Source of the DNA: Rhodospirillales bacterium
Lineage (GTDB): Bacteria > Pseudomonadota > Alphaproteobacteria > Reyranellales > Reyranellaceae
Assembly (NCBI GenBank): GCA_009377525.1
Contig: WHTW01000004.1
Coordinates: 1 to 64,000, forward strand
DNA: 64,000 nucleotides
Direction of reading: 5' to 3'
The position numbers and the translations under genes were made by a program. Below are positions 1-64,000 of this stretch, piece after piece; within the stretch, counting starts at the first letter, position 1, and each line of letters starts with the position of its first letter. The notes beneath the pieces were generated by a model that worked only from the letters and a program-made list of their open reading frames with translations, was not told where the DNA came from and made no database searches.

Positions 1-84
1 TCGTTTTCGCGAGTTTTTTCGCACCGTAACGGGCCCCATCTGGCGGGTCGTCCGGGCGGCGCCGCCATTCCTTGTGTCGCCGCG
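1..84. repeat. 84-bp dispersed repeat, copy 1 (window edge)
   Basis: Aligns without gaps to 18674..18757 at 69 of 84 positions. The 15 differences fall on all three codon positions (4, 7 and 4), so current coding constraint is not evident. The open frame starting at base 1 nevertheless reads to a stop at 106..108, and its peptide shares HLAGR and IxCV with the other copy. It may be the decayed tail of a small cysteine-containing protein gene, or a non-coding repeat truncated by the window edge. Confidence 0.55.
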
Positions 85-112
85 GGTCCAACTTTCATAA
101 ACGAGTGATTGA

Positions 113-1624
113 TCACTTCCGGCTGATAGTTAAGCCCACTGGGCGCTGCCAGGTGATGCGCCCGAGATCGTAGCCGAACTGCCGCTCGACCACCGCGGGC
201 GTCGCGTCCGAGGCGTCGGCCTCGCGGCCGGCGACGCGGGCCTGGGCGACGTCCTTGGGCACGTCGAGCCAGATCCCCTCGAACGGCACGCCGGTCTTGA
301 GCGCCAGGGCCTCGGCGGCGGCGCGCTCGTCTTCGCGAGCGAACACCGCGTCGAGCACGACGCTGTAGCCCGCGCAGAGCACGCGCTCGGCGCGGGCTAT
401 GAAGGCGGCGTAGATCCTGGCCGAGGCGTCAGCGGAGTAGCTGCCCGGCGGCATGCGCTGCTCGAGCGCGATGCCGGCCTGGCGCTTGCGCTCGACGTCG
501 CTGCGCACCACCACCGCGCCCGGCGCGCGGCCGATCTCCGGCGCCAGCTTCAGTGCCAGCGTGGTCTTGCCGCTGCCCGACAGGCCGCCGATGGCCAGCA
601 GCCGCGGCGGCTCGGGTTTCAGGAAATCGAGCGCCATGCGCTGGTAGGCGCGGGGGCCCTCGTAGCCCTTGCCCGCCAGCGCCGCGCCCGCGGCGTCGAC
701 GAAGGCGCGTACGCAGGCGCGGCGCGACAGGAAATGCGGCAGCATCGCCAGCGCCTCTTCGTGTGGCGCCTGCGGTAGCTCGGCGATGCGCCACAGCCAT
801 TCATTGAACAGGCGGTTGGCCAAGGGCCGCAGACCGCGCTCGCAGAGGTCCATCAGCGTGAAGGCCAGATCGTAGAGCACGTCGATGCTGGCCATGCGCT
901 CGGAAAACTCGATGGCGTCGAACGGCACGGGCTGGCCATCGATCAGCACGATGTTGCGCAGGTGCAGATCGCCATGGCAGCGCCGCACTGCACCCGCCCC
1001 GGCGCGGCGCGCCACCAGCTCGATATGCGCCTCCAGCGCATCGGGCAGCGCTGTCGCCAGCGCCTCGGTGATCGACTGGTCCAGCCGCTCGCCCTGTTCC
1101 CGCAACTGGCGAATGTCGGCCGCCACCGAGCGGCGATAGTCGTCCGGCCCGGAAAAGCCGCTGACCGGCGCCAAAGCGTCGTGATAGGCGGCAACGCGCC
1201 CGCCCAGCGCCGCCATCATTTCCGGCGTCAGCGCGCGACGGTCCGCCAAGCGGTCGAACAGGCCCTCCTCGTCGAAGCGACGCATGACGACCAGCCAGTC
1301 GACGGCGTCGTCGGCGTGTTCGCCGACGTCGCCGAGCGTCAGCTTGCCATCGCGACGGCACACGGGTGCGGCGCCGAGGTAGATCTCCGGTGCCAGCCGA
1401 TGGTTGATCTCGATCTCGGCCGCGCACATCGCGCCGCGCCGCTCGACCGTCGAGAAATCCATGTAGGGGAACTTCACGGCGCGTTTCAGCTTGTAGCCGC
1501 GGTCCCCGGTGAGGAAGACCACGGCGCCGTGCGTGTCGATGCGGCGCTCGGGCGTCAGATGCTCCATCAGGAAGTCGATGACCTCGCTCTGGTCCTCGAC
1601 CACGAAGGACGGATGGGCGGTCAC
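113..1624 (-). CDS. APH-like kinase / P-loop ATPase fusion protein
   Basis: A 503-residue bifunctional protein. The N-terminal two thirds is an aminoglycoside-phosphotransferase/choline-kinase fold with the Brenner-type motif HGDLHLRN (217-224) followed by DAIEF. The C-terminal third is a P-loop kinase domain with GLSGSGKTT near 347-355. This architecture is common in proteobacteria and is annotated as an AAA-family or APH-ATP-binding fusion; its substrate is not known. I chose the GTG at 1624 because the longer reading from 1735 would overlap pdxH by about 100 bases and adds only low-complexity Arg-rich sequence. Only 10 bases separate it from the pdxH stop, so the two are probably co-transcribed. 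Confidence 0.82.
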   Translation of the reverse strand: MTAHPSFVVEDQSEVIDFLMEHLTPERRIDTHGAVVFLTGDRGYKLKRAVKFPYMDFSTVERRGAMCAAEIEINHRLAPEIYLGAAPVCRRDGKLTLGDVGEHADDAVDWLVVMRRFDEEGLFDRLADRRALTPEMMAALGGRVAAYHDALAPVSGFSGPDDYRRSVAADIRQLREQGERLDQSITEALATALPDALEAHIELVARRAGAGAVRRCHGDLHLRNIVLIDGQPVPFDAIEFSERMASIDVLYDLAFTLMDLCERGLRPLANRLFNEWLWRIAELPQAPHEEALAMLPHFLSRRACVRAFVDAAGAALAGKGYEGPRAYQRMALDFLKPEPPRLLAIGGLSGSGKTTLALKLAPEIGRAPGAVVVRSDVERKRQAGIALEQRMPPGSYSADASARIYAAFIARAERVLCAGYSVVLDAVFAREDERAAAEALALKTGVPFEGIWLDVPKDVAQARVAGREADASDATPAVVERQFGYDLGRITWQRPVGLTISRK

Positions 1625-1634
1625 GCCGGCCCCG

Positions 1635-2270
1635 TCAGGGATAGAGCGTTCGGGTCGTCCACGGCGCGTCGGGCGAGGGCCGGCGATACTCCAGCCGGTC
1701 ATGCAGGCGGAACGCGCCGTCCTGCCAGAACTCAATCAGCAAGGGTTTTAGGCGGAAGCCCGACCAGTGCGGCGGCCGCGGCACCTTGCCGATGACATGC
1801 CTGGCGGCGTACTCGGCGACGCGCTTCTCCAGGGCGAACCGGCTTTCCAGCGGCCGCGACTGGTCCGAGGCCCAGGCGCCGATCTGGTTGCCGCGGTCGC
1901 GGCTGGCGAAATAGGCATCGGCCTCCTCGGCCGTGGTCGGCGCCACCGGCCCTTCGAGGCGCACCTGGCGGCGCACCGACTTCCAGTGGAACAGCATGGC
2001 TGCCTTGGGATGCGCCAGCAGATGCTCGCCCTTGCGGCTTTCATGGTTGGTGTAGAAGATGAAACCCGAAGCGTCGAAGCCCTTGAGCAGCACCATGCGC
2101 ACCGCCGGCGTCCCGTCAGGCCCCACCGTGGCCAGGCTCAGGGCCGACGGATCGTTGGGCTCGCTCTTGTCGGCTTCGGCATACCACGCGGCGAAAAGTT
2201 CTAGCGGATCGGACTTTTCAGGGATCATGACCACAATATGAGGGGCTGTGGGCGGCAAGACCACCGGCAT
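1635..2270 (-). CDS. pdxH: Pyridoxamine 5'-phosphate oxidase
   Basis: FMN-dependent oxidase making pyridoxal 5'-phosphate from PNP or PMP, the last step of vitamin B6 biosynthesis and salvage; cytosolic homodimer. The 211 residues contain the family signatures in order: RMVLLKGF with [10 protein letters not shown] (FMN binding), RQVRLEG, and the C-terminal block [20 protein letters not shown]. Length matches the family (about 200-220 residues). The start at 2270 has a GGGA five bases upstream; an alternative ATG at 2228 (MIPEKSD) would remove 14 residues. Divergent from fabI, with only 36 bases between the starts. Confidence 0.95.
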
Positions 2271-2306
2271 CTTGTCCCGCTAGCCATCCCCCGCTAGAAC
2301 CGAACC

Positions 2307-3143
2307 ATGACCGCAGCTGGACAATTGATGGCCGGTAAAAAGGGCCTCGTCATGGGCGTTGCCAACGAACGCTCGATCGCCTGGGGCATTGCCAAGGCCT
2401 GCCATGAGCACGGCGCGGAGGTGGCGTTCACCTTCCAGGGCGAGGCGCTGGAACGGCGCGTGCGGCCGCTGGCCAGCTCGGTCGGCGCCAAGATCATCCT
2501 GCCCTGCGACGTCACCGACGCCGCCAGCATCGACGCGACCTTCGCCGAGCTCGACAAGCAGTGGGGCAGCCTGGACTTCGTGGTCCACGCCATCGCCTTC
2601 TCCAACAAGGACGAATTGCGCGGCCGCTATCTCGACACCTCGCCGGAGAACTTCCAGCTCACCATGAACGTGAGCTGCTATTCCCTGACGGCGGTGGCGC
2701 AGCGCGCCGTGCCGCTGATGAAGAATGGCGGCAGCCTGCTCACGCTCACCTACTACGGCGCCGAGCGCGTCATCCCGCACTACAACGTCATGGGCGTCGC
2801 CAAGGCAGCCCTCGAGGCCAGCGTGCGATACCTCGCCGCCGACCTCGGCGAGCAGAAGATCCGCGTCAACGCCATCTCGGCCGGCCCGATCAAGACGCTG
2901 GCCTTCGCCGGCATCAACGACGGCCGCTATATACTGAAGTGGAACGAGCTCAACTCGCCGCTCAAGCGCAACATCACGCAGGAGGAAGTCGGCAACGCCG
3001 CGCTCTACCTGCTGTCCGATCTCGGCACCGGCATGACCGGTGAAGTGATGCATGTCGACGGCGGCTATCATGTCGTCGGCATGATCAAGACCTCGTCGGC
3101 CAAGCAGATCGCCGAACTGCTCGGCAATTTCGAGGGCGAGTAG
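2307..3143 (+). CDS. fabI: Enoyl-[acyl-carrier-protein] reductase (NADH), FabI type
   Basis: Reduces trans-2-enoyl-ACP in the last step of each fatty-acid elongation cycle; cytosolic tetramer and the target of triclosan-type inhibitors. The 278-residue SDR has the FabI-type nucleotide signature ([13 protein letters not shown]), the AFSNKDEL segment and the catalytic pair Y159-x6-K166 in [13 protein letters not shown]. An alternative in-frame start at 2328 (MAGKKG) would give the length more usual for FabI. Followed 17 bases later by aroC on the same strand, so both may share a transcript. Confidence 0.95.
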
Positions 3144-3160
3144 GACGGAGGCCGGCAGCC

Positions 3161-4231
3161 ATGGCCGGCAGCAGTTTCGGCACCCTCTTCCGATTCACCA
3201 GCTGGGGCGAAAGCCACGGGCCGGCGATCGGCTGCGTCGTCGACGGCACGCCGCCGCGCATCCCGCTCGGCGAGGCCGACATCCAGGTGTGGATGGAGAA
3301 GCGCCGGCCCGGCCAGTCGCGCTTCGTCACCCAGCGCCAGGAGCCGGACACGGTCAGGATCCTGTCCGGCGTGTTCGAGGGCGTCACGACCGGCACGCCG
3401 ATCGCGCTGCACATCGACAATGTCGACCAACGCTCGCGCGACTATTCGGAGATCAAGGACAAGTTCCGCCCCTCCCACGCCGATTACACCTACTTCAAGA
3501 AATACGGCGTGCGTGACTATCGCGGCGGCGGCCGCCAGTCAGCGCGCGAGACGGCGGTGCGCGTTGCCGCTGGCGCCATCGCCCGCAAGATCCTGGGTGA
3601 CGGCGTCAAGATCCGCGGCGCCGTGATCCAGCTCGGCACCCAGAAGATCGACCGCGCCAAGTGGGACTGGGATGCCACGTTGGACAATCCCTTCTGGTGT
3701 CCCGACCGCCAGGCGGCACAGGGCTGGGAAGGCTATCTCGACGACGTGCGCAAGCGCGGCAGCTCGGTCGGCGCGGTCATCGAGGTCGTGGCCTCCGGCA
3801 TAACTGTCGGCCTTGGCGACCCGGTCTACGACAAACTGGATGCTGACCTTGCCAAGGCGCTGATGAGCATCAACGCCGTGAAGGGTGTGGAGATCGGCGA
3901 CGGCTTCGCCACGGCAACGATGAGCGGCGAGGAGAATGCCGACGAGATGCGCATGGCGGATGGTGTGCCGACCTTCCTCAGCAATCACGCCGGCGGCATT
4001 TTAGGCGGCATCTCGACCGGCCAGGACATCGTCTGCCGCCTGGTCGTGAAGCCGACCAGCTCGATCCTTCACAACGTGCGCAGCATCGATCGCTTCGGCA
4101 ACGAGGTCGAATTGCGCACCAAGGGCCGCCACGATCCCTGCGTCGGCATCCGCGCCACGCCGGTCGCCGAGGCGATGATGGCGGTCGTGCTGGCCGATCA
4201 TCTGCTGCGCCATCGCGCGCAGTGCGGCTGA
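3161..4231 (+). CDS. aroC: Chorismate synthase
   Basis: Converts 5-enolpyruvylshikimate 3-phosphate to chorismate with reduced FMN, the last common step of aromatic amino-acid synthesis. At 356 residues it is full length and opens with the classic [16 protein letters not shown] block. It carries [21 protein letters not shown], and near the C-terminus the RTKGRHDPC-type segment that binds FMN and substrate. A GGAGG-like site precedes the ATG. A weak coding overlap with the next gene is avoided by 10 bases. Confidence 0.96.
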
Positions 4232-4241
4232 GGCCGCGGCG

Positions 4242-4775
4242 GTGGCCGCCCAGCCCATGACGGCGCGCTACAGCACACTGCACAACGCCAGCATGGCTGC
4301 GGTTTCGCTAGGCATGATCGTGGTGGCGATCGTGCACTTCATGAACAACCCGACCAACGCGCCGACGCTGTCGCTGAACGACCCGCGCTTCGTGCTGTTC
4401 TTCATGATGGCGATGGCGATGCTCTACTATGTGGGCCTGGGCATCAGCCGCACGCGCAATCGCGAGCCGCAGGTCGTCATCGACCAAGACGGCATCCGCC
4501 TGGGCTTCGGTCGCGATCGCGGCTTCACCTGGGATGACATTGTCTGGGTGCGCCTGCGCCGCCTCGCGCTGCGCCCGCAGCTCGAAATCGGTCTTGCCGA
4601 TCAGGCCTTCATCACTGGGAACCTTCGGCTTTCGATGTGGAGCTTCGATGACAGCCTGCGTCCGGTGCGCGGGCAACCCACGACCGTGTTGGTGCGCGAT
4701 AACGGGCTCGACACCAAGGCGGCGGCGATGCTTGACGCCGTCAAGACCTTCCGCCCGGATCTGGTCAAATCCTGA
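4242..4775 (+). CDS. Small two-helix membrane protein with PH-like domain
   Basis: A 177-residue protein I cannot assign to a characterised family. Two hydrophobic helices (about residues 18-32 and 50-66) flank a short Asn/Pro loop. They are followed by a soluble domain with EPQVVIDQDGIRLG and FTWDDIVWVRLRRL, a pattern typical of bacterial PH-like membrane-associated proteins. The GTG at 4242 has a GAGG eight bases upstream; ATG 4257 is an alternative. It lies between aroC and sppA on the same strand and may be part of that operon. Confidence 0.6.
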   Translation: MAAQPMTARYSTLHNASMAAVSLGMIVVAIVHFMNNPTNAPTLSLNDPRFVLFFMMAMAMLYYVGLGISRTRNREPQVVIDQDGIRLGFGRDRGFTWDDIVWVRLRRLALRPQLEIGLADQAFITGNLRLSMWSFDDSLRPVRGQPTTVLVRDNGLDTKAAAMLDAVKTFRPDLVKS

Positions 4776-4799
4776 AGAGCTTCTGAACGGAGACTCGCC

Positions 4800-6560
4800 A
4801 TGTGGCGATTTATCGTTGGCCTGCTGGCGACCGTGGGCACCCTCACCCTGCTCGGAATCGGCGGCTGCGCCGTCTACCTCGCCTCGGGGCCCTTCACGGC
4901 CAAGGCACTGCCGCAGAACGTCATCCTGACGCTCGATCTGCGCGACGCGCCATCGGAGTCGGGCTCGACCGACCTGCTGCGCGGCGGCCTGTTCGGCGGC
5001 TCGCGCGATATCATCGAGACCGTCCAGCTCCTGTGGCAGGCGGCCGACGATCCGCGCGTCGTCGGCCTATTCGTCGACATTGGTGATGAATCGGCGGGTC
5101 TTGGCCGCGTCCAGGAGCTGCGCCAGGCGATCGCCCATTTCCGCGGCAAGGGCAAGTTCGCGGTCGGCTTCGCCGAATCCCTGGGCAGCGGCGGCACGCA
5201 CTTCTCGGACTACTACCTCGCCTCGGCGCTGGAGCAGATCTGGCTGCAGCCGAGCGGCGGGTTCGCGGTGGCCGGCCTCGCCATCGAGACGCCGTTCGTC
5301 AAGGACGGGCTGGACCGGCTGGGCGTGAAGATCGAGGGCGGCAAGCGCTACGAGTACAAGAGCGCGCCCGACACCTTCCTGGACACCGCCTACCCGCCGC
5401 CCGCCCGCAAGAATCTGCAGCAGCTTCTCGGCAGCCTGTACGGCCAGTTCGTGAGCGACGTCGCGCGCGAGCGCCATATCGAGCCGGCGAAGGTCCGCCA
5501 GCTCATCGACTCGGTGCCCTTCGACTCCGAGAAGGCGCGGGAGGAGCGGCTGGTCGACCGCATCGGCTATCGCGGCGATGCGCTCGACGCGGTCACGGCG
5601 CGTGCCGGCAAGAACCGCACCCTCGTGACGCTGACCGACTATGCCAACGATCCGGCGCGGCCCGAGCCGCGCGGCGAGACGGTGGCGCTGGTGCGCATCA
5701 CCGGCGCGATCGTGTCGGGGCCGCCGAACCGCGGTCCGCTCGATGACGACAACATCGCCACGGCCGAGGACGTGGTCGACGCGCTCGACCAGGCGGCCAC
5801 CGCCAAGGAGGTCAAGGCGATCGTGCTGCGCATCGATTCGCCGGGCGGCACCTATCCTGCGGCCGACGCCATCGCCGACGCCGTCGGGCGCGCCCGCTCG
5901 GCCGGCAAGCCGGTGATCGTGTCGATGGGCGACGTCGCGGCGTCGGGCGGCTATCTCGCGGCCCTGCGCGCCGACGTCATCGTGGCCCAGCCCACGACCA
6001 TCACGGCCTCGATCGGCGTGTTCGGCATCTGGCCGGTGGCGACCGGGCTCTTGGCCTCGCTCGGCGTCAATGTCGAGCGCCTGTCGGTCGGCACCAATGC
6101 CGGCATGTACTCGGTGTTCCAGCCGCCGACCACGGCGCAGCGCGCTGCCATGTCGCGCCAGCTCGACGAGATCTACGCCGATTTCACGCGCCAGGTCGGC
6201 GAGGCGCGCAAGCTCGAGGGCAGCCGGCTCGACGCGGCGGCGCGCGGCCGCGTCTTCTCCGGCATCGACGCCAAGAAGGCGGGTTTGATCGACGAGCTGG
6301 GCGGCCTGCAGCTCGCGCTCAGCATCGCCAAGGCCAAGGGCGGCATCGACGAATCGCGCCAGGTCGAGCTTCGCGCCTACCCACCCGAGTCCGACCGCTG
6401 GCAGAAGGTCGTGGATCGTCTGCTGCGTCTGGCCGGCATCGATGCCGACGGGCCGACGGTGCGCGCCCCACGCGAGGTGCGCGACACGCTTGCCCGCTTC
6501 GGCATCGTCGCCCGACCCGGCAACGTCCGCCTGCCGCCGCTGCCGCCATTGTGGCGCTGA
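4800..6560 (+). CDS. sppA: Signal peptide peptidase SppA, long (67K) type
   Basis: Membrane-anchored serine/lysine-dyad protease that degrades cleaved signal peptides at the periplasmic face. The 586 residues hold an N-terminal anchor (about 1-28), then two S49 peptidase repeats. The Lys general base sits in the first repeat (YEYKSA, K187) and the nucleophile in the second (GDVAASGGY, S382). That split arrangement is characteristic of the E. coli-like long form. A clear GGAG site lies upstream of the ATG. The stop codon abuts a nested palindromic repeat. Confidence 0.93.
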   Translation: MWRFIVGLLATVGTLTLLGIGGCAVYLASGPFTAKALPQNVILTLDLRDAPSESGSTDLLRGGLFGGSRDIIETVQLLWQAADDPRVVGLFVDIGDESAGLGRVQELRQAIAHFRGKGKFAVGFAESLGSGGTHFSDYYLASALEQIWLQPSGGFAVAGLAIETPFVKDGLDRLGVKIEGGKRYEYKSAPDTFLDTAYPPPARKNLQQLLGSLYGQFVSDVARERHIEPAKVRQLIDSVPFDSEKAREERLVDRIGYRGDALDAVTARAGKNRTLVTLTDYANDPARPEPRGETVALVRITGAIVSGPPNRGPLDDDNIATAEDVVDALDQAATAKEVKAIVLRIDSPGGTYPAADAIADAVGRARSAGKPVIVSMGDVAASGGYLAALRADVIVAQPTTITASIGVFGIWPVATGLLASLGVNVERLSVGTNAGMYSVFQPPTTAQRAAMSRQLDEIYADFTRQVGEARKLEGSRLDAAARGRVFSGIDAKKAGLIDELGGLQLALSIAKAKGGIDESRQVELRAYPPESDRWQKVVDRLLRLAGIDADGPTVRAPREVRDTLARFGIVARPGNVRLPPLPPLWR

Positions 6561-6691
6561 TCTTCCGGACCGCCGGCTTCCGGCCGGCTCATACTCTTCG
6601 GAGCGCGGACCTCCAGGTCCGCATCATCCTCATGAGCGGACCTGGAGGTCGGCGCTCCGTTAGGCCGGCTGGAAGCCGGCGGTCCGGAAGA
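6561..6691. repeat. Nested REP-like palindrome (one element inside another)
   Basis: The outer arms 6561..6590 and 6663..6691 are inverted copies (TCTTCCGGACCGCCGGC...) with about one mismatch. Each arm also contains its own small hairpin. Between them sits a complete second element (6595..6659) of a different version, GGAGCGCGGACCTCCAGG. The whole structure exactly fills the space between the sppA stop and the stop of the convergent hydrolase gene. It could act as a bidirectional terminator or mRNA 3' end stabiliser. Confidence 0.85.
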
Positions 6692-7804
6692 CTACGAGCG
6701 CCGCTCGCCGAGGAGCGCCACGATCGCCTGCCACATCGTCCAGGCGTTGCGCAGGTTGACGGCGGTGAACTCGACATGGCCGATGTCGTCGATCAGGAAC
6801 AGCGACACGCGCGCGCGGGACGCGGCGACCGCGAGGTCCTGGCTCTCGCTGTAAGGCACCATGGGATCGCTGCGGCCGTGCACCAGGATGAGATGGCCAC
6901 GCAGTTTCGAGAGGTCATAGAGGGCGAGATTGAGGCCGTCGATCTCGCGGCGGATGCCCGACGGCAACGCCTGGATGAGGCGGGTCACCGCATCGGGGTC
7001 GCGGTTCTCCATCAGCGCCAGCACGGCGCGTCCCTGCGGCCCCAGCGCGGCGGCCTGGCGCGAGATATCGGCGTCGCGGTCGCGAAAGCGCCGCCGCGCG
7101 ATGTCGTCCAGCAATACAGCGTCGGACGGGCTGTCGAGACGGCCGGCATTGGCCATCACGAAGGCCCATCGCCCGTAGTGGCTGGGCTCGACGCGGAACT
7201 CGCGGCTGTCACCGCGCGGCCGGAAGGCGCCGGTAGTCACGAAGCGGATGACGGCTTCGGCGTCGCGATAGCCGCCGATGCCGACGACGAAGGCGATGCG
7301 CGGCGCAAGGTCGTCCTCGAGGGCGGCGATAATGGCCGGCGCCACGGCATAGGAGATGGCGGCGACGCCGAGCGGCACGCCCGGCTGCTGGCCGCCCAGG
7401 TAGCGCAGCGCCGCGGCCACGCGGTCGGCGTCGACGCGCGACAGCGCCAGCCGGCGCAGCTCGGGCAATTCCGGAACCACGACGGCAAAGCCCGCGCGGG
7501 CGAAGGTCCGCGCCAGAGCTTTCAGCCGCGGCTCGTCGCGGCCCAGGACGGCGGCCCCCGGCACCAGCACCATGGCCGCGCGTACGTTGCCCGCCGGCAA
7601 GTAGAGGTCACCCTCCCCATCCGGCCAGCGCACCAGGCGGTCCTGCGGCGCCGGCGTCACGTCCTGCCACAGCGTCCGCTCACCACCCGCAGCGATGTCC
7701 CACATGATCAGAACCGCCTGCGCCCACCCGATCGGCCTGCCGAAGACGAACGCCGCCGCGACCAGCAGCCCGATGCAGGCGAGCAGGAGCGCAAACCGCT
7801 TCAT
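6692..7804 (-). CDS. Membrane-anchored alpha/beta hydrolase
   Basis: A 370-residue protein with an N-terminal hydrophobic anchor (residues 4-21) and an alpha/beta hydrolase domain. The putative nucleophile S151 lies in AAISYAVAP, so the usual GxSxG elbow is AxSxA. The acid is probably in HGRSDPMVP and the histidine in DDIGHVEF. Substrate unknown. The start overlaps the stop of the upstream 2H phosphoesterase gene by four bases, indicating translational coupling at the distal end of a seven-gene operon. The closest general description is a periplasmic-facing or membrane-associated esterase/lipase. Confidence 0.7.
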   Translation of the reverse strand: MKRFALLLACIGLLVAAAFVFGRPIGWAQAVLIMWDIAAGGERTLWQDVTPAPQDRLVRWPDGEGDLYLPAGNVRAAMVLVPGAAVLGRDEPRLKALARTFARAGFAVVVPELPELRRLALSRVDADRVAAALRYLGGQQPGVPLGVAAISYAVAPAIIAALEDDLAPRIAFVVGIGGYRDAEAVIRFVTTGAFRPRGDSREFRVEPSHYGRWAFVMANAGRLDSPSDAVLLDDIARRRFRDRDADISRQAAALGPQGRAVLALMENRDPDAVTRLIQALPSGIRREIDGLNLALYDLSKLRGHLILVHGRSDPMVPYSESQDLAVAASRARVSLFLIDDIGHVEFTAVNLRNAWTMWQAIVALLGERRS

Positions 7805-8307
7805 CTCATGAGGCGCACGCTCGCCAGCGTTTCGAGCCCGCCATTGTGGCCGCGCAGCAGCGCCAGCTCCTCGACCCGGCCATGCATCGGCAGGTGCCGG
7901 CGCTCGACCATGCGCGCGAGATGCTCGGCCTCGGCGGCATGGCCGAACAGGCCGAGCGTGATGTGCGGTTCGAAGGCTTCGGCGCCGGGCACCGGATTCA
8001 GCGTCTCGTGGAGCTCGACCAGCTCGGCCGCACCGTCGGCCGGCACGGCGTAGAGGTAGGCGGCGCGCGACGGCGGCGCCATGTCATGCCGCACTAGGCG
8101 CTCGAGCACGAACCAGAACGGCCGGCGGCCGGCCAGTCCGTCGAGCGCCGTCCTGAGCCGCGCCTCCTCGGATGCATCGGCGCCGAACACCAGGGTGAAG
8201 TGCGGGCCAATCAGGTCGGCCTCGCGTGGATGGTACTGCGCCCTGAGCCGCCGCAGGGCGGTGTCGTCGGCCTCCGCCAGCACCGGCCAGGCCACGACGT
8301 AGAGCAT
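7801..8307 (-). CDS. 2H phosphoesterase (2'-5' RNA ligase-like)
   Basis: A 168-residue protein with the two hallmark HxT motifs of the 2H superfamily: PHFTLV (H36, T38) and PHITLG (H115, T117). Such proteins act on 2',5' or cyclic phosphodiester bonds in RNA or nucleotides; the substrate here is unknown. The ATG at 8307 overlaps the stop of the DUF169 gene (TGATG). The much longer frame extending upstream runs antiframe through that gene and is not real. Middle member of the 12.2-6.7 kb operon. Confidence 0.78.
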   Translation of the reverse strand: MLYVVAWPVLAEADDTALRRLRAQYHPREADLIGPHFTLVFGADASEEARLRTALDGLAGRRPFWFVLERLVRHDMAPPSRAAYLYAVPADGAAELVELHETLNPVPGAEAFEPHITLGLFGHAAEAEHLARMVERRHLPMHGRVEELALLRGHNGGLETLASVRLMR

Positions 8308-9134
8308 CAGCCGTAGCTCTTGGCCATGCCGAAGGCGGGATCCATCGCCGCACCATAGGGCGGGAACGGATAGCGCAGGCCGCTCTTGCCGAGATGGCCC
8401 ATGCCCTCGATGGCGCGCAGGAACTCGTCGGGCGGGCAGGCCATCAGCAGCTCGTCGTCGGCGACACCGCCGTAGCGCCGCTCGGCATAGCAGGGCAGCG
8501 ACAGCGAGGTCTGCCGCGTGGCAAGCGCGCGCCCCCACGAATCGGCGCAGGCGCTCTCGCCGGTCACCGTGAAGTCGTAGCGGCGATAGCGGTGGAACTG
8601 CAGGCCGTTGATGAAATAGATCATCTGGCCGGGCGTGCCGTAGAACAGGCAGATGTCCGGCGGATCGAGCCGCGCCGAGCGCAATGGCGACACGACCAAG
8701 CCGTTGTACTTGCCGTCGGGCACGCGCGGCATCTGCGCCTGGTGCGCGGCCGAGGCCTCCTTGTTGCCGAACCACACGCCGTTCATGTGGTCGCCCGACA
8801 GGAAGCCTTCGCCAGGATGGTTCAAGCCAACCACGCCGCCGCAGTTGCCGCCACGCGTGTTGTCGACGGTGATGCCGAGCGTGAAGCCGTACCAGCGCGA
8901 CTGTGTCACCATCTGGCACATCGTGAACTTGAAGCCCTCGGTCGGCTTGCGCACGCCCTGGATCTTCTCCATGTCGGCTGGATCCTCGAACAGCCGCATG
9001 CCGATCGGCTGGGTCCGGATGCGTAAAAGGTCGATCAGCTTGGCCGAGGCATCGGCCAGCATCTTGCCGTCGATCTTCTCGGGCGGCGTCCACGGGGCGA
9101 CCTTGTAGCCCGGCGGCAGCGTCTGGACGTTCAT
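8307..9134 (-). CDS. DUF169 family protein
   Basis: A 275-residue protein of the DUF169 (COG2043) type, an uncharacterised family found in bacteria and archaea. Conserved landmarks include QPIGMRLFED near residue 42, CQMVTQSRWYG, GNCGGVVGL and an FxPYGAAMD-like C-terminus. Several cysteines suggest a metal or redox site but nothing is proven. A strong GGAGG site precedes the ATG. It follows the SDR gene by 29 bases and is translationally coupled to the 2H phosphoesterase, so the three probably share a transcript. Confidence 0.72.
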   Translation of the reverse strand: MNVQTLPPGYKVAPWTPPEKIDGKMLADASAKLIDLLRIRTQPIGMRLFEDPADMEKIQGVRKPTEGFKFTMCQMVTQSRWYGFTLGITVDNTRGGNCGGVVGLNHPGEGFLSGDHMNGVWFGNKEASAAHQAQMPRVPDGKYNGLVVSPLRSARLDPPDICLFYGTPGQMIYFINGLQFHRYRRYDFTVTGESACADSWGRALATRQTSLSLPCYAERRYGGVADDELLMACPPDEFLRAIEGMGHLGKSGLRYPFPPYGAAMDPAFGMAKSYG

Positions 9135-9163
9135 GGTTTCCTCCGTGTCTGGTTATGGCGGAC

Positions 9164-9901
9164 CTACGTCAGGTTCAGCCCCCCATCGGCGATGACGATC
9201 TCTCCGGTAACGTAGTCGTTGGCGATCAGCGCGGCCACCAGATCGGCGATGTCCTCGGGTTTCGCAGGCCGGCGCATCGGCGAGCGGGTCTTCCAGAGCT
9301 CCGTCGCCTCGGGCCAGCCCGCGCCCATGGGTGTCTCGACCAGGCCTGGCGCCACGCAGTTGACCCGGATGGCCGGCCCCAGCGCCAGGGCAAGCAGGCG
9401 CGTGACGTGATGAAGGCCGGCCTTGGCCGTCGCATAGGGAATCGAGGCGCCCTTGGGCCGCACGCCGGCATGGGTGCCGATATTGACGATGCAGGCAGGT
9501 CGGCCGCCTTCCGCCGACTTGCGCAACGCCGGCTCGGCTTCGGTCACCAGCACGAACGGCGCGATCAGGTTGACGTCGAGCATGCGGCGCCAGACGGCCG
9601 GCGTCGCTGCCTTGAGGTCGGCATGCGGGATGCGGATCGATTGGCCGGCGTTGTTGACCAGCACGTCGAGACGGCCATGACGCTTCAGGACCGCAGCGAC
9701 CAGGTTGCGTGTCGCCTGCTCGTCGGCGAGGTCGGCCTGGTGGTAGCTCGCGCCGGCGAGCTCATCGGCCATGCGCTTGCCGGTATCCGCCGAACTGCGC
9801 GAATGCAGCGCGACATTGTAGCCGTCGCGCGCCAGGCGACGCGCCGTGGCGGCGCCGATTCCCGAGGTCGAGCCGGTGATCAGAGCGACGCGATCAGACA
9901 C
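9164..9901 (-). CDS. Short-chain dehydrogenase/reductase
   Basis: A 245-residue classical SDR: NAD(P)-binding TGSTSGIG (10-17), NNAG (84-87) and the catalytic Y157-x3-K161 (YATAK). The usual catalytic serine strand reads NIGTHAG, so the Ser position is replaced by Gly/Thr. The C-terminus GEIVIADGGLNLT is typical of 3-oxoacyl-ACP reductase-like members. Its first 8 bases overlap the end of the upstream alpha/beta hydrolase gene, so the two are translationally coupled. Substrate not predictable. Confidence 0.85.
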   Translation of the reverse strand: MSDRVALITGSTSGIGAATARRLARDGYNVALHSRSSADTGKRMADELAGASYHQADLADEQATRNLVAAVLKRHGRLDVLVNNAGQSIRIPHADLKAATPAVWRRMLDVNLIAPFVLVTEAEPALRKSAEGGRPACIVNIGTHAGVRPKGASIPYATAKAGLHHVTRLLALALGPAIRVNCVAPGLVETPMGAGWPEATELWKTRSPMRRPAKPEDIADLVAALIANDYVTGEIVIADGGLNLT

Positions 9902-10682
9902 TGGACTTCAGCGCTTCCAGCGTCTCGTCCGGCCGCTCGACGATCATGAAATGCCCGCTGTTGGGAATGACGACGGTGCGCGCGCCGGCGATGGCGGCAG
10001 CCAGGGGCTTGGCCTTGGCGGCGGGCGTCATGAGATCGCCATCACCCAGCACCAGCACGGTCGGGCACTTGATTGCGGCCGCGCAGGCGAGTGCATCCTT
10101 GTAGACGTTGCAAGCGGCGAGATCGGCGTGGATCACGCCAGGCTGGTTGGCTGACAGCACGGCGAGCGATTCGCGCCGCAGCCACAGGCCGGGAGAGACC
10201 ATGCCGCCTTTGTGCAAGGCGTTGCCCATGCCCCAGAAGGTCATCAGCTCTTGGACCTTGAGCGTGTTGGCCTTGGCCGATTCCAGCATCTCGGGATGGA
10301 CCGGCATCTCGGCCGCGACGCCGCACAGGCCGAGGCCCCGCACTTCGTCGGGGAAGCGAGCGGCCGTCTCCATGGCGACCAGCGCACCCATGGAATGACC
10401 GACCAATGCTGCCTGCTTCAGGCCGGCCGCCTCGATCAGTGCCGCCGTCCAGTCGGCCATCGCCGCGATGTTTTCAAGGGCTGGTCCGTCAGACCAGCCG
10501 TGGGCAGGAAAGTCGACCGCCAGCACGCTGCGGCCGTGATGGGCGAACCAGCGCGTCTGCAAGCGCCACGCGGTGCGGTCGAAGCCCGCGCCGTGCAGGA
10601 AGACGACGGCGGGCTTGGCCGGATCGAAGTCGGTGCCGCCGGTCGTCGCGAAGATGGTGCGGCCATTGACGGTGAGCTTCAT
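9894..10682 (-). CDS. Alpha/beta hydrolase
   Basis: A 262-residue soluble alpha/beta hydrolase with HGAGFDRTAW (oxyanion loop), the nucleophile elbow GHSMG (S97), a probable acid in LGDGDLMTP and the catalytic histidine in NSGHFMI. The size and motifs match ester or C-C bond hydrolases of the BioH/MhpC type. It starts two bases after the metY stop and overlaps the SDR start, so it is embedded in the operon. A pairing of hydrolase with SDR suggests processing of one small ester or ketone substrate, but this is inference. Confidence 0.82.
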   Translation of the reverse strand: MKLTVNGRTIFATTGGTDFDPAKPAVVFLHGAGFDRTAWRLQTRWFAHHGRSVLAVDFPAHGWSDGPALENIAAMADWTAALIEAAGLKQAALVGHSMGALVAMETAARFPDEVRGLGLCGVAAEMPVHPEMLESAKANTLKVQELMTFWGMGNALHKGGMVSPGLWLRRESLAVLSANQPGVIHADLAACNVYKDALACAAAIKCPTVLVLGDGDLMTPAAKAKPLAAAIAGARTVVIPNSGHFMIVERPDETLEALKSSV

Positions 10683-10684
10683 GG

Positions 10685-11980
10685 TCAGGCCTTTACCGCA
10701 GCACGCAAGGCCTGGCCGAGATCGTCCAAAAGATCGGCAGGATCCTCCAGGCCGACCGACAGGCGGATCATGCCCTCGCCGATGCCCGCCTCCTTGAGCG
10801 CGGCGGCATCGAGCTGGGCGTGCGTCGTCGAGGCGGGATGGATCACCAGCGACTTGGCGTCGCCGACGTTGGCGAGGTGCGAGAACAGGCGCAGCCGCTC
10901 GATGAAGCGCCGGCCGGCCTCGCGTCCGCCCTTGATGTCGAAGCTGAAGATCGAGCCGGTGCCTTTCGGCAGCAGCTTCTGGCCCAACGCATGATCGGGA
11001 TGATCGGGCAGTTCAGGCGAGGCAATGCGCTCGACGGCGGGATTGTCCTTGAGGAAGCCGATCACCTTGCGGGCGTTCTCGACATGGCGCGCCATGCGCA
11101 GTGGCAGGGTCTCCAGGCCCTGCAGCAGGTAGAACGCGGTCTGCGGCGCCATGCATGAGCCGAAGTCGCGCACGCCCTCGGTGCGGGCGCGCATGATGAA
11201 GGCGTGCGGGCCGAACTCCTCGGCGAAGTCGATGCCGTGATAGCCGGCATAGGGCTCGGTGAGCGTCGGGAACTTAGCTGAGCCTTCCCAGTCGAAGCGG
11301 CCCCCCTCGACGATGACGCCGCCGATCGCCACGCCATGGCCGCCGATGAACTTGGTCGCTGAATGGAAGACGATGTCGGCGCCCAAGGTGAGTGGCCGGC
11401 AGAGCACGGGCGAGGCGAAGGTGTTGTCGATCATCAGCGGGATCTTCGCCTTGTGGGCGATATCGGCGATGACCGGGATGTCCAAAACCTCGCCGCCGGG
11501 ATTGCCCACCGTCTCGCCCAGCACCAGTCGCGTCTCGGGCCGGATCGCCTTGGCGAAGCCGTCATGGTCGCGCGGATTGATGAAGGTGGTGGTGATGCCG
11601 AAGCGCGGCAGGGTCAGCCCCAGCATGTTGCGCGTGCCGCCATAGAGCGACGTCGAGGCGACGATGTGCCCCCCTGCTCCCATCAGCGTGGCGATGGCGA
11701 TGTGCAGCGCGGCCTGTCCGCTCGACACGCCCAGTGCGCCCGAGCCTTCCTCGAGAGCCGCAACGCGCTCCTCGAACACCGCGACGGTCGGATTGGAGAT
11801 GCGGCTATAAATGTGGCCGCCGACCTCGAGGTTGAACAGGCTCGCGGCGTGATCGACGTCGCGAAAGACATACGACGTCGTCTGGTAGATCGGCACGGCG
11901 CGCGCGCCGGTGACGGGATCGGGATGCTGGCCGGCGTGCAGGGCAAGCGTATCGGGCTTCAGGAACTTGGCTTCGACCAC
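10685..11980 (-). CDS. metY: O-acetylhomoserine sulfhydrylase / Cys-Met metabolism PLP enzyme
   Basis: PLP-dependent enzyme of direct sulfhydrylation, O-acetyl-L-homoserine plus sulfide to homocysteine; cytosolic tetramer. The 431 residues are the MetY length and show YSRISNPT, SSGQAALH, ETVGNPGGEVLDI and the PLP lysine in HSATKF (K210). Begins with GTG at 11980, six bases after the DUF1192 stop. The MetY/MetZ split is not certain from sequence alone, but the length over 420 and the long insert after K210 favour MetY. Confidence 0.88.
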   Translation of the reverse strand: MVEAKFLKPDTLALHAGQHPDPVTGARAVPIYQTTSYVFRDVDHAASLFNLEVGGHIYSRISNPTVAVFEERVAALEEGSGALGVSSGQAALHIAIATLMGAGGHIVASTSLYGGTRNMLGLTLPRFGITTTFINPRDHDGFAKAIRPETRLVLGETVGNPGGEVLDIPVIADIAHKAKIPLMIDNTFASPVLCRPLTLGADIVFHSATKFIGGHGVAIGGVIVEGGRFDWEGSAKFPTLTEPYAGYHGIDFAEEFGPHAFIMRARTEGVRDFGSCMAPQTAFYLLQGLETLPLRMARHVENARKVIGFLKDNPAVERIASPELPDHPDHALGQKLLPKGTGSIFSFDIKGGREAGRRFIERLRLFSHLANVGDAKSLVIHPASTTHAQLDAAALKEAGIGEGMIRLSVGLEDPADLLDDLGQALRAAVKA

Positions 11981-11986
11981 GACGAC

Positions 11987-12175
11987 CTACTTCTTGAACA
12001 GCGAGGCGGCGGCCGTGGCGTGGCTCTGCTTGGCCTTGATCTTGTCATCGACGCGCGCCAGTTCGGCTTTCAGCACGGCGGAGTACTCCTTGAGGTCTTC
12101 GATGTTCATGGCATCGAGGTTCTTGGGCTGCGGTTTCTTCTGTCGCGGATCGAGATCGTCGAGGTCAAAGGCCAT
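11987..12175 (-). CDS. DUF1192 family small protein
   Basis: A 62-residue acidic-then-basic protein matching DUF1192, an alphaproteobacterial family of unknown function. It shows the MAFDLDDLDPRQKK start, the short helix MNIEDLKEYSAVLKAELARV (probable coiled coil) and the KAKQSHATAAASLFKK tail. First gene of the 12.2-6.7 kb minus-strand operon and divergent from the quinone oxidoreductase gene 66 bases away. Confidence 0.8.
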   Translation of the reverse strand: MAFDLDDLDPRQKKPQPKNLDAMNIEDLKEYSAVLKAELARVDDKIKAKQSHATAAASLFKK

Positions 12176-12241
12176 GGCGCGGCTCCACGGAAGCGGCTAA
12201 GGGAGACCTACCATTGCTCCCACCGCTCCGAAAGGCCGACC

Positions 12242-13234
12242 ATGAGCGCACTGCCCGCGACGATGACCTGTGTCGAGATCAAGAAGCCGGGCGGGCCTGA
12301 AGCATTGGTGCCGACGACGCGGCCGGTGCCGCAGCCCAAGGGCGGCGAGATCCTGATCAAGGTCGCGGCGACGGGCGTCAACCGTCCCGACATCGCCCAG
12401 CGCGCCGGCCTCTATCCGCCGCCGCCGGGCGCCTCGGACCTGCCCGGCCTCGAAGCCGCCGGCACGGTGGCGGCGCTGGGCGCGGGCGTCAGCGGGTGGA
12501 CGGTGGGCGATGCCGTGTGCGCCCTGACGCCGGGCGGCTCCTACGCCGAGTATTGCATCGTGCCGGCGCCGCAATGCCTGCCGCCGCCCAAGGGCTTCGA
12601 CATGCTGCGCGCGGCGGCGCTGCCGGAGAACTATTTCACCGTGTGGCACAATCTCTTCGAGCGCGGCCGGCTCGAGGCCGGCGAGAGCGTGCTGATCCAC
12701 GGCGGCGCGAGCGGCATCGGCACGACGGCGATCCAGCTCGCCAAGGCGTTCGGCGCGAAGGTCTTCACCACGGTGCGCAACGAGACCAAGGCCAAGGCGG
12801 TGCGCGACCTCGGGGCCGACCATGCCATCCTCTACAAGGACAACGACTGGGCGGCCGAGGCCAAGAAGCTCGCGGGCGGCGTCGACGTCGTGCTCGACAT
12901 GGTGGCCGGCGACTACCTGCCGAAGAACCTCGGCCTGCTGAAGGAGGATGGCCGCTGTGTCGTCATCGCCTTCCAGGGCGGTGCGACGGCGACGGTCAGC
13001 GCCGGCATCGTCATGGTCAAGCGCCTCACGCTGACGGGCTCGACGCTGCGGCCGCAGAGCATCGAGAGCAAGGGCCGCATGGCGCGCGGACTGAAGGAGA
13101 AGGTCTGGCCGTTGCTCGAGGCGGGCAAGGTCAAGCCCGTCATCTACAAGACCTTCCCGCTCAGGGACGCCGCCGCCGCCCATGCCGAGCTCGAGCGCGC
13201 CGACCATGTCGGCAAGGTCATGCTGACGGTTTGA
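12242..13234 (+). CDS. NAD(P)H quinone oxidoreductase, PIG3/TP53I3-like
   Basis: A 330-residue zinc-independent medium-chain dehydrogenase. It has GVNRPDIAQRAGLYPPPP near the N-terminus, GLEAAG, the nucleotide-binding HGGASGIGTTAIQLAK segment, and the C-terminal HAELERADHVGKVMLTV typical of the PIG3 quinone oxidoreductase group. Reduces quinones with NADPH. I chose the ATG at 12242; the open frame extends far upstream only because it is antisense to metY. It converges on the TRAP permease gene with 17 bases between the stops. Confidence 0.88.
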   Translation: MSALPATMTCVEIKKPGGPEALVPTTRPVPQPKGGEILIKVAATGVNRPDIAQRAGLYPPPPGASDLPGLEAAGTVAALGAGVSGWTVGDAVCALTPGGSYAEYCIVPAPQCLPPPKGFDMLRAAALPENYFTVWHNLFERGRLEAGESVLIHGGASGIGTTAIQLAKAFGAKVFTTVRNETKAKAVRDLGADHAILYKDNDWAAEAKKLAGGVDVVLDMVAGDYLPKNLGLLKEDGRCVVIAFQGGATATVSAGIVMVKRLTLTGSTLRPQSIESKGRMARGLKEKVWPLLEAGKVKPVIYKTFPLRDAAAAHAELERADHVGKVMLTV

Positions 13235-13251
13235 CCGTCAGAGCTTGCCCC

Positions 13252-14520
13252 TCAGAACTTACCCGTCACGAAGTACATCGCGATCCAGGGCTGCCACAAC
13301 ACGAGGACGAGGCAGCCCAGCATCAAAAGGATGAACGGCAGCGCCGCGCGGCAGATCAGGCCGAAGGGCTGCTTGAAGGCGCTCATGGCCACGATCAGGT
13401 TGAGCCCGACCGGCGGCGTCAGATAGCCGATCTCGAGGTTCAGGATCATGATCAGGCCGAAGATCACCTTGTCGTAGCCGTAGGCGGCAGCGACCGGGGC
13501 GAGCAAAGGCGCCAGCACCAGGATCGCCTCGCCCGTGGTCATCAGGCAGCCAACGACCAGCAACAGGAGATTGATCAGCAACATGAAGACGATCGGGCTG
13601 TCGATGTAGCCCTGCATGAAGGCCACCATGCCCTGCGGGATGCGATGCTCGATCAGGATGATGTTGAGGCTGAGCGCCACTGCCAGCACGGGAAACAGCG
13701 AACCGCCGAGCTTCGAGGCCTCGAGGACCACCTTGTAGAAATCGACGAGCTTGAGCTCCTTGTGCACGAAGACCTCGATCACCATGGCGTAGGCAAGCGC
13801 CACGGCAGCCGCCTCGGTGGCGGTGAACCAGCCAGTGTAGATGCCGCCCAGCATGATCACCGGCATCAGCACGGCCCAGATGCCGCGACGAAACGAGGTC
13901 AGGAACTCGTGGAGACTGAAATGCTCGGCCGGACGTTTGCGGTTGAACCAGACGGCGTAGGCAGAGAGAACGACGGTGAGCAGGATGGCGGGCCCGAATC
14001 CCGCGGCGAACAGGTCGACGATCGAGGTCTCGGTGACGAGGCCGTAGATGATCATCGGAATCGACGGCGGAACGATGATGCCCAGCGTGCCGCCCGACAT
14101 GATGGCGCCCAGGGTGAACTTGATGTCGTAGCCCGCTCGACGCATGGCCGGATACATCACCGACCCGATCGCCAGCATGGTGACGATGGACGAGCCCGAG
14201 ATCGCCGCGAACACCGAGCAGGCGAGCACGCAGGCCACCGCCATGCCGCCCGGCACCGGCCGCGTCATGGCGGCCAGCATGTCGATCAGGCGCTGGGCGA
14301 TCGAGCCGCGCGTCATCACATTGCCGCACAGGATGAACAGCGGAATGGAAAGGATCAGCTCCTTGTCGAGACCGATCCACATGTCCTCAATGATGTAGTC
14401 GAGCTCTCCGCGGCCCCAGACGAGATGGACGAAGACGGCCGCTGACATCAGGATAACCAGCAGCGGCTGGCGCAGGAACAGCAGAACCGCGACCAGCCCG
14501 AGAAGCAGGAAGCCGTTCAT
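13252..14520 (-). CDS. dctM: TRAP transporter large permease subunit
   Basis: A 422-residue membrane protein of the DctM/IT superfamily with about a dozen hydrophobic helices. Family segments include the N-terminal MNGFLLLGLVAVLLFLRQP, GSSIVTMLAIGSVMYPAM, GTLGIIVPPSIPMIIYG and the C-terminal EIGYLTPPVGLNL. It is the ion-coupled permease that takes a carboxylate-like solute from the DctP protein. Its ATG overlaps the dctQ stop (TCAT on the plus strand), so it is translationally coupled. Confidence 0.93.
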   Translation of the reverse strand: MNGFLLLGLVAVLLFLRQPLLVILMSAAVFVHLVWGRGELDYIIEDMWIGLDKELILSIPLFILCGNVMTRGSIAQRLIDMLAAMTRPVPGGMAVACVLACSVFAAISGSSIVTMLAIGSVMYPAMRRAGYDIKFTLGAIMSGGTLGIIVPPSIPMIIYGLVTETSIVDLFAAGFGPAILLTVVLSAYAVWFNRKRPAEHFSLHEFLTSFRRGIWAVLMPVIMLGGIYTGWFTATEAAAVALAYAMVIEVFVHKELKLVDFYKVVLEASKLGGSLFPVLAVALSLNIILIEHRIPQGMVAFMQGYIDSPIVFMLLINLLLLVVGCLMTTGEAILVLAPLLAPVAAAYGYDKVIFGLIMILNLEIGYLTPPVGLNLIVAMSAFKQPFGLICRAALPFILLMLGCLVLVLWQPWIAMYFVTGKF

Positions 14521-15080
14521 TCCTGGAATTCCGGCAGGCCGGGACGCAGGGAAGGCCAGAGCGCGTAGACGAAGTAGCGGCAGGCTGCCGACAGGAAGCC
14601 CGCAGGAATGGCGAGCTGGAACGGCCAAACCGACCAATCGAGCACCGGCGCGCGCAGATCGACGGCGTAGGTCGATTGGACGAACTTGAAGCCGTAGTAG
14701 GTGACGCCGAGCAGGAAGCAGCCGGTGATGATATCCGCCAGGCGGTCCATTCGCGGCCCCCACGCCTTTGGTATCCAGCCGAAGCCCACGCGCGGCACGA
14801 GATGGCTGCCCGTCGCGGTGGCGATACCGATGCCGGCGAAGCTGCCGATCACCAGAGCGTAGATGGACAGCCGCTGCGAGGCGAAGATGCCGGTCGGGCC
14901 GACATCGATGCCCAGCAGGTTGAATACCGGCCCGACGAACTCGCGGCCCAGCACGTCGAGCACCAGGATGACGGCGATGAAGGAGAAGCAGGTAACGGCA
15001 ACCCAGCACTCGACTCTGTGCCAGACAGCCAGCACCCGCGCCGCAGCAGGCGGCGCGGGTGCTGCAGGAGCATCATTCAT
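14517..15080 (-). CDS. dctQ: TRAP transporter small permease subunit
   Basis: A 187-residue four-helix DctQ protein. It has an Ala/Pro-rich N-terminus, then helices at about 30-50, 72-92, 115-133 and 150-170, with the VLDVLGREFVGP motif after helix 1. It partners DctM in the membrane. Lies nine bases after dctP and overlaps dctM by four bases, forming a complete three-gene transporter operon. Confidence 0.9.
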   Translation of the reverse strand: MNDAPAAPAPPAAARVLAVWHRVECWVAVTCFSFIAVILVLDVLGREFVGPVFNLLGIDVGPTGIFASQRLSIYALVIGSFAGIGIATATGSHLVPRVGFGWIPKAWGPRMDRLADIITGCFLLGVTYYGFKFVQSTYAVDLRAPVLDWSVWPFQLAIPAGFLSAACRYFVYALWPSLRPGLPEFQE

Positions 15081-15089
15081 GAAGGGCGC

Positions 15090-16112
15090 TTAGGCCTTCT
15101 TGTCGCAAGCCGCGCGGGCGGCTTCCATTTCCTTGTAAAAGGCGGGCGCTTCGCCGCCGACATCCTGCACCATCCTGGGCCAGGCCGGCTGCAGCGCCTT
15201 GCGCCAGAGCTCGCGCTGCTCGGGCGTCGGCGTGGCGATCGTACCGCCGCCCTTGACGTGCATCTGCCGCAGCTTCTCCTCAAAGCCGCGGATCTCGTTG
15301 CGCAGCTGATCGGCGCTGCGCAGCGACACGGCCTTGTCGAGCGCGGCCTTCTCGGCGGCCGGCAATTTGTCGTAGCTCGCCTTGTTGATGAGGATGATGC
15401 CCGGCGCATCGGCGAGCTCGACGCGCGACAGCACGGGCGCGACCTTGGCGAGACCCGACGGCAGGTAGAAGGTCACCACGGTGGCATTGACGTCGGTCAG
15501 GCCGGTCTGGAAGGCCGAGGCGATCTCGGTGATGCCGATCGGCGTCGGGTTGGCGCCGAGCGTCGTCCACATCGTGGCCGACACCTTGTTGGAGGCCGAT
15601 GCCGCCTTCAGACCCTTGACGTCCGCCGGCACGAGGTAGGGCTTCTTGCCGACGATGTCGCCGGTGCCGACTTCGGTCCAGCCGAGGAATTTGATGCCCT
15701 TCTTGGCCAGCAGGTCGGACACCGTCTTGGTCATCTTGTCGACGGTGCAGTCCTGCTCGGCGACGTTCTTGAAGAAGAACGGCAGACCGAGCAGCGCAAG
15801 CTCCGGCGCGATCAGCGCGACGGCCCCGTTGGAGAAGCCACCCATGTCGATGCGGCCGCGCGCCACCTGCTGCACGGTGTCCTGCTCGTTGCCGAGCTGC
15901 GCGGCAACGAAGGAGGAGATCTTTAGCTTGCCGCCGCTGGCCTCGGCTACGTCCTTCTCGAAGCGGCGAAGCTGCGGGTTGACCCACGGCGTCTGCTCCG
16001 GCGCGCCGGTCGTGTAGCGAAGCTCGGTGACCTTGTCCTGGGCGGCGGCAGTGCCCGCGAATGCTAGCGACAGCGCCGCAACGGCGATGGTCGCACCTGT
16101 CAGGCGAATCAT
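15090..16112 (-). CDS. dctP: TRAP transporter solute-binding protein
   Basis: A 340-residue periplasmic binding protein with a Sec signal peptide (cleavage expected after AGTAAAQ, near residue 25). The conserved DctP features are present: AQLGNEQDTVQQVARGRIDM in the first half and a central GLKAASASNK segment that normally carries the substrate-anchoring arginine. In this protein the usual RxP...xxR motif reads LKAASAS, so the carboxylate-clamp Arg may be absent or shifted. The substrate is unknown. An AGGAGG lies nine bases before the ATG. Confidence 0.88.
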   Translation of the reverse strand: MIRLTGATIAVAALSLAFAGTAAAQDKVTELRYTTGAPEQTPWVNPQLRRFEKDVAEASGGKLKISSFVAAQLGNEQDTVQQVARGRIDMGGFSNGAVALIAPELALLGLPFFFKNVAEQDCTVDKMTKTVSDLLAKKGIKFLGWTEVGTGDIVGKKPYLVPADVKGLKAASASNKVSATMWTTLGANPTPIGITEIASAFQTGLTDVNATVVTFYLPSGLAKVAPVLSRVELADAPGIILINKASYDKLPAAEKAALDKAVSLRSADQLRNEIRGFEEKLRQMHVKGGGTIATPTPEQRELWRKALQPAWPRMVQDVGGEAPAFYKEMEAARAACDKKA

Positions 16113-16228
16113 CTGGACATCCCTCCTGCGTTCGGAACGTAGCGCGCTTTCGGCGCCTTAACTCCGTGCGCAATGTGCCGCTCTTCACACCGAGTGGCGA
16201 GTGTGAAGTTGGCGTTGGCGTCAGATTT

Positions 16229-16912
16229 TCAGTGCCGCGACGTCTCGTCGAGGTCGGGCTGATCGGCCTCGGCTGGATCGACCGGCGATTCGGCGGGAAC
16301 CTCCTCGGCGACCGCGTCTTCCGCCGCAACAACCTCGCCGGCAGCCGCGGCCTTTGCCGTCACCTTCTTCTTGGCGGCGTCCTCGCGGGCGGCCTTGCGG
16401 CGCGCCTTGTCGACGGCATCGTTGAGATCCTTCAGCGAGCACAGGCCGAGCGTGACAGGATCGCGCGCCCGCACGTTCTGCATGTTCCAGTGCGTGCGAT
16501 CGCGCACCGACTGGACCGTGCTCTTGGTCGAGCCGACCAGCTTGGCGACCTGCGAGTCCTGCAGCTCGGGATGGACCTTCAGCAGCCAGGCAATGGCGTC
16601 GGGACGATCCTGGCGCTTGGCGACGGGCGTGTAGCGCGGCCCCTTGGAGCGGGCCACGGGCATGGGCACGTCGCGCGGGCTGAGCTTCAGGCGGGCCGTC
16701 GGATCGGCTTCGGCGCGCTTGATCTCTTCCTTGGTGAGTTGGCCGTTGGTCGTCGGATCAAGACCCGTCATGCCGCCTGCAACTTCGCCGTCGGCAATCG
16801 CCTGGACCTCGAGCGGATGCAGGCCGGTGAAGGCCGAAATCTGGTCGAAGGTCAGGGTGCTGTTCTCGACCAGCCAGACCGCAGTGGCCTTGGGCATCAA
16901 CACTTGTGACAT
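16229..16912 (-). CDS. trcR: Cell-cycle transcriptional regulator TrcR (DUF1013)
   Basis: A 227-residue protein of the DUF1013/TrcR family, restricted to Alphaproteobacteria and linked to cell-cycle transcription in Caulobacter. The body contains LMPKATAVWLVENSTLTFDQI, FTGLHPLEVQAIADG, a helix-turn-helix-like QDSQVAKLVGSTKSTVQSVR and LGLCSLKDLNDAV. The last ~45 residues form an Ala/Glu-rich acidic tail that varies between species. AGGAGAAG lies just upstream of the ATG. Stands alone between dctP and the terminator of the OmpA gene. Confidence 0.85.
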   Translation of the reverse strand: MSQVLMPKATAVWLVENSTLTFDQISAFTGLHPLEVQAIADGEVAGGMTGLDPTTNGQLTKEEIKRAEADPTARLKLSPRDVPMPVARSKGPRYTPVAKRQDRPDAIAWLLKVHPELQDSQVAKLVGSTKSTVQSVRDRTHWNMQNVRARDPVTLGLCSLKDLNDAVDKARRKAAREDAAKKKVTAKAAAAGEVVAAEDAVAEEVPAESPVDPAEADQPDLDETSRH

Positions 16913-17025
16913 GGGTTCTTCTCCTGAGCCCGGATATAGAGGCCGCTCCAGCCTCCGCCAACCCGAAAAGCGCCTAAAGATGCAGGGCAGCGCATGGCGG
17001 AAACGGGGCCGAAGCCTGGAAATGG

Positions 17026-17059
17026 TCCAAAAGGAAACGGCCGGGCAGAGCCCGGCCGT
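17026..17059 (-). terminator. Rho-independent terminator of the OmpA-family gene
   Basis: A perfect 10-bp stem (17037..17046 with 17050..17059, ACGGCCGGGC) with a three-base loop. On the minus strand it is followed by TTTCCTTTT. It begins 27 bases past the stop of the OmpA-family gene and is the clearest intrinsic terminator in the window. Confidence 0.85.
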
Positions 17060-17085
17060 CCCTGAAGACTTACGCTTCGGATCGC

Positions 17086-18051
<966 letters not shown>

Positions 18052-18125
18052 GAGTTCTTCCCCTCGTTTAATAACAAACTGACGAGCGTTGGCGGGGCTG
18101 GGGTCTGTAACCAACTCCTGAGGGA

Positions 18126-18155
18126 AATATACACACCACGACTAGTGAGGTGCAA
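18126..18155 (-). promoter_or_regulatory. Sigma-70-like promoter of the OmpA-family gene
   Basis: On the minus strand a -35 box TTGCAC (18150..18155) is separated by 18 bases from a -10 box TATATT (18126..18131). It lies about 75 bases upstream of the ATG at 18051. It is well formed for this GC-rich genome and fits a strongly expressed porin. Confidence 0.6.
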
Positions 18156-18673
18156 GGAAAGCGGCCAATACGCGGCGACTCGTTGGCAACCTGTGGCCAG
18201 GAGGCAACAGTGTGCTCTAAGGCCCTCAGGAAAAGGCGATTCCAAGCCGATCAGCGAGAACTATATCTAGTTCCGCTGCACGGTGACTTTGACCAGTTGG
18301 CAGCGGGCTGGCCGAGAAGCCATCGGACGGTGCATGCACTGGCGTCAGCGGTGCGAGGATTTTCCGGTATTTCCGGCATTTCCGACAGAGAGCCTTGTGG
18401 TCCTTTGAGATCGCACCCCCTATCGGTTGGGCCACCTTCCGAGTTCGGACAGTTACGCTCGTTTCGCTACCGTAATCGCCGCGCCGGAGAGCGGGAGCCG
18501 CGAGCCCGCCCCGACCGGATGCAGGCGGCTGGACGGGCCGCGCGGCGTCTGCCGCGCCCTTTTGGTCTCGGATCGACGATGCATAGAGCGACAACGCAGG
18601 GAAGCAACGCAACAGGCCGATCTTATGACTGAAGTCTACTCGTGTCAAGCACGATGGTTATGTTCGGCTCGTT
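18156..18673. other. Gene-poor intergenic stretch
   Basis: About 520 bases with no recognisable gene. Short open frames exist on both strands (for example 18226..18648 minus and 18150..18632 plus). None has a ribosome-binding site, a recognisable motif or plausible composition. It lies between the OmpA promoter and the degenerate repeat, and might contain decayed sequence. Confidence 0.5.
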
Positions 18674-18820
18674 TCGTTGTCGCGAATTATTTCGTGCCGT
18701 AGAGGGCCGCATCTGGCGGGTCGCCTGGGCGACGACGCCATTGCTTGTGTCGTCGAGCTCGAGTGCCAGCAATGCTTTCAACGACAGGCACAAACCCGTC
18801 AAAACCTCTGTGACGAGCTA
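18629..18820 (+). pseudogene. Possible relic of a small zinc-ribbon-like protein gene
   Basis: The frame through 18629..18820 encodes a peptide with CRRG, LAGRLGDDAIACV and a CxxC (ECQQC) followed by an Arg-rich tail. This resembles small proteobacterial zinc-ribbon proteins with paired CxxC motifs. The first pair is broken (CRRG instead of CRRC). There is no start codon with a ribosome-binding site, and the frame runs on as antisense to the next gene. Read as a decayed fragment. Confidence 0.3.
18674..18757. repeat. 84-bp dispersed repeat, copy 2
   Basis: Matches bases 1..84 without gaps at 82 percent identity. A GACGAC/GTCGTC stem (18731..18736 with 18749..18754) appears in the other copy as GGCGCC/GTCGCC. 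That is one compensatory A-T to G-C change and one mismatch, so it could be a structured RNA or a decayed coding repeat. Confidence 0.55.
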
Positions 18821-19201
18821 CTAGTTGCTCCGCCCTGCCCCGTTGCGATCCGCCGGGAACGGCATCCTGAGCCCCAAAACGCCCCCACCCTGCTCCTGCC
18901 GAGCGAAAATCTGCGTCCGGCCGCCCGCCGCAGGCTGCTCGCCACTGGCCAGGTTGGGATGCGGCAAGGGTACATCCGGGTCGGAGGCTCCGGGATTCAA
19001 GGCCTTGTTCACCAGATCGACATTCGAGGGGCCGCGCTCGGTCGCTGGCGTCGGCGCCGGAACCGGGGCCTTGGTCTTGGTCTGAGTCACCACTTGTGGC
19101 CGTTCTTTGGTTGCTTGTGCGAACCCAGGAGCTGCAAAAGCGGTCACCGCGACCGCCGCGGAAATGCCAAATCCTCTAATTAGTCCTTTTGTAAAACCCA
19201 T
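18821..19201 (-). CDS. Exported hypothetical protein
   Basis: A 126-residue protein with a convincing signal peptide (charged start, hydrophobic core SAAVAVTAFAAPGFAQA, cleavage after residue ~29). A short Pro/Thr/Lys-rich mature region follows, with no recognised domain; the only repeating feature is PVPAPTPA. Probably periplasmic. GGAAAA lies upstream of the ATG. Convergent with the relic on the other strand. Confidence 0.55.
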   Translation of the reverse strand: MGFTKGLIRGFGISAAVAVTAFAAPGFAQATKERPQVVTQTKTKAPVPAPTPATERGPSNVDLVNKALNPGASDPDVPLPHPNLASGEQPAAGGRTQIFARQEQGGGVLGLRMPFPADRNGAGRSN

Positions 19202-19359
19202 TCTGTTGATTTTTCCTATTCATTCACCTCGGTGGCCCCTCGTTTGATTCGACCTCAATCACCCCAGCCAAGTGGTTATTTCATGGCCGGAAGGGAGAGC
19301 GCCGTTTTGTATCCAGGCCACATGCGATAAACCCTCGTTCAGCAACAAGAGGGAACGCC

Positions 19360-20151
19360 ATGGGCCAGTATAGCAATGTAGAGATCGATGGCCGCCTGAT
19401 GACCGTCACCATCAACCGGCCGGAAGTTTACAACGCTTGCCATCCCATGGCGAACGAGGAACTTGTCGCAGCCTTCGACGAATTCCACGCCAATCCAGAG
19501 CTCTGGGTGGCCATCATCACCGGCGCGGGGGACCAGGCTTTCTGTGCCGGCAACGACCTCAAATACCACGCTGAGTTGCAGGCCAAGACTGGCAAGCGGC
19601 CGATCCATCCGGCCAAGGGCTTCGGCGGGCTGACCAACCGCTACGATCTCGACAAGCCGGTGATCGCCGCGGTCAACGGCGTGGCCATGGGCGGCGGCTT
19701 CGAGATCGCGCTCGCCTGCGACATCATCGTGGCGTCCGACAAGGCGCGGTTCGCCCTGCCGGAGCCTCGGGTCGGCCTGGCCGCCGGCGCCGGAGGCATG
19801 CAGCGGCTGTCGCGCATGATCCCCCTCAAGAAGGCGATGGGCATGATGCTGACCGGCCGCCACGTGCCGGCCAAGGAAGGCTATGAGCTGGGCTTCGTCA
19901 CCGAGGTGGTGCCGCACGCCGACCTGATGAAGGCGGCGCGCCGCTGGGCCGCCGAGATCCTGGCCTGCTCGCCGATGTCGGTGCGTGCCACCAAGCAGGT
20001 GGTCATGCGCTCGCTCGACGTGCCCGCCCTCGAGGTGGCGACCCACAATCTCCACTATCCCGCCTTCGTCGCCATGACGAGGAGCGAGGACACGGTCGAA
20101 GGGCCGAAGGCCTTCGCCGAGAAGCGCAAGCCCGACTGGAAGGGCCGCTGA
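19360..20151 (+). CDS. Enoyl-CoA hydratase
   Basis: A 263-residue crotonase with both catalytic glutamates in place: GGGFEIALACD (first Glu) and LPEPRVGLAAGAGG (second Glu). The oxyanion-hole segment CAGNDLK is also present. Hydrates trans-2-enoyl-CoA in fatty-acid or amino-acid beta-oxidation. RBS AGAGGGA nine bases upstream. Single gene with its own upstream region of about 158 bases. Confidence 0.9.
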   Translation: MGQYSNVEIDGRLMTVTINRPEVYNACHPMANEELVAAFDEFHANPELWVAIITGAGDQAFCAGNDLKYHAELQAKTGKRPIHPAKGFGGLTNRYDLDKPVIAAVNGVAMGGGFEIALACDIIVASDKARFALPEPRVGLAAGAGGMQRLSRMIPLKKAMGMMLTGRHVPAKEGYELGFVTEVVPHADLMKAARRWAAEILACSPMSVRATKQVVMRSLDVPALEVATHNLHYPAFVAMTRSEDTVEGPKAFAEKRKPDWKGR

Positions 20152-20206
20152 CGCTCAGCCTGGTGGCCGCCATTGCCGGCGCCGCCGGGCGTTTGGCCGC
20201 CGTCCT

Positions 20207-21106
20207 TCAGCGGCCGCGCTTGTTGTCGTAGTCCCAGTCGAGCTCGAAGCGGTCGCCCCTATCCTTGATGTAGGCCGCATGCGGCGGCGCGAAGTGGGCC
20301 GGCATCAGCAGCGCGCCCTGCTCGACGCAGTCGGCCAGCAGCGTGTGGCGGCTCTTGCGCGCCAGGTCGCGGTCCTCGCAGAAGACGCTGTTCCATTTCC
20401 ACAGCGGCACCTGCACGGGATTGTGCAGCGCATCGCCGGCGAAAATCGCGCGCTTGCCGCGCGAGTCGAGATCGACACGGATCTGGCCCGGCGTGTGGCC
20501 CGGCGCGGGCTTGAGCGTGAGACAGCCGCACATGCCGTGCGCGCCGGAGACGAACTCCGCTTTCTTCGCCTCGACGATGGGCAGCACCGAATCGTTGTAG
20601 GTGTTGACCTTGAAGGCCTCGGTATCGGGCCTCTTGGCCTCCGCTTCCCAGAAGTCGTGGTCGGTGCGCGACATGACGTACTTCGCATTGGCGAAGGTCG
20701 GCACCCACTTGCCGTTCTCCAGCCGCGTGTTCCAGCCGACGTGGTCGACGTGCAGGTGGGTGCACATCACGAAGTCGATCTCCTCCGGCTGCACACCCGC
20801 CTCGCGCAGGCGGTCGAGATACTGGGTGTCGAGCATGTCGAAGCGCGGCATGCCGGGCCTGGGCTTGTGGTTGCCGCTGCAGGCATCGACCAGGATCGTG
20901 TGCTTGCCCGTGCGCAGCAGCCAGGAATGGATCGAGGTCATCAGCCGGCCGCTCTCAGGCTGGTAGTAGCTCGGCGCCAGCCAATGGCCCTCGGCGGCGA
21001 ACGTCTCCGCCTCGAACTCGGGAAAGAAGTCCTTGGCCGGGAAGCCCGGACCCATCTGCTCCTCGATGCGCGTGACGCGAACGTCGCCGATGTGTCGGTC
21101 TTGCAT
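20207..21106 (-). CDS. MBL-fold metallo-hydrolase
   Basis: A 299-residue metallo-beta-lactamase-fold protein with THLHVDHVGWN (two-zinc site), PGHTPGQIRVDL, FAGDALHNPVQ and a C-terminal PAHFAPPHA histidine. It resembles quorum-quenching lactonase-like or glyoxalase II-like hydrolases, but the substrate is not assigned. ATG 21106 follows AGGGAGGG and is preferred over ATG 21124. Last gene of a minus-strand run with the isomerase and OmpA genes. Confidence 0.82.
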   Translation of the reverse strand: MQDRHIGDVRVTRIEEQMGPGFPAKDFFPEFEAETFAAEGHWLAPSYYQPESGRLMTSIHSWLLRTGKHTILVDACSGNHKPRPGMPRFDMLDTQYLDRLREAGVQPEEIDFVMCTHLHVDHVGWNTRLENGKWVPTFANAKYVMSRTDHDFWEAEAKRPDTEAFKVNTYNDSVLPIVEAKKAEFVSGAHGMCGCLTLKPAPGHTPGQIRVDLDSRGKRAIFAGDALHNPVQVPLWKWNSVFCEDRDLARKSRHTLLADCVEQGALLMPAHFAPPHAAYIKDRGDRFELDWDYDNKRGR

Positions 21107-21127
21107 TATCCCTCCCTCGAGCATTGG

Positions 21128-21520
21128 TCATTGGATGAAGAGCTCAATCCGCCGATTCTGGGGCTCCGCCGTACCCGGCGCAACTTTCACCAGTCCCAGC
21201 CAGTCAGCATACGCCTGGATCTCGATTCGATCGGCCGGGACACCAAACTCGACGAGACGCCTCTTCACGGCCACACCGCGCGCCGGCGACAGGTCGATGC
21301 TCGATGACTGCGCCTCCGCACCGTCCGCGTGGGCCATGATGACCACCAGCGGGTCGATCCTCTGGCGGAAGACCGATGCAACTACTTCGATCGTCTTGTC
21401 GCCCTCCTCCGTGATCGCGGTACTGCCGGGAGAGAAGAAGACCATGAAGCTCGGCGGCGATAACGCCGCGGCTGTCGAGACCAGAAGCGCCAGCACGATG
21501 CTCGCCAGGAGTCCGCGCAT
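21128..21520 (-). CDS. Minimal OmpA-domain protein (secreted)
   Basis: A 130-residue protein consisting of a signal peptide (residues 1-19) and a bare OmpA_C domain: PPSFMVFFSPGSTAI, AHADGAEAQSSSIDLSPARG, EPQNRRIELFIQ. The PPSFMVFF opening and PQNRR end nearly match the OmpA-family protein at 17086..18051. It probably binds peptidoglycan. Sits 30 bases after a second minimal OmpA gene and 21 bases before the MBL gene. Confidence 0.8.
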   Translation of the reverse strand: MRGLLASIVLALLVSTAAALSPPSFMVFFSPGSTAITEEGDKTIEVVASVFRQRIDPLVVIMAHADGAEAQSSSIDLSPARGVAVKRRLVEFGVPADRIEIQAYADWLGLVKVAPGTAEPQNRRIELFIQ

Positions 21521-21550
21521 GTCGACCTCGCTAACAGATCGTTCCCGCTT

Positions 21551-21985
21551 TCAGCAGCCGACGACGACTTCGACGCGGCGGTTCGATATCTCCGATGTGC
21601 CCGACGGTGTGACGACCAGCGGCTTGGAGCTGCCGAGCGTGCTGGTGACGATGCGCTCCTGAGGCACGCCGAGCTCGGCCAGGTACTTGGCAACGGCGTC
21701 GGCGCGGCGCTGCGCGACCTCGCGGTTGACCGGTTCCGTTCCGGTCTTGTCGGAATGGCCACCGACGCAGACCTTGGCCTTCGGCATGGTCTTGATCGGA
21801 CCCATCGGGTTGGCCACGAAACCCGTGATCTGATCTCGCGCCCGCTTGTTGAGCGCGGTGCTGTCGGAGGCGAAGAACACCATCGTGTAGAGCGGCTCGG
21901 CGCTGCGCAGCGCCTGCTGGTCGTCGAGGCACGCCGCCAGCATGGCGCAGATTGCGACGACGATCGGCGACGCACGGCGCAGCAT
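21551..21985 (-). CDS. OmpA-domain lipoprotein
   Basis: A 144-residue lipoprotein (lipobox LAAC, Cys19) with one OmpA_C domain: LYTMVFFASDSTALNKRA, CVGGHSDKTGTEPVNREVAQRRA and NRRVEVVV. Probably inserted in the outer membrane and bound to peptidoglycan, like a Pal protein. It follows the enoyl-CoA isomerase gene by three bases, so it is co-transcribed with lipid catabolism genes for reasons that are unclear. Confidence 0.8.
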   Translation of the reverse strand: MLRRASPIVVAICAMLAACLDDQQALRSAEPLYTMVFFASDSTALNKRARDQITGFVANPMGPIKTMPKAKVCVGGHSDKTGTEPVNREVAQRRADAVAKYLAELGVPQERIVTSTLGSSKPLVVTPSGTSEISNRRVEVVVGC

Positions 21986-21988
21986 CCG

Positions 21989-22789
21989 CTATCTCCCCTT
22001 GAACGCCGCCTTTCGCTTCTCGAGAAAGGCGTTCAGCCCTTCGGAATGATCCTCGGTCGCGGCGCAGGCGGCAAGGCCTTCGGCCTCGCGATGGGAGTGC
22101 TCGTCCCAGGAATTGTCGAACGAGGTGCGGATCAGTTTCTTGGCGACGCCCAGCGCGAAGGTCGGGCCGTCGGCGAGCTTGCGCGCCATCTTCTCGGTCT
22201 CGGCGGCGAGCTCGGCCTTCGGCACGATCCAGTTGAGGATGTTGTTGGCCTTGGCGTCCTCGGCGCTGAATCTTTCGCCCAAAAGGGCGATTTCCAGGGC
22301 TTTGCGCTCGCCCACGATGCGCGGCAGGAAATAGGTGGCGCCGCCGTCGGCCGACAGGCCGATATGGCGGTAGGCCAGGGTGAAGAAGGCATCGTCGGCG
22401 GCGATCGCGAGATCGCAGTTCAGGATCAGCGACAGGCCGAAGCCCGCGGCAGCGCCCTGCACCGAGGCCAGCACCGGCTTCTGCATGCGGCGGATCTGGT
22501 AGATCGTCTGGTGCGCCTTGACCACCCGCATCTCGAAGCCGGCGAGATGGGCCGCCCTGTTCTCGGTCAGCGACTTGTGGAAGCCCTTGATATCGCCGCC
22601 CGCCATGAAGTGCGTGCCGGCGCCGCGGATCACCACACAGCGGACCTTCGCATCCTTCTCGAACTCGGCGGTGTGCTTGATGAGGAGATCGGTCATCTCG
22701 AACGACAGCGCGTTCAGCGACTCCGGCCGATTGAGCGTCAGCCAGCCGATGCCATCCTTGACCTCGGCGAGAACGTGGGGTGCTGACAT
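21989..22789 (-). CDS. Enoyl-CoA hydratase/isomerase family protein (isomerase-like)
   Basis: A 266-residue crotonase-fold protein. Both hydratase glutamates are replaced: the first region reads AAAGFGLSLILNCD and the second AYRHIGLSADGGATYFLPRIVG. The Asp in SADGG is the pattern of PaaG or Delta3,Delta2-enoyl-CoA isomerases rather than hydratases. Start at ATG 22789; an extension to 22948 runs through a REP element and is rejected. First in a run with OmpA-type genes. Confidence 0.8.
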   Translation of the reverse strand: MSAPHVLAEVKDGIGWLTLNRPESLNALSFEMTDLLIKHTAEFEKDAKVRCVVIRGAGTHFMAGGDIKGFHKSLTENRAAHLAGFEMRVVKAHQTIYQIRRMQKPVLASVQGAAAGFGLSLILNCDLAIAADDAFFTLAYRHIGLSADGGATYFLPRIVGERKALEIALLGERFSAEDAKANNILNWIVPKAELAAETEKMARKLADGPTFALGVAKKLIRTSFDNSWDEHSHREAEGLAACAATEDHSEGLNAFLEKRKAAFKGR

Positions 22790-22916
22790 GCGGATGGTCC
22801 CTCGGGCTGCTGTGCCAGCCCAGTCTGCCCGTGCACCTGCGATGCGCGCAACCGTGCGTCGAGCCACGATGCGATCTCGTCCCAGCCGGTGCGCCTGCAG
22901 CTCGAAGGCGTCATCG

Positions 22917-22986
22917 TCTTCTGGACCGCGCGCGTCTCGCGCGCTCATGAATCATGAGGCGCGCGAGACGCGCGCGGTCCGGAAGA
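22917..22986. repeat. REP-like palindrome, version A
   Basis: Left arm TCTTCTGGACCGCGCGCG..., right arm ...CGCGCGGTCCGGAAGA, about 30 bases each. Each arm has its own GC-rich hairpin, and a short ATGAATCAT centre separates them. Sits between the acyl-CoA dehydrogenase stop and the upstream region of the isomerase gene. Confidence 0.85.
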
Positions 22987-22988
22987 TA

Positions 22989-24776
<1,788 letters not shown>

Positions 24777-24790
24777 CGTTTCCTCCTCAG

Positions 24791-24920
24791 CCTAGAGCAC
24801 AATCCGCCCAGCTGGAAGCAGCTGGACGGATTGTGCCCTCTGAAACAAACATCGCCCGTGCGCGCGAATCCGATCAAATGGAACCGCGCGCGGTTCCATT
24901 TGATCGGATTCCGCTCTAAT
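24791..24920. repeat. RIME-like composite repeat with a 46-bp perfect palindrome
   Basis: Two inverted repeats in one ~130-bp unit opening with CCTAGAGCAC. The first is a hairpin at 24797..24836 (stem GCACAATCCG). The second is a perfect 46-bp palindrome at 24866..24911 (half-site GAATCCGATCAAATGG...). The outer GAGC/GCTC flanks and this composition match the intergenic mosaic (RIME-type) elements widespread in alphaproteobacteria. Its first hairpin recurs at 49944..50015. Confidence 0.75.
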
Positions 24921-25368
24921 CGCTCTCCGGATCGACGCCGCGCTGCCGAAGCTCGGCGCTCACCTGCGTCACCACTTCCTTGAATTCTCCGATATGGGCG
25001 TCGAGATCGCGACGCTTTCTTTCGAGATCCTCGATGTGCAGCCGGCTGCGGCGCAGCAGCTCGCGCAATTGCTGCACGCCGGTGCGGTCGACCTGGTAGA
25101 GGTCGAGCAGCTCGCGGATCTCGGCCAATGCGAAGCCCAGCCGCTTGCCGCGCAGGATCCAGCCGAGCCGCGTGCGATCGCCGGCGCTGTACAGCCGGGT
25201 CATACCCTGGCGGCGCGGCTTGATCAGGCCCTCGTCCTCGTAGAAGCGGATCGTGCGCGGCGTGATCGCGAACTCGCGGCTGAGTTCGGCGATGCTGTAG
25301 ATGCGCTGGCTGTCGCGCGGTGCGGTGCTCTTGGCCGTTGAAGCGACCGGAGGGGCGGCGGCAGACAT
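24916..25368 (-). CDS. MerR-family regulator, LiuR-like
   Basis: A 150-residue MerR protein. After a 20-residue leader comes the winged HTH (IYSIAELSREFAITPRTIRFYEDEGLI, then RLYSAGDRTRLGWILRGKRLGFAL) and a long dimerisation helix. There are no cysteines for metal sensing, and the context is acyl-CoA catabolism, so a LiuR-like role (branched-chain or acyclic CoA-ester catabolism) is more plausible than heavy-metal sensing. Two operator-like palindromes lie just upstream (25385..25406 and near 25413), indicating autoregulation. Confidence 0.85.
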   Translation of the reverse strand: MSAAAPPVASTAKSTAPRDSQRIYSIAELSREFAITPRTIRFYEDEGLIKPRRQGMTRLYSAGDRTRLGWILRGKRLGFALAEIRELLDLYQVDRTGVQQLRELLRRSRLHIEDLERKRRDLDAHIGEFKEVVTQVSAELRQRGVDPESD

Positions 25369-25384
25369 GGTAGAGACGTCATAG

Positions 25385-25406
25385 TTGACGTTTACGTAAA
25401 CGTCAA
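25385..25406. promoter_or_regulatory. Perfect 22-bp MerR operator (core TTTACGTAAA)
   Basis: A perfect palindrome of TTGACG flanking the core TTTACGTAAA, 17 bases upstream of the merR start. A second copy of the same core begins at 25413 with imperfect flanks. The same site recurs near-perfectly at 54870..54891 in front of the terpene-like operon. That is good evidence that these are binding sites of the MerR/LiuR-like protein encoded next door. Confidence 0.8.
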
Positions 25407-25412
25407 TGACGC

Positions 25413-25422
25413 TTTACGTAAA
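25413..25422. promoter_or_regulatory. Second half of the tandem operator pair (core TTTACGTAAA)
   Basis: The 10-bp core TTTACGTAAA with flanks CGC and CGG matches the neighbouring perfect site only in the core. Spacing from the first site (28 bases core start to core start) is nearly three helical turns, which fits tandem occupancy. Confidence 0.6.
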
Positions 25423-25459
25423 CGGAAGGCTCGTTCTTCAGCCTTAAGACGCCAGTCCC

Positions 25460-26704
25460 TCAGATCACCTTGCCTTGACGCATGTCCCTGACCTCGTCGG
25501 GCGAGCAGCCGAGCCATTCGCCATAGATCGCCTCGCAATCCGCGCCGAGAACCGGGGCGCACTTCAGCGCGACCTTGCTGTCCGACATCCTGAGCGGCCA
25601 ACCCGGCACGGTGACCGGCCCGCGGATCGGATGCTCGATCGTCTGCATCATGCCGCGCACGTGCAGGTCCGGGTCGTTCAGCAGCTCGAGCGTGGTCATG
25701 ACGGCGCCGCAGGGAACGCCGGCGCCGGCGATGATGCGGGTCACCTCCTGCTTGGTGCGCTTCGACGTCCATTCGGTGATGGCCGCATCCACGACCTCGC
25801 GATGCTGGGCGCGGGTGGGGCCGTCGACCATGCGCGGATCGTCGAACAGGTCCTCGCGGCCGATCGCCTTCACCAGCCGCCGCCAATGCTCCCCGTTGCC
25901 CCGCGAGGCAAAGATGTAGCACCAGTCGTCGATCCCGCCCGGCGCGCATTTGTAGAGGCCGCCCGGCGCGGTCCCGGGCACCATGTTGCCACCGCGCGGC
26001 ATCTGCTCCTTGAGGGCGGCCTGGCGGCTCATCGGCGTGCGGCAGTAGTTCAGCATCGCATCGCGCATGGCGATCTGGATGTGCTGGCCGCGGCCGGTCG
26101 TCATGCGCTGGTAGAGCGCCGCGACGATGCCCATGGCGCACAGCATGCCGGTGCCGGTATCGCCGATGGTCGGGCCCGGCCGGACCGGTGGCTGGTCGGG
26201 ATGGCCGTTCACCCCCATCGTGCCGCCCATCGCCTGGGCGATCATGTCGAAGGACAGATAGTCCGCGTGCGGGCTCTCCGGCGCGAAGCCCTTGACCTGG
26301 GCGAAGATCAATCGCGGATTGAGCGCGCTCAGCCGCGGCCAGTCGAAGCCCAGCCGGGCGAAGGTGCCGGGCGCCATGTTCTCGATCACGACATCGGCCT
26401 TGGCGATCAGCCGCCGCAGCAGCGCCTTGCCCTCCTCGCTCTTGAGATTGCAGGTCACGCTGCGCTTGTTGAGGTTGTAGTAGATGAAATAGTGCGAATC
26501 GGCATCGGAGCGATCGGTCATTCCCCAGCGCCCCGGCTCGCCGCGATTGGGCTCCTCGACCTTGACGACGTCGGCCCCGAGCCAGGCCAGCGCCTCGGTA
26601 CAGGACGGCCCCGCCTCGAACTGTGTGAGGTCGAGCACCTTTATCCCTTTGAGCGCCGGCTGGGTTCCGGTCGCGATCTCCGGCTGCATTACCTGATCCT
26701 GCAT
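25460..26704 (-). CDS. CaiB/BaiF-type CoA-transferase
   Basis: A 414-residue class III CoA-transferase (formyl-CoA transferase/CaiB group). It has LDLTQFEAGPSCTEALAWLGADVVKVEEP and, near residue 165, the family Asp (LSFDMIAQAMGG) that forms the aspartyl-CoA intermediate, followed by GPTIGDTGTG. Moves CoA between acids, substrate not assigned. It lies 59 bases after the 2-hydroxyacyl-CoA lyase gene on the same strand, so it may activate the acid that lyase cleaves. Confidence 0.85.
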   Translation of the reverse strand: MQDQVMQPEIATGTQPALKGIKVLDLTQFEAGPSCTEALAWLGADVVKVEEPNRGEPGRWGMTDRSDADSHYFIYYNLNKRSVTCNLKSEEGKALLRRLIAKADVVIENMAPGTFARLGFDWPRLSALNPRLIFAQVKGFAPESPHADYLSFDMIAQAMGGTMGVNGHPDQPPVRPGPTIGDTGTGMLCAMGIVAALYQRMTTGRGQHIQIAMRDAMLNYCRTPMSRQAALKEQMPRGGNMVPGTAPGGLYKCAPGGIDDWCYIFASRGNGEHWRRLVKAIGREDLFDDPRMVDGPTRAQHREVVDAAITEWTSKRTKQEVTRIIAGAGVPCGAVMTTLELLNDPDLHVRGMMQTIEHPIRGPVTVPGWPLRMSDSKVALKCAPVLGADCEAIYGEWLGCSPDEVRDMRQGKVI

Positions 26705-26763
26705 GGCGATCCTCCATCGGCGGCCGCGCTGGGAAAGACGCCGCCCTTTTTTGTGTCACTCCA

Positions 26764-28422
26764 TTAGCTGTGCCAGGCGAACTGCTGCGCCTTTCGGGTA
26801 GAGCCCTGCGAGAGCACGACGTTGACCAGGGCGGGGCCGGGGAAGGCCATCGCCTCGTCGAGGGCTTTGCGAATGTCCTTCGGCTCCTTGACGAACAGGC
26901 CCTTGCCGCCGAAGGCCTCCATCACCTTGTCGTAGCGCGCGCCGTAGATCAGCGCGTTGGGCTTCAGGTTGAACATCGGGTTTTCCGGGATCTCCGGCAT
27001 GCCGGGGCCGATGCCGCCGTTGTTCAGCACGACGATCTTGACCGGCAGGTTGTAGCGGACCAGCGTCTCCATCTCCATGCCGGAGAAGCCGATCGCCGAG
27101 TCGCCCGAGAGATGAACGACCGGCCGGCTTGGATCCGACACGGCGGCGGCGATGGCCTGGCCGAGGCCGACGCCCATCGTGCCGTAGGTGCCGGCATTGA
27201 GCACGGAACGGGCGTTGACGCTCGGCAACTGCGTGAGGCCGATATCCATGGTGCCGGCGCCCTCGGCGCTCAGGATCGCGTTCTTCGGCATCCAGGCGGC
27301 GACGTCGCGCAAGGCCCGGTAGTAGCCGGCCGGCGCCTGGTCGTCGTCGATCTGCGGCTTGATCGTCGCGGCATTCTCGGCCGCCTTCTTGGTGAGCGCC
27401 TGCCGCCACGGCGTGTCCTTGGGATGGAACCACTGGCGGTTGACCAGCGCCTTGTTGAGCTGCGCCATGATGGCTTTGCCGTCGCCGACCAGCGCCACTT
27501 CCGTCGGCTTGTTGTGGCCGATCTCCTCGGGCGCGATGTCGAGCTGGATGACCTTGACGTCCTTGGCATAGCGCGGCGGCAGGCCGAAGTGGAAGATCCA
27601 GTTCAGCCGCGCGCCCATCAGGAAGATGACGTCGGCCTGCTGCAGCGCCAGCGTACGCGCCGCCCCGGCCGACAGCGGATGGTCGTCCGGCATCACGCCC
27701 TTGCCCATCGGCGAGCGCACGAACGGCACCTGCGTGCGCTCGACGAAGGCGCGGACCTCGTCCTCGCCGCGCGACCACGCCATGCCCTTGCCGAGCAGGA
27801 CGAGCGGCCGCTGGGCCTTTTCGAGCAGGTTCAGCGCCGCCTCGACGTTCTCCATCGGCGCCACCATGCGCGGCGGTTCAGGCACACGCTCGGCCTGAGC
27901 AACCTTGTCGGGCTCGCAGGTGCCCCTGATGATGTCGTCGGGCATGTCGAGATAGGTGGCGCCGGGGCGACCGTAGATCGCGTTCCGGGTTGCCATCTCG
28001 ACATAGAATGGGATGCGCTGCACGCTCTCGATGCCGTGCGCGAACTTGCAGAACGGCGAGGCGATCAGCACCTGCCGCTCTTCCTGGAACGCGCCCATGC
28101 CGCCGCGATAGGTCTCCGAGGCACCGCCGATCAGGATCATGGGCCAGCAATTCTGCTGGGCATTGGCGAGACCCGACAGACCGTGCACCACGCCGGGGCC
28201 GGTGACGACGACGCAGGCGCCGGGACGGCCGGTGAGATAGCCGTAGGCCGCCGCCGCGTAGGCGGCGCTCTGCTCGTTGCGCATGCCGAGATAGGCGACG
28301 CCTTCCTTCTGCGCGGCCGCGGCGATCGCGGTGATCGGAAACCCGACGACCCCGAACAGGTGATCGATGCCCTGCTGTTTGAGGCTCCTAGCGATCAGGG
28401 TAGCGCCGTCGACTTCGCTCAT
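26764..28422 (-). CDS. Thiamine-dependent 2-hydroxyacyl-CoA lyase / oxalyl-CoA decarboxylase family
   Basis: A 552-residue ThDP enzyme: catalytic Glu in MRNEQ (E50), the family-specific NCWPMILIGGASE, the second domain GKGMAWSRGEDEVRAF, and the cofactor site GDSAIGFSGME..VVLNN. NCWPMILIGG and the GAFQE segment resemble HACL (2-hydroxyacyl-CoA lyase) more than oxalyl-CoA decarboxylase. HACLs split 2-hydroxyacyl-CoA to an aldehyde and formyl-CoA. With the CaiB gene downstream this suggests an alpha-oxidation or 2-hydroxy-acid route. ATG 28422 follows GGGGGAAAC; the N-terminal extension to 28569 is rejected. Confidence 0.85.
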   Translation of the reverse strand: MSEVDGATLIARSLKQQGIDHLFGVVGFPITAIAAAAQKEGVAYLGMRNEQSAAYAAAAYGYLTGRPGACVVVTGPGVVHGLSGLANAQQNCWPMILIGGASETYRGGMGAFQEERQVLIASPFCKFAHGIESVQRIPFYVEMATRNAIYGRPGATYLDMPDDIIRGTCEPDKVAQAERVPEPPRMVAPMENVEAALNLLEKAQRPLVLLGKGMAWSRGEDEVRAFVERTQVPFVRSPMGKGVMPDDHPLSAGAARTLALQQADVIFLMGARLNWIFHFGLPPRYAKDVKVIQLDIAPEEIGHNKPTEVALVGDGKAIMAQLNKALVNRQWFHPKDTPWRQALTKKAAENAATIKPQIDDDQAPAGYYRALRDVAAWMPKNAILSAEGAGTMDIGLTQLPSVNARSVLNAGTYGTMGVGLGQAIAAAVSDPSRPVVHLSGDSAIGFSGMEMETLVRYNLPVKIVVLNNGGIGPGMPEIPENPMFNLKPNALIYGARYDKVMEAFGGKGLFVKEPKDIRKALDEAMAFPGPALVNVVLSQGSTRKAQQFAWHS

Positions 28423-28613
28423 GTTTCCCCCCGAGACCGATTGAACTTCGGCCGCGAGCCTATGCCTTGATGGCGGGGTCGCGAAAGCCCGCTTTCCGGC
28501 GTGCGAGACAACCGAGCTATGCACGGACATCCTCGGGCACCCCGGCAGGACCAAGACGACATGCCACAAGTGGTGTAGTTGAGCAGCCGAAGTACAGAGG
28601 AAGTCTCCACAAA

Positions 28614-29138
28614 ATGGCCATCTATCAGCTCGGCGACCAAGTCCCGGTCATCCCCGCCTCCTGCTACATCGCCCCGGAGGCGACGATCATCGGGTCGGTG
28701 ACCCTGGGCGAGCGGGTGACCGTGATGTCCGGCGCCGTGGTGCGCGCCGACAACGAGCCGATCGTGATCGGCGACGACTGCAACATCCAGGAGAACTGCG
28801 TCCTGCACACCGACCCCGGGCTGCCGCTCACGCTCGGCAAGGGCGTGACGGTGGGTCACCAGGTGATGCTGCATGGCTGCACGATCGGCGACGGCACCTT
28901 GATCGGCATCCAGGCCGTGGTGCTAAACAACTCGGTTGTCGGCAAGGATTGCCTGGTCGGCGCCGGCGCCGTCATCATCGAGAACAAGAGCTTTCCCGAC
29001 CGCTCGGTGATCTTCGGCTCGCCGGCCAAGGCGGTGCGCGAGGTGAGCGAGGACAACGTGATCCGCATGCGCGTGAGCGCCCAGGACTATGTCAGGCGCG
29101 GCATCCAGTACAAAAAGGACCTCAAGCGGATTGGGTAG
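28614..29138 (+). CDS. Gamma-class carbonic anhydrase-like protein
   Basis: A 174-residue left-handed beta-helix protein of the gamma-carbonic anhydrase/PaaY-YrdA group. Hexapeptide repeats run through the whole protein; the metal-binding histidines appear in LHTDPG and GHQVMLHGC. True enzymatic activity is not certain in this subgroup. ATG 28614 starts just after GAGGAAG. Divergent from the 2-hydroxyacyl-CoA lyase gene; VOC and DUF2272 genes follow on the same strand. Confidence 0.85.
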   Translation: MAIYQLGDQVPVIPASCYIAPEATIIGSVTLGERVTVMSGAVVRADNEPIVIGDDCNIQENCVLHTDPGLPLTLGKGVTVGHQVMLHGCTIGDGTLIGIQAVVLNNSVVGKDCLVGAGAVIIENKSFPDRSVIFGSPAKAVREVSEDNVIRMRVSAQDYVRRGIQYKKDLKRIG

Positions 29139-29154
29139 CAACAGGGACGCTGTT

Positions 29155-29868
29155 GTGATCGACGCTCTGGATCATCTGACGCTCGCCGGCTCGGCCGCCG
29201 CCTACGAGACGCTGCTCGGACGACGCGCGGTCGACGGACGACTGCAGACCGCCAACGTCGGGCTGACATTCGGCGCGGATGGCGACGCGCTTTCATCGAT
29301 GGTGTTCGCGACCCGCGATCCCGACAAGGCAGCGCGTCTGCTCGAGCGGCGTGCCGTGCCGAGCGAGCGCCGAGGCGACCGACTCATCCTGGCGCGCGAG
29401 ACGACGTACGGCGTCCCGATTGAACTCTGCGAACACAAGGATGCCACGCCCTCGCCGCTCGTGGACTCCGATGAGGCCGCATCGATCGGCGCGCTCGATC
29501 ACGTCGTGGTCCGTTCGCCCAACCCCGAACGCGCCATCGCCTTGTATGCCGGGCGGCTCGGCCTCGATCTGCGGCTCGACCGCAGCAATCCCGCGTGGGG
29601 CTCGCGCCTCCTGTTCTTCCGCTGCGGCGATCTCGTCGTCGAGATCGCCCATGACCTGAAGACCGGCGTGTCGGACGGCCCCGATCAGCTGTGGGGCCTG
29701 TCGTGGCGCACGCCCGACATCGCCAGGGCCAATGCGCGGCTGAAGGCGGCGGGCGTCGACGTCTCGCCGCCGCGCATCGGACGCCGGCCGGGCACCGAGG
29801 CCTTCTCCGTCAACAGCCACACCGAAGGCGTGCCCACGATCGTGATCGGCGGCATCGGGCGCTGGTAG
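29155..29868 (+). CDS. Two-domain VOC (glyoxalase-like) protein
   Basis: A 237-residue protein with two vicinal-oxygen-chelate-like halves. The second half is clearest: LDHVVVRSPNPERAIALYAGRLGLDLRL and LLFFRCGDLVVEIAHD. Function could be dioxygenase, glyoxalase or resistance-type binding protein; substrate not assigned. Begins with GTG at 29155 (AGGGA upstream), 16 bases after the carbonic-anhydrase-like gene. Confidence 0.7.
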   Translation: MIDALDHLTLAGSAAAYETLLGRRAVDGRLQTANVGLTFGADGDALSSMVFATRDPDKAARLLERRAVPSERRGDRLILARETTYGVPIELCEHKDATPSPLVDSDEAASIGALDHVVVRSPNPERAIALYAGRLGLDLRLDRSNPAWGSRLLFFRCGDLVVEIAHDLKTGVSDGPDQLWGLSWRTPDIARANARLKAAGVDVSPPRIGRRPGTEAFSVNSHTEGVPTIVIGGIGRW

Positions 29869-29871
29869 ACG

Positions 29872-30627
29872 ATGCGCTGCGCCGTCCTTGTCCTTCTTCT
29901 GCTGGCGGCGGGCTGCGCGTCCGCTCCGGCGCCCGCGCCGCCACCCGCCGTGAAGAGCGCCGCCGACCTGGCCCCGCTCGGCCCCTGCCCGGCCTCGTCG
30001 TGGAAACCCGAGGCGCCGCCGCCGACGGCCAGCGCCAAGGTCTCGATGGTGCTGCTGGCGGTCGGCGAATGGGCCCGCTTCGGCCGCCAGGTCGTCGTCT
30101 ATTCTTCCGACCAGCCGCCGCGCACCGAGCAGCAGGGCGTCAAGGAGCGCGAGGTGCCCGAGCGCATCCACGACTACTGGACCAGCGTCGACCGTCCCGA
30201 CCGCAGCGGCCTCGACAACGTGCCCTGGTCGGCCGCCTTCATCTCCTGGGACATCGCCAGTGCGGGCGCACGCCGCGACCTGTTCTGCCCGGATTCGCGC
30301 CACACGATCTACGTCGAGCGGCTGGTCGAGCGGGCGCGCCGGCCAGGTGCCGCCTTCATAGCCCACCGGCCGTCCGAGCGCGCGCCCCGCGTCGGCGACC
30401 TTATATGCGCCACGCGGGCCGGCAGTGGCACCACCCTCGACAACCTCAACCGCGGCGCCGGCCATTGCGACGTGGTGGTCGAGGTGAAACCCGGCTGGGT
30501 GGCGGCGATCGGCGGCAATGTGGCCGACTCGGTCAGCCGCAGCGTCTTTCCACTGGACGGCAATGGGTTTTTATCGCCCATATCCGGCCGACCCGTTTTC
30601 ACCGTGATAGAAAACAGATTGCCGTAG
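29872..30627 (+). CDS. DUF2272 lipoprotein, paralogue 1
   Basis: A 251-residue lipoprotein (lipobox AAGC, Cys15) with an Ala/Pro-rich spacer, then a DUF2272 domain: VPWSAAFISWDIASAG, RVGDLICATRAG and GHCDVVVEV, GGNVADSVSRS. The order W-S-A-x-F ... GDL ... HCD resembles NlpC/P60 or CHAP amidase folds with Ser where those have the catalytic Cys; this is inference. Starts four bases after the VOC stop. A second copy is at 34243..35043. Confidence 0.78.
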   Translation: MRCAVLVLLLLAAGCASAPAPAPPPAVKSAADLAPLGPCPASSWKPEAPPPTASAKVSMVLLAVGEWARFGRQVVVYSSDQPPRTEQQGVKEREVPERIHDYWTSVDRPDRSGLDNVPWSAAFISWDIASAGARRDLFCPDSRHTIYVERLVERARRPGAAFIAHRPSERAPRVGDLICATRAGSGTTLDNLNRGAGHCDVVVEVKPGWVAAIGGNVADSVSRSVFPLDGNGFLSPISGRPVFTVIENRLP

Positions 30628-30648
30628 GTAGCCTTAGGTAGAACGAGA

Positions 30649-32238
30649 ATGTCCTGGCCGTACGATTACATCATCATTGGCGCCGGCTCCGCCGGCTGCG
30701 CCATCGCCAACCGCCTCGCCAAAGACATGGCGTTGCGCATCCTGATCCTCGAGGCGGGCCCGCCGGACACCTCCTTCAAGCTCAAGATGCCCGCGGGCTT
30801 CGCCAGCCTGGGCGAGAACTCGCCCTACAACTGGCGCTACGAGACCGTGCCGCAGAAGCACTGCAACGACCGGCGCATGTACTGGCCGCGCGGCAAGACG
30901 CTGGGCGGCTCCTCGTCGATCAACGCCATGCTCTACGTGCGCGGCCACGCCTCCGACTACGACCACTGGCGCCAGCTCGGCAACGACGGCTGGAGCTACC
31001 GCGAGGTGCTGCCCTTCTTCAAGAAAGCCGAGCACAACGAACGCTACAACGACGAATACCACGGCCTGGAAGGGCCGCTGAACGTCGCCGAACAGCGCAA
31101 TCCACTCGAGATCAACGACGGCTTCATCCGTGCCTGCGCGAGCCTCGGCATACCGCGCAATGACGACTTCAATGGCGCCGAGCAATACGGCGTCGGCTAC
31201 TACCAGGTGACCCAGCGCGATCAGCAGCGCTGGAGCGCGGCGAGCGCTTATCTCCGGCCCGCGGTTGAGCGCAACCGCAACAACGTCCACGTCATCTCCA
31301 ACGCCCTGGTCGAGCGCATCATCCTCGACAACGACCGCGCCATGGGCGTGCGCTACGTGGTCGACGGCCGCGACGAGGTCGCACGCTGCAGCCGCGAGAT
31401 CATCCTGTCGGGCGGCGCGGTGAACTCGCCGCAGCTCCTCATGCTGTCGGGCATCGGCCCGGCCGATCACCTGAACTCGATCGGCATCCGTCCGTTGCAC
31501 GACCTGCCGGGCGTCGGCGGCAACCTGCAGGACCATCTCGATGCCGCCATCCTGCAGCATGCCAAGCCCGGGACCACCTACGGCCGCTCGAACAAGCTGT
31601 GGGCGCTGTACCAATACCTCGTGAACAAGAAAGGCCCCGGCACGTCGCCGATCGCCGAATCAGGCGGCTTCCTCCACACCCGGCAGGGGCTGAGCGCGCC
31701 CGACATCCAGCTGCACTTCCTGCCGGTCATGGTCGTCGATCACGGCCGCACCGAGATGCGCAAGGACGGCTACAGCCTGCACGTCTGCACCCTGCGTCCC
31801 GAGAGCCGCGGCACGATCCGCCTCAAGAGCACGGATCCCAAGGAGCACCCGCTGATCGACGCCAACTACCTGGCCGAACGGCGCGACCTCGACACGCTGA
31901 TCGACGGCGTGAAGATGGGACGCGACATCTTCGCCCAGTCAAGCCTCGATCCCTACCGCGTCGAGGAGTTCCAGCCCGGCGCGGCGGTCAAGACCGATGC
32001 CGAGATCGAGCAGTGGATCCGCGCCAAGTGCGAGACGATCTACCACCCGGTCGGCACCTGCAGGATGGGCCCATCCGGCGATCCCATGGCGGTGGTCGAC
32101 AATCGCTGCCGCGTCCATGGCCTGGTGGGCCTGCGCGTGGTCGACGCCTCGGTGATGCCGACGCTGGTCGGCGGCAACACCAACGCGCCCACCATCATGA
32201 TCGCCGAGCGGGTCGCGGGCTTCATGCAGGAGCCGTGA
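30649..32238 (+). CDS. GMC-family oxidoreductase (choline dehydrogenase-like)
   Basis: A 529-residue FAD-dependent alcohol oxidoreductase. FAD-binding YIIIGAGSAGCAIANRLA at the N-terminus, the GMC signature KTLGGSSSINAMLYVRGHASDY (about 84-105), second signature SGGAVNSPQLLMLSGIGP and catalytic His in YHPVGTCRMG. Oxidises a primary alcohol, possibly choline-like or an aliphatic/terpenoid alcohol. Followed immediately by an XRE regulator gene whose GTG lies two bases past its stop, so the pair is translationally coupled. Confidence 0.92.
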   Translation: MSWPYDYIIIGAGSAGCAIANRLAKDMALRILILEAGPPDTSFKLKMPAGFASLGENSPYNWRYETVPQKHCNDRRMYWPRGKTLGGSSSINAMLYVRGHASDYDHWRQLGNDGWSYREVLPFFKKAEHNERYNDEYHGLEGPLNVAEQRNPLEINDGFIRACASLGIPRNDDFNGAEQYGVGYYQVTQRDQQRWSAASAYLRPAVERNRNNVHVISNALVERIILDNDRAMGVRYVVDGRDEVARCSREIILSGGAVNSPQLLMLSGIGPADHLNSIGIRPLHDLPGVGGNLQDHLDAAILQHAKPGTTYGRSNKLWALYQYLVNKKGPGTSPIAESGGFLHTRQGLSAPDIQLHFLPVMVVDHGRTEMRKDGYSLHVCTLRPESRGTIRLKSTDPKEHPLIDANYLAERRDLDTLIDGVKMGRDIFAQSSLDPYRVEEFQPGAAVKTDAEIEQWIRAKCETIYHPVGTCRMGPSGDPMAVVDNRCRVHGLVGLRVVDASVMPTLVGGNTNAPTIMIAERVAGFMQEP

Positions 32239-32239
32239 T

Positions 32240-32779
32240 GTGAACGAGTACGGCCGCGCGCTCCGGCGATGGCGCCGCCTGCGCGGCGTCAAGCAGAGCC
32301 ATGCGGCCGAGCTTTTAGGCGTCACCCAGGCCACGCTGTCGCGCTGGGAGCGCGGCCATCGTCGGCTACCCGAGGAAGCGCAGCGCAAGCTCTCGCATCT
32401 GCTGCGCGCACCGCTCGATTCGGCGGGCGATGCCGCGCTGCGCCGACTCGTCGAGAACTCGACCCTGTCCGTCCACCTCATTTGCGACCTCTCGCATCGT
32501 CTTCTCGCCGCCTCGCCGTCGCGCGTGGTCAACTGGACGGCCGACCTTGCCGAGATGCGCGGCCGCTCGCTGTGGCGCTTCGCCACCGACGAGATCCGCG
32601 CTGCCGAGAGCCGGCTGGGCAAGCTCGGCTGGTACGATGACGGCGTGGCGCGGGTGAGCTTTCAGAACGGCGCCAACGACAGCGCGATCGTGCCCATCGA
32701 GCCCGGTGTTTTGGTATGGGAGCGCCTGCAACTCAGTGACGGCACCCTGGCCCGGCTGGTCACGTCGCTCGAGTCATAG
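32240..32779 (+). CDS. XRE-type helix-turn-helix regulator with PAS-like C-terminus
   Basis: A 179-residue regulator. N-terminal Cro/CI HTH (ALRRWRRLRGVKQSHAAELLGVTQATLSRWERGHR), then a ~110-residue domain (LSVHLICDLSHRLLAASPSRV..., LVWERLQLSDGTL) that looks like a PAS-type sensor. It starts with GTG overlapping the end of the GMC oxidoreductase region. It probably regulates that neighbouring oxidoreductase, an inference from position. Confidence 0.78.
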   Translation: MNEYGRALRRWRRLRGVKQSHAAELLGVTQATLSRWERGHRRLPEEAQRKLSHLLRAPLDSAGDAALRRLVENSTLSVHLICDLSHRLLAASPSRVVNWTADLAEMRGRSLWRFATDEIRAAESRLGKLGWYDDGVARVSFQNGANDSAIVPIEPGVLVWERLQLSDGTLARLVTSLES

Positions 32780-32787
32780 GTTTGCTA

Positions 32788-32945
32788 GGGGCGCGCCACT
32801 CCAGTGGCGCGTCTTCTCATGTTCTTCTGGACCGCGCGCATCTTGCGCGCTCATTAAGTCATGAGCGAGCCGGAGGCTCGCGGTCCGGAAGAGCATGACG
32901 CGCCACTTACGACGGAGTTTACTCCGTCTCTAGTGGCGCGCTCCC
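32788..32945. repeat. Nested palindromes: version A REP inside a second inverted repeat
   Basis: The outer element has arms 32788..32811 (GCGCGCCACT) and 32898..32945 (the right arm has an internal ACGGAGT/ACTCCGT hairpin). Between them sits a complete version A REP (32822..32892). It fills the gap between the XRE gene and the MFS gene. Confidence 0.8.
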
Positions 32946-33001
32946 GGCGATGAATATTTTATTCGTAGGCGATCGCCGTCCCCGTCCCTAACGTCGCCGC
33001 C

Positions 33002-34141
33002 ATGACCACCTCCTGGTCGCGCATCGCCCTGCTCTACGCCATCGGCGTGCTGGCGGCGGGCCAGCTCGGCATCGTGCCGCCGCTGGTGCCCGAGCTGCAG
33101 CGCGACCTCGGCCTGTCGCTGGCCGGCGCCGGCACGGCGGTGTCGGTCATCACCCTGGTCGGGGCCGTGCTGGGCCTGCCGGCCGGTGGCTGGTCGCAGC
33201 GCATCGGGCACGCGCGGGCGCTCGCCATCGGCCTTGCCATCATGGCCGTCGCCGCGGCCTTGTGCGCCGCCGCCAATAACGCCGCCACGCTGCTCGCCGG
33301 CCGCGCACTCGCCGGTATCGGCTACCTGCTGGTCGTCGTCGCCGGCCCCTCGCTGATGGCCGCGACCGCCGAGCCGCGCCATCACGCAATCACGCTGTCG
33401 CTGTGGGGCACCTTCGTGCCGACCGGCATCGCGCTGGCCGGCCTCGCCGCCGCGGGCTTCGCCGACTCAGGCTGGCGCACGATCTTCGCGGTCGATCTCG
33501 TGTTGCTGGCCACGGCGGTGATCGTCACGGTCGTGGCGGTGCCGCGCGACGACGGCGTGGCGCGCGGCGAGGAGAAGCCGCCGGCCGGCGCACTCATCTC
33601 GTCCCTGCCGCTTGCCAGCGCCTTCTTCTGCTTTGCCCTGCTCTTCCTGGCGCTCGCCGGATTGCTGCCGGCCTGGCTGGTCGAACGCCGTGGCCTGGCC
33701 GCCGCCGATGCCGGCCGCATCGCTGCCATCGCCATCGCCTTCGGCATCCCGGGCAGCCTTTTGGCAGGCTGGCTGATGCGCGCCGGTGTCTCGCCCGGCC
33801 GGCTCGCGGCGATCGGACTGCTGGGCTCGATGGCGCTGGCCGCGCTTTGCTTCACGACGCTGCCGCTGCCCATGGCCGTCGTGGGCTTCGCGCTGTCCTT
33901 CGCGATCGGCGGGTTGGTGCCGGCGGCGACCTTCGCTTCAGTGCCGCTGGTCGCCGCGAGCCCGCGCGCCATCGGCCCGATCAACGGCCTGGTGGCGCAG
34001 GCCGGCAGCCTGGGCTCGCTGGTCGGGCCGCCGCTGCTCGCCGTATGGGTCGATTGGACCGATTGGCCGTTCGCGCCGCTGCTGCTGCTGACGATCGCGG
34101 TGCTCGGCGCTGCTGCCGCCCTCGCCGTCAAGCGCGGTTAG
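33002..34141 (+). CDS. MFS transporter
   Basis: A 379-residue 12-helix major facilitator protein with the loop 2-3 signature region GLPAGGWSQRIGHARAL and the GRALAGIGYLLVVVAGPS segment. It belongs to the CynX/NimT-like or sugar-efflux-like groups by size; direction and substrate are unknown. No RBS-poor alternative start is better than the ATG at 33002. Convergent with the DUF2272 gene downstream, with a REP element between them. Confidence 0.85.
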   Translation: MTTSWSRIALLYAIGVLAAGQLGIVPPLVPELQRDLGLSLAGAGTAVSVITLVGAVLGLPAGGWSQRIGHARALAIGLAIMAVAAALCAAANNAATLLAGRALAGIGYLLVVVAGPSLMAATAEPRHHAITLSLWGTFVPTGIALAGLAAAGFADSGWRTIFAVDLVLLATAVIVTVVAVPRDDGVARGEEKPPAGALISSLPLASAFFCFALLFLALAGLLPAWLVERRGLAAADAGRIAAIAIAFGIPGSLLAGWLMRAGVSPGRLAAIGLLGSMALAALCFTTLPLPMAVVGFALSFAIGGLVPAATFASVPLVAASPRAIGPINGLVAQAGSLGSLVGPPLLAVWVDWTDWPFAPLLLLTIAVLGAAAALAVKRG

Positions 34142-34167
34142 TATCCGTTTCGATTTGTCAGATCATG

Positions 34168-34236
34168 TCTTCCGGACCGCGCGCATCCTGCGCGCTCCGA
34201 GTCATGAGCGCGCTGGAAGCGCGCGGTCCGCAAGAA
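34168..34236. repeat. REP-like palindrome, version A, in convergent gap
   Basis: TCTTCCGGACCGCGCGCATCC... with an inverted partner ending GCGCGGTCCGCAAGAA. It lies in the 101-base gap between the MFS stop and the convergent DUF2272 stop. Right arm has a few mismatches, suggesting an older copy. Confidence 0.75.
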
Positions 34237-34242
34237 AAAGAG

Positions 34243-35043
34243 TTAGACGCGCTTCTCCACCACCATGAACCACGTCTTGCCGGCGAACGGCACCAGCCGG
34301 CCGCGCGAATCGATGGGATAGAGACTCATGGTCACGCTGTCCTTCACGTTGCCGCCGATTGCGTGCACGTAACGGCCGCGCACGTCGGTGACGATGTCGC
34401 AATGGTTGGCGGTGCTGTCGATGCGCCGCCGCGCGGTGCGCGAAACGGCATGGCGCCAGGTCGGGCCGGCGGTGCCGGTGCAGACGAGATCACCCGGCTT
34501 GGGCGAGTATTCGTTGGGCGCGTGCAGCACGAAAGCCGCGCGGCCGCCGCGCTGGCGCTGGCGGTCGTAGAGCGCCGCGAGGTAGCCGCCGTGTCGGCCG
34601 TCGCGCGGGAAGTTGGCGGCGCTGATGCCCGAATGGCTCATGGTCCAGGTGACGAACGCACCCGACCACGGCCGGCGCGAGTTGCGGCCGTTCCAGTTGG
34701 GATGGCCGCAGCTTCCCCAGTAGTCGCCGATCTTGCTGGCGAGCGGCTCGCTGCGCTCGTTGACGCCGCTGCGATTGACATAGCCGTTGGCTTGGCCGCC
34801 ATAGACCACGGTCGATCGGCCGAACCTGGTCCATTCCTGCCAAGCGGTGTAGGCGACGCGATCCGACGGCGGACGATCGGCATAGCCGCTGCTGCTGCCG
34901 CCACCACAGCCGCTCAGCAGCCAGGGAATGATGAAGACGAGCAGAAAGGTCGCTGGCAGCCAGTGACCGAACGCGTGGGAGGAACGCGGGGCGGGTGGCT
35001 GCCAGCAAGCACGAACATCGGCGGAGGGGGGGTCGAAATTCAT
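34243..35043 (-). CDS. DUF2272 lipoprotein, paralogue 2
   Basis: A 266-residue protein, paralogous to 29872..30627. After an N-terminal hydrophilic stretch come a hydrophobic helix and lipobox LLSGC (Cys46). The long stretch before the lipobox means an internal start could apply, but I see none better. The domain shows RPWSGAFVTWTMSHSG, KPGDLVCTGTAG and NHCDIVTDV. The Ser-Ala/Gly-Phe and His-Cys-Asp motifs are kept in both paralogues. Confidence 0.75.
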   Translation of the reverse strand: MNFDPPSADVRACWQPPAPRSSHAFGHWLPATFLLVFIIPWLLSGCGGGSSSGYADRPPSDRVAYTAWQEWTRFGRSTVVYGGQANGYVNRSGVNERSEPLASKIGDYWGSCGHPNWNGRNSRRPWSGAFVTWTMSHSGISAANFPRDGRHGGYLAALYDRQRQRGGRAAFVLHAPNEYSPKPGDLVCTGTAGPTWRHAVSRTARRRIDSTANHCDIVTDVRGRYVHAIGGNVKDSVTMSLYPIDSRGRLVPFAGKTWFMVVEKRV

Positions 35044-35109
35044 GTATGACTTGCAGGAGGTAAAATAAACGATTGTTATTACTTCAATTTAAACTAGCAG
35101 ATTTTCTGC

Positions 35110-35868
35110 ATGTTGTCATCGTCTCCTGATCTTTCCCAAGTCCGCCGACTGGAAGAGCTGGCCTTTGCCGGCTGGCCAGCCCTGGAGAGCCGCGACATGG
35201 CAGGTTGGCGCCTGCGCTTCTCCGGCGAATACACAAAAAGAGCGAATTCTATCAATGCCTTAGGGACGGATGCTCAGATCGGCAGAAAGACGTTGGACAG
35301 CCTGGAGGCGGCCTATCGGGAGCGCCATCAGCTTCCCGTCTGGCGGCTGACGCAGCTGGCGCCGCCCGCCACCGTCGATCTCCTGGCCGGGCGCGGCTAC
35401 CGCCCGATCGAGCGCAGCTTGCTGCAGGTCTGCCAGCTCGAACCGGCCTTCACGCCGTCGCCGGAAGTGACGATCCATCCCGAGCCGACCGCCACCTGGA
35501 TCGAGGCCCTCTGCACCTACAGTCCCGTACGGCCGCAGCATCGCGACACCATGCGCCGCATGCTGGCGTCGATCACCGCTCCCGTGGGCTTCGCCTTCGT
35601 CGAGGAGGCGGGCCAGCCAATGGCCATGGCGATCGGTGCGATCCAGGGCGACCATATGGGGCTGTTCGACGTGCTGGTGATGCCGCAGGCGCGACGCCGC
35701 GGCCTGGCGCGCAAGGTCACCGAGACCCTCTACACTTGGGCGTGGTCGCACGGCGCGCGCTTCGCCTATCTGCAGGTCGTCGCCGCCAACCAAGCAGCGA
35801 TGCCGCTCTACGCCGCGCAAGGTTTCCGCACCGTGTACGACTACGAGTACTTCGTGCCGCCATCGTGA
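35110..35868 (+). CDS. GNAT-family acetyltransferase
   Basis: A 252-residue protein whose C-terminal half is a GNAT fold (LFDVLVMPQARRRGLARKVTETLYTWAWSHGARFAYLQVVAANQAAMPLYAAQGFRTVYDYEYF), with the acetyl-CoA loop Q/R-x-x-G-x-A as QARRRGLA. The N-terminal ~110 residues form a second, poorly conserved GNAT-like half. Substrate unknown. Its upstream gap is AT-rich and holds the divergent start of the DUF2272 gene. Confidence 0.8.
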   Translation: MLSSSPDLSQVRRLEELAFAGWPALESRDMAGWRLRFSGEYTKRANSINALGTDAQIGRKTLDSLEAAYRERHQLPVWRLTQLAPPATVDLLAGRGYRPIERSLLQVCQLEPAFTPSPEVTIHPEPTATWIEALCTYSPVRPQHRDTMRRMLASITAPVGFAFVEEAGQPMAMAIGAIQGDHMGLFDVLVMPQARRRGLARKVTETLYTWAWSHGARFAYLQVVAANQAAMPLYAAQGFRTVYDYEYFVPPS

Positions 35869-35953
35869 AGCGTCGCCGCTTCGAGCGGCGGCCGCGCGCC
35901 TTGACCCTCAGCCCGCCTCCCTCAATAGTTGAAATGAGGGAGGAACACACAAA

Positions 35954-37675
35954 ATGGCGAACTATCCCTGGGAAAAGAGCTATCCGCCCGGCGTGAAGTG
36001 GGAGCTCGAGGTTCCAAAGAAAGCCCTGCACCAGATCTTCGAGGAGAGCTGCGCGCAGTACGGCGATAGGCCCTTCACCGACTTCCTCGACAAGGTGATG
36101 ACCTTCCGCGACTACAAGGAAGCTTCCGACAAGGCTGCCGCCGGCTTCCAGACGCTCGGCGTCAAGCCCGGCGTCAATGTCGGCCTGTACCTGCCCAACA
36201 CGCCGCACTACCTGATCGCCTTCTTCGGCGTGCTGAAGGCGGGAGGCCGTGTGGTCAACTACAGCCCGCTCGACGCCGCGCGTGAGCTGGAATTCAAGAT
36301 CGGCGATTCGGAGACCGACATCCTGGTCACGCTAGACGTCGCCGCGCTCTACCCGAAGATGGCGGCGATGAAGGGCAAGACCCGGCTCAAGAAGCTGATC
36401 GTGGGCTCGATCGCCGACTACCTGCCGTGGCCCAAGAACTGGCTCTATCCCATCGCCAAGAAGAAGGAGATCTCCGCCTGGCCGCGCGACGACTGGCACA
36501 TGTCGTTCAAGGACCTTCTGGCCAACGACGGCAAGTACATCGCCCACCCGCTCGGCGAGGACCTGTGGGACGAGGTGGCGTTGCTGCAATACACCGGCGG
36601 CACGACCGGCCTGCCCAAGGCCGCCATGCTGACGCACGGCTGCATCGTGGCGGCAATGAGCCAGGGCCAGTCGTGGACCACGCCCTACACCACGCCCGGC
36701 ACCGAGAAGGTCGTGTGCGTGTTGCCGCTGTTCCACATCTACGCGCTGTCGGGAATCATGCTGGGCGCGGTGCGCAACGGCAACCAGCTCATCCTCTATC
36801 CGCGGCCGGACATCGACATGATCGTCAATGACCTCGCCAAGAAGAAGCCGACCTTCCTGCCCGGCGTGCCGACGCTCTACACCGCCATCAACAAGCATCC
36901 CAAGGCGCAGGGCCTCGACCTGAAGTCACTGAAGATCTGCATGTCGGGCGGCGCGCCCCTGCCGGTCGAGGTGCAGCAGGCCTTCGAGAAGCTGACGGGC
37001 GCCACGCTGATCGAGGGCTACGGACTCACCGAGACCTCGCCCACCGGCGCGATCTGCCCGGTCGACAAGAGCGTGCGCCGTGTCGGCTCGTGCGGCGTGC
37101 CGATGCCCGGCACGGTGATCGAGATCCGCGACATGGAGAAGGGCGACACGGTACTGCCGCCGGGCAAGGAGAATGTCGGCGAGGTCTGCATCATCGGCCC
37201 GCAGGTCATGAAGGGCTACTGGAAGAAGCCAGAGGAGACCGACAAGGTCCTGTTCCGCCATCCCAACAGCAACTGGCAGGGCCTGCGCACCGGCGACATG
37301 GGCTACATGGATGCCGACGGCTGGCTCTACCTGGTCGACCGCTCCAAGGACCTGATCATCTCGTCGGGCTACAACGTCTATCCGCGCATGATCGAGGAGG
37401 CGGTCTACGAGCATCCGGCGGTCGACGAATGCATCGTCATCGGCATCCTGCATCCGCATCGCCAGGAAGCACCCAAGGTGTTCGTCAAGCTGAAGCCCGG
37501 CGCCTCGCTCACCTTCGAGGAGCTACTGAAGCATCTCGACGGCAAGATCGGCAAGCACGAGATGCCGATCGCGCTGGAAATCCGGCCGGAGCTGCCCAAG
37601 ACGCCCGTCGGCAAGCTCTCGAAGAAGGAGCTGAAGGAAGAGGAGCACGCCAAGGCCCAGGCCAAGGCGGCGTGA
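35954..37675 (+). CDS. fadD: Long-chain fatty-acid-CoA ligase
   Basis: A 573-residue acyl-CoA synthetase of the ANL family. AMP-binding P-loop YTGGTTGLPKAAMLTH near 213, GYGLTETSP near 355, and GDMGYMDADGWLYLVDRSKDLI with the catalytic lysine in PVGKLSKKEL at the C-terminus. Activates fatty or related acids for beta-oxidation. GGAGG just upstream of the ATG. Chain-length specificity cannot be read, and the fadD symbol is tentative. Confidence 0.9.
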   Translation: MANYPWEKSYPPGVKWELEVPKKALHQIFEESCAQYGDRPFTDFLDKVMTFRDYKEASDKAAAGFQTLGVKPGVNVGLYLPNTPHYLIAFFGVLKAGGRVVNYSPLDAARELEFKIGDSETDILVTLDVAALYPKMAAMKGKTRLKKLIVGSIADYLPWPKNWLYPIAKKKEISAWPRDDWHMSFKDLLANDGKYIAHPLGEDLWDEVALLQYTGGTTGLPKAAMLTHGCIVAAMSQGQSWTTPYTTPGTEKVVCVLPLFHIYALSGIMLGAVRNGNQLILYPRPDIDMIVNDLAKKKPTFLPGVPTLYTAINKHPKAQGLDLKSLKICMSGGAPLPVEVQQAFEKLTGATLIEGYGLTETSPTGAICPVDKSVRRVGSCGVPMPGTVIEIRDMEKGDTVLPPGKENVGEVCIIGPQVMKGYWKKPEETDKVLFRHPNSNWQGLRTGDMGYMDADGWLYLVDRSKDLIISSGYNVYPRMIEEAVYEHPAVDECIVIGILHPHRQEAPKVFVKLKPGASLTFEELLKHLDGKIGKHEMPIALEIRPELPKTPVGKLSKKELKEEEHAKAQAKAA

Positions 37676-37681
37676 TCATTC

Positions 37682-37749
37682 TCTTCTGGACCGCGCGCAT
37701 CCTGCGCGCTCAGATTCATGAGCGCGCAAGATGCGCGCGGTCCGGAAGA
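37682..37749. repeat. REP-like palindrome, version A, ending in a ribosome-binding site
   Basis: Arms TCTTCTGGACCGCGCGCATCC and the inverse ending GCGCGGTCCGGAAGA. The terminal GGAAG lies six bases upstream of the ATG at 37752, so the repeat seems to supply the Shine-Dalgarno sequence for that gene. Confidence 0.85.
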
Positions 37750-37751
37750 TC

Positions 37752-38348
37752 ATGATTGCTTCACGTCGTATCATCGTCCTAGGCGGGTCATCCTTCGCGC
37801 TCGCCGGCTGCTTCGACAAGCCCTGCGAGGAACGCAATCCGGCGCAGCTCGCCTTCCTCGACGGCCTCAGGGCGCTGGCCAAGCCGGCGCTGGCCTCGGA
37901 CAATCCCCTGCAGATCGAGGAAGCCGCCAAGCAGAGCATCGCCCTGGCCGAGAAGGTCGGTGCCTTTTCCCACTGGTGCGGCACGCTCACCAGGATCGAG
38001 GGCACGGCCGAGAACGTCGCCGTCACGGTCGATATCGGCCGCCAAGTTTCGCTCTACGCGTTCAACGACTGGACCTTGGCCTTTGCCGGCTCGGTCCTGG
38101 ACCTTTTCTCCACACGATCGCGCGAACCGCCGCCGCCGGGCCTTTCCGATCCTGCCATCGCGGCGCTAAAAACCCTGCGGCTCGGCGAGCGCATCTCGCT
38201 TTCCGGCAAAATGGGCCAGATCGCCGGAGCGGGCGTGTTCGACTGGTCCCGCCTGTTCGGCAGGAGCGAGGCCGAGCACCGCCAGTTCCTGCAGACGCCG
38301 CGCTTCGTGGCGCGCATCGAGGGGCTGGCGGCCGAGAAGAAGAAGTAG
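37752..38348 (+). CDS. Lipoprotein of unknown function
   Basis: A 198-residue lipoprotein with a short signal (MIASRRIIVLGGSSFALAGC, Cys20). No recognised domain follows; the mature part has two cysteines (PCEERN and SHWCGTL) that could form a disulfide. Start is set by the REP-derived GGAAG; an in-frame upstream ATG lies inside the REP. Sits between the acyl-CoA ligase and a gamma-glutamyltransferase gene. Confidence 0.68.
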   Translation: MIASRRIIVLGGSSFALAGCFDKPCEERNPAQLAFLDGLRALAKPALASDNPLQIEEAAKQSIALAEKVGAFSHWCGTLTRIEGTAENVAVTVDIGRQVSLYAFNDWTLAFAGSVLDLFSTRSREPPPPGLSDPAIAALKTLRLGERISLSGKMGQIAGAGVFDWSRLFGRSEAEHRQFLQTPRFVARIEGLAAEKKK

Positions 38349-38361
38349 AAAGGAATTTTGG

Positions 38362-39960
38362 GTGCCGTCCTTCACGTACGATTTTCCCCACGCCAGCATA
38401 AGACTCCCGGTCTTCGCGTCCAACGTCGTTGCTTCCTCCCAGCATCTCGCCGCCACCGCCGGCCTGCGCATGCTGGCGAAAGGCGGCAACGCGGTCGATG
38501 CCGCGATCGCCAGCGCGATTGCCATCACCATCGTCGAGCCGACCATGAACGGCATCGGCGCCGACGCCTTCTGCATCCTGTGGGACGGAGCCAAGCTCGT
38601 CGGGCTCAACGCCTCGGGCCATTCGCCGGCATTGATGACGCCCGACCAGTACGCGGGCCAGGCCAGCATGCCGAGCACGGGCTGGGGCAGCGTCACCACG
38701 CCGGGCGCGGTGTCGCTCTGGATGACCTTGCACGGGCGCTACGGGAAGCTGCCCTTCGCCGACCTGTTCGAGCCCGCGATCAAGTACGCGCACGACGGCT
38801 TCCGCGTCTCCTACATGGTGGCGCGGCAGTGGGCGCGCGCCGTCGACCGGCTGTGCGGCCAGCAGGACTGGGTGCGCGACTTCATGCCCAATGGCCGCAC
38901 GCCTCAGGCGGGTGAGCTGTGGAAGTTCCCCGATCAGGCCAGGACGCTCGCCAAGATCGCCGAGTCCGGCGGCGAGGCCTTCTATCGCGGCGAGCTCGCC
39001 GAGGCGATGGACAGCCACGCCAAGGCGACCGGCGGTGCGTTGCGCCGCAACGACCTCGCCGAGCACAAGGCCGACTGGGTCGACCCTATCGGCCTCACCT
39101 ATCGCGGCGCGACGCTCCACGAGATCCCACCGTCGGGCCAGGGCATCGCCGCCTGCATGGCGCTCGGCATCCTCGAAAACTTCGACGTCGCCGGCCACGA
39201 CGGCGACGGGCCGAACGTAGCGCACCTGCGCATCGAAGCGATGAAGCTCGCCTTCGCCGACATCTGGCGCTACGTCGCCGATCCGCGCTTCATGGACGTG
39301 ACGGCGGCGCAGATGCTCGACAAGCATTACCTCAAGAGCCGCGCCAAGCTGATCGATCCGAAGAAGGCCAAGGACTTCGGCCCGGGCGTGCCGAAGGACG
39401 GCGGCACGATCTATCTCGGCACGGCCGACGAATCGGGCATGATGGTGTCGCTGATCCAGTCGAACTACACGGGCTTCGGCTCGGGCATCGTGGTGCCGGG
39501 CACCGGCATCGCGCTGCAGAACCGCGCCACCGGGTTCGTCACGACCAAGGGCCATCCCAACGAGGTCGGCCCCGGGAAGCGGCCGTTCCACACCATCATC
39601 CCCGCCTTCATCACCAAGGACGGCAGGCCGGTCGCGACCTTCGGCCTGATGGGCGGCGCCATGCAGCCGCAGGGCCACATGCAGGTCTTCTCGCGCATCG
39701 TCGACTACGGCCAGAACCCGCAGGCCGCCATCGACGCGCCGCGCTGGCGCGTGCACGAGACCGACAAGACGGTGTGGGTCGAGGAACACATGCCGGCCGA
39801 CACGATGAGCGGCCTCGGGGCCAAGGGCCACAAGCTCACCCGCACCAAGTGGCCGAGCTTCGACTTCGGCTCCAGCCAGATCATCTGGCGCTTCCCCGAA
39901 GGCGGCCCCTACCTCGCCGCCTCCGAAAGCCGCCGCGACGGCGCGGCCGTCGGGTTCTGA
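38362..39960 (+). CDS. Gamma-glutamyltransferase family protein
   Basis: A 532-residue Ntn-hydrolase. The autoprocessing threonine is the first of the pair in DGGTIYLGTADESG (about residue 350), aligned with the catalytic Thr of E. coli Ggt. Other GGT marks: GGNAVDAAIASAIAITIVEPTMNGIG, GWGSVTTPGA, NGR and SGIVVPGTGIALQNR. No signal peptide is visible, so it may be cytosolic and act like a cephalosporin acylase or oxamate-type amidohydrolase instead of on glutathione. GTG start with AAAGGA upstream. Confidence 0.85.
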   Translation: MPSFTYDFPHASIRLPVFASNVVASSQHLAATAGLRMLAKGGNAVDAAIASAIAITIVEPTMNGIGADAFCILWDGAKLVGLNASGHSPALMTPDQYAGQASMPSTGWGSVTTPGAVSLWMTLHGRYGKLPFADLFEPAIKYAHDGFRVSYMVARQWARAVDRLCGQQDWVRDFMPNGRTPQAGELWKFPDQARTLAKIAESGGEAFYRGELAEAMDSHAKATGGALRRNDLAEHKADWVDPIGLTYRGATLHEIPPSGQGIAACMALGILENFDVAGHDGDGPNVAHLRIEAMKLAFADIWRYVADPRFMDVTAAQMLDKHYLKSRAKLIDPKKAKDFGPGVPKDGGTIYLGTADESGMMVSLIQSNYTGFGSGIVVPGTGIALQNRATGFVTTKGHPNEVGPGKRPFHTIIPAFITKDGRPVATFGLMGGAMQPQGHMQVFSRIVDYGQNPQAAIDAPRWRVHETDKTVWVEEHMPADTMSGLGAKGHKLTRTKWPSFDFGSSQIIWRFPEGGPYLAASESRRDGAAVGF

Positions 39961-39971
39961 TGGTCTTTGCT

Positions 39972-40041
39972 GGGAGCGCGCCACCCTGCCTTCGCCGAAG
40001 CGAAGCCGCTTCGGCTTCGCGCAGGCAGATCCGTGGCGCTC
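39972..40041. repeat. REP-like palindrome, version C
   Basis: Outer pair GGGAGCGCGCCAC with GTGGCGCTC, and an inner hairpin of GCCGAAGCG/CGCTTCGGC near 39993. The outer arm matches the left arm of the nested element at 32788. Directly followed by a version B element. Confidence 0.75.
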
Positions 40042-40044
40042 GTG

Positions 40045-40110
40045 TTCTTCGGAGCGCGGACCTCCAGGTCCGCATCATGCTCATGAGCGGACCTGGAGGT
40101 CCGCGCTCCA
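40045..40110. repeat. REP-like palindrome, version B, abutting a start codon
   Basis: TTCTTCGGAGCGCGGACCTCC... with its inverse ending GGTCCGCGCTCC. The GGAGG at 40095..40099 is within the right arm, 12 bases before the ATG at 40112. It could serve as a weak ribosome-binding site for the following gene. Confidence 0.85.
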
Positions 40111-40111
40111 C

Positions 40112-41152
40112 ATGACCACCACCATCTCCATCGGCAATGGCGGCTTCGCCATCAACGGCACGCCGACCTATCCCGGCCGCTCGTGGAAGGGCCATCGCAT
40201 CGAGGGCCTGCTGTTCAACAGCCGCATGGCCAACGCCATCGCCGACGACGAGAACCCGGCGACCCGCGGCGCCTGGTCCTACGCCGATGGCGACTGGGAC
40301 GCCGAGCGCAGCACGCGCGAGTTCATCGCCGCCCTGCCCGCCTATCGCGCGCATGGCCTGCTGGCGGTCTGCCTCAACATCCAGGGCGGCAGCCCGCAGG
40401 GCTACTCCTGGCACCAGCCGTGGAGGATCGGCGGCTTCACGCCGGACGGCACGATCAAGCCTGCGTGGGCGGTGCGCCTCGACAAGGTCATCAAGGCTTG
40501 CGATGCGCTGGGCATGGCGGTGATCCTCGGCCTGTTCTACGGCAAGCAGAGCGGCGCCCTGAAGGACGAAGCCGCGGTGAAGGCCGCCGTCACCAACACC
40601 GTCGACTGGCTGCTCGCCAGGAACGCGACCAACGTGCTGATCGAGATCGCCAACGAAGTTGATCTGCCGAATGTCTTTGCCCATCCCATCATCACCGCTG
40701 CGCGCTGCCACGAGCTGATCGACCTTGCCAAGAAGCGGAGCCAGGGCAAGCTTCTGGTCAGCACCAGCCTGATCACGCTCAACGCGCCGTCCGAGGCGAT
40801 CCTCGCCGCCGCCGATTTCCTGCTGCCACATGGCAATCCCGTCAACGGACCCGACGGACCGCCGCAGTCGAGCCCGCACGGCATCCGCCTGCAGGTGGCG
40901 CGCTGGCGCGCCGCGCCCGGTTATCGTGGCCAGCCGGTCGTCTACAACGAGGACGACCACTACGACTTCGACAAGCCTGACAACCATCTCGTGGCCGCCA
41001 TCGACAGCGGCGCGAGCTGGGGCTACTTCGACTTCCGCCGCATCCGCGAGCGCTTCGAGGACGGCTTCCAGTCGCTGCCGGTCGACTGGACGATCTCTTC
41101 GGCCCGCAAGCGCGGATTCTTCGGGTCGTTGAAGGAAATCACCGGCGTTTAG
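40112..41152 (+). CDS. Glycoside-hydrolase-like TIM-barrel protein
   Basis: A 346-residue protein with no signal peptide. Sequence order fits a (beta/alpha)8 glycoside hydrolase of the GH5-like clan: IEIANEVD (N181-E182, the Asn-Glu acid/base) and VVYNED (E280, the nucleophile). The N-terminal RIEGLLFNSRMANAI is unusual. The substrate cannot be read and it could be an uncharacterised family. Its start codon directly follows a REP element. Confidence 0.6.
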   Translation: MTTTISIGNGGFAINGTPTYPGRSWKGHRIEGLLFNSRMANAIADDENPATRGAWSYADGDWDAERSTREFIAALPAYRAHGLLAVCLNIQGGSPQGYSWHQPWRIGGFTPDGTIKPAWAVRLDKVIKACDALGMAVILGLFYGKQSGALKDEAAVKAAVTNTVDWLLARNATNVLIEIANEVDLPNVFAHPIITAARCHELIDLAKKRSQGKLLVSTSLITLNAPSEAILAAADFLLPHGNPVNGPDGPPQSSPHGIRLQVARWRAAPGYRGQPVVYNEDDHYDFDKPDNHLVAAIDSGASWGYFDFRRIRERFEDGFQSLPVDWTISSARKRGFFGSLKEITGV

Positions 41153-41254
41153 TCGTCCAGGTCGCTGGCCGCCTTGATCAGCGGCGCTGAAGACTTCGGC
41201 CCGGCGCCTCGACAGCAGTGGGACGGTCGTAAAGTGACAGGCCGCGGGAGCTGC

Positions 41255-41277
41255 ACACTTTGGCGTGACTGGAATCC
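41255..41277. repeat. 23-bp direct repeat, copy 1 (IS21-like end or promoter motif)
   Basis: Matches 42264..42286 at 21 of 23 positions (shared core GGCGTGAyTGGAATCC). The two copies are in the same orientation and flank the outer-membrane-protein gene. The ACACTTyGG spacing and the GGACAC repetition resemble the terminal repeats of IS21-like elements, but an ECF-type GGAAT -35 box would also read this way. Confidence 0.55.
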
Positions 41278-41339
41278 GGCGGCGCACGCTTGGTGTACCA
41301 TCCGTCGAGAGCCATTCTCAGAATCCGAGAGGGAAGCCG

Positions 41340-42218
41340 ATGCCGAGCTTCCGCGTTGTCGCATTCCTCGCCTCTCTGTTCTGCACCCTGCCCGCCGCGG
41401 CCCAGGACTCGGCCTCGCCGTGGACGTTCAAGCTCACGCCCTATGGTTGGTTCATCTTCATGAGCGGCCAGCAGACGGTGCACGGCCGCACCGTCACCGT
41501 CGACACCAACACGGTGCAGATGTTCTCCGACAGCCAGTCGCTCATCCCGTTCATGGGCACCTTCGAGGCCCGCTGGAACGATCGCATCGGCCTGTTCGTC
41601 GACGTGCTCTATGCCAACCTGACGGCGGGCGCCGGCGGCACGCGCGGCTTCAACCCGGTACCCGGCGTCAGCGGCTCGATCGCGGCCAGCACCTCGCTCG
41701 ACTATGAGACGCTCACCATCCAGTTCGGCGCGGCCTATGAGGTCGTGAAGGTCGGACCCACCGGTACCGGCGGCATCGGCCAGACGGCCTTCGACTTCAT
41801 CATGGGCGGCCGCTACTGGCTGCAGAAGGCCGACCTGACGCTCGATCTCGCCGGCACCATCGGCGTCAACGTCGGCGACCTCCCGCTCTCGGCCGACCGC
41901 AGCAAGGCCTTCGCGCGGTCCGGCAGCGTACAATGGGTCGATCCCGTGCTGGGCTTCCGGGTCCGCCACAGGCTCGCCGAAGGCCAGGACCTCGCGCTGG
42001 AGGCCGATTTCGGCGGCTTCGGCATGGGCAGCCGTATCTCCGCCCAGGCGGTCGGCACCTATGCCTACCAGTTCGGTCGCACCGGCAGTGTCGGATGGTC
42101 GGTCGTGCTGGGCTACCGAGCACTCTACGTCGACTACAGCCGCGGCGCCGGCAGCGATCTCTTCCGCATGAACGTACTGCAGCACGGTCCGCTCCTGGGC
42201 GTCAGCGCACGCTTCTGA
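41340..42218 (+). CDS. Outer-membrane beta-barrel protein
   Basis: A 292-residue exported protein with a signal peptide (MPSFRVVAFLASLFCTLPAAAQ). The body alternates short polar/hydrophobic segments of porin type (WTFKLTPYGWFIFMSGQQ, GLFVDVLYANLTAG, LQKADLTLDLAGTIG, GPLLGVSARF) and ends in a C-terminal Phe, as expected for barrel assembly. ATG 41340 has GAGAGGGA upstream. Flanked on both sides by the 23-bp direct repeat. Confidence 0.7.
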   Translation: MPSFRVVAFLASLFCTLPAAAQDSASPWTFKLTPYGWFIFMSGQQTVHGRTVTVDTNTVQMFSDSQSLIPFMGTFEARWNDRIGLFVDVLYANLTAGAGGTRGFNPVPGVSGSIAASTSLDYETLTIQFGAAYEVVKVGPTGTGGIGQTAFDFIMGGRYWLQKADLTLDLAGTIGVNVGDLPLSADRSKAFARSGSVQWVDPVLGFRVRHRLAEGQDLALEADFGGFGMGSRISAQAVGTYAYQFGRTGSVGWSVVLGYRALYVDYSRGAGSDLFRMNVLQHGPLLGVSARF

Positions 42219-42263
42219 CGCCGGGGTTGTCACAAATCTGCATAGCCAACCTCGGGATGCCGG

Positions 42264-42286
42264 ACACTTCGGCGTGATTGGAATCC
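42264..42286. repeat. 23-bp direct repeat, copy 2
   Basis: Same orientation as 41255..41277 with two differences. The nearby sequence repeats GGACACT 30 bases later (42294..42300, CCGGACACTG), as tandem terminal repeats do in IS21-like transposons. It lies about 206 bases before the HAD gene. Confidence 0.55.
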
Positions 42287-42491
42287 CAAACCGGACACTG
42301 CGATACTGTCCAGAGAGCTGACCGACCGGGCGCCGACGACGTCATGGAAGCAGGTGTCGTCCACGTGCAGGTCGGCCTGCAACGACGTTTAGCGCAATTA
42401 ATGTGCGCTTCATCGTGAGTGGCGAGGTGCGTTCCCTGTTGACCTCGTCCCCATCAGATATTGGCTGCCGCCGAAACGCCGGAGGCCTTCG

Positions 42492-43523
42492 ATGATGTCG
42501 ATCAGCCCTGTCAAACCGATCGGCCGGCGCATCGTCTTGGTGGCATGCGCCGTGTGTCTTCCGATCCTGGCCGCACGCGCGCAGCCCGATCCCCTACCGT
42601 CGTGGAACGATGGCGCCACCAAGCAGGCGATCGTCGCGTTCGTGAAGGATACCACGACAGCGGGAAGCCCCAACTTCGTGCCCGAACCCGAGCGCATCGT
42701 CACTTTCGACCAGGACGGCACGCTGTGGGTCGAGAAGCCGATGTATTCCCAGGTGATCTACAGCCTCGATCGCGTACCGGCCGTGGTCAAGGCGAAGCCC
42801 GAGCTTGCGAACGTCGAGCCGTTCAAGACCGTGATGTCGGGCGATCGGGAGGCGATGGCCAGGCTGTCGATGGACGATCTCGAGAAGATCCTCGCCGCCA
42901 CGCTCAGCGGCATGTCGGTCGAGGAATTCAGGGCAGAAGCCACGAAGTGGCTCGACAGCGCTCGCGACCCGCGATGGAAGCGACCCTATACCGAGCTCGC
43001 CTACCAGCCGATGCTGGAGGTGCTGCGCTACTTCCGCGCCAACGGTTACAAGACTTACATCGTCACGGGCGGCGGCCAGGATTTCGTGCGTGTCTACGCC
43101 GAGCGGGTGTACGGCATTCCCCCCGAGCAGGTCGTCGGCACCGCCGGTGCCACCAAGTACGGCTATGGCAAGGACGGCAAGCCGTTCCTGACCAAGGAAC
43201 CGAAGCTGCTGTTGAACGACGACAAGGCGGGCAAGCCGGAGGGTATCCATCTCATGATCGGCCGCCGCCCCGTCGCGGCGTTCGGCAATTCGATCGGCGA
43301 CCGCGAGATGCTCGAATACACCAAGGCCGGCAGCGGTGCGCGGCTGTCGATGATCGTGCTGCACGACGATGCGGCCCGCGAATACGCCTATGGCCCGGCG
43401 CAAGGATTGCCGGACTCCAAGGTCGGCACCTTCAGCCAGGCCCTCTACGACGAGGCGAAGAAGCAGGCGTGGGTGGTCATCAGCATGAAGAACGACTGGA
43501 AGCGCATTTTCACCTTCGACTGA
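42492..43523 (+). CDS. Exported HAD-superfamily phosphatase
   Basis: A 343-residue HAD protein with a signal peptide (about residues 1-30, AARAQP). The nucleophile motif is FDQDGTLW (D73, D75), then VTGGG for motif II and FGNSIGDREMLEY for motif IV. The signal indicates a periplasmic or cell-surface phosphatase. It lies 20 bases before the arylsulfatase gene and is probably part of its operon. Confidence 0.85.
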   Translation: MMSISPVKPIGRRIVLVACAVCLPILAARAQPDPLPSWNDGATKQAIVAFVKDTTTAGSPNFVPEPERIVTFDQDGTLWVEKPMYSQVIYSLDRVPAVVKAKPELANVEPFKTVMSGDREAMARLSMDDLEKILAATLSGMSVEEFRAEATKWLDSARDPRWKRPYTELAYQPMLEVLRYFRANGYKTYIVTGGGQDFVRVYAERVYGIPPEQVVGTAGATKYGYGKDGKPFLTKEPKLLLNDDKAGKPEGIHLMIGRRPVAAFGNSIGDREMLEYTKAGSGARLSMIVLHDDAAREYAYGPAQGLPDSKVGTFSQALYDEAKKQAWVVISMKNDWKRIFTFD

Positions 43524-43543
43524 CAGGCGCAACGGAGGGTCCG

Positions 43544-45142
<1,599 letters not shown>

Positions 45143-45147
45143 GACGC

Positions 45148-46113
45148 ATGTCCGTCCAGGCCTCCCCTGCCGTCGCGCCTGCCGCGACAGTGGCCGACAT
45201 GATCCGTATTCCCGGCGGCACCTTCCGCATGGGCTCGGACCGGCATTATCCCGACGAGGCACCGATCCACAGCGTCACGGTCGACGGGTTCTGGATCGAG
45301 CCCACCCCCGTCACCAACGCGCAATTCCGCGCCTTTGTGGCGGCGACGAACCATGTGACCTGGGCGGAGATCCCGCCCGATCCCAGGGACTATCCCGGCG
45401 CCCTGCCGAAGATGCTGAAGGCGGGCGGGCTGGTGTTCACGCCGCCCGACAAGGCTGTCGACCTCGGCGACTTCAGCCAGTGGTGGCGCTTCACCTTCGG
45501 CGCCACCTGGCGGCGGCCCTACGGCAAGGGCAGCCACATCGGCGGACTGGACGACCATCCCGTGGTGCAGGTGGCGTTCAGGGACGCCAAGGCCTACGCC
45601 CAATGGGCCGGCAAGGAACTGCCGACCGAAGCGGAGTGGGAGTTCGCCGCGCGCGGCGGGTTGGACGGTGCCGAGTTCGCCTGGGGCGACGAATTCACCC
45701 CGGGCGGCCGGCACATGGCCAACACCTGGCAAGGCAACTTTCCGAACGAGAACCTGCGCACCGACGGCTGGGCGCGGACCTCGCCGGTGCGCGCGTTCCC
45801 GCCCAACGGCTACGGCGTCCACGACATGATCGGCAACGTCTGGGAATGGACGACGGATTGGTATTCGACCAAGCACGAGGCCGACGCGGCCAAGGCCTGT
45901 TGCGTCCCCACCAACCCGCGCGGTGCCGGGCCCGAAGGCAGCTACGATCCGCGCCAGGCGGGGACCCGCATCCCGCGCAAGGTGCTCAAAGGCGGCTCGC
46001 ACCTTTGCGCGCCGAACTACTGCCGGCGCTACCGTCCCGCGGCGCGCCATGCCGAGGATGTCGACACTTCGACCAGCCATGTCGGCTTCAGATGCGTCGT
46101 GCGACAAGCTTAG
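45148..46113 (+). CDS. Formylglycine-generating enzyme (SUMF1/FGE family)
   Basis: A 321-residue FGE-sulfatase domain protein: MIRIPGGTFRMGSD, ELPTEAEWEFAARGG, GNVWEWTTDWYS and the two active-site cysteines in GGSHLCAPNYCRRYR (C287 and C292). It oxidises the sulfatase cysteine to formylglycine; copper-dependent. There is no clear signal peptide, so it probably works in the cytosol before export. It starts five bases after the arylsulfatase stop, a natural enzyme-substrate pair. Confidence 0.92.
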   Translation: MSVQASPAVAPAATVADMIRIPGGTFRMGSDRHYPDEAPIHSVTVDGFWIEPTPVTNAQFRAFVAATNHVTWAEIPPDPRDYPGALPKMLKAGGLVFTPPDKAVDLGDFSQWWRFTFGATWRRPYGKGSHIGGLDDHPVVQVAFRDAKAYAQWAGKELPTEAEWEFAARGGLDGAEFAWGDEFTPGGRHMANTWQGNFPNENLRTDGWARTSPVRAFPPNGYGVHDMIGNVWEWTTDWYSTKHEADAAKACCVPTNPRGAGPEGSYDPRQAGTRIPRKVLKGGSHLCAPNYCRRYRPAARHAEDVDTSTSHVGFRCVVRQA

Positions 46114-46254
46114 GCGGCCTCGCCTGTCACAAGCCGGCGCTCGGTCGGCAGTAGCACGGTCCAGATGCAACCAGTTCATCGAGGCACGAAAGGTCGGTTC
46201 CACGCCGGTCATCCTGTCGGACGCGCGAGGCCGGGTGTGCCGACTGCCGCGGCC

Positions 46255-48747
46255 TCAAAAGTCCGCCGTCAGGGCGAGACGGAACGTGCGCGGTGCACCG
46301 AGATACAGCCTGGTGGCGCCGCCGCCCCCCGCCCAGTAGTTGGCATCAAGGACGTTGTCGACGTTGAAGCGAATAGCTACGGGCTTGCCCGTAGGGCTCA
46401 TGGCGTTCTCGAGCGTGTAGCGCACGCCGACATCGAACGTCGTCCACTCCGGCAGGAAGCGACGCGGAAACGTCGTGTCGACGTACTGATTGCCCGTGTA
46501 GATGACGCGCCCCAGCGCGGTGAGGCCTTTCGCGAACGGCAAGTCCCATTCGCCGGCGAGATTGAACTGCGCGCCAGGCGAGAACGGCGCAATCCAGCCG
46601 TCGGTCAGACCGCCCTGGGTCTTGGTCAGCACGGCGTTGAGGAACATCGCACCGCCCAGTACGCGCACGCCCTCGGCGACCTCGCCGAAGAAATTGAGTT
46701 CCAGTCCCTGGTTGACCTGCTCGCCGCCGAGGAACTGGGTATTGTTCGCCACGTTGGTGAGGATACTGGGCTGCGATATCTGAAAGATGCTTGCTGTCGT
46801 GGAGAGACGCCCCCAGTCGACCTTCACCCCGGCCTCGTACTGCGTCGACTTGAATGGCGGGAACACTTCGCCGGCGTTGGTGAAGGCGTTGGGCACCGTG
46901 CTTCCCTGCTGCAGGCCCTGAATCCAGTTGCCGTACACCGACACGTTCTGCCAGGGCTTGAACACCAGGGCGACCGACGGGCTCAAGGCGCTCTGGTCGT
47001 AGCTCGATGTCTGCGCGCCGGTGGCGGTGTTGAAATTGACGGCCGTCACCCGCTGCAGGCGCGCGCCAACCGTCAACTGGATGCGCTTGTCGGCAGCGGA
47101 CAACGTGTCAGCAAGAGCAAAGCTCGTAAGCCCGTTAGTCGAGGTCTTGTTCGCGGCCGGGTTGGGGAGGTTCGGCCGCGCGATGAGGGTCGAATTGTAG
47201 ATGTTCGTGGCGAACGAAGTGCCATTCACCGCCGCACTTCCGTTTTCCCGCTGCAGCGTCGTGGCGCTGAAGGCGAACTCGTGGCCGATCGGGCCGGTAT
47301 CGACCAGGGCGCGCAGGCCCGCCTGTCCCGTCAGGTATGTCGTGTACTGATTCTGGAGGAATGGCGTCGAGACGGCGTTTCCGCTGAAATTGGTGGCGGT
47401 GGCGCCGATGGTGCCGACCAGCCGCGCGAAGCGATTGTCGTGGGCACCGAACGCAGCATAGGCGGTGATGCGTTCGGTCAAGTCGACTTCGCCTCTTACG
47501 ACCCCGAACAGATCCTTGCGATCGGTGTAGTTCCAGGGCTGTCCCGCAGGGTTGTTCCTGGCGAACGGCGCCCACGGCAAGGAGACGCCGTTTGCCACGC
47601 CGAGATAGGGTATCGCGCCGCCATCATATTGGTACTGGTAGCCGAGATCGGCCGAGAGCCGAACCCGCTCGCCGCGGAAGTCCAACCCCAGCACTGCAAG
47701 AGCCCTCTGATCGGTGTTCCACTGCACGTCCGTCTGGCCGGCCTTGAAGACGCCGTTGAAGCGGACGCCGAACTGCTTGTCCGGCCCGAAGCGCCGGCCG
47801 ACATCTGCATGGCCGCCGAACTGCGCAGCCGATGCATAGCTCGCAGTCACCTGCGTCAGCGGCTCGTCGGGCGCGCGCTTTGGCACCACGTTGACCGTGC
47901 CGCCGATGTTGCCGCCCGGCGCCATGCCGTTCAGCATGGCGTTGGGGCCCTTCAGAACTTCGACGCGCTCGGCGAGTTCCGCCATGACGGAATAGGTCGG
48001 GAGCATGCCGTAGAGGCCGCCATAGGCAAAGTCGGAGGTCGGCGCCTCGAAGCCTCGAATGCGCAAATTGTCGGCGCCCAGCCCGCCATCGGAGAAGTAG
48101 GCACGTACCGATGGATCGTCGTTCAGCACGTCTCTGACCGTTTTGGCCTGTTGGTCCTGCGCCTTCTTCGCCGTATAGCTCGTCTGGTTAAACGGCGTAT
48201 CCATCACGTCGCGGTTGCCGAGCAGGCCGAGCTGGCCGCCCGTCGCCACCTGACCGCCAGCGTAGGGAGGCGGCAGATTGTCGATCATCGCCTGCGCCGG
48301 CACGGGAAAGCCTTGCACCTGCACCGGATCGAGCTGGATCGCCCCTTGGCCGGCGCCCGCCCCTCCGGGTCTCTCGACCGTAACGGTGTTGGCATTCGTG
48401 AAGCGGTACACGAGGCCGCTGCCGGCCAGGAGCCGGTTCAGCGCCTCCTGGCGACTCATCGTGCCGCGCACGCCGGGCGACTGGATGCCTCGCGCCACCG
48501 ATGAATCGAGGAAGAGCTGAATGCCGGTCGCCTCGCTGAATCGGACCAGCGCCGTGCCGAGCGGCTGCGCCGCGATGTCGAAGGACTGGGTCGCCGAAGC
48601 CTGGGCCTGCGACGGTTGAGCGACTTTGTCCTCCGCGGTTACATCCTGCGCCGCCGCGGGCACCGCACCGGCCAGAACCACCACCGCCACCCGGGCGACA
48701 TTCCACCGGCGGCCGTTCGCGAAAGCCGCTGCCTTCCCCCAAGCCAT
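46255..48747 (-). CDS. TonB-dependent siderophore receptor with STN signalling domain
   Basis: An 830-residue outer-membrane receptor. Signal peptide (about 1-30, VPAAAQ), then an STN domain (about 55-105, SFDIAAQPLGTALVRFSEATGIQLF) that contacts FecR-type regulators. The plug domain (RVEVLKGPNAML and GGTVNVVPKRAP) and a 22-strand barrel follow, ending in ...ALTADF. The STN domain and upstream fecI-fecR identify it as a surface-signalling iron-siderophore (probably hydroxamate/ferric citrate-like) receptor. ATG 48747 is chosen; the extension to 49098 would overlap fecR. Confidence 0.92.
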   Translation of the reverse strand: MAWGKAAAFANGRRWNVARVAVVVLAGAVPAAAQDVTAEDKVAQPSQAQASATQSFDIAAQPLGTALVRFSEATGIQLFLDSSVARGIQSPGVRGTMSRQEALNRLLAGSGLVYRFTNANTVTVERPGGAGAGQGAIQLDPVQVQGFPVPAQAMIDNLPPPYAGGQVATGGQLGLLGNRDVMDTPFNQTSYTAKKAQDQQAKTVRDVLNDDPSVRAYFSDGGLGADNLRIRGFEAPTSDFAYGGLYGMLPTYSVMAELAERVEVLKGPNAMLNGMAPGGNIGGTVNVVPKRAPDEPLTQVTASYASAAQFGGHADVGRRFGPDKQFGVRFNGVFKAGQTDVQWNTDQRALAVLGLDFRGERVRLSADLGYQYQYDGGAIPYLGVANGVSLPWAPFARNNPAGQPWNYTDRKDLFGVVRGEVDLTERITAYAAFGAHDNRFARLVGTIGATATNFSGNAVSTPFLQNQYTTYLTGQAGLRALVDTGPIGHEFAFSATTLQRENGSAAVNGTSFATNIYNSTLIARPNLPNPAANKTSTNGLTSFALADTLSAADKRIQLTVGARLQRVTAVNFNTATGAQTSSYDQSALSPSVALVFKPWQNVSVYGNWIQGLQQGSTVPNAFTNAGEVFPPFKSTQYEAGVKVDWGRLSTTASIFQISQPSILTNVANNTQFLGGEQVNQGLELNFFGEVAEGVRVLGGAMFLNAVLTKTQGGLTDGWIAPFSPGAQFNLAGEWDLPFAKGLTALGRVIYTGNQYVDTTFPRRFLPEWTTFDVGVRYTLENAMSPTGKPVAIRFNVDNVLDANYWAGGGGATRLYLGAPRTFRLALTADF

Positions 48748-48860
48748 GCCTCGAACTCCCCGCACGCAACACTGCAAGCGAGACGCAATTGCGTCTCCAC
48801 TCCTAGAACGGACGAAGGCCGCCATGGCATGAGGCCGGGAGATCTTTTTTTGACCGCGCG

Positions 48861-49856
48861 TTAAGCCTTGGGCGAGAGCACCACCAGCAAGCCAGTCAGG
48901 CGGTGGAGCCGGATCGGCAGCGAGCTGGCGATGGTGTCGAGCGCGGCGTCGGCCTGCCAGGCATCGAACACCGCCGTCACCGGGATGGCGCGCACGCGCG
49001 CGTCGGTCACGACGATTCGCCCGCCGCGGTAGCGTTCGAGATCGGCGATCACCTCGCCGAGCGGTGTTTCGTGGAAGACGAGCCGATCGCGTCGCCACGC
49101 CTCGACCCGACCGAGATCGGCGTCGTGCACCGCGCCCAGGCGGCGCGGCCCGTAACGGACCTGCTGTCCCTGTCCGACGACAACCTTCGTATCGACGGTC
49201 GACACCGCGACGGCATGCTCGGCCACCGCCACCGTCACCTCGTCGCCCTGGCGCTTGACGTCGAAGGCCGTTCCCAGGGCCTGCGTCCGGCCGGCCGCCG
49301 CCTCGACGACGAACGGCCGGGCCTTGTCGCGGGCGACGCTGAAGAACGCTTCGCCGGCGTGCAGGACCACGCGACGCGACGCGGCGTCGAAATCGACCGA
49401 CATCGAGGAGGCTCCCGCCAGCTCGACGGTCGAGCCATCCTCGAGCGAGACCGTGCGCCGTTCGCCGACGCCGGTACCGTGGTCAGCGAACAGGCCGGGC
49501 TGCAACAACAGGACGGCGGCCGGCGCGGCGACGGCGGTGACGGCCGCCGCGGCATAGAGGAAGCGACGACGGCCGGGCATCTTCGCGCGCGATCTTGCGA
49601 CGGGCCGCATCGACGGCGTCGCGGCAAGCGGTGGCGAAACGACAGCGGCCGACGCACGGGCGGCGAAAGCCGGGCCGATCTTGCCGACGCGCATCCACAC
49701 GAGCCGCGCGCGCGCCCATGCCGCCTCGTGCCGCGGATCGGCCTTCAGCCAGAGCTCGAACGCGGCGCGATCGGCATCGCTTGCGGCCTTGTCCCTGAGG
49801 ACGACAAGCCAGCGCAGCGCTTCCTCGATCAGCGGATCCTGATGCTGTTCCTGCAT
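48861..49856 (-). CDS. FecR-type anti-sigma/signal transducer
   Basis: A 331-residue FecR protein: N-terminal DUF4880 with DPRHEAAWARARLVW, one transmembrane segment (about residues 97-117, FLYAAAAVTAVAAPAAVLLL), then the periplasmic FecR beta domain (TVSLEDGSTVELAGAS, FDVKRQGDEVTVAV) and a C-terminal DUF4974/STN-like domain. It passes the receptor-loading signal to FecI. Located between fecI and the receptor gene on the same strand. Confidence 0.9.
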   Translation of the reverse strand: MQEQHQDPLIEEALRWLVVLRDKAASDADRAAFELWLKADPRHEAAWARARLVWMRVGKIGPAFAARASAAVVSPPLAATPSMRPVARSRAKMPGRRRFLYAAAAVTAVAAPAAVLLLQPGLFADHGTGVGERRTVSLEDGSTVELAGASSMSVDFDAASRRVVLHAGEAFFSVARDKARPFVVEAAAGRTQALGTAFDVKRQGDEVTVAVAEHAVAVSTVDTKVVVGQGQQVRYGPRRLGAVHDADLGRVEAWRRDRLVFHETPLGEVIADLERYRGGRIVVTDARVRAIPVTAVFDAWQADAALDTIASSLPIRLHRLTGLLVVLSPKA

Positions 49857-49943
49857 GACGCTCCGGGACGGGGGACCCGACCCGATCCCTCTACTGCTTA
49901 GACGGATGGAAAGCGATTCAGCATGAGCGGGCGCGTCACTAAA

Positions 49944-50015
49944 GCATATTACGTCCGGCTGGAATCAGCCGGACGGAATATGCCCTGCGAAACCAACACC
50001 GACCGCACGCTCTAT
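49944..50015. repeat. RIME-like hairpin repeat, second copy
   Basis: Aligns without gaps over about 72 bases to 24797 onward. The stem GCATATTACG/CGGAATATGC differs from the other copy (GCACAATCCG/CGGATTGTGC) by compensating changes at several pairs, so the base pairing is conserved though the bases are not. Sits in the fecI-fecR gap. It may be transcribed with the operon. Confidence 0.7.
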
Positions 50016-50536
50016 TCCTCGCGGCCCATCTCCCGCTCGATCGCAGCCAGGGCGCTCACCATGTGACTGACGACCGTGTTGCGGCTGATGCCCAACCGCC
50101 TCGCGATCTCGGCATGGCTGAGCTCCTCGAAGCGGCAGAGCACGAAGACCTCGCGGCAGCGCGGCGGCAGGCCCTCAATGACGCGCAGCACCCGCGCGTA
50201 CTCGCTGCGATAGAGCACGACGTTCTCGGGCGAAGGCTGCGGATCGGCGACGGCTTCGGTCGTTTCCTCGGCCGCCGGCAACTCGACGCGCAGGCCGACA
50301 TGGCGCTGATGATCGAGCACCAGGTTCGACGCAATCCTGAACAGATAGCTGCGCGGATTGTCGACCGTCGCGCCTCCGCGCGCGTTGGCGACGCGCAGCC
50401 ACGTCTCCTGCGTCAGGTCCTCGGCCAACGCAGCGTTGTCGAGCCGCCGCGTCAGGAAGCGCAGCAGCGCGTCACGGTGCTGGGCGAAGCTCTGCAGCAG
50501 GCTCTGGCGGCGGTCGTCCCCCATCCCTTGAGCCAT
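50012..50536 (-). CDS. FecI-type ECF sigma factor
   Basis: A 174-residue ECF sigma factor. Sigma2: LLRFLTRRLDNAALAEDLTQETWLRVAN and NPRSYLFRIASNLVLDHQRH. Sigma4: GLPPRCREVFVLCRFEELSHAEIARRLGISRNTVVSHMV. Together with fecR and the STN receptor it forms a surface-signalling iron system. ATG 50536 has the Fur-box-like palindrome immediately upstream; the longer start at 50605 would place that palindrome inside the gene. Confidence 0.92.
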   Translation of the reverse strand: MAQGMGDDRRQSLLQSFAQHRDALLRFLTRRLDNAALAEDLTQETWLRVANARGGATVDNPRSYLFRIASNLVLDHQRHVGLRVELPAAEETTEAVADPQPSPENVVLYRSEYARVLRVIEGLPPRCREVFVLCRFEELSHAEIARRLGISRNTVVSHMVSALAAIEREMGREE

Positions 50537-50543
50537 ATCGATA

Positions 50544-50560
50544 TTGCGAATGATTCGCAA
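50544..50560. promoter_or_regulatory. Fur-box-like 17-bp perfect palindrome
   Basis: TTGCGAATGATTCGCAA reads identically on both strands around a central base and lies seven bases upstream of the fecI ATG. The AATGATTC centre is typical of Fur/Irr-type iron-response operators, so iron repression of the fecI operon is likely. Confidence 0.75.
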
Positions 50561-50634
50561 GTGTGAGCGACAGCAGGGATTGCTCGGCAAGGCGCTTGCA
50601 CTCACGCGCAGAGCCCAAATCGCGTCTCACCCGC

Positions 50635-51093
50635 CTAATCCACCACTCCGCATTCAGCCGCCAACCGCGCGGCGTCGCGCCAGGCGATGCGGCTGTGTGG
50701 AACCTGCACGCCATCGATCTCGTCGAAGCCTCGGTCGACGATCTCGCCGCCACCGGCGACCCGTCGCATCGCCCCGCCCAGCAGGCGGCGGCCGAGGCCG
50801 GCGCTGCGCCGCTCGGGATGGACGTGCAGGTTGTCGACATACGCGCCGAAGCCCGGATCGCCCTTCGCCCAGACCGCGATGAAGCCCACGCCGTCGGCGA
50901 CCAAAACCGTGTCGTCGGACCCCATGGCGGCGAGCTTGCCGCTCCAGTGCGCCCGCCTCTCGCCGTCGAGAGCAGGGCCGAGCGTGCTGTCCTTGAAGAT
51001 GCCGCGATACGCCGAGCGCCAACTCACTGCATGGACAGCCGCGATGCCGTCGGCATCGACGACAGTCGCTGCGCGGATCGGCTGGCGGGTCAC
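50635..51093 (-). CDS. Truncated GNAT-like acetyltransferase
   Basis: A 152-residue GNAT protein: IRAATVVDADGIAAVHAVSWRSAYRGI and DNLHVHPERRSAGLGRRLLGGAMRRV with the acetyl-CoA loop (RRSAGLG). After the loop the sequence jumps to IVDRGFDEIDGVQVPHSRIAWRDA; the usual stretch of about 20 residues carrying the N..A..fY motif is missing. It may be inactive. GTG at 51093; it overlaps the next gene's end by four bases. Confidence 0.6.
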   Translation of the reverse strand: MTRQPIRAATVVDADGIAAVHAVSWRSAYRGIFKDSTLGPALDGERRAHWSGKLAAMGSDDTVLVADGVGFIAVWAKGDPGFGAYVDNLHVHPERRSAGLGRRLLGGAMRRVAGGGEIVDRGFDEIDGVQVPHSRIAWRDAARLAAECGVVD

Positions 51094-51497
51094 AGACCGG
51101 CGGACCTGGTCGTCGGATAGGCGGGCAGTCCGTCCGCGACGGTCACCCACGAAAGCTTCGACCACGCGAAGGTATGATCCCTGGGCGCCGCCTCGTCGGG
51201 CTCGTCGAGCGAGCAGGTCGTGATGTCGAGGTCGCCGGGAGTCCGCGTCGATTGATAGGTCAAGGTCGTGCCGCAGTTGGGACAGAAGGAGCGTGTGGCG
51301 TGCTCCGACGACTTGAAGTACTGCGGCTCGCCGGCGACGAACCGCACCGAGGCCGGCGGCACGCTGAACCACGCCACTGACGGGGCGCCGGCGGCGTGCC
51401 GGCACATCGTGCAATGACAGATCGTCTGGTTGGTGGGCTCGGCGTCGATCTCGTAGCGCACCGCGCGACAGAAACAGCCACCTCGCAACATCATCAC
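51090..51497 (-). CDS. GFA-family zinc protein
   Basis: A 135-residue member of the glutathione-dependent formaldehyde-activating (GFA) family, a small mixed beta fold with two zinc sites: GGCFCRAVRYEI, CHCTMCRHAAGAPSVAW and FCPNCGTTL. Members are mostly not true GFA enzymes and are of unknown function. A methionine-rich start leaves MLRGGCFC (51491) as an alternative. Followed by the truncated GNAT gene. Confidence 0.85.
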   Translation of the reverse strand: MMMLRGGCFCRAVRYEIDAEPTNQTICHCTMCRHAAGAPSVAWFSVPPASVRFVAGEPQYFKSSEHATRSFCPNCGTTLTYQSTRTPGDLDITTCSLDEPDEAAPRDHTFAWSKLSWVTVADGLPAYPTTRSAGL

Positions 51498-51501
51498 CTC
51501 C

Positions 51502-52089
51502 TCATCGCCTCTGGGGCTTGCGCAGCATGGGCGTGATCACTGGCGAGCCGCCGGACTGGGCCCGGCCCACGATCTCGAAGCCATGCCGCTCGTACAACGC
51601 GATGTTCCGCGGATTCGACGATTCGAGATAGGCGAGCACGCCGTCGCGGTCGCAGCGGTCGGTGACGTGTCGCAGCAACGCGCCGCCAACGCCTTTGTTC
51701 TGGTGCGCCGGGTCGACGCCGAGCAACGGCAGGTACCAGTGCGGCTCCTTCGGGTGATGGCTCGCCATCTGCTGCATGAGCTGCGGGCCGTCGACGGCGG
51801 TCGCCGCGTCGGCCGTTCGCATCATCAAGTCATTGAGTGCTGCCTCGTCGGGATGCGTTCCCGGTGGCAGCCAGAGGGCGGCGCCGGCCGAGCCGACGCG
51901 AAGCGCGCTGCCCTTCTCGAAGGCCGCGCCGCCAAAGGCCATGGCAAAGTGCGGGAAGGCCTCGAGATAGGCCTTGGGATCGGGCCAGGTCCAGCGGCTC
52001 GCGGGGTCGCCGCTGAACGCCAGGGTCAGGATGGCATTGACGGCGTCCCTCTCGGCCACCGTCGCCGCTCGAACATCGTGTGTCGTCAT
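51502..52089 (-). CDS. GNAT-family acetyltransferase
   Basis: A 195-residue GNAT with TVAERDAVNAILTLAFSGDPASRW at the N-terminus, LPLLGVDPAHQNKGVGGALLRHV (acetyl-CoA loop QNKGVG) and LESSNPRNIALYERHGFEIVG. The C-terminal N..N..LYERHGF is intact, unlike in the neighbouring truncated GNAT. The ATG lies immediately after GGGAGG with no spacer, so a slightly different start is possible. Confidence 0.78.
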   Translation of the reverse strand: MTTHDVRAATVAERDAVNAILTLAFSGDPASRWTWPDPKAYLEAFPHFAMAFGGAAFEKGSALRVGSAGAALWLPPGTHPDEAALNDLMMRTADAATAVDGPQLMQQMASHHPKEPHWYLPLLGVDPAHQNKGVGGALLRHVTDRCDRDGVLAYLESSNPRNIALYERHGFEIVGRAQSGGSPVITPMLRKPQRR

Positions 52090-52157
52090 CCTCCCAAGAT
52101 TGGGCGCGACGACGGACCATGCAAGCCCGGCAAGGATCTCTCGCTTGCTGGCCAGGC

Positions 52158-53210
52158 CTACCGCGGCCGCGCCGGATAGGAGGCCGGAGGCGCCGCCAGC
52201 TTGAGCGTGCCGTCGGTGAAGGCGAGGATGATCTCGACACGCCGGTCGATGCCGTCCCTGTCGGATACCTGGGATTGGACAGGCTCGGGCAGCGGCACCT
52301 TGACCGGTCCCGGCCCGGCGCGCAGCGCGAGCTCCGCCGTCCCGCTCAGCTCTTCGGGCGGCATCACGCCGAACGCCCGGACGATGGCCTGGACATGCAG
52401 GACGCCATCGGCCGGCCTCGCGAGATCGAGCTCTATTCCTTTCACCTCTCCACTGTCGGCCGGCTGCGCGCCAAAGCTGCGCGGGACGCTGTCGATGGCG
52501 TAGTACGGCGGGGCCTGCAGCACGAAGTTGGCGCAATCCGGGAACGACGGCATCGGACGGGCAAGCGGTCGCTTCGCCGGCATCGTGCCGACGACGCCTG
52601 CCACGTCTATCCATTCGGGAGGTCGTTCCAGGAAGTGCTTGGTCGCAAACCGGGGCCCGATCTGCTCGATATTGTCCAGGACGATGATGCCGTTCGGCCG
52701 CATCACCCGCGCCGAGCCTTCGAGATCGAAGGCGGCGAACTCCAGCTCGTGGCTGCCGTCGATCAGCACGAAATCGTAGAAGCCGGCACCAGCAATGATC
52801 TGATCGAGATGAATGGCCGAAGACCGGGGTCGGAAGGTGATGCGCTCGCGCAGCTCAGGTGCGAACCCGGCGATCAGCGCCGGGCAGCGCTCGGCGCCGT
52901 AGGGGTCCAGGGTCTCGACATGCCCTCGCTTGGCTTCCCATGCGGCCCTCGCCAGGACCTCGGTGGTTCCCGCATACATCGTTCCGATCTCGAGCAGGCG
53001 TTCGGGGCGCAGCATGACGATCAGATGGTGCAGCAGCGCTCTCCCGTTGTCGCTGAAGAGCGAGCGTTCCGGGTAGCCGGCGTAGAATTTGGCGACGCGC
53101 CGGAAGCAATCGGACCGATACCACTCCTGCAGGCCGGTGGCCGTGATATCGAAACGTTCATCCGGACGATAAAGCGGCGCGACCGGCCGCTGCGATCCAA
53201 CGACATTCAT
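52158..53210 (-). CDS. Class I SAM-dependent methyltransferase with C-terminal extension
   Basis: A 350-residue protein with SAM motif I LLEIGTMYAGTTEVLARAA and the acidic loop FVLIDGSHELEFAAFDLEGSARVMRPNGIIVLDNIEQIG, the pattern of the Methyltransf_24 type. The last ~100 residues (about 245-350) form an extra beta-rich domain of unknown role. Substrate unknown. Confidence 0.78.
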   Translation of the reverse strand: MNVVGSQRPVAPLYRPDERFDITATGLQEWYRSDCFRRVAKFYAGYPERSLFSDNGRALLHHLIVMLRPERLLEIGTMYAGTTEVLARAAWEAKRGHVETLDPYGAERCPALIAGFAPELRERITFRPRSSAIHLDQIIAGAGFYDFVLIDGSHELEFAAFDLEGSARVMRPNGIIVLDNIEQIGPRFATKHFLERPPEWIDVAGVVGTMPAKRPLARPMPSFPDCANFVLQAPPYYAIDSVPRSFGAQPADSGEVKGIELDLARPADGVLHVQAIVRAFGVMPPEELSGTAELALRAGPGPVKVPLPEPVQSQVSDRDGIDRRVEIILAFTDGTLKLAAPPASYPARPR

Positions 53211-53285
53211 GGAGACTCATAGTGCACGGATCGCAGCGGCATGCCAGCGCGACAGTCGCGCGCGGTCGTGCCTGACGGGAACTAC

Positions 53286-53657
53286 CTACCCGCCATGGTA
53301 GGCCTCGATGCGATAGCCGTCGGGATCGATGGCAAACGCCGCATAATATTTCGGCCCGTAGTCGGCGCGCACGCCGGGCTTGCCGTTGTCCTTGCCGCCG
53401 GCCTTCAGCGCGGCAGCATGGAAGGCATCGACCGCGGCACGGTCCTTGGCGAGGAAACAAAAGTGCAGCCCGGAGTCAATGTCGGCCTTCACCGGCTTCT
53501 TGGCGGAACCGAGCCAGAGCTGCACGGCCTTCTCGCCATAGCCCAGCGAGCTCTCGCCGTCGCTCAGCAGGCTGAAGCCGAGCGGCCTGAGCGTCGCGTC
53601 ATAGAACTTCTTCGAGCGTGCGATGTCGGCAACGCCGATCGAAACATGGTCGAACAT
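53286..53657 (-). CDS. VOC-family protein (glyoxalase/bleomycin-resistance type)
   Basis: A 123-residue single-domain VOC protein: MFDHVSIGVADIARSKKFYDATLRPLGF, LHFCFLAKDRAAVDAFHAAAL and AFAIDPDGYRIEAYH, with metal ligands expected at the first His and last Glu. Divergent from the CGNR regulator gene; two shared operator-like sites lie between, so it is a likely target of that regulator. Start at ATG 53657 (AAGGAAAG upstream). Confidence 0.82.
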   Translation of the reverse strand: MFDHVSIGVADIARSKKFYDATLRPLGFSLLSDGESSLGYGEKAVQLWLGSAKKPVKADIDSGLHFCFLAKDRAAVDAFHAAALKAGGKDNGKPGVRADYGPKYYAAFAIDPDGYRIEAYHGG

Positions 53658-53683
53658 CGTTCTTTCCTTCAATCTAACTCATT

Positions 53684-53700
53684 AACCGGTTATTCGGTTA
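53684..53700. promoter_or_regulatory. CGNR-regulator operator candidate 1
   Basis: AACCGGTTATTCGGTTA, an imperfect inverted repeat repeated 38 bases further on as AACCGGTCAGCCGGTTA. Both sites lie in the divergent gap between the VOC and CGNR genes. Confidence 0.6.
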
Positions 53701-53721
53701 ATGGGAGGCGTCGTGCTTGTC

Positions 53722-53738
53722 AACCGGTCAGCCGGTTA
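53722..53738. promoter_or_regulatory. CGNR-regulator operator candidate 2
   Basis: AACCGGTCAGCCGGTTA, matching site 1 except for the central bases. It ends 10 bases before the regulator's start codon, a position suited to autoregulation. Confidence 0.6.
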
Positions 53739-53748
53739 CTAAGTCGGA

Positions 53749-54300
53749 ATGGTGAACCGCCCCGATCTTTGCCTGGAGTTCGTCAACACCCGCTATTGGC
53801 GCGGCCAGGAGGCTCCGACCGAAACCCTGAACTCGGCCGAGGATCTCGGCGCCTGGACGGCGGCCAATGTCGCGAAGGAGGCGCGCCCGCTCGCCCGACG
53901 CGAATTCGAGCGGGCGATCGAGGCGCGCGAGACGATCTGGCGCGTGTTCGACGCCACGGCGCGCGGCAAGACGCCGGCCGCCACGGACCTCGAGGCGCTG
54001 AACGGACTGCTGGCCGCCTCGCCTGCCCGCACGACGCTCCGGCGCGAGCGCACCGGCTTCTCGTGGGACGTCGACATGCGCGGCTCGACCGCGCTCGGCC
54101 AGCTCGCGCCGGTCTTGTGGTCGGCCGGCGACCTCTTGACCGGAGCCAAGCTCGACAAGGTCAAACGCTGCGCCAATCCCGAATGCGGCTGGCTGTTCCT
54201 CGACGACAGCCGCGCCGGCAAGCGGCGCTGGTGCTCGATGTCGTCCTGCGGCAACCGCGCCAAGGCGAGGCGGCACTATCATCGCGGCCGAGAGCAATAG
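53749..54300 (+). CDS. CGNR zinc-finger transcription regulator (ABATE domain)
   Basis: A 183-residue protein with an N-terminal ABATE-like helical domain (DLCLEFVNTRYWRG...) and a C-terminal CGNR zinc finger: KRCANPECGWLFLDDSRAGKRRWCSMSSCGNRAKARRHYHR. The finger combines CxxxC...C...CGNR and is a DNA-binding module in soil bacteria. Divergent from the VOC gene with paired operators between them. Confidence 0.85.
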   Translation: MVNRPDLCLEFVNTRYWRGQEAPTETLNSAEDLGAWTAANVAKEARPLARREFERAIEARETIWRVFDATARGKTPAATDLEALNGLLAASPARTTLRRERTGFSWDVDMRGSTALGQLAPVLWSAGDLLTGAKLDKVKRCANPECGWLFLDDSRAGKRRWCSMSSCGNRAKARRHYHRGREQ

Positions 54301-54519
54301 AACGAAAAGTGACGGCATTTTGCTGGCACTGGGGGTGCCGGCGACACAATACGTTGTGTTCGTGCGCGCATTTCTGCGCCCTACGGCATGCAAAAACTCA
54401 AGGGACGCGTCTCGCAGATCGAACGCTGACGCATCGGCGGCCTTGCCACCGTCGATAACCTAAGTTATCATCGACTCACAGTGAGGACGCCGTTGAACGC
54501 CCTCACCGCGACGTCGGAA

Positions 54520-54816
54520 CTAGCGAAGGATGGTTTGCAGCTTCATGGCGACGCCCATGTCGCCTTCGATCTTGAGCTTGCCGGTCATGAAGGCCGTCAT
54601 GCCGTCGAGCTTGCCGGCGATCATGTCGGAGAAGTCGCCGAAGTCCATGCGCAGCGTGCAGTCGGCGGCCTTGTCGTCGTTGGTGACGGAAGGCGGATTC
54701 TGGTTGCCGTCGATGTAGACGACACCCTGGTCGGTGGCGAACTTGACGGTGTTGCCGAAGGCCGACTTCTTCGAGGCGCCTTCCTTCATTTTCGCGGTGA
54801 GATCAGCCAAGGTCAT
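54520..54816 (-). CDS. SCP2 sterol-carrier-domain protein
   Basis: A 98-residue stand-alone SCP2 domain: ADLTAKMKEGASKK, DCTLRMDFGDFSDMIAGKLDGMTAFMTGKLKIEGDMGVAMKLQTIL. It binds hydrophobic acyl or isoprenoid compounds in a central pocket. Divergent from the terpene-like operon, with a MerR-type operator between the two starts, so both may be co-regulated. Confidence 0.88.
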   Translation of the reverse strand: MTLADLTAKMKEGASKKSAFGNTVKFATDQGVVYIDGNQNPPSVTNDDKAADCTLRMDFGDFSDMIAGKLDGMTAFMTGKLKIEGDMGVAMKLQTILR

Positions 54817-54869
54817 GTGACGGTTCCTCCAGTCGGCCAGTGCTCCGGTACCTCGCTGTGGGGGCTTAC

Positions 54870-54891
54870 TTGACCTTTACGTAAACGTCAA
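54870..54891. promoter_or_regulatory. MerR/LiuR-like operator shared by SCP2 and the terpene-like operon
   Basis: Same TTTACGTAAA core with TTGAC/GTCAA flanks as at 25385..25406 and only one mismatch from a perfect palindrome. It lies 54 bases from the SCP2 start and 37 from the SDR start. Confidence 0.78.
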
Positions 54892-54927
54892 ATACAGGCC
54901 GATGAACGGCCGTTCAGGTGAGGAAAC

Positions 54928-55791
54928 ATGTCGTATCACTCGGTCTTCAAGCCGGGGCTGTTTGAAGGCCAGACCATCATCGTCACCGGCGGCGGCAGCG
55001 GCATCGGCCGCTGCACGGCGCACGAGATCGCCGCCCTCGGCGCGCATGTCGCGATCACCGGCCGCAAGGCCGACAAGCTCGCCACGGTGAAGCAGGAGAT
55101 CGAAGCCTCAGGCGGCACCTGCGAGACACATGCCTTCGACATCCGCGAGGAAGTGCAGGTCAAGGAAGCGGTCGGAGCCATCGTGGCGAAGAACGGCCGC
55201 ATCCACGGCCTGTTCAACAATGCCGGCGGCCAGTTCCCCGCGCCCGCCGCCAACATGAGCGCCAAGGGCTTCGACGTGGTGGTGCGCAACAACCTCACCG
55301 GCGGCTTCATCGTGAGCCGCGAGGTCTTCACCCAGTCGATGGAAAAGCACGGCGGCTCGATCGTGAACATGGCCGCCGACATGAGGAACGGCTTCCCCAA
55401 CATGGCGCACACCGGCGCGGCGCGCGCCGGCATGGTGAACCTCACCATGACGCTCGCCCACGAATGGGCCTATGCCGGCGTGCGCGTGAACGCCGTGTCG
55501 CCGGGCTGGATCGCTTCGTCGGGCATGGACACCTACCAGGGCGAGTTCAAGGAGCAGATCCCCAAGCTCAAGGGCTATTGCCCGCTGGGGCGGCTCGGCA
55601 CCGAGAGCGAGGTCTCGGCGGCGGTCTGCTTCCTGCTGAGCGACGCCGCAGGCTACATCACCGGCACCGAGCTTCGCATCGACGGCGGCGTGCCGCTCGG
55701 CAACCGCTCGATGGAGCTCAGGCCACCCGAACGGACCCGTGAATTCAACGGCTTTCACCTCGCGGTGAAGCCCAAGGTATTGGGCGGCTGA
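54928..55791 (+). CDS. SDR, peroxisomal trans-2-enoyl-CoA reductase-like
   Basis: A 287-residue SDR with an intact NAD(P) site (TGGGSGIG) and NNAG. The catalytic YxxxK is TxxxR (T162, R166 in HTGAARAG). The GAARAG segment and N(x)LT continuation resemble mammalian peroxisomal trans-2-enoyl-CoA reductase, which would fit a role on branched enoyl-CoAs. It is first in a seven-gene operon. RBS AGGTGAGGAAAC; the operator lies just upstream. Confidence 0.85.
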   Translation: MSYHSVFKPGLFEGQTIIVTGGGSGIGRCTAHEIAALGAHVAITGRKADKLATVKQEIEASGGTCETHAFDIREEVQVKEAVGAIVAKNGRIHGLFNNAGGQFPAPAANMSAKGFDVVVRNNLTGGFIVSREVFTQSMEKHGGSIVNMAADMRNGFPNMAHTGAARAGMVNLTMTLAHEWAYAGVRVNAVSPGWIASSGMDTYQGEFKEQIPKLKGYCPLGRLGTESEVSAAVCFLLSDAAGYITGTELRIDGGVPLGNRSMELRPPERTREFNGFHLAVKPKVLGG

Positions 55792-55796
55792 AGGCC

Positions 55797-57413
55797 ATGC
55801 CGATCATCGAAAGCCAGGTCGACCGCAACGGCGACGACTACAAGAAGAACCGCGAGAAAATGCTCGCCGCCGTCGCCGAGTTCCGCGCCGCCGAGGCGAG
55901 CGTGCAGGCGACGTCGGAGAAGTCGCGGGACCGCTTCGCCAAGCGCAAGCAGCTCATGCCGCGCGAGCGCATTGCCCTGCTGCTCGACCGCGGCGCGCCG
56001 TTCCTCGAGTTGATGCCGCTCGCGGGCTATCGCATGCACGACGACAAGGACGGTTCCAGCGCGGGCGGTGGCTCGGTCGCAGGCATCGGCTACGTCGAGG
56101 GCGTGCGCTGCGTCGTGACGGCCTCGAACAGCGCCATCAAGGGGGGCACGGTGGCGCCGTCGGGCCAGCGCAAGGGCCAGCGCGTCCAGCACGTCGTCAT
56201 GGAGAACAAGCTGCCGGTCGTGAACCTGGTCGAATCGGGCGGCGCCAACCTTCTCTATCAGGCCGAGATTTTCGTGCCGGGCGGCCGCGGCTTCGCCAAC
56301 CAGGCTCGCATGTCGGCCCGCGGCATTCCGCAGGTCACCGTGGTGCACGGCTCGTCGACCGCGGGCGGCGCCTATCTGCCGGGTCTCTCGGACTACGTCA
56401 TCATGGTGCGCAACCAGGCCAAGGTATTCTTGGCCGGCCCGCCGCTTCTCAAGGCCGCGACAGGCGAGATCGCGACGGACGAGGAGCTGGGCGGGGCCGA
56501 GATGCACGCCACCGTCTCGGGCGTTGCCGAATGGATGGCCGAGAACGATGCCGACGCGCTGCGGATGGCGCGCGAGGTCATCGCCAAGTGGCACTGGAAC
56601 GACAAGCTGCCGCCGCGCACGCAAAGGCCGTTCAAGGAGCCGCTGTACGACATCGACGAGCTCGCCGGTGTCGTGCCGCCCTCGCACAAGGATCCCTACG
56701 ACGTGCGCGAGGTGATCGCCCGCCTGGTCGACGGCTCGGACTTCCTCGAGTTCAAGGGCCTCTACGACCAGCAGACGATCTGCGGCTGGGCCGAAATCGA
56801 GGGCGAGCCGGTGGCCTTCATCGGCAACAACGGGCCCATCACGACCAAGGGCTCCGTGAAAGCCGCGCAGTTCATCCAGCTCTGCTGCCAGCAGGGCACG
56901 CCCATCGTCTACCTGCAGAACACGACGGGCTACATGGTCGGCACCGAGGCCGAGCGCGGCGGCATCGTCAAGCACGGCTCGAAGATGATCCAGGCGGTGG
57001 CCAACGCCACGGTGCCGCAGATCACCATCGTGATCGGTGGATCCTTCGGCGCCGGCAACTACGGCATGTGCGGCCGCGCCTACGATCCCCGCTTCATCTT
57101 CGCCTGGCCCAACAGCCGCACCGCCGTCATGGGCGGCGAGCAGGCGGCCGGCGTGATGAAGACCGTGACCGAGCAGAAGTTTTTGCGCGAGGGCAAGGAG
57201 CCGCCGCAGGCCGAGATCGACAAGATGTACAAGGGCATCGTCGCCCAGTTCGAGCGCGAATCGACGGCGCTCTACGGTACGGCGCATCTGTGGGACGACG
57301 GCATCATCGATCCGCGCGACACGCGCCGCATCCTGGCCTTCACACTCTCGATCGCCCGCGAATCGATCGTGCGGCCGCTCAATCCCATCACCTTCGGCGT
57401 CGCAAGGATGTAA
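55797..57413 (+). CDS. atuC: Acyl-CoA carboxylase beta subunit, geranyl-CoA carboxylase-like
   Basis: A 538-residue carboxyltransferase of the biotin-dependent acyl-CoA carboxylase family. In the acyl-CoA site the sequence reads AEIFVPGGRGFANQARMSARGIPQ, where methylcrotonyl-CoA carboxylases usually have a bulky Phe; the smaller side is a recognised geranyl-CoA carboxylase trait. Also NSRTAVMGGEQAAGVM (biotin face). It is thought to carboxylate the terminal CH3 of a geranyl- or citronellyl-type CoA. The atuC symbol is tentative. Starts five bases after the SDR stop. Confidence 0.8.
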   Translation: MPIIESQVDRNGDDYKKNREKMLAAVAEFRAAEASVQATSEKSRDRFAKRKQLMPRERIALLLDRGAPFLELMPLAGYRMHDDKDGSSAGGGSVAGIGYVEGVRCVVTASNSAIKGGTVAPSGQRKGQRVQHVVMENKLPVVNLVESGGANLLYQAEIFVPGGRGFANQARMSARGIPQVTVVHGSSTAGGAYLPGLSDYVIMVRNQAKVFLAGPPLLKAATGEIATDEELGGAEMHATVSGVAEWMAENDADALRMAREVIAKWHWNDKLPPRTQRPFKEPLYDIDELAGVVPPSHKDPYDVREVIARLVDGSDFLEFKGLYDQQTICGWAEIEGEPVAFIGNNGPITTKGSVKAAQFIQLCCQQGTPIVYLQNTTGYMVGTEAERGGIVKHGSKMIQAVANATVPQITIVIGGSFGAGNYGMCGRAYDPRFIFAWPNSRTAVMGGEQAAGVMKTVTEQKFLREGKEPPQAEIDKMYKGIVAQFERESTALYGTAHLWDDGIIDPRDTRRILAFTLSIARESIVRPLNPITFGVARM

Positions 57414-57416
57414 GAG

Positions 57417-58577
<1,161 letters not shown>

Positions 58578-58581
58578 ATAC

Positions 58582-58642
58582 CGGAGCGCGGACCTCCAGG
58601 TCCGCTCATACGATGCGGACCTGGAGGTCCGCGCTCCGAAGA
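58582..58642. repeat. REP-like palindrome, version B, between tandem paralogues
   Basis: GGAGCGCGGACCTCCAGGTC and its inverse ending GGTCCGCGCTCCGAAGA. Lies within an operon, between two ~75 percent similar dehydrogenase genes, and may lower or divide expression of the downstream genes. Confidence 0.85.
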
Positions 58643-58652
58643 GGAGAACAAC

Positions 58653-59813
58653 GTGCAATTCACCCCTGAACACGCCGAGATCCGCCGGACGCTGCGCGCC
58701 ATCATCGACAAGGACATCAATCCGCACGTCGACAAATGGGAAGACGACGGCATCTTCCCCGCCCACGAGGTCTTCAAGAAGCTGGGCGATGCCGGGCTCT
58801 TGGGCATCAACAAGCCCGTCGAATACGGCGGCATGGGCCTTGACTACTCCTACGCCATGGTGATGGCCGAGGAGCTGGGCCACATCAATTGCGGCTCGGT
58901 GCCCATGGCGATCGGTGTGCAGACCGACATGGCCACACCGGCCCTCGCCCGCTACGGCAGCGACGACCTGCGCAAGGAATTCCTGGCGCCCTCCATTGCC
59001 GGCGACTACGTCGCCTGCCTCGGCGTGTCCGAGGTCGGCGCCGGCTCCGACGTCGCCTCGCTCAAGACCACGGCTAAAAGGATCGGCGGCGACTGGGTCA
59101 TCAACGGCGGCAAGATGTGGACCACCAACGGCACCCAGGCCGACTGGATGTGCCTTTTGGCCAACACAGGCGAGGGTCCGGTCCACAAGAACAAGTCGCT
59201 GATCGTGATCCCGATGAAGACCAAGGGCGTGCAGGTCGTGAAGAAGCTCGACAAGCTCGGCATGCGGAGCTCCGACACCGCCCAGATCTTCTTCGACGAG
59301 GTGAAGGTGCCGGTGCGCAACACCATCGGCCAGGAAGGCATGGGCTTCGTCTACCAGATGCAGCAGTTCCAGGAGGAGCGGCTGTGGGGCGCCATCTCGG
59401 CCGTGGTCGGCATGGAGAGGTTGATCGACCAAACTGTGGAGTACACGCGCGGGCGCAAGGTGTTCGGCCGACCCCTGCTCGACAACCAGGTGATCCATTT
59501 CAAGCTGGCCGAGTTCCGCACCGAGGTCGAATTGGTGCGCTCGCTCTGCTATCGCGCCTGCGAAGAGTACCTCGACGGTACCGACGTCACCATGCTGGCC
59601 TCGATGGCCAAGCTGAAGGCGGGCCGCATGCTGCGCCTGGTGACCGACGGCTGCCTGCAATACTGGGGCGGCGCGGGTTACCTCTGGGAATCGCCGACCG
59701 CCCGCTCGTTCCGCGATTCGCGCCTGGCCTCGATCGGCGGTGGCGCCGACGAGGTCATGCTGCAGATCATTTCCAAGCTCATGGGCACGCTGCCGCGTCT
59801 GGAGAACCGCTGA
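58653..59813 (+). CDS. Acyl-CoA dehydrogenase (tandem copy 2)
   Basis: A 386-residue paralogue of the gene just upstream, keeping CLGVSEVGAGSDVASLKTTA, KMWTTNGTQADW, and SIGGGADEVM. The tandem pair suggests division of labour between two acyl-CoA substrates or steps in the same pathway. GTG at 58653 with GAGGAG upstream (outside the REP). The next gene begins at its stop codon. Confidence 0.88.
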   Translation: MQFTPEHAEIRRTLRAIIDKDINPHVDKWEDDGIFPAHEVFKKLGDAGLLGINKPVEYGGMGLDYSYAMVMAEELGHINCGSVPMAIGVQTDMATPALARYGSDDLRKEFLAPSIAGDYVACLGVSEVGAGSDVASLKTTAKRIGGDWVINGGKMWTTNGTQADWMCLLANTGEGPVHKNKSLIVIPMKTKGVQVVKKLDKLGMRSSDTAQIFFDEVKVPVRNTIGQEGMGFVYQMQQFQEERLWGAISAVVGMERLIDQTVEYTRGRKVFGRPLLDNQVIHFKLAEFRTEVELVRSLCYRACEEYLDGTDVTMLASMAKLKAGRMLRLVTDGCLQYWGGAGYLWESPTARSFRDSRLASIGGGADEVMLQIISKLMGTLPRLENR

Positions 59814-59824
59814 TGGGGGACGTC

Positions 59825-60640
59825 ATGACCGAGTTCGCGTCCAAGTACGAGACCCTGCTGCTGCGCCGCGAGCGCTCGCGCCTGCACGTCACGCTCAATC
59901 GCCCGCAGGTCAAGAACGCCCTGAACCCGACCCTGATCGGCGAATTGCGCACGGTGTTCCAGAACCTGCACGACCGGCGCGACATCAAGGTCGTGATCCT
60001 GCGCGGCGCCGGCGGCACCTTCTGCGCCGGCGCCGACCTCAAGAACATGGAGCAGAGCTTCATCGAGAAGCGGCTCGGCGAGCGGGACCCGATCGCGCTC
60101 AACAACCGCGAATACGGCGCCTTCCTCGAGATGGTGAACACCACGCCACAAGTGGTCGTCGCCGCCGTCGAGGGCTACGCCATCGCCGGCGGCTTCGGCC
60201 TGCTCTGTGTCTCCGACGTGGCGATCTGCACCGAGGACGCGGGCTTTGCCATGAGCGAGACCGCGATCGGCATCGTGCCGGCCCAGATCGCGCCCTTCGT
60301 CGCGGCCCGCATCGGCGTACCGCAGACGCGGCATCTCGCGCTCACCGCCGCCCGCTTCAAGGGACCCGAGGCACTTCGGCTTGGCATCGTGCATCACCTG
60401 GTGAAGGACTCCGCCGCTCTCGATGCCAGGCTGGAAGAGATGCTGAAGCAGATCGACCGCTGCGCGCCGCTCGCCAATGCCTTGACCAAGGCCGTGGTGA
60501 TGAAGGTGGGCAGCGAACCGCTGTCCTCGGTGCTTGACTTCGCCGCGGATCGGTTCGCCGAGGCGCGGCGCAGTCCCGAGGCCGCCGAAGGCCTGCGCGC
60601 CTTCGCCGAGAAGAGGCAACCGAAATGGGTGACCGAATGA
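59825..60640 (+). CDS. Enoyl-CoA hydratase family protein, isohexenylglutaconyl-CoA hydratase-like
   Basis: A 271-residue crotonase: oxyanion region CAGADLKNM, IAGGFGLLCVSD (the first catalytic Glu is Gly) and SETAIGIVPAQIAPFVAARIG (second Glu retained). That pattern (SE..IG.VPAxI) is typical of methylglutaconyl- or isohexenylglutaconyl-CoA hydratases of the leucine and acyclic terpene pathways (AtuE-like). Start at ATG 59825 with GGGGGA upstream; ATG 59813 is an alternative. Confidence 0.82.
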   Translation: MTEFASKYETLLLRRERSRLHVTLNRPQVKNALNPTLIGELRTVFQNLHDRRDIKVVILRGAGGTFCAGADLKNMEQSFIEKRLGERDPIALNNREYGAFLEMVNTTPQVVVAAVEGYAIAGGFGLLCVSDVAICTEDAGFAMSETAIGIVPAQIAPFVAARIGVPQTRHLALTAARFKGPEALRLGIVHHLVKDSAALDARLEEMLKQIDRCAPLANALTKAVVMKVGSEPLSSVLDFAADRFAEARRSPEAAEGLRAFAEKRQPKWVTE

Positions 60641-61098
60641 TCGCCATCGCAGCACTCGACCTGCCGGCCCGTCGGGGAACAGACTATCCCGCGCCGCACG
60701 ACGCGCCCTGCCGCAACCGTATCCGCCGCGCGCTGGGCGATCCCTTCGGACTGTCGCAGTTCGGCGTCAACATGCTCGACCTGCCGCCGGGCACGTGGTC
60801 CTCGCAGCGGCATTGGCACGAGCAGCAGGACGAGTTCGTCTACGTGCTCGAGGGCGAGGTCGCGCTGGTGACCGACGAAGGCGAGACGGTGCTGCGGCCG
60901 GGCATGACGGCGGGCTTCCGCGCCGGCACGGGCAACGGCCATCATCTCGTCAATCGTTCGGACAAGACCGCGCGCGTGCTCGAAGTCGGCACGCGCACGA
61001 CTGAAGAGGTCGCGTACTATTCCGACATCGACATGATGGTGCGCGAGAATGCTGACGGCTGGGGCTATTTCACCAAGGACGGACGGCCGCTGAAATGA
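60625..61098 (+). CDS. Cupin-domain protein
   Basis: A 157-residue cupin with HWHEQQDEFVYVLEGEVALV (His-x-His ... Glu) and a second motif near GTGNGHHLVNRS. It may be a small-molecule binding or oxygenase-type enzyme; role in this operon unknown. It overlaps the hydratase gene by 16 bases and the biotin carboxylase gene by four, so it is clearly co-transcribed. ATG 60637 would be an ATGA-overlap alternative. Confidence 0.82.
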   Translation: MGDRMIAIAALDLPARRGTDYPAPHDAPCRNRIRRALGDPFGLSQFGVNMLDLPPGTWSSQRHWHEQQDEFVYVLEGEVALVTDEGETVLRPGMTAGFRAGTGNGHHLVNRSDKTARVLEVGTRTTEEVAYYSDIDMMVRENADGWGYFTKDGRPLK

Positions 61099-62951
61099 GC
61101 TTTGCCAAGGTCCTGGTCGCCAATCGCGGCGAGATCGCCTGGCGGGTGATGCGCACGGCCAAGGCGATGGGCTATCGCACCGTCGCGGTCTACTCGGATG
61201 CCGACAGGGACGCCCCGCACGTCGCCTTCGCCGACGAGGCGGTGCGCATCGGCCCCTCGCCGGTCGGCGAGAGCTATCTCAGCATCGACCGCATCCTGGA
61301 GGCCGCGCACAAGTCGGGCGCCGACGCCGTGCATCCCGGTTACGGCCTCCTGTCGGAGAACGAGGCCTTCGCTGCCGCCTGCGAGAAGGCAGGCCTGGTC
61401 TTCATCGGCCCGCCGCCCGCGGCGATCGCCGCCATGGGCAACAAGGCCGCCGCCAAGCGGTGCATGATCGATGCCGGAGTCCCTTGCGTGCCGGGTTATC
61501 AGGGCGCCGACCAGAGCGACGCCAACCTCGAGAGGGAAGCGCGAAAGATCGGCCTGCCGGTCATGGTCAAGGCAGCGGCCGGCGGTGGCGGGCGCGGCAT
61601 GCGACTGGTCGACCGCGAGGCCGATCTTCTGGAGGCGATCCGCACGGCGCGGACAGAGGCCGAAAGCGCCTTCGGCTCGGGCGAGCTGATCCTCGAAAAG
61701 GCCGTGGTCGACGCGCGACACGTCGAAATCCAGATCTTCGCCGACGCCTATGGCAACGTCATCCATCTCGGCGAGCGCGACTGCTCGGTGCAGCGCCGCC
61801 ACCAGAAGGTGATCGAAGAGGCGCCCTCGCCCGCCGTGACTGCCGACCTGCGCCGGCGCATGGGCGCCGCCGCGGTCGCCGCGGCCCGTGCCATCGGCTA
61901 TCGCGGGGCCGGCACCGTCGAGTTCCTGCTGGGCGCCGACGGCGCCTTCTATTTCCTGGAGATGAACACCCGCCTGCAGGTCGAGCATCCGGTGACCGAG
62001 GCGATCACCGGCCAGGATCTCGTGGCCTGGCAGCTCAAGGTGGCGACGGGCGAAAAGCTGCCGCTCACCCAGGAGCAGGTGGCCTTCGACGGCCATGCGA
62101 TCGAAGTCAGGCTCTACGCCGAGGACGCCTATGCCGGCTTCCTGCCGCAGACCGGCCGCATCGACGTCTGGCGTCCGACGACGGGGCCGGGCGTGCGCAT
62201 CGACCACGGCATGAGGGACGGGCTTCTAATCTCGCCCTTCTACGACCCCATGATCGCCAAGGTGATCGCCCACGGCGCCACGCGCGAGGAAGCGCGCTCG
62301 CGGCTGGTGCGCGCCCTGCACGAGACCGTGGTGCTCGGCCCGACCACCAACCGGCATTTCCTGATCCGCCTGCTGGAGCATCCTGAGTTCGCCGACGGAA
62401 AGGCGACCACCGCTTTCCTCGGCAAGCACGCGTTCGCCGCACCCGCCGTCAGCGATGCGCATTGGCAGCTCGCAGCCGAATTGCTGTGGCGCCAATCGGC
62501 TGCGCGCTATCCCGCGGCGCTGCGCGGCTGGCGCAATTCCAATCCCGAGGCGACGCCGATAAGGCTCGCGGTCGGCAGCAGCGAACGCCTGCTGCACGTG
62601 ACGGCGCCCAATGGCATCGACGAGCATGTGCCGTTCCACATCGACGGCGACGACGTCATCGTCGACCTCGATGCGCTGACCGTGCGCTTCACCGACAAGA
62701 CCTATGCCCCGCCCGCCGCCGCGGCGGCCGGCAGCGACGGCAAGCTGCGTGCGCCGATGGATGGCCGCATCGTCGCCATCAAGGTGGCGGCCGGCGACAG
62801 CGTCAGCAAAGGCCAGACCCTGATCGTGCTCGAAGCCATGAAGATACAGCACCAGCTCAAGGCGGCAACCGACGCCAAGGTCGAGTCGGTGGCGGTCAAG
62901 GAAGGCCAGCAAGTGTCCAACCGCGCGATCCTCGTCACGATGGCGGCCTAA
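61095..62951 (+). CDS. atuF: Acyl-CoA carboxylase alpha subunit (biotin carboxylase and BCCP)
   Basis: A 618-residue biotin carboxylase. It has ANRGEIAWRVMRTAK, an ATP-grasp domain with AAAGGGGRGMRLV, EIQIFAD and CSVQRRHQK, the LEMNTRLQVEHPVTEAITG loop, and a C-terminal BCCP domain with the biotinylated lysine in EAMKIQHQ (about residue 583; AMKI instead of AMKM). It pairs with the beta subunit at 55797. The atuF symbol is tentative because the alpha subunits of leucine and terpene pathways are very similar. Confidence 0.88.
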   Translation: MSFAKVLVANRGEIAWRVMRTAKAMGYRTVAVYSDADRDAPHVAFADEAVRIGPSPVGESYLSIDRILEAAHKSGADAVHPGYGLLSENEAFAAACEKAGLVFIGPPPAAIAAMGNKAAAKRCMIDAGVPCVPGYQGADQSDANLEREARKIGLPVMVKAAAGGGGRGMRLVDREADLLEAIRTARTEAESAFGSGELILEKAVVDARHVEIQIFADAYGNVIHLGERDCSVQRRHQKVIEEAPSPAVTADLRRRMGAAAVAAARAIGYRGAGTVEFLLGADGAFYFLEMNTRLQVEHPVTEAITGQDLVAWQLKVATGEKLPLTQEQVAFDGHAIEVRLYAEDAYAGFLPQTGRIDVWRPTTGPGVRIDHGMRDGLLISPFYDPMIAKVIAHGATREEARSRLVRALHETVVLGPTTNRHFLIRLLEHPEFADGKATTAFLGKHAFAAPAVSDAHWQLAAELLWRQSAARYPAALRGWRNSNPEATPIRLAVGSSERLLHVTAPNGIDEHVPFHIDGDDVIVDLDALTVRFTDKTYAPPAAAAAGSDGKLRAPMDGRIVAIKVAAGDSVSKGQTLIVLEAMKIQHQLKAATDAKVESVAVKEGQQVSNRAILVTMAA

Positions 62952-62969
62952 TGTTTCGACCCGGTAAGC

Positions 62970-63752
62970 ATGCCGCTGCACATTGAGAAGGTCAGCCACA
63001 GCTACGGCACCGTCGAGGCGCTGTCGGGCATCGAGCTCGACATCGCCGACGGCGAGACGGTCGCGCTGATCGGCCCGTCCGGCTGCGGCAAGTCGACCCT
63101 GCTCGGCATCGTCGGCGGCCTGCTCGAACCCACCGCCGGCCGCGTCACCCTCTCCGGCCCGGCGCCGTCGGACTCGCTCAATCCCTTCACCTACATCTTC
63201 CAGGATTTCGCCCTGCTGCCCTGGCGCAGCGTCGCCGACAATGTTGGCCTGGCGCTGGAGCATCGCGCGCTCAGCGCGGCCGAGCGGCGCGAGCGCATCG
63301 CCGCGGCGCTGGCGCTCACTGGCCTCGTTGAGTTCGCGTCCGCCTATCCCAAACAGCTTTCCGGCGGCATGCGCCAGCGCGTCGGCATCGCCCGCGCGCT
63401 GGTCGTGCGGCCGGCGGTGCTGCTGCTCGACGAGCCCTTGTCGGCCCTCGACGCCCAGACCCGCGAGCTGCTGATGGAGGACCTTTTGGCCATCTGGGCG
63501 CGCGAGAAGAGCACGCGCGTCTACGTCACCCACAATCTCGAGGAGGCTGCCCGCCTCGCCGACCGCGTCGTCGTGCTGTCGCGCCGTCCCGGCCGCATCC
63601 GCGAGATCGTGGCGATCGACGTGCCGGTCGCCGAGCGGGCGCGGGCCGAGCATGCCGGGCTGGTGTTCGAGGTGCACCAGCGCCTGTGGTCCCTGATCCG
63701 CGACGAGGCCGCCACGGCCGAGCGCGAGATCCAGCCCATTCGAAGCCTGTGA
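62970..63752 (+). CDS. ABC transporter ATP-binding protein, SsuB/TauB-like
   Basis: A 260-residue ATPase with Walker A GPSGCGKST (36-44), FQDFALLPWRSVADNV (Q-loop), signature LSGGMRQRVGIARAL and Walker B LLLDEP. That Q-loop pattern is typical of the nitrate/sulfonate/taurine uptake group. Starts 18 bases after the carboxylase. The permease and binding protein would be downstream, beyond the window. Confidence 0.88.
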   Translation: MPLHIEKVSHSYGTVEALSGIELDIADGETVALIGPSGCGKSTLLGIVGGLLEPTAGRVTLSGPAPSDSLNPFTYIFQDFALLPWRSVADNVGLALEHRALSAAERRERIAAALALTGLVEFASAYPKQLSGGMRQRVGIARALVVRPAVLLLDEPLSALDAQTRELLMEDLLAIWAREKSTRVYVTHNLEEAARLADRVVVLSRRPGRIREIVAIDVPVAERARAEHAGLVFEVHQRLWSLIRDEAATAEREIQPIRSL

Positions 63753-63842
63753 TCATCGCGAGGCGGGAGCCTGATCGCTTGACAAACATGGCGTGCCGTA
63801 CGGATGCTGTCTGCAACTGCCGGATGCCGGGGGGCGCTCCGC

Positions 63843-64000
63843 ATGGAATCCCTTGATGCACTGCTGTTGATGCGCATGGTCGAGCGCCTGCTCGGCCTGC
63901 TCGCCGGCGCGCTCTGCGTCGTGCTGGGCTATCGGCTGTTCATAAACCTCCCCGAGAAGACCGATTCCAGCGGCAAGGTCGTGCTGCCGGGTGGCGTCAG
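63843..64000 (+). CDS. Membrane protein, 5' fragment (truncated by window end)
   Basis: The first 52 codons of a gene cut by the window edge. MESLDALLLMRMVERLLGLL starts a hydrophobic helix (LLGLLAGALCVVLGYRLFI), then a hydrophilic NLPEKTDSSGKVVLPGG segment. No family assignment possible from the fragment. Confidence 0.6.
   Translation, partial: MESLDALLLMRMVERLLGLLAGALCVVLGYRLFINLPEKTDSSGKVVLPGGV

Follow-up and report, generated by a model that had tools for sequence, protein, structure and literature searches.

At positions 32788-32945 of the window (the whole stretch of 64,000 nucleotides analyzed here), a version-A REP lies between the arms of a second repeat. The locus raises the question of whether the two form one element or are two elements that meet repeatedly, and, if they are two, of how one comes to lie within the other. 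To our knowledge, how RAYT transposases choose the place where a REPIN inserts is an open question. Two REPIN families with separate transposase clades that use each other's centres help to show where such elements insert, and in Reyranella, with its many sequenced species, filled and empty orthologous loci can reveal the target sites. The genome, designated G000 below, comprises 208 contigs and 7.35 Mb, and the window is its contig C153.

As read in the sequence, 32781-32949 is a C-type REPIN, i.e., a pair of inverted REPs with the hairpin GCGCGCCACTccAGTGGCGCG, that carries a complete version-A REPIN within its spacer. Its features are the following:

32781..32811, plus strand: left outer REP, C-type; its head TTTGCTAGGGGC overlaps the hairpin GCGCGCCACT-CC-AGTGGCGCG
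32781-32790: left outer head
32791-32811, plus strand: left C hairpin, GCGCGCCACT-CC-AGTGGCGCG
32812..32822, plus strand: outer spacer, long-side joint, TCTTCTCATG and one base, with TCAT immediately external to the inner REPIN
32823..32892, no strand: inner version-A REPIN, made of TCTTCTGGACCGC, a hairpin, the centre CTCATTAAGTCATGAG, a hairpin and GCGGTCCGGAAGA
32893..32898, plus strand: outer spacer, short-side joint, one base and CATGA
32899..32941, minus strand: right outer hairpin, C-type, inverted, CGCGCCACT ... AGTGGCGCGC
32908..32931, no strand: third-level palindrome TACGACGGAGTTTACTCCGTCTCT, 24 nt, within the loop of the right C hairpin
32942..32949, minus strand: right outer head, TCCCGGCG, the reverse of CGCCGGGA

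The original prediction described outer arms around a full version-A REP. The enclosure is real; since each arm is a hairpin in itself, however, the structure is a REPIN within a REPIN, and not a palindrome within one single palindrome. In the right arm, where an additional hairpin had been noticed, a 24-nt palindrome fills the loop of the C hairpin. By eye, a frame ends upstream of the composite with a TAG at 32777-32779, and an ATG follows downstream at 33003. Folded as single-stranded DNA, the composite reaches -67.2 kcal/mol against a mean of -33.6 for its shuffles (z -11.4), and 0 of 200 shuffles were that low. The C arms alone are not above chance in the window (20 found and 23 expected for a 10-mer with 1 mismatch); short arms being no commoner than chance, the evidence lies in the whole structure and in its copies elsewhere. 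Across G000, the exact C hairpin pattern has 39 matches and its reversed control 0. This genome-wide pattern and the fold energy rule out a chance origin, and the nested palindrome predicted at 32788-32945 is real.

The loop of the C hairpin measures 2 nt in 230 of 254 cases. Fifteen loops are 21-30 nt long, and 13 of them hold a small palindrome; the other 2 are pattern artefacts. Varied small palindromes (CCGAATCGACCTTCGGTCGATTCGG, GGTCGCG...CGCGACC) were also seen in the loops of version-A REPs (L012, L016, L020, L029 and L041). No counts were taken from a loop-length census of A and G hairpins, in which whole REPINs were mixed with true loops.

The composite has many relatives in its genome. 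A 201-nt query gave at least 90 matches at E<=1 across G000 (40 of 390 first-look candidates were scored), C hairpins with up to 2 mismatches number 70, and the version-A half site TCTTCYGGACCGC occurs 473 times in exact form, with 4 occurrences of its reversed control. With up to 2 mismatches allowed, 59 of 61 genomes of the genus contain the C hairpin; with 1 mismatch, it was found in 4 of 289 genomes of the class, all four from the window's own family. Public records with the identical 24-mer are mostly labelled Reyranella, Reyranellaceae or a broader taxon such as Rhodospirillales, which suggests Reyranella as the genus of G000. The Reyranella-type repeat also appears in records titled Asaia bogorensis (metagenome-assembled genomes) and Enhydrobacter aerosaccus (together L098, L104 and L133), where it may reflect how the records were named.

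Both the inner and the outer repeat have the following properties of REPINs: they are inverted REP pairs forming a long hairpin, they occur in high copy number, mostly between genes, and they have cognate RAYT genes carrying the same REPs, with A or G flanks in G000 and with C flanks only in other species. Of 113 C pairs with flanking sequence, 104 have the stop codon of an open frame (100 codons or more; a frame as such rather than an annotated gene) no more than 40 nt away on one side or both, and 52 have one on both; random positions gave 379 of 4000 per side.

If the outer repeat never occurred without an inner REP, as the original prediction pointed out, the two would be one element. We found the outer repeat alone in 57 of 127 distinct C pairs, with a spacer of at most 36 nt and no REPIN. 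In the remaining pairs one and the same C centre held guests of different families: version A in 43, a G-type REPIN in 13, a CCCTGAGG repeat in 5 and other fillings in 9, several of these last being degenerate A or G. The spacers of the 85 C pairs among 115 multi-species loci recovered by the C hairpin measured 10-31 nt (53 pairs), 43-49 nt (3), 74-110 nt (24) and 159-183 nt (5). Pattern searches gave 167 short-spacer C pairs (4-34 nt) in 32 of 65 Reyranella genomes (reversed control 4) and 99 long-spacer pairs (64-94 nt) in 14 of 65 (reversed control 6), numbers that are lower bounds in that the patterns demand exact arms, and that include some tandem heads among the short-spacer matches (e.g., G000:C123) and, among the long-spacer ones, some without a REPIN (G017:C440) or with runs of N (G033:C185).

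Version A, for its part, occurs without the outer repeat: in a 1.49-Mb sample of G000, 49 A+A- clusters had no C unit within 75 nt. The sample consists of 81 stretches of the 7.35 Mb, namely contigs C101-C120 taken by number, the window and long contigs; many of the long contigs were earlier search matches, so the sample depends partly on the element. By reading, it contains 14 complete C pairs with an inner element and 2 empty ones. Across the 20 genomes with at least 3 C pairs, the share of filled pairs rises with the copy number of version A (Spearman 0.79, p 3e-5, relatedness among genomes being ignored). Where version-A sites numbered 80 or more (7 genomes), 90 C pairs were filled and 51 empty; in the 13 remaining genomes, with fewer sites, 8 were filled and 100 empty. 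Such tracking is what two independent families predict, and the outer C and the inner version A are two independent elements.

The transposases divide in the same way. G000 has four Y1 transposase matches, each between two inverted REPs, which are G-type in two cases and A-type in two; none of the four is flanked by C-type REPs. In other Reyranella species, the same kind of RAYT gene lies between C-type units like the left outer REP of the composite. The C elements of G000 may be orphans or may use another RAYT. Both G000 proteins tested pass the NCBIfam model NF047646 (84.2 and 86.3 bits, cut-off 80). The HUH and Y...NPV motifs are present in all 23 reading frames kept, in part by selection, as the frames were picked by regular expression for these motifs. 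A tree was built from these 23 of 33 loci, the other 10 having given no frame that passed the motif filter; all 9 C-flanked proteins form one clade (support 99/97), with the 14 A- or G-flanked proteins on the other side. The separate clades indicate that the outer and inner repeats belong to distinct transposase lineages. In both families the RAYT gene sits in the same central position. At RAYT loci including L061-L063, the stop codon TGA lies close before the right REP or is part of it (TGAGCGC...), so that the gene fills the REPIN centre tightly. Both REPIN families are members of one group of RAYT-linked elements of Reyranella (Reyranellaceae).

Sequence comparison revealed that the presence of REPINs at orthologous sites varies between species. 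At the site of the composite, a C{A}C nest is present in G020 too, but oriented the other way; G014 contains one half of a C element, G012 an A-type REPIN alone, and G033 an A-type REPIN with an adjoining remnant; G004, G005 and G006 have other palindromes, and G019, G024, G026, G030 and G032 have none. The REPIN at 34162 is found in G000 only, being absent from G014, G033, G012, G020, G004 and G032. At 37675, G000, G020 and G004 have an uninterrupted version-A centre, and in G033 this centre contains a G-type REPIN; G033 and G000 have different outer arms there, and an independent arrival of the whole nest is possible. The outer arm that had also been noticed at 39972, next to another REP, is genuine, but decayed:

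39968..40041, plus strand: left half, decayed, of a second C{G}C nest; the hairpin loop contains a third palindrome
40051..40109, no strand: G-type REPIN GGAGCGCGGACC...GGTCCGCGCTCC, the inner element of the nest at 39972; the right C half is missing

In G014 the same site (L319) has an intact C{G}C nest. Compared with it, the nest in G000 (39968-40109) seems to have lost its right C half between two copies of CATGA.

Inner REPINs were found only in the centre of the C pair and never in the stem or loop of a C hairpin, as expected from the prediction that insertion is always central. Two candidates that seemed to split the C hairpin were false, one being a mutated left arm (L026) and the other a variant hairpin (L247). 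The reverse arrangement, C inside A, is complete in L121 and occurs with a decayed right arm in G033 (L324), at the site orthologous to 39972 of the window. Reverse nests were first sought with a search whose 2 matches both proved false, being chance heads in the flanking DNA; a second search gave 4 rows, L121 twice among them. In L113, a left G half adjoins a C{A}C nest, and the right side lies beyond the stretch analyzed; this may be a further reverse nest, with three levels if the G half has a partner. Nests of elements within their own kind, in the 1.49-Mb sample, comprise A in A', A in G and G in A, the last within the window:

6561..6691, no strand: nest, G-type REPIN central in a version-A-type REPIN

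A longer palindromic repeat with CTCACCCTGAGGAGC fills the centre of the C pair in L109, L147, L151, L154 and L183.

The joints between host and guest bear on the history of the nests. Thirty-one of the 43 version-A nests share a single pair of one long and one short joint, GTCTTCTCATG / GTCATG, and the long-side joint TCTTCTCATG at 32812..32822 is the one common to these 31. Within them, GGACCGC is preceded by T on the long side in 15 nests and on the short side in 5. The shared joint and the asymmetry of T point to copying of the C{A}C composite as a unit, and the composite probably also spreads in this way. Nearly all joints of the 13 G-type nests in C differ, as separate insertions would produce. 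The original proposal, of two families repeatedly targeting each other, is supported, with qualifications: both directions are seen, and repetition is clear for the G-type; for version A, "repeatedly" is weakened by the joint that 31 of 43 nests share, many of these nests probably being copies of one composite. Nor is the relation exclusive to two families, given A in A', G in A and A in G.

In solo version-A REPINs, TCAT lies 1-3 nt beyond 35 of 64 ends, and beyond at least one end in 26 of 32 elements (background 0.9%), solo elements having been told from nested ones by similarity, with some false flags. At G-type ends, TCAT or TCTT often stands immediately 5' of GGAG, and TCATG stands at the foot of most REP hairpins, where the centre of the REPIN lies. 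With TCAT as the presumed joining place, REPIN centres would act as landing sites. We consider it likely that a non-autonomous REPIN enters the exact centre of another family's REPIN through RAYT insertion beside TCAT. The RAYT would cut and join single-stranded DNA beside TCAT (or TCTT). As TCAT is present both just outside the REP heads and at the 3' foot of the REP hairpins, the centre would offer it in both orientations, and a REPIN landing there would leave both outer hairpins intact. The C{A}C composite would keep intact C ends and would probably be copied as one larger REPIN, and the smaller palindromes would have entered hairpin loops by a separate route. Several points count against this model: the TCAT at the ends could be part of the element and not of the target; with one joint shared by 31 of 43 nests, the version-A part needs few insertion events; simple insertion leaves the varied middles of the empty C spacers unexplained; none of the four RAYTs of G000 has C-type flanks; the whole nest at 37675 in G033 may have arrived independently; and the correlation with copy number takes no account of relatedness.

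A more ambitious reading, which we regard as slightly less likely than not, is that the REPIN centre is a docking site for several palindrome families and for RAYT genes, that stacking is recursive, up to three levels, because the host hairpins survive insertion, that the stack moves as a larger REPIN, and that TCAT is the target of the transposase. If this is true, new composite mobile elements would be built from hairpin modules. Small non-coding hairpins can assemble into larger mobile composites.

Alternatively, the composite may have formed once, all copies descending from it by movement of the unit, with no repeated targeting of centres. The joint pair shared by 31 of the 43 version-A nests, together with the T asymmetry, fits such a history, which is nevertheless unlikely in view of the nearly always different joints of the 13 G-type nests, the 5 CCCTGAGG repeats, of another kind, in the same centre with different surroundings, and the existence of reverse nests and of the A-in-A', A-in-G and G-in-A combinations. 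A single origin is contradicted as the sole explanation; it is still a likely route for the multiplication of the version-A composite.

Quite improbable, in our view, is an origin without transposase, whether by template switching or by capture of DNA, at forks stalled between hairpins, with the centre as a fragile loop that collects nearby DNA. Such a process would accommodate the empty C spacers, with their conserved rims (GTCTT or GTCAT) and highly varied middles, the presence of unrelated repeats in the same centre, and the composite's opposite orientations at one site in G000 and in G020; yet the guests are mostly complete, ending at their own REP ends with TCAT adjoining, and RAYT genes lie in the very same slot, bounded on either side by REP ends.

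A single repeat with a variable middle, of which both palindromes, outer and inner, would be parts, finds some favour in the excess of long- over short-spacer pairs (15 to 3 in G000, 39 to 6 in G020, 13 to 6 in G033), but is refuted by copy counts and by the separate RAYT clades, since other genomes have many outer and few inner repeats (20 empty and 0 filled pairs in G073, 13 and 1 in G017, 6 and 0 in G069), version A has hundreds of copies in G000, mostly outside C, and the C-flanked RAYTs form their own clade, so that we give it almost no credence.

Insertion of REPINs into the centres of other REPINs beside TCAT, the reading we prefer, has partial precedents. The REPINs of Pseudomonas fluorescens SBW25 are likewise inverted REP pairs accompanied by RAYT genes, with different REP heads (Bertels and Rainey 2011, PMC3116915), and the passages of that report concerned with nesting briefly note REPIN-in-REPIN insertion in five regions of the genome. 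In comparison, the Reyranella nests are common, occur in several species, are central and reciprocal, involve separate RAYT clades and were compared at orthologous sites. Di Nocera and others (2013, PMC3733652) described, for A. variabilis, T. roseum and H. neapolitanus, palindromes of other kinds into which REP dimers or elements are inserted; according to the pertinent sections of their article, in two of the three species the target palindromes were not found without REPs. Unlike the palindromes that host those GTAG/CGTC REPs, the Reyranella outer repeat often stands alone and is itself a RAYT-linked REPIN; neither GTAG nor CGTC was found at the foot of the Reyranella hairpins, whose heads read GGACCGC, GGAGCGC or GGGGCGCGC.

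A RAYT gene between inverted REPs is likewise described by Nunvar and others (2010, PMC2817692) and in a study of TnpAREP (PMC8266576). In the relevant part of the former, RAYTs meeting its criteria came only from gammaproteobacteria, whereas those of Reyranella are alphaproteobacterial; in an HUH enzyme survey (PMC6006769), the portion on alphaproteobacteria lists none or few such genes per genome. In the cleavage experiments of the TnpAREP study, the tested enzymes of other species cut single-stranded REP DNA at CT or CA; in Reyranella, TCAT is the proposed site. REP palindromes likewise serve as landing sites for insertion sequences (Tobes and Pareja 2006, PMC1525189), although the guests in the cases presented there are full insertion sequences and those in Reyranella are other REPINs. 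In the open-licence literature of PubMed Central we found no report of nested REPINs in Reyranella. Three points go beyond known REPIN nesting: the nests are central on a large scale, the families that host each other have separate transposase clades, and a target motif can be proposed.

Two minor observations concern the assembly and the window. Contigs C10, C15, C32, C34, C36, C39 and C50 of G000 start about 30-55 nt ahead of a version-A REP, which looks as if the assembly broke at the repeats. The window also contains a direct repeat of 82 nt with 83% identity, at 1-82 and 18674-18755.
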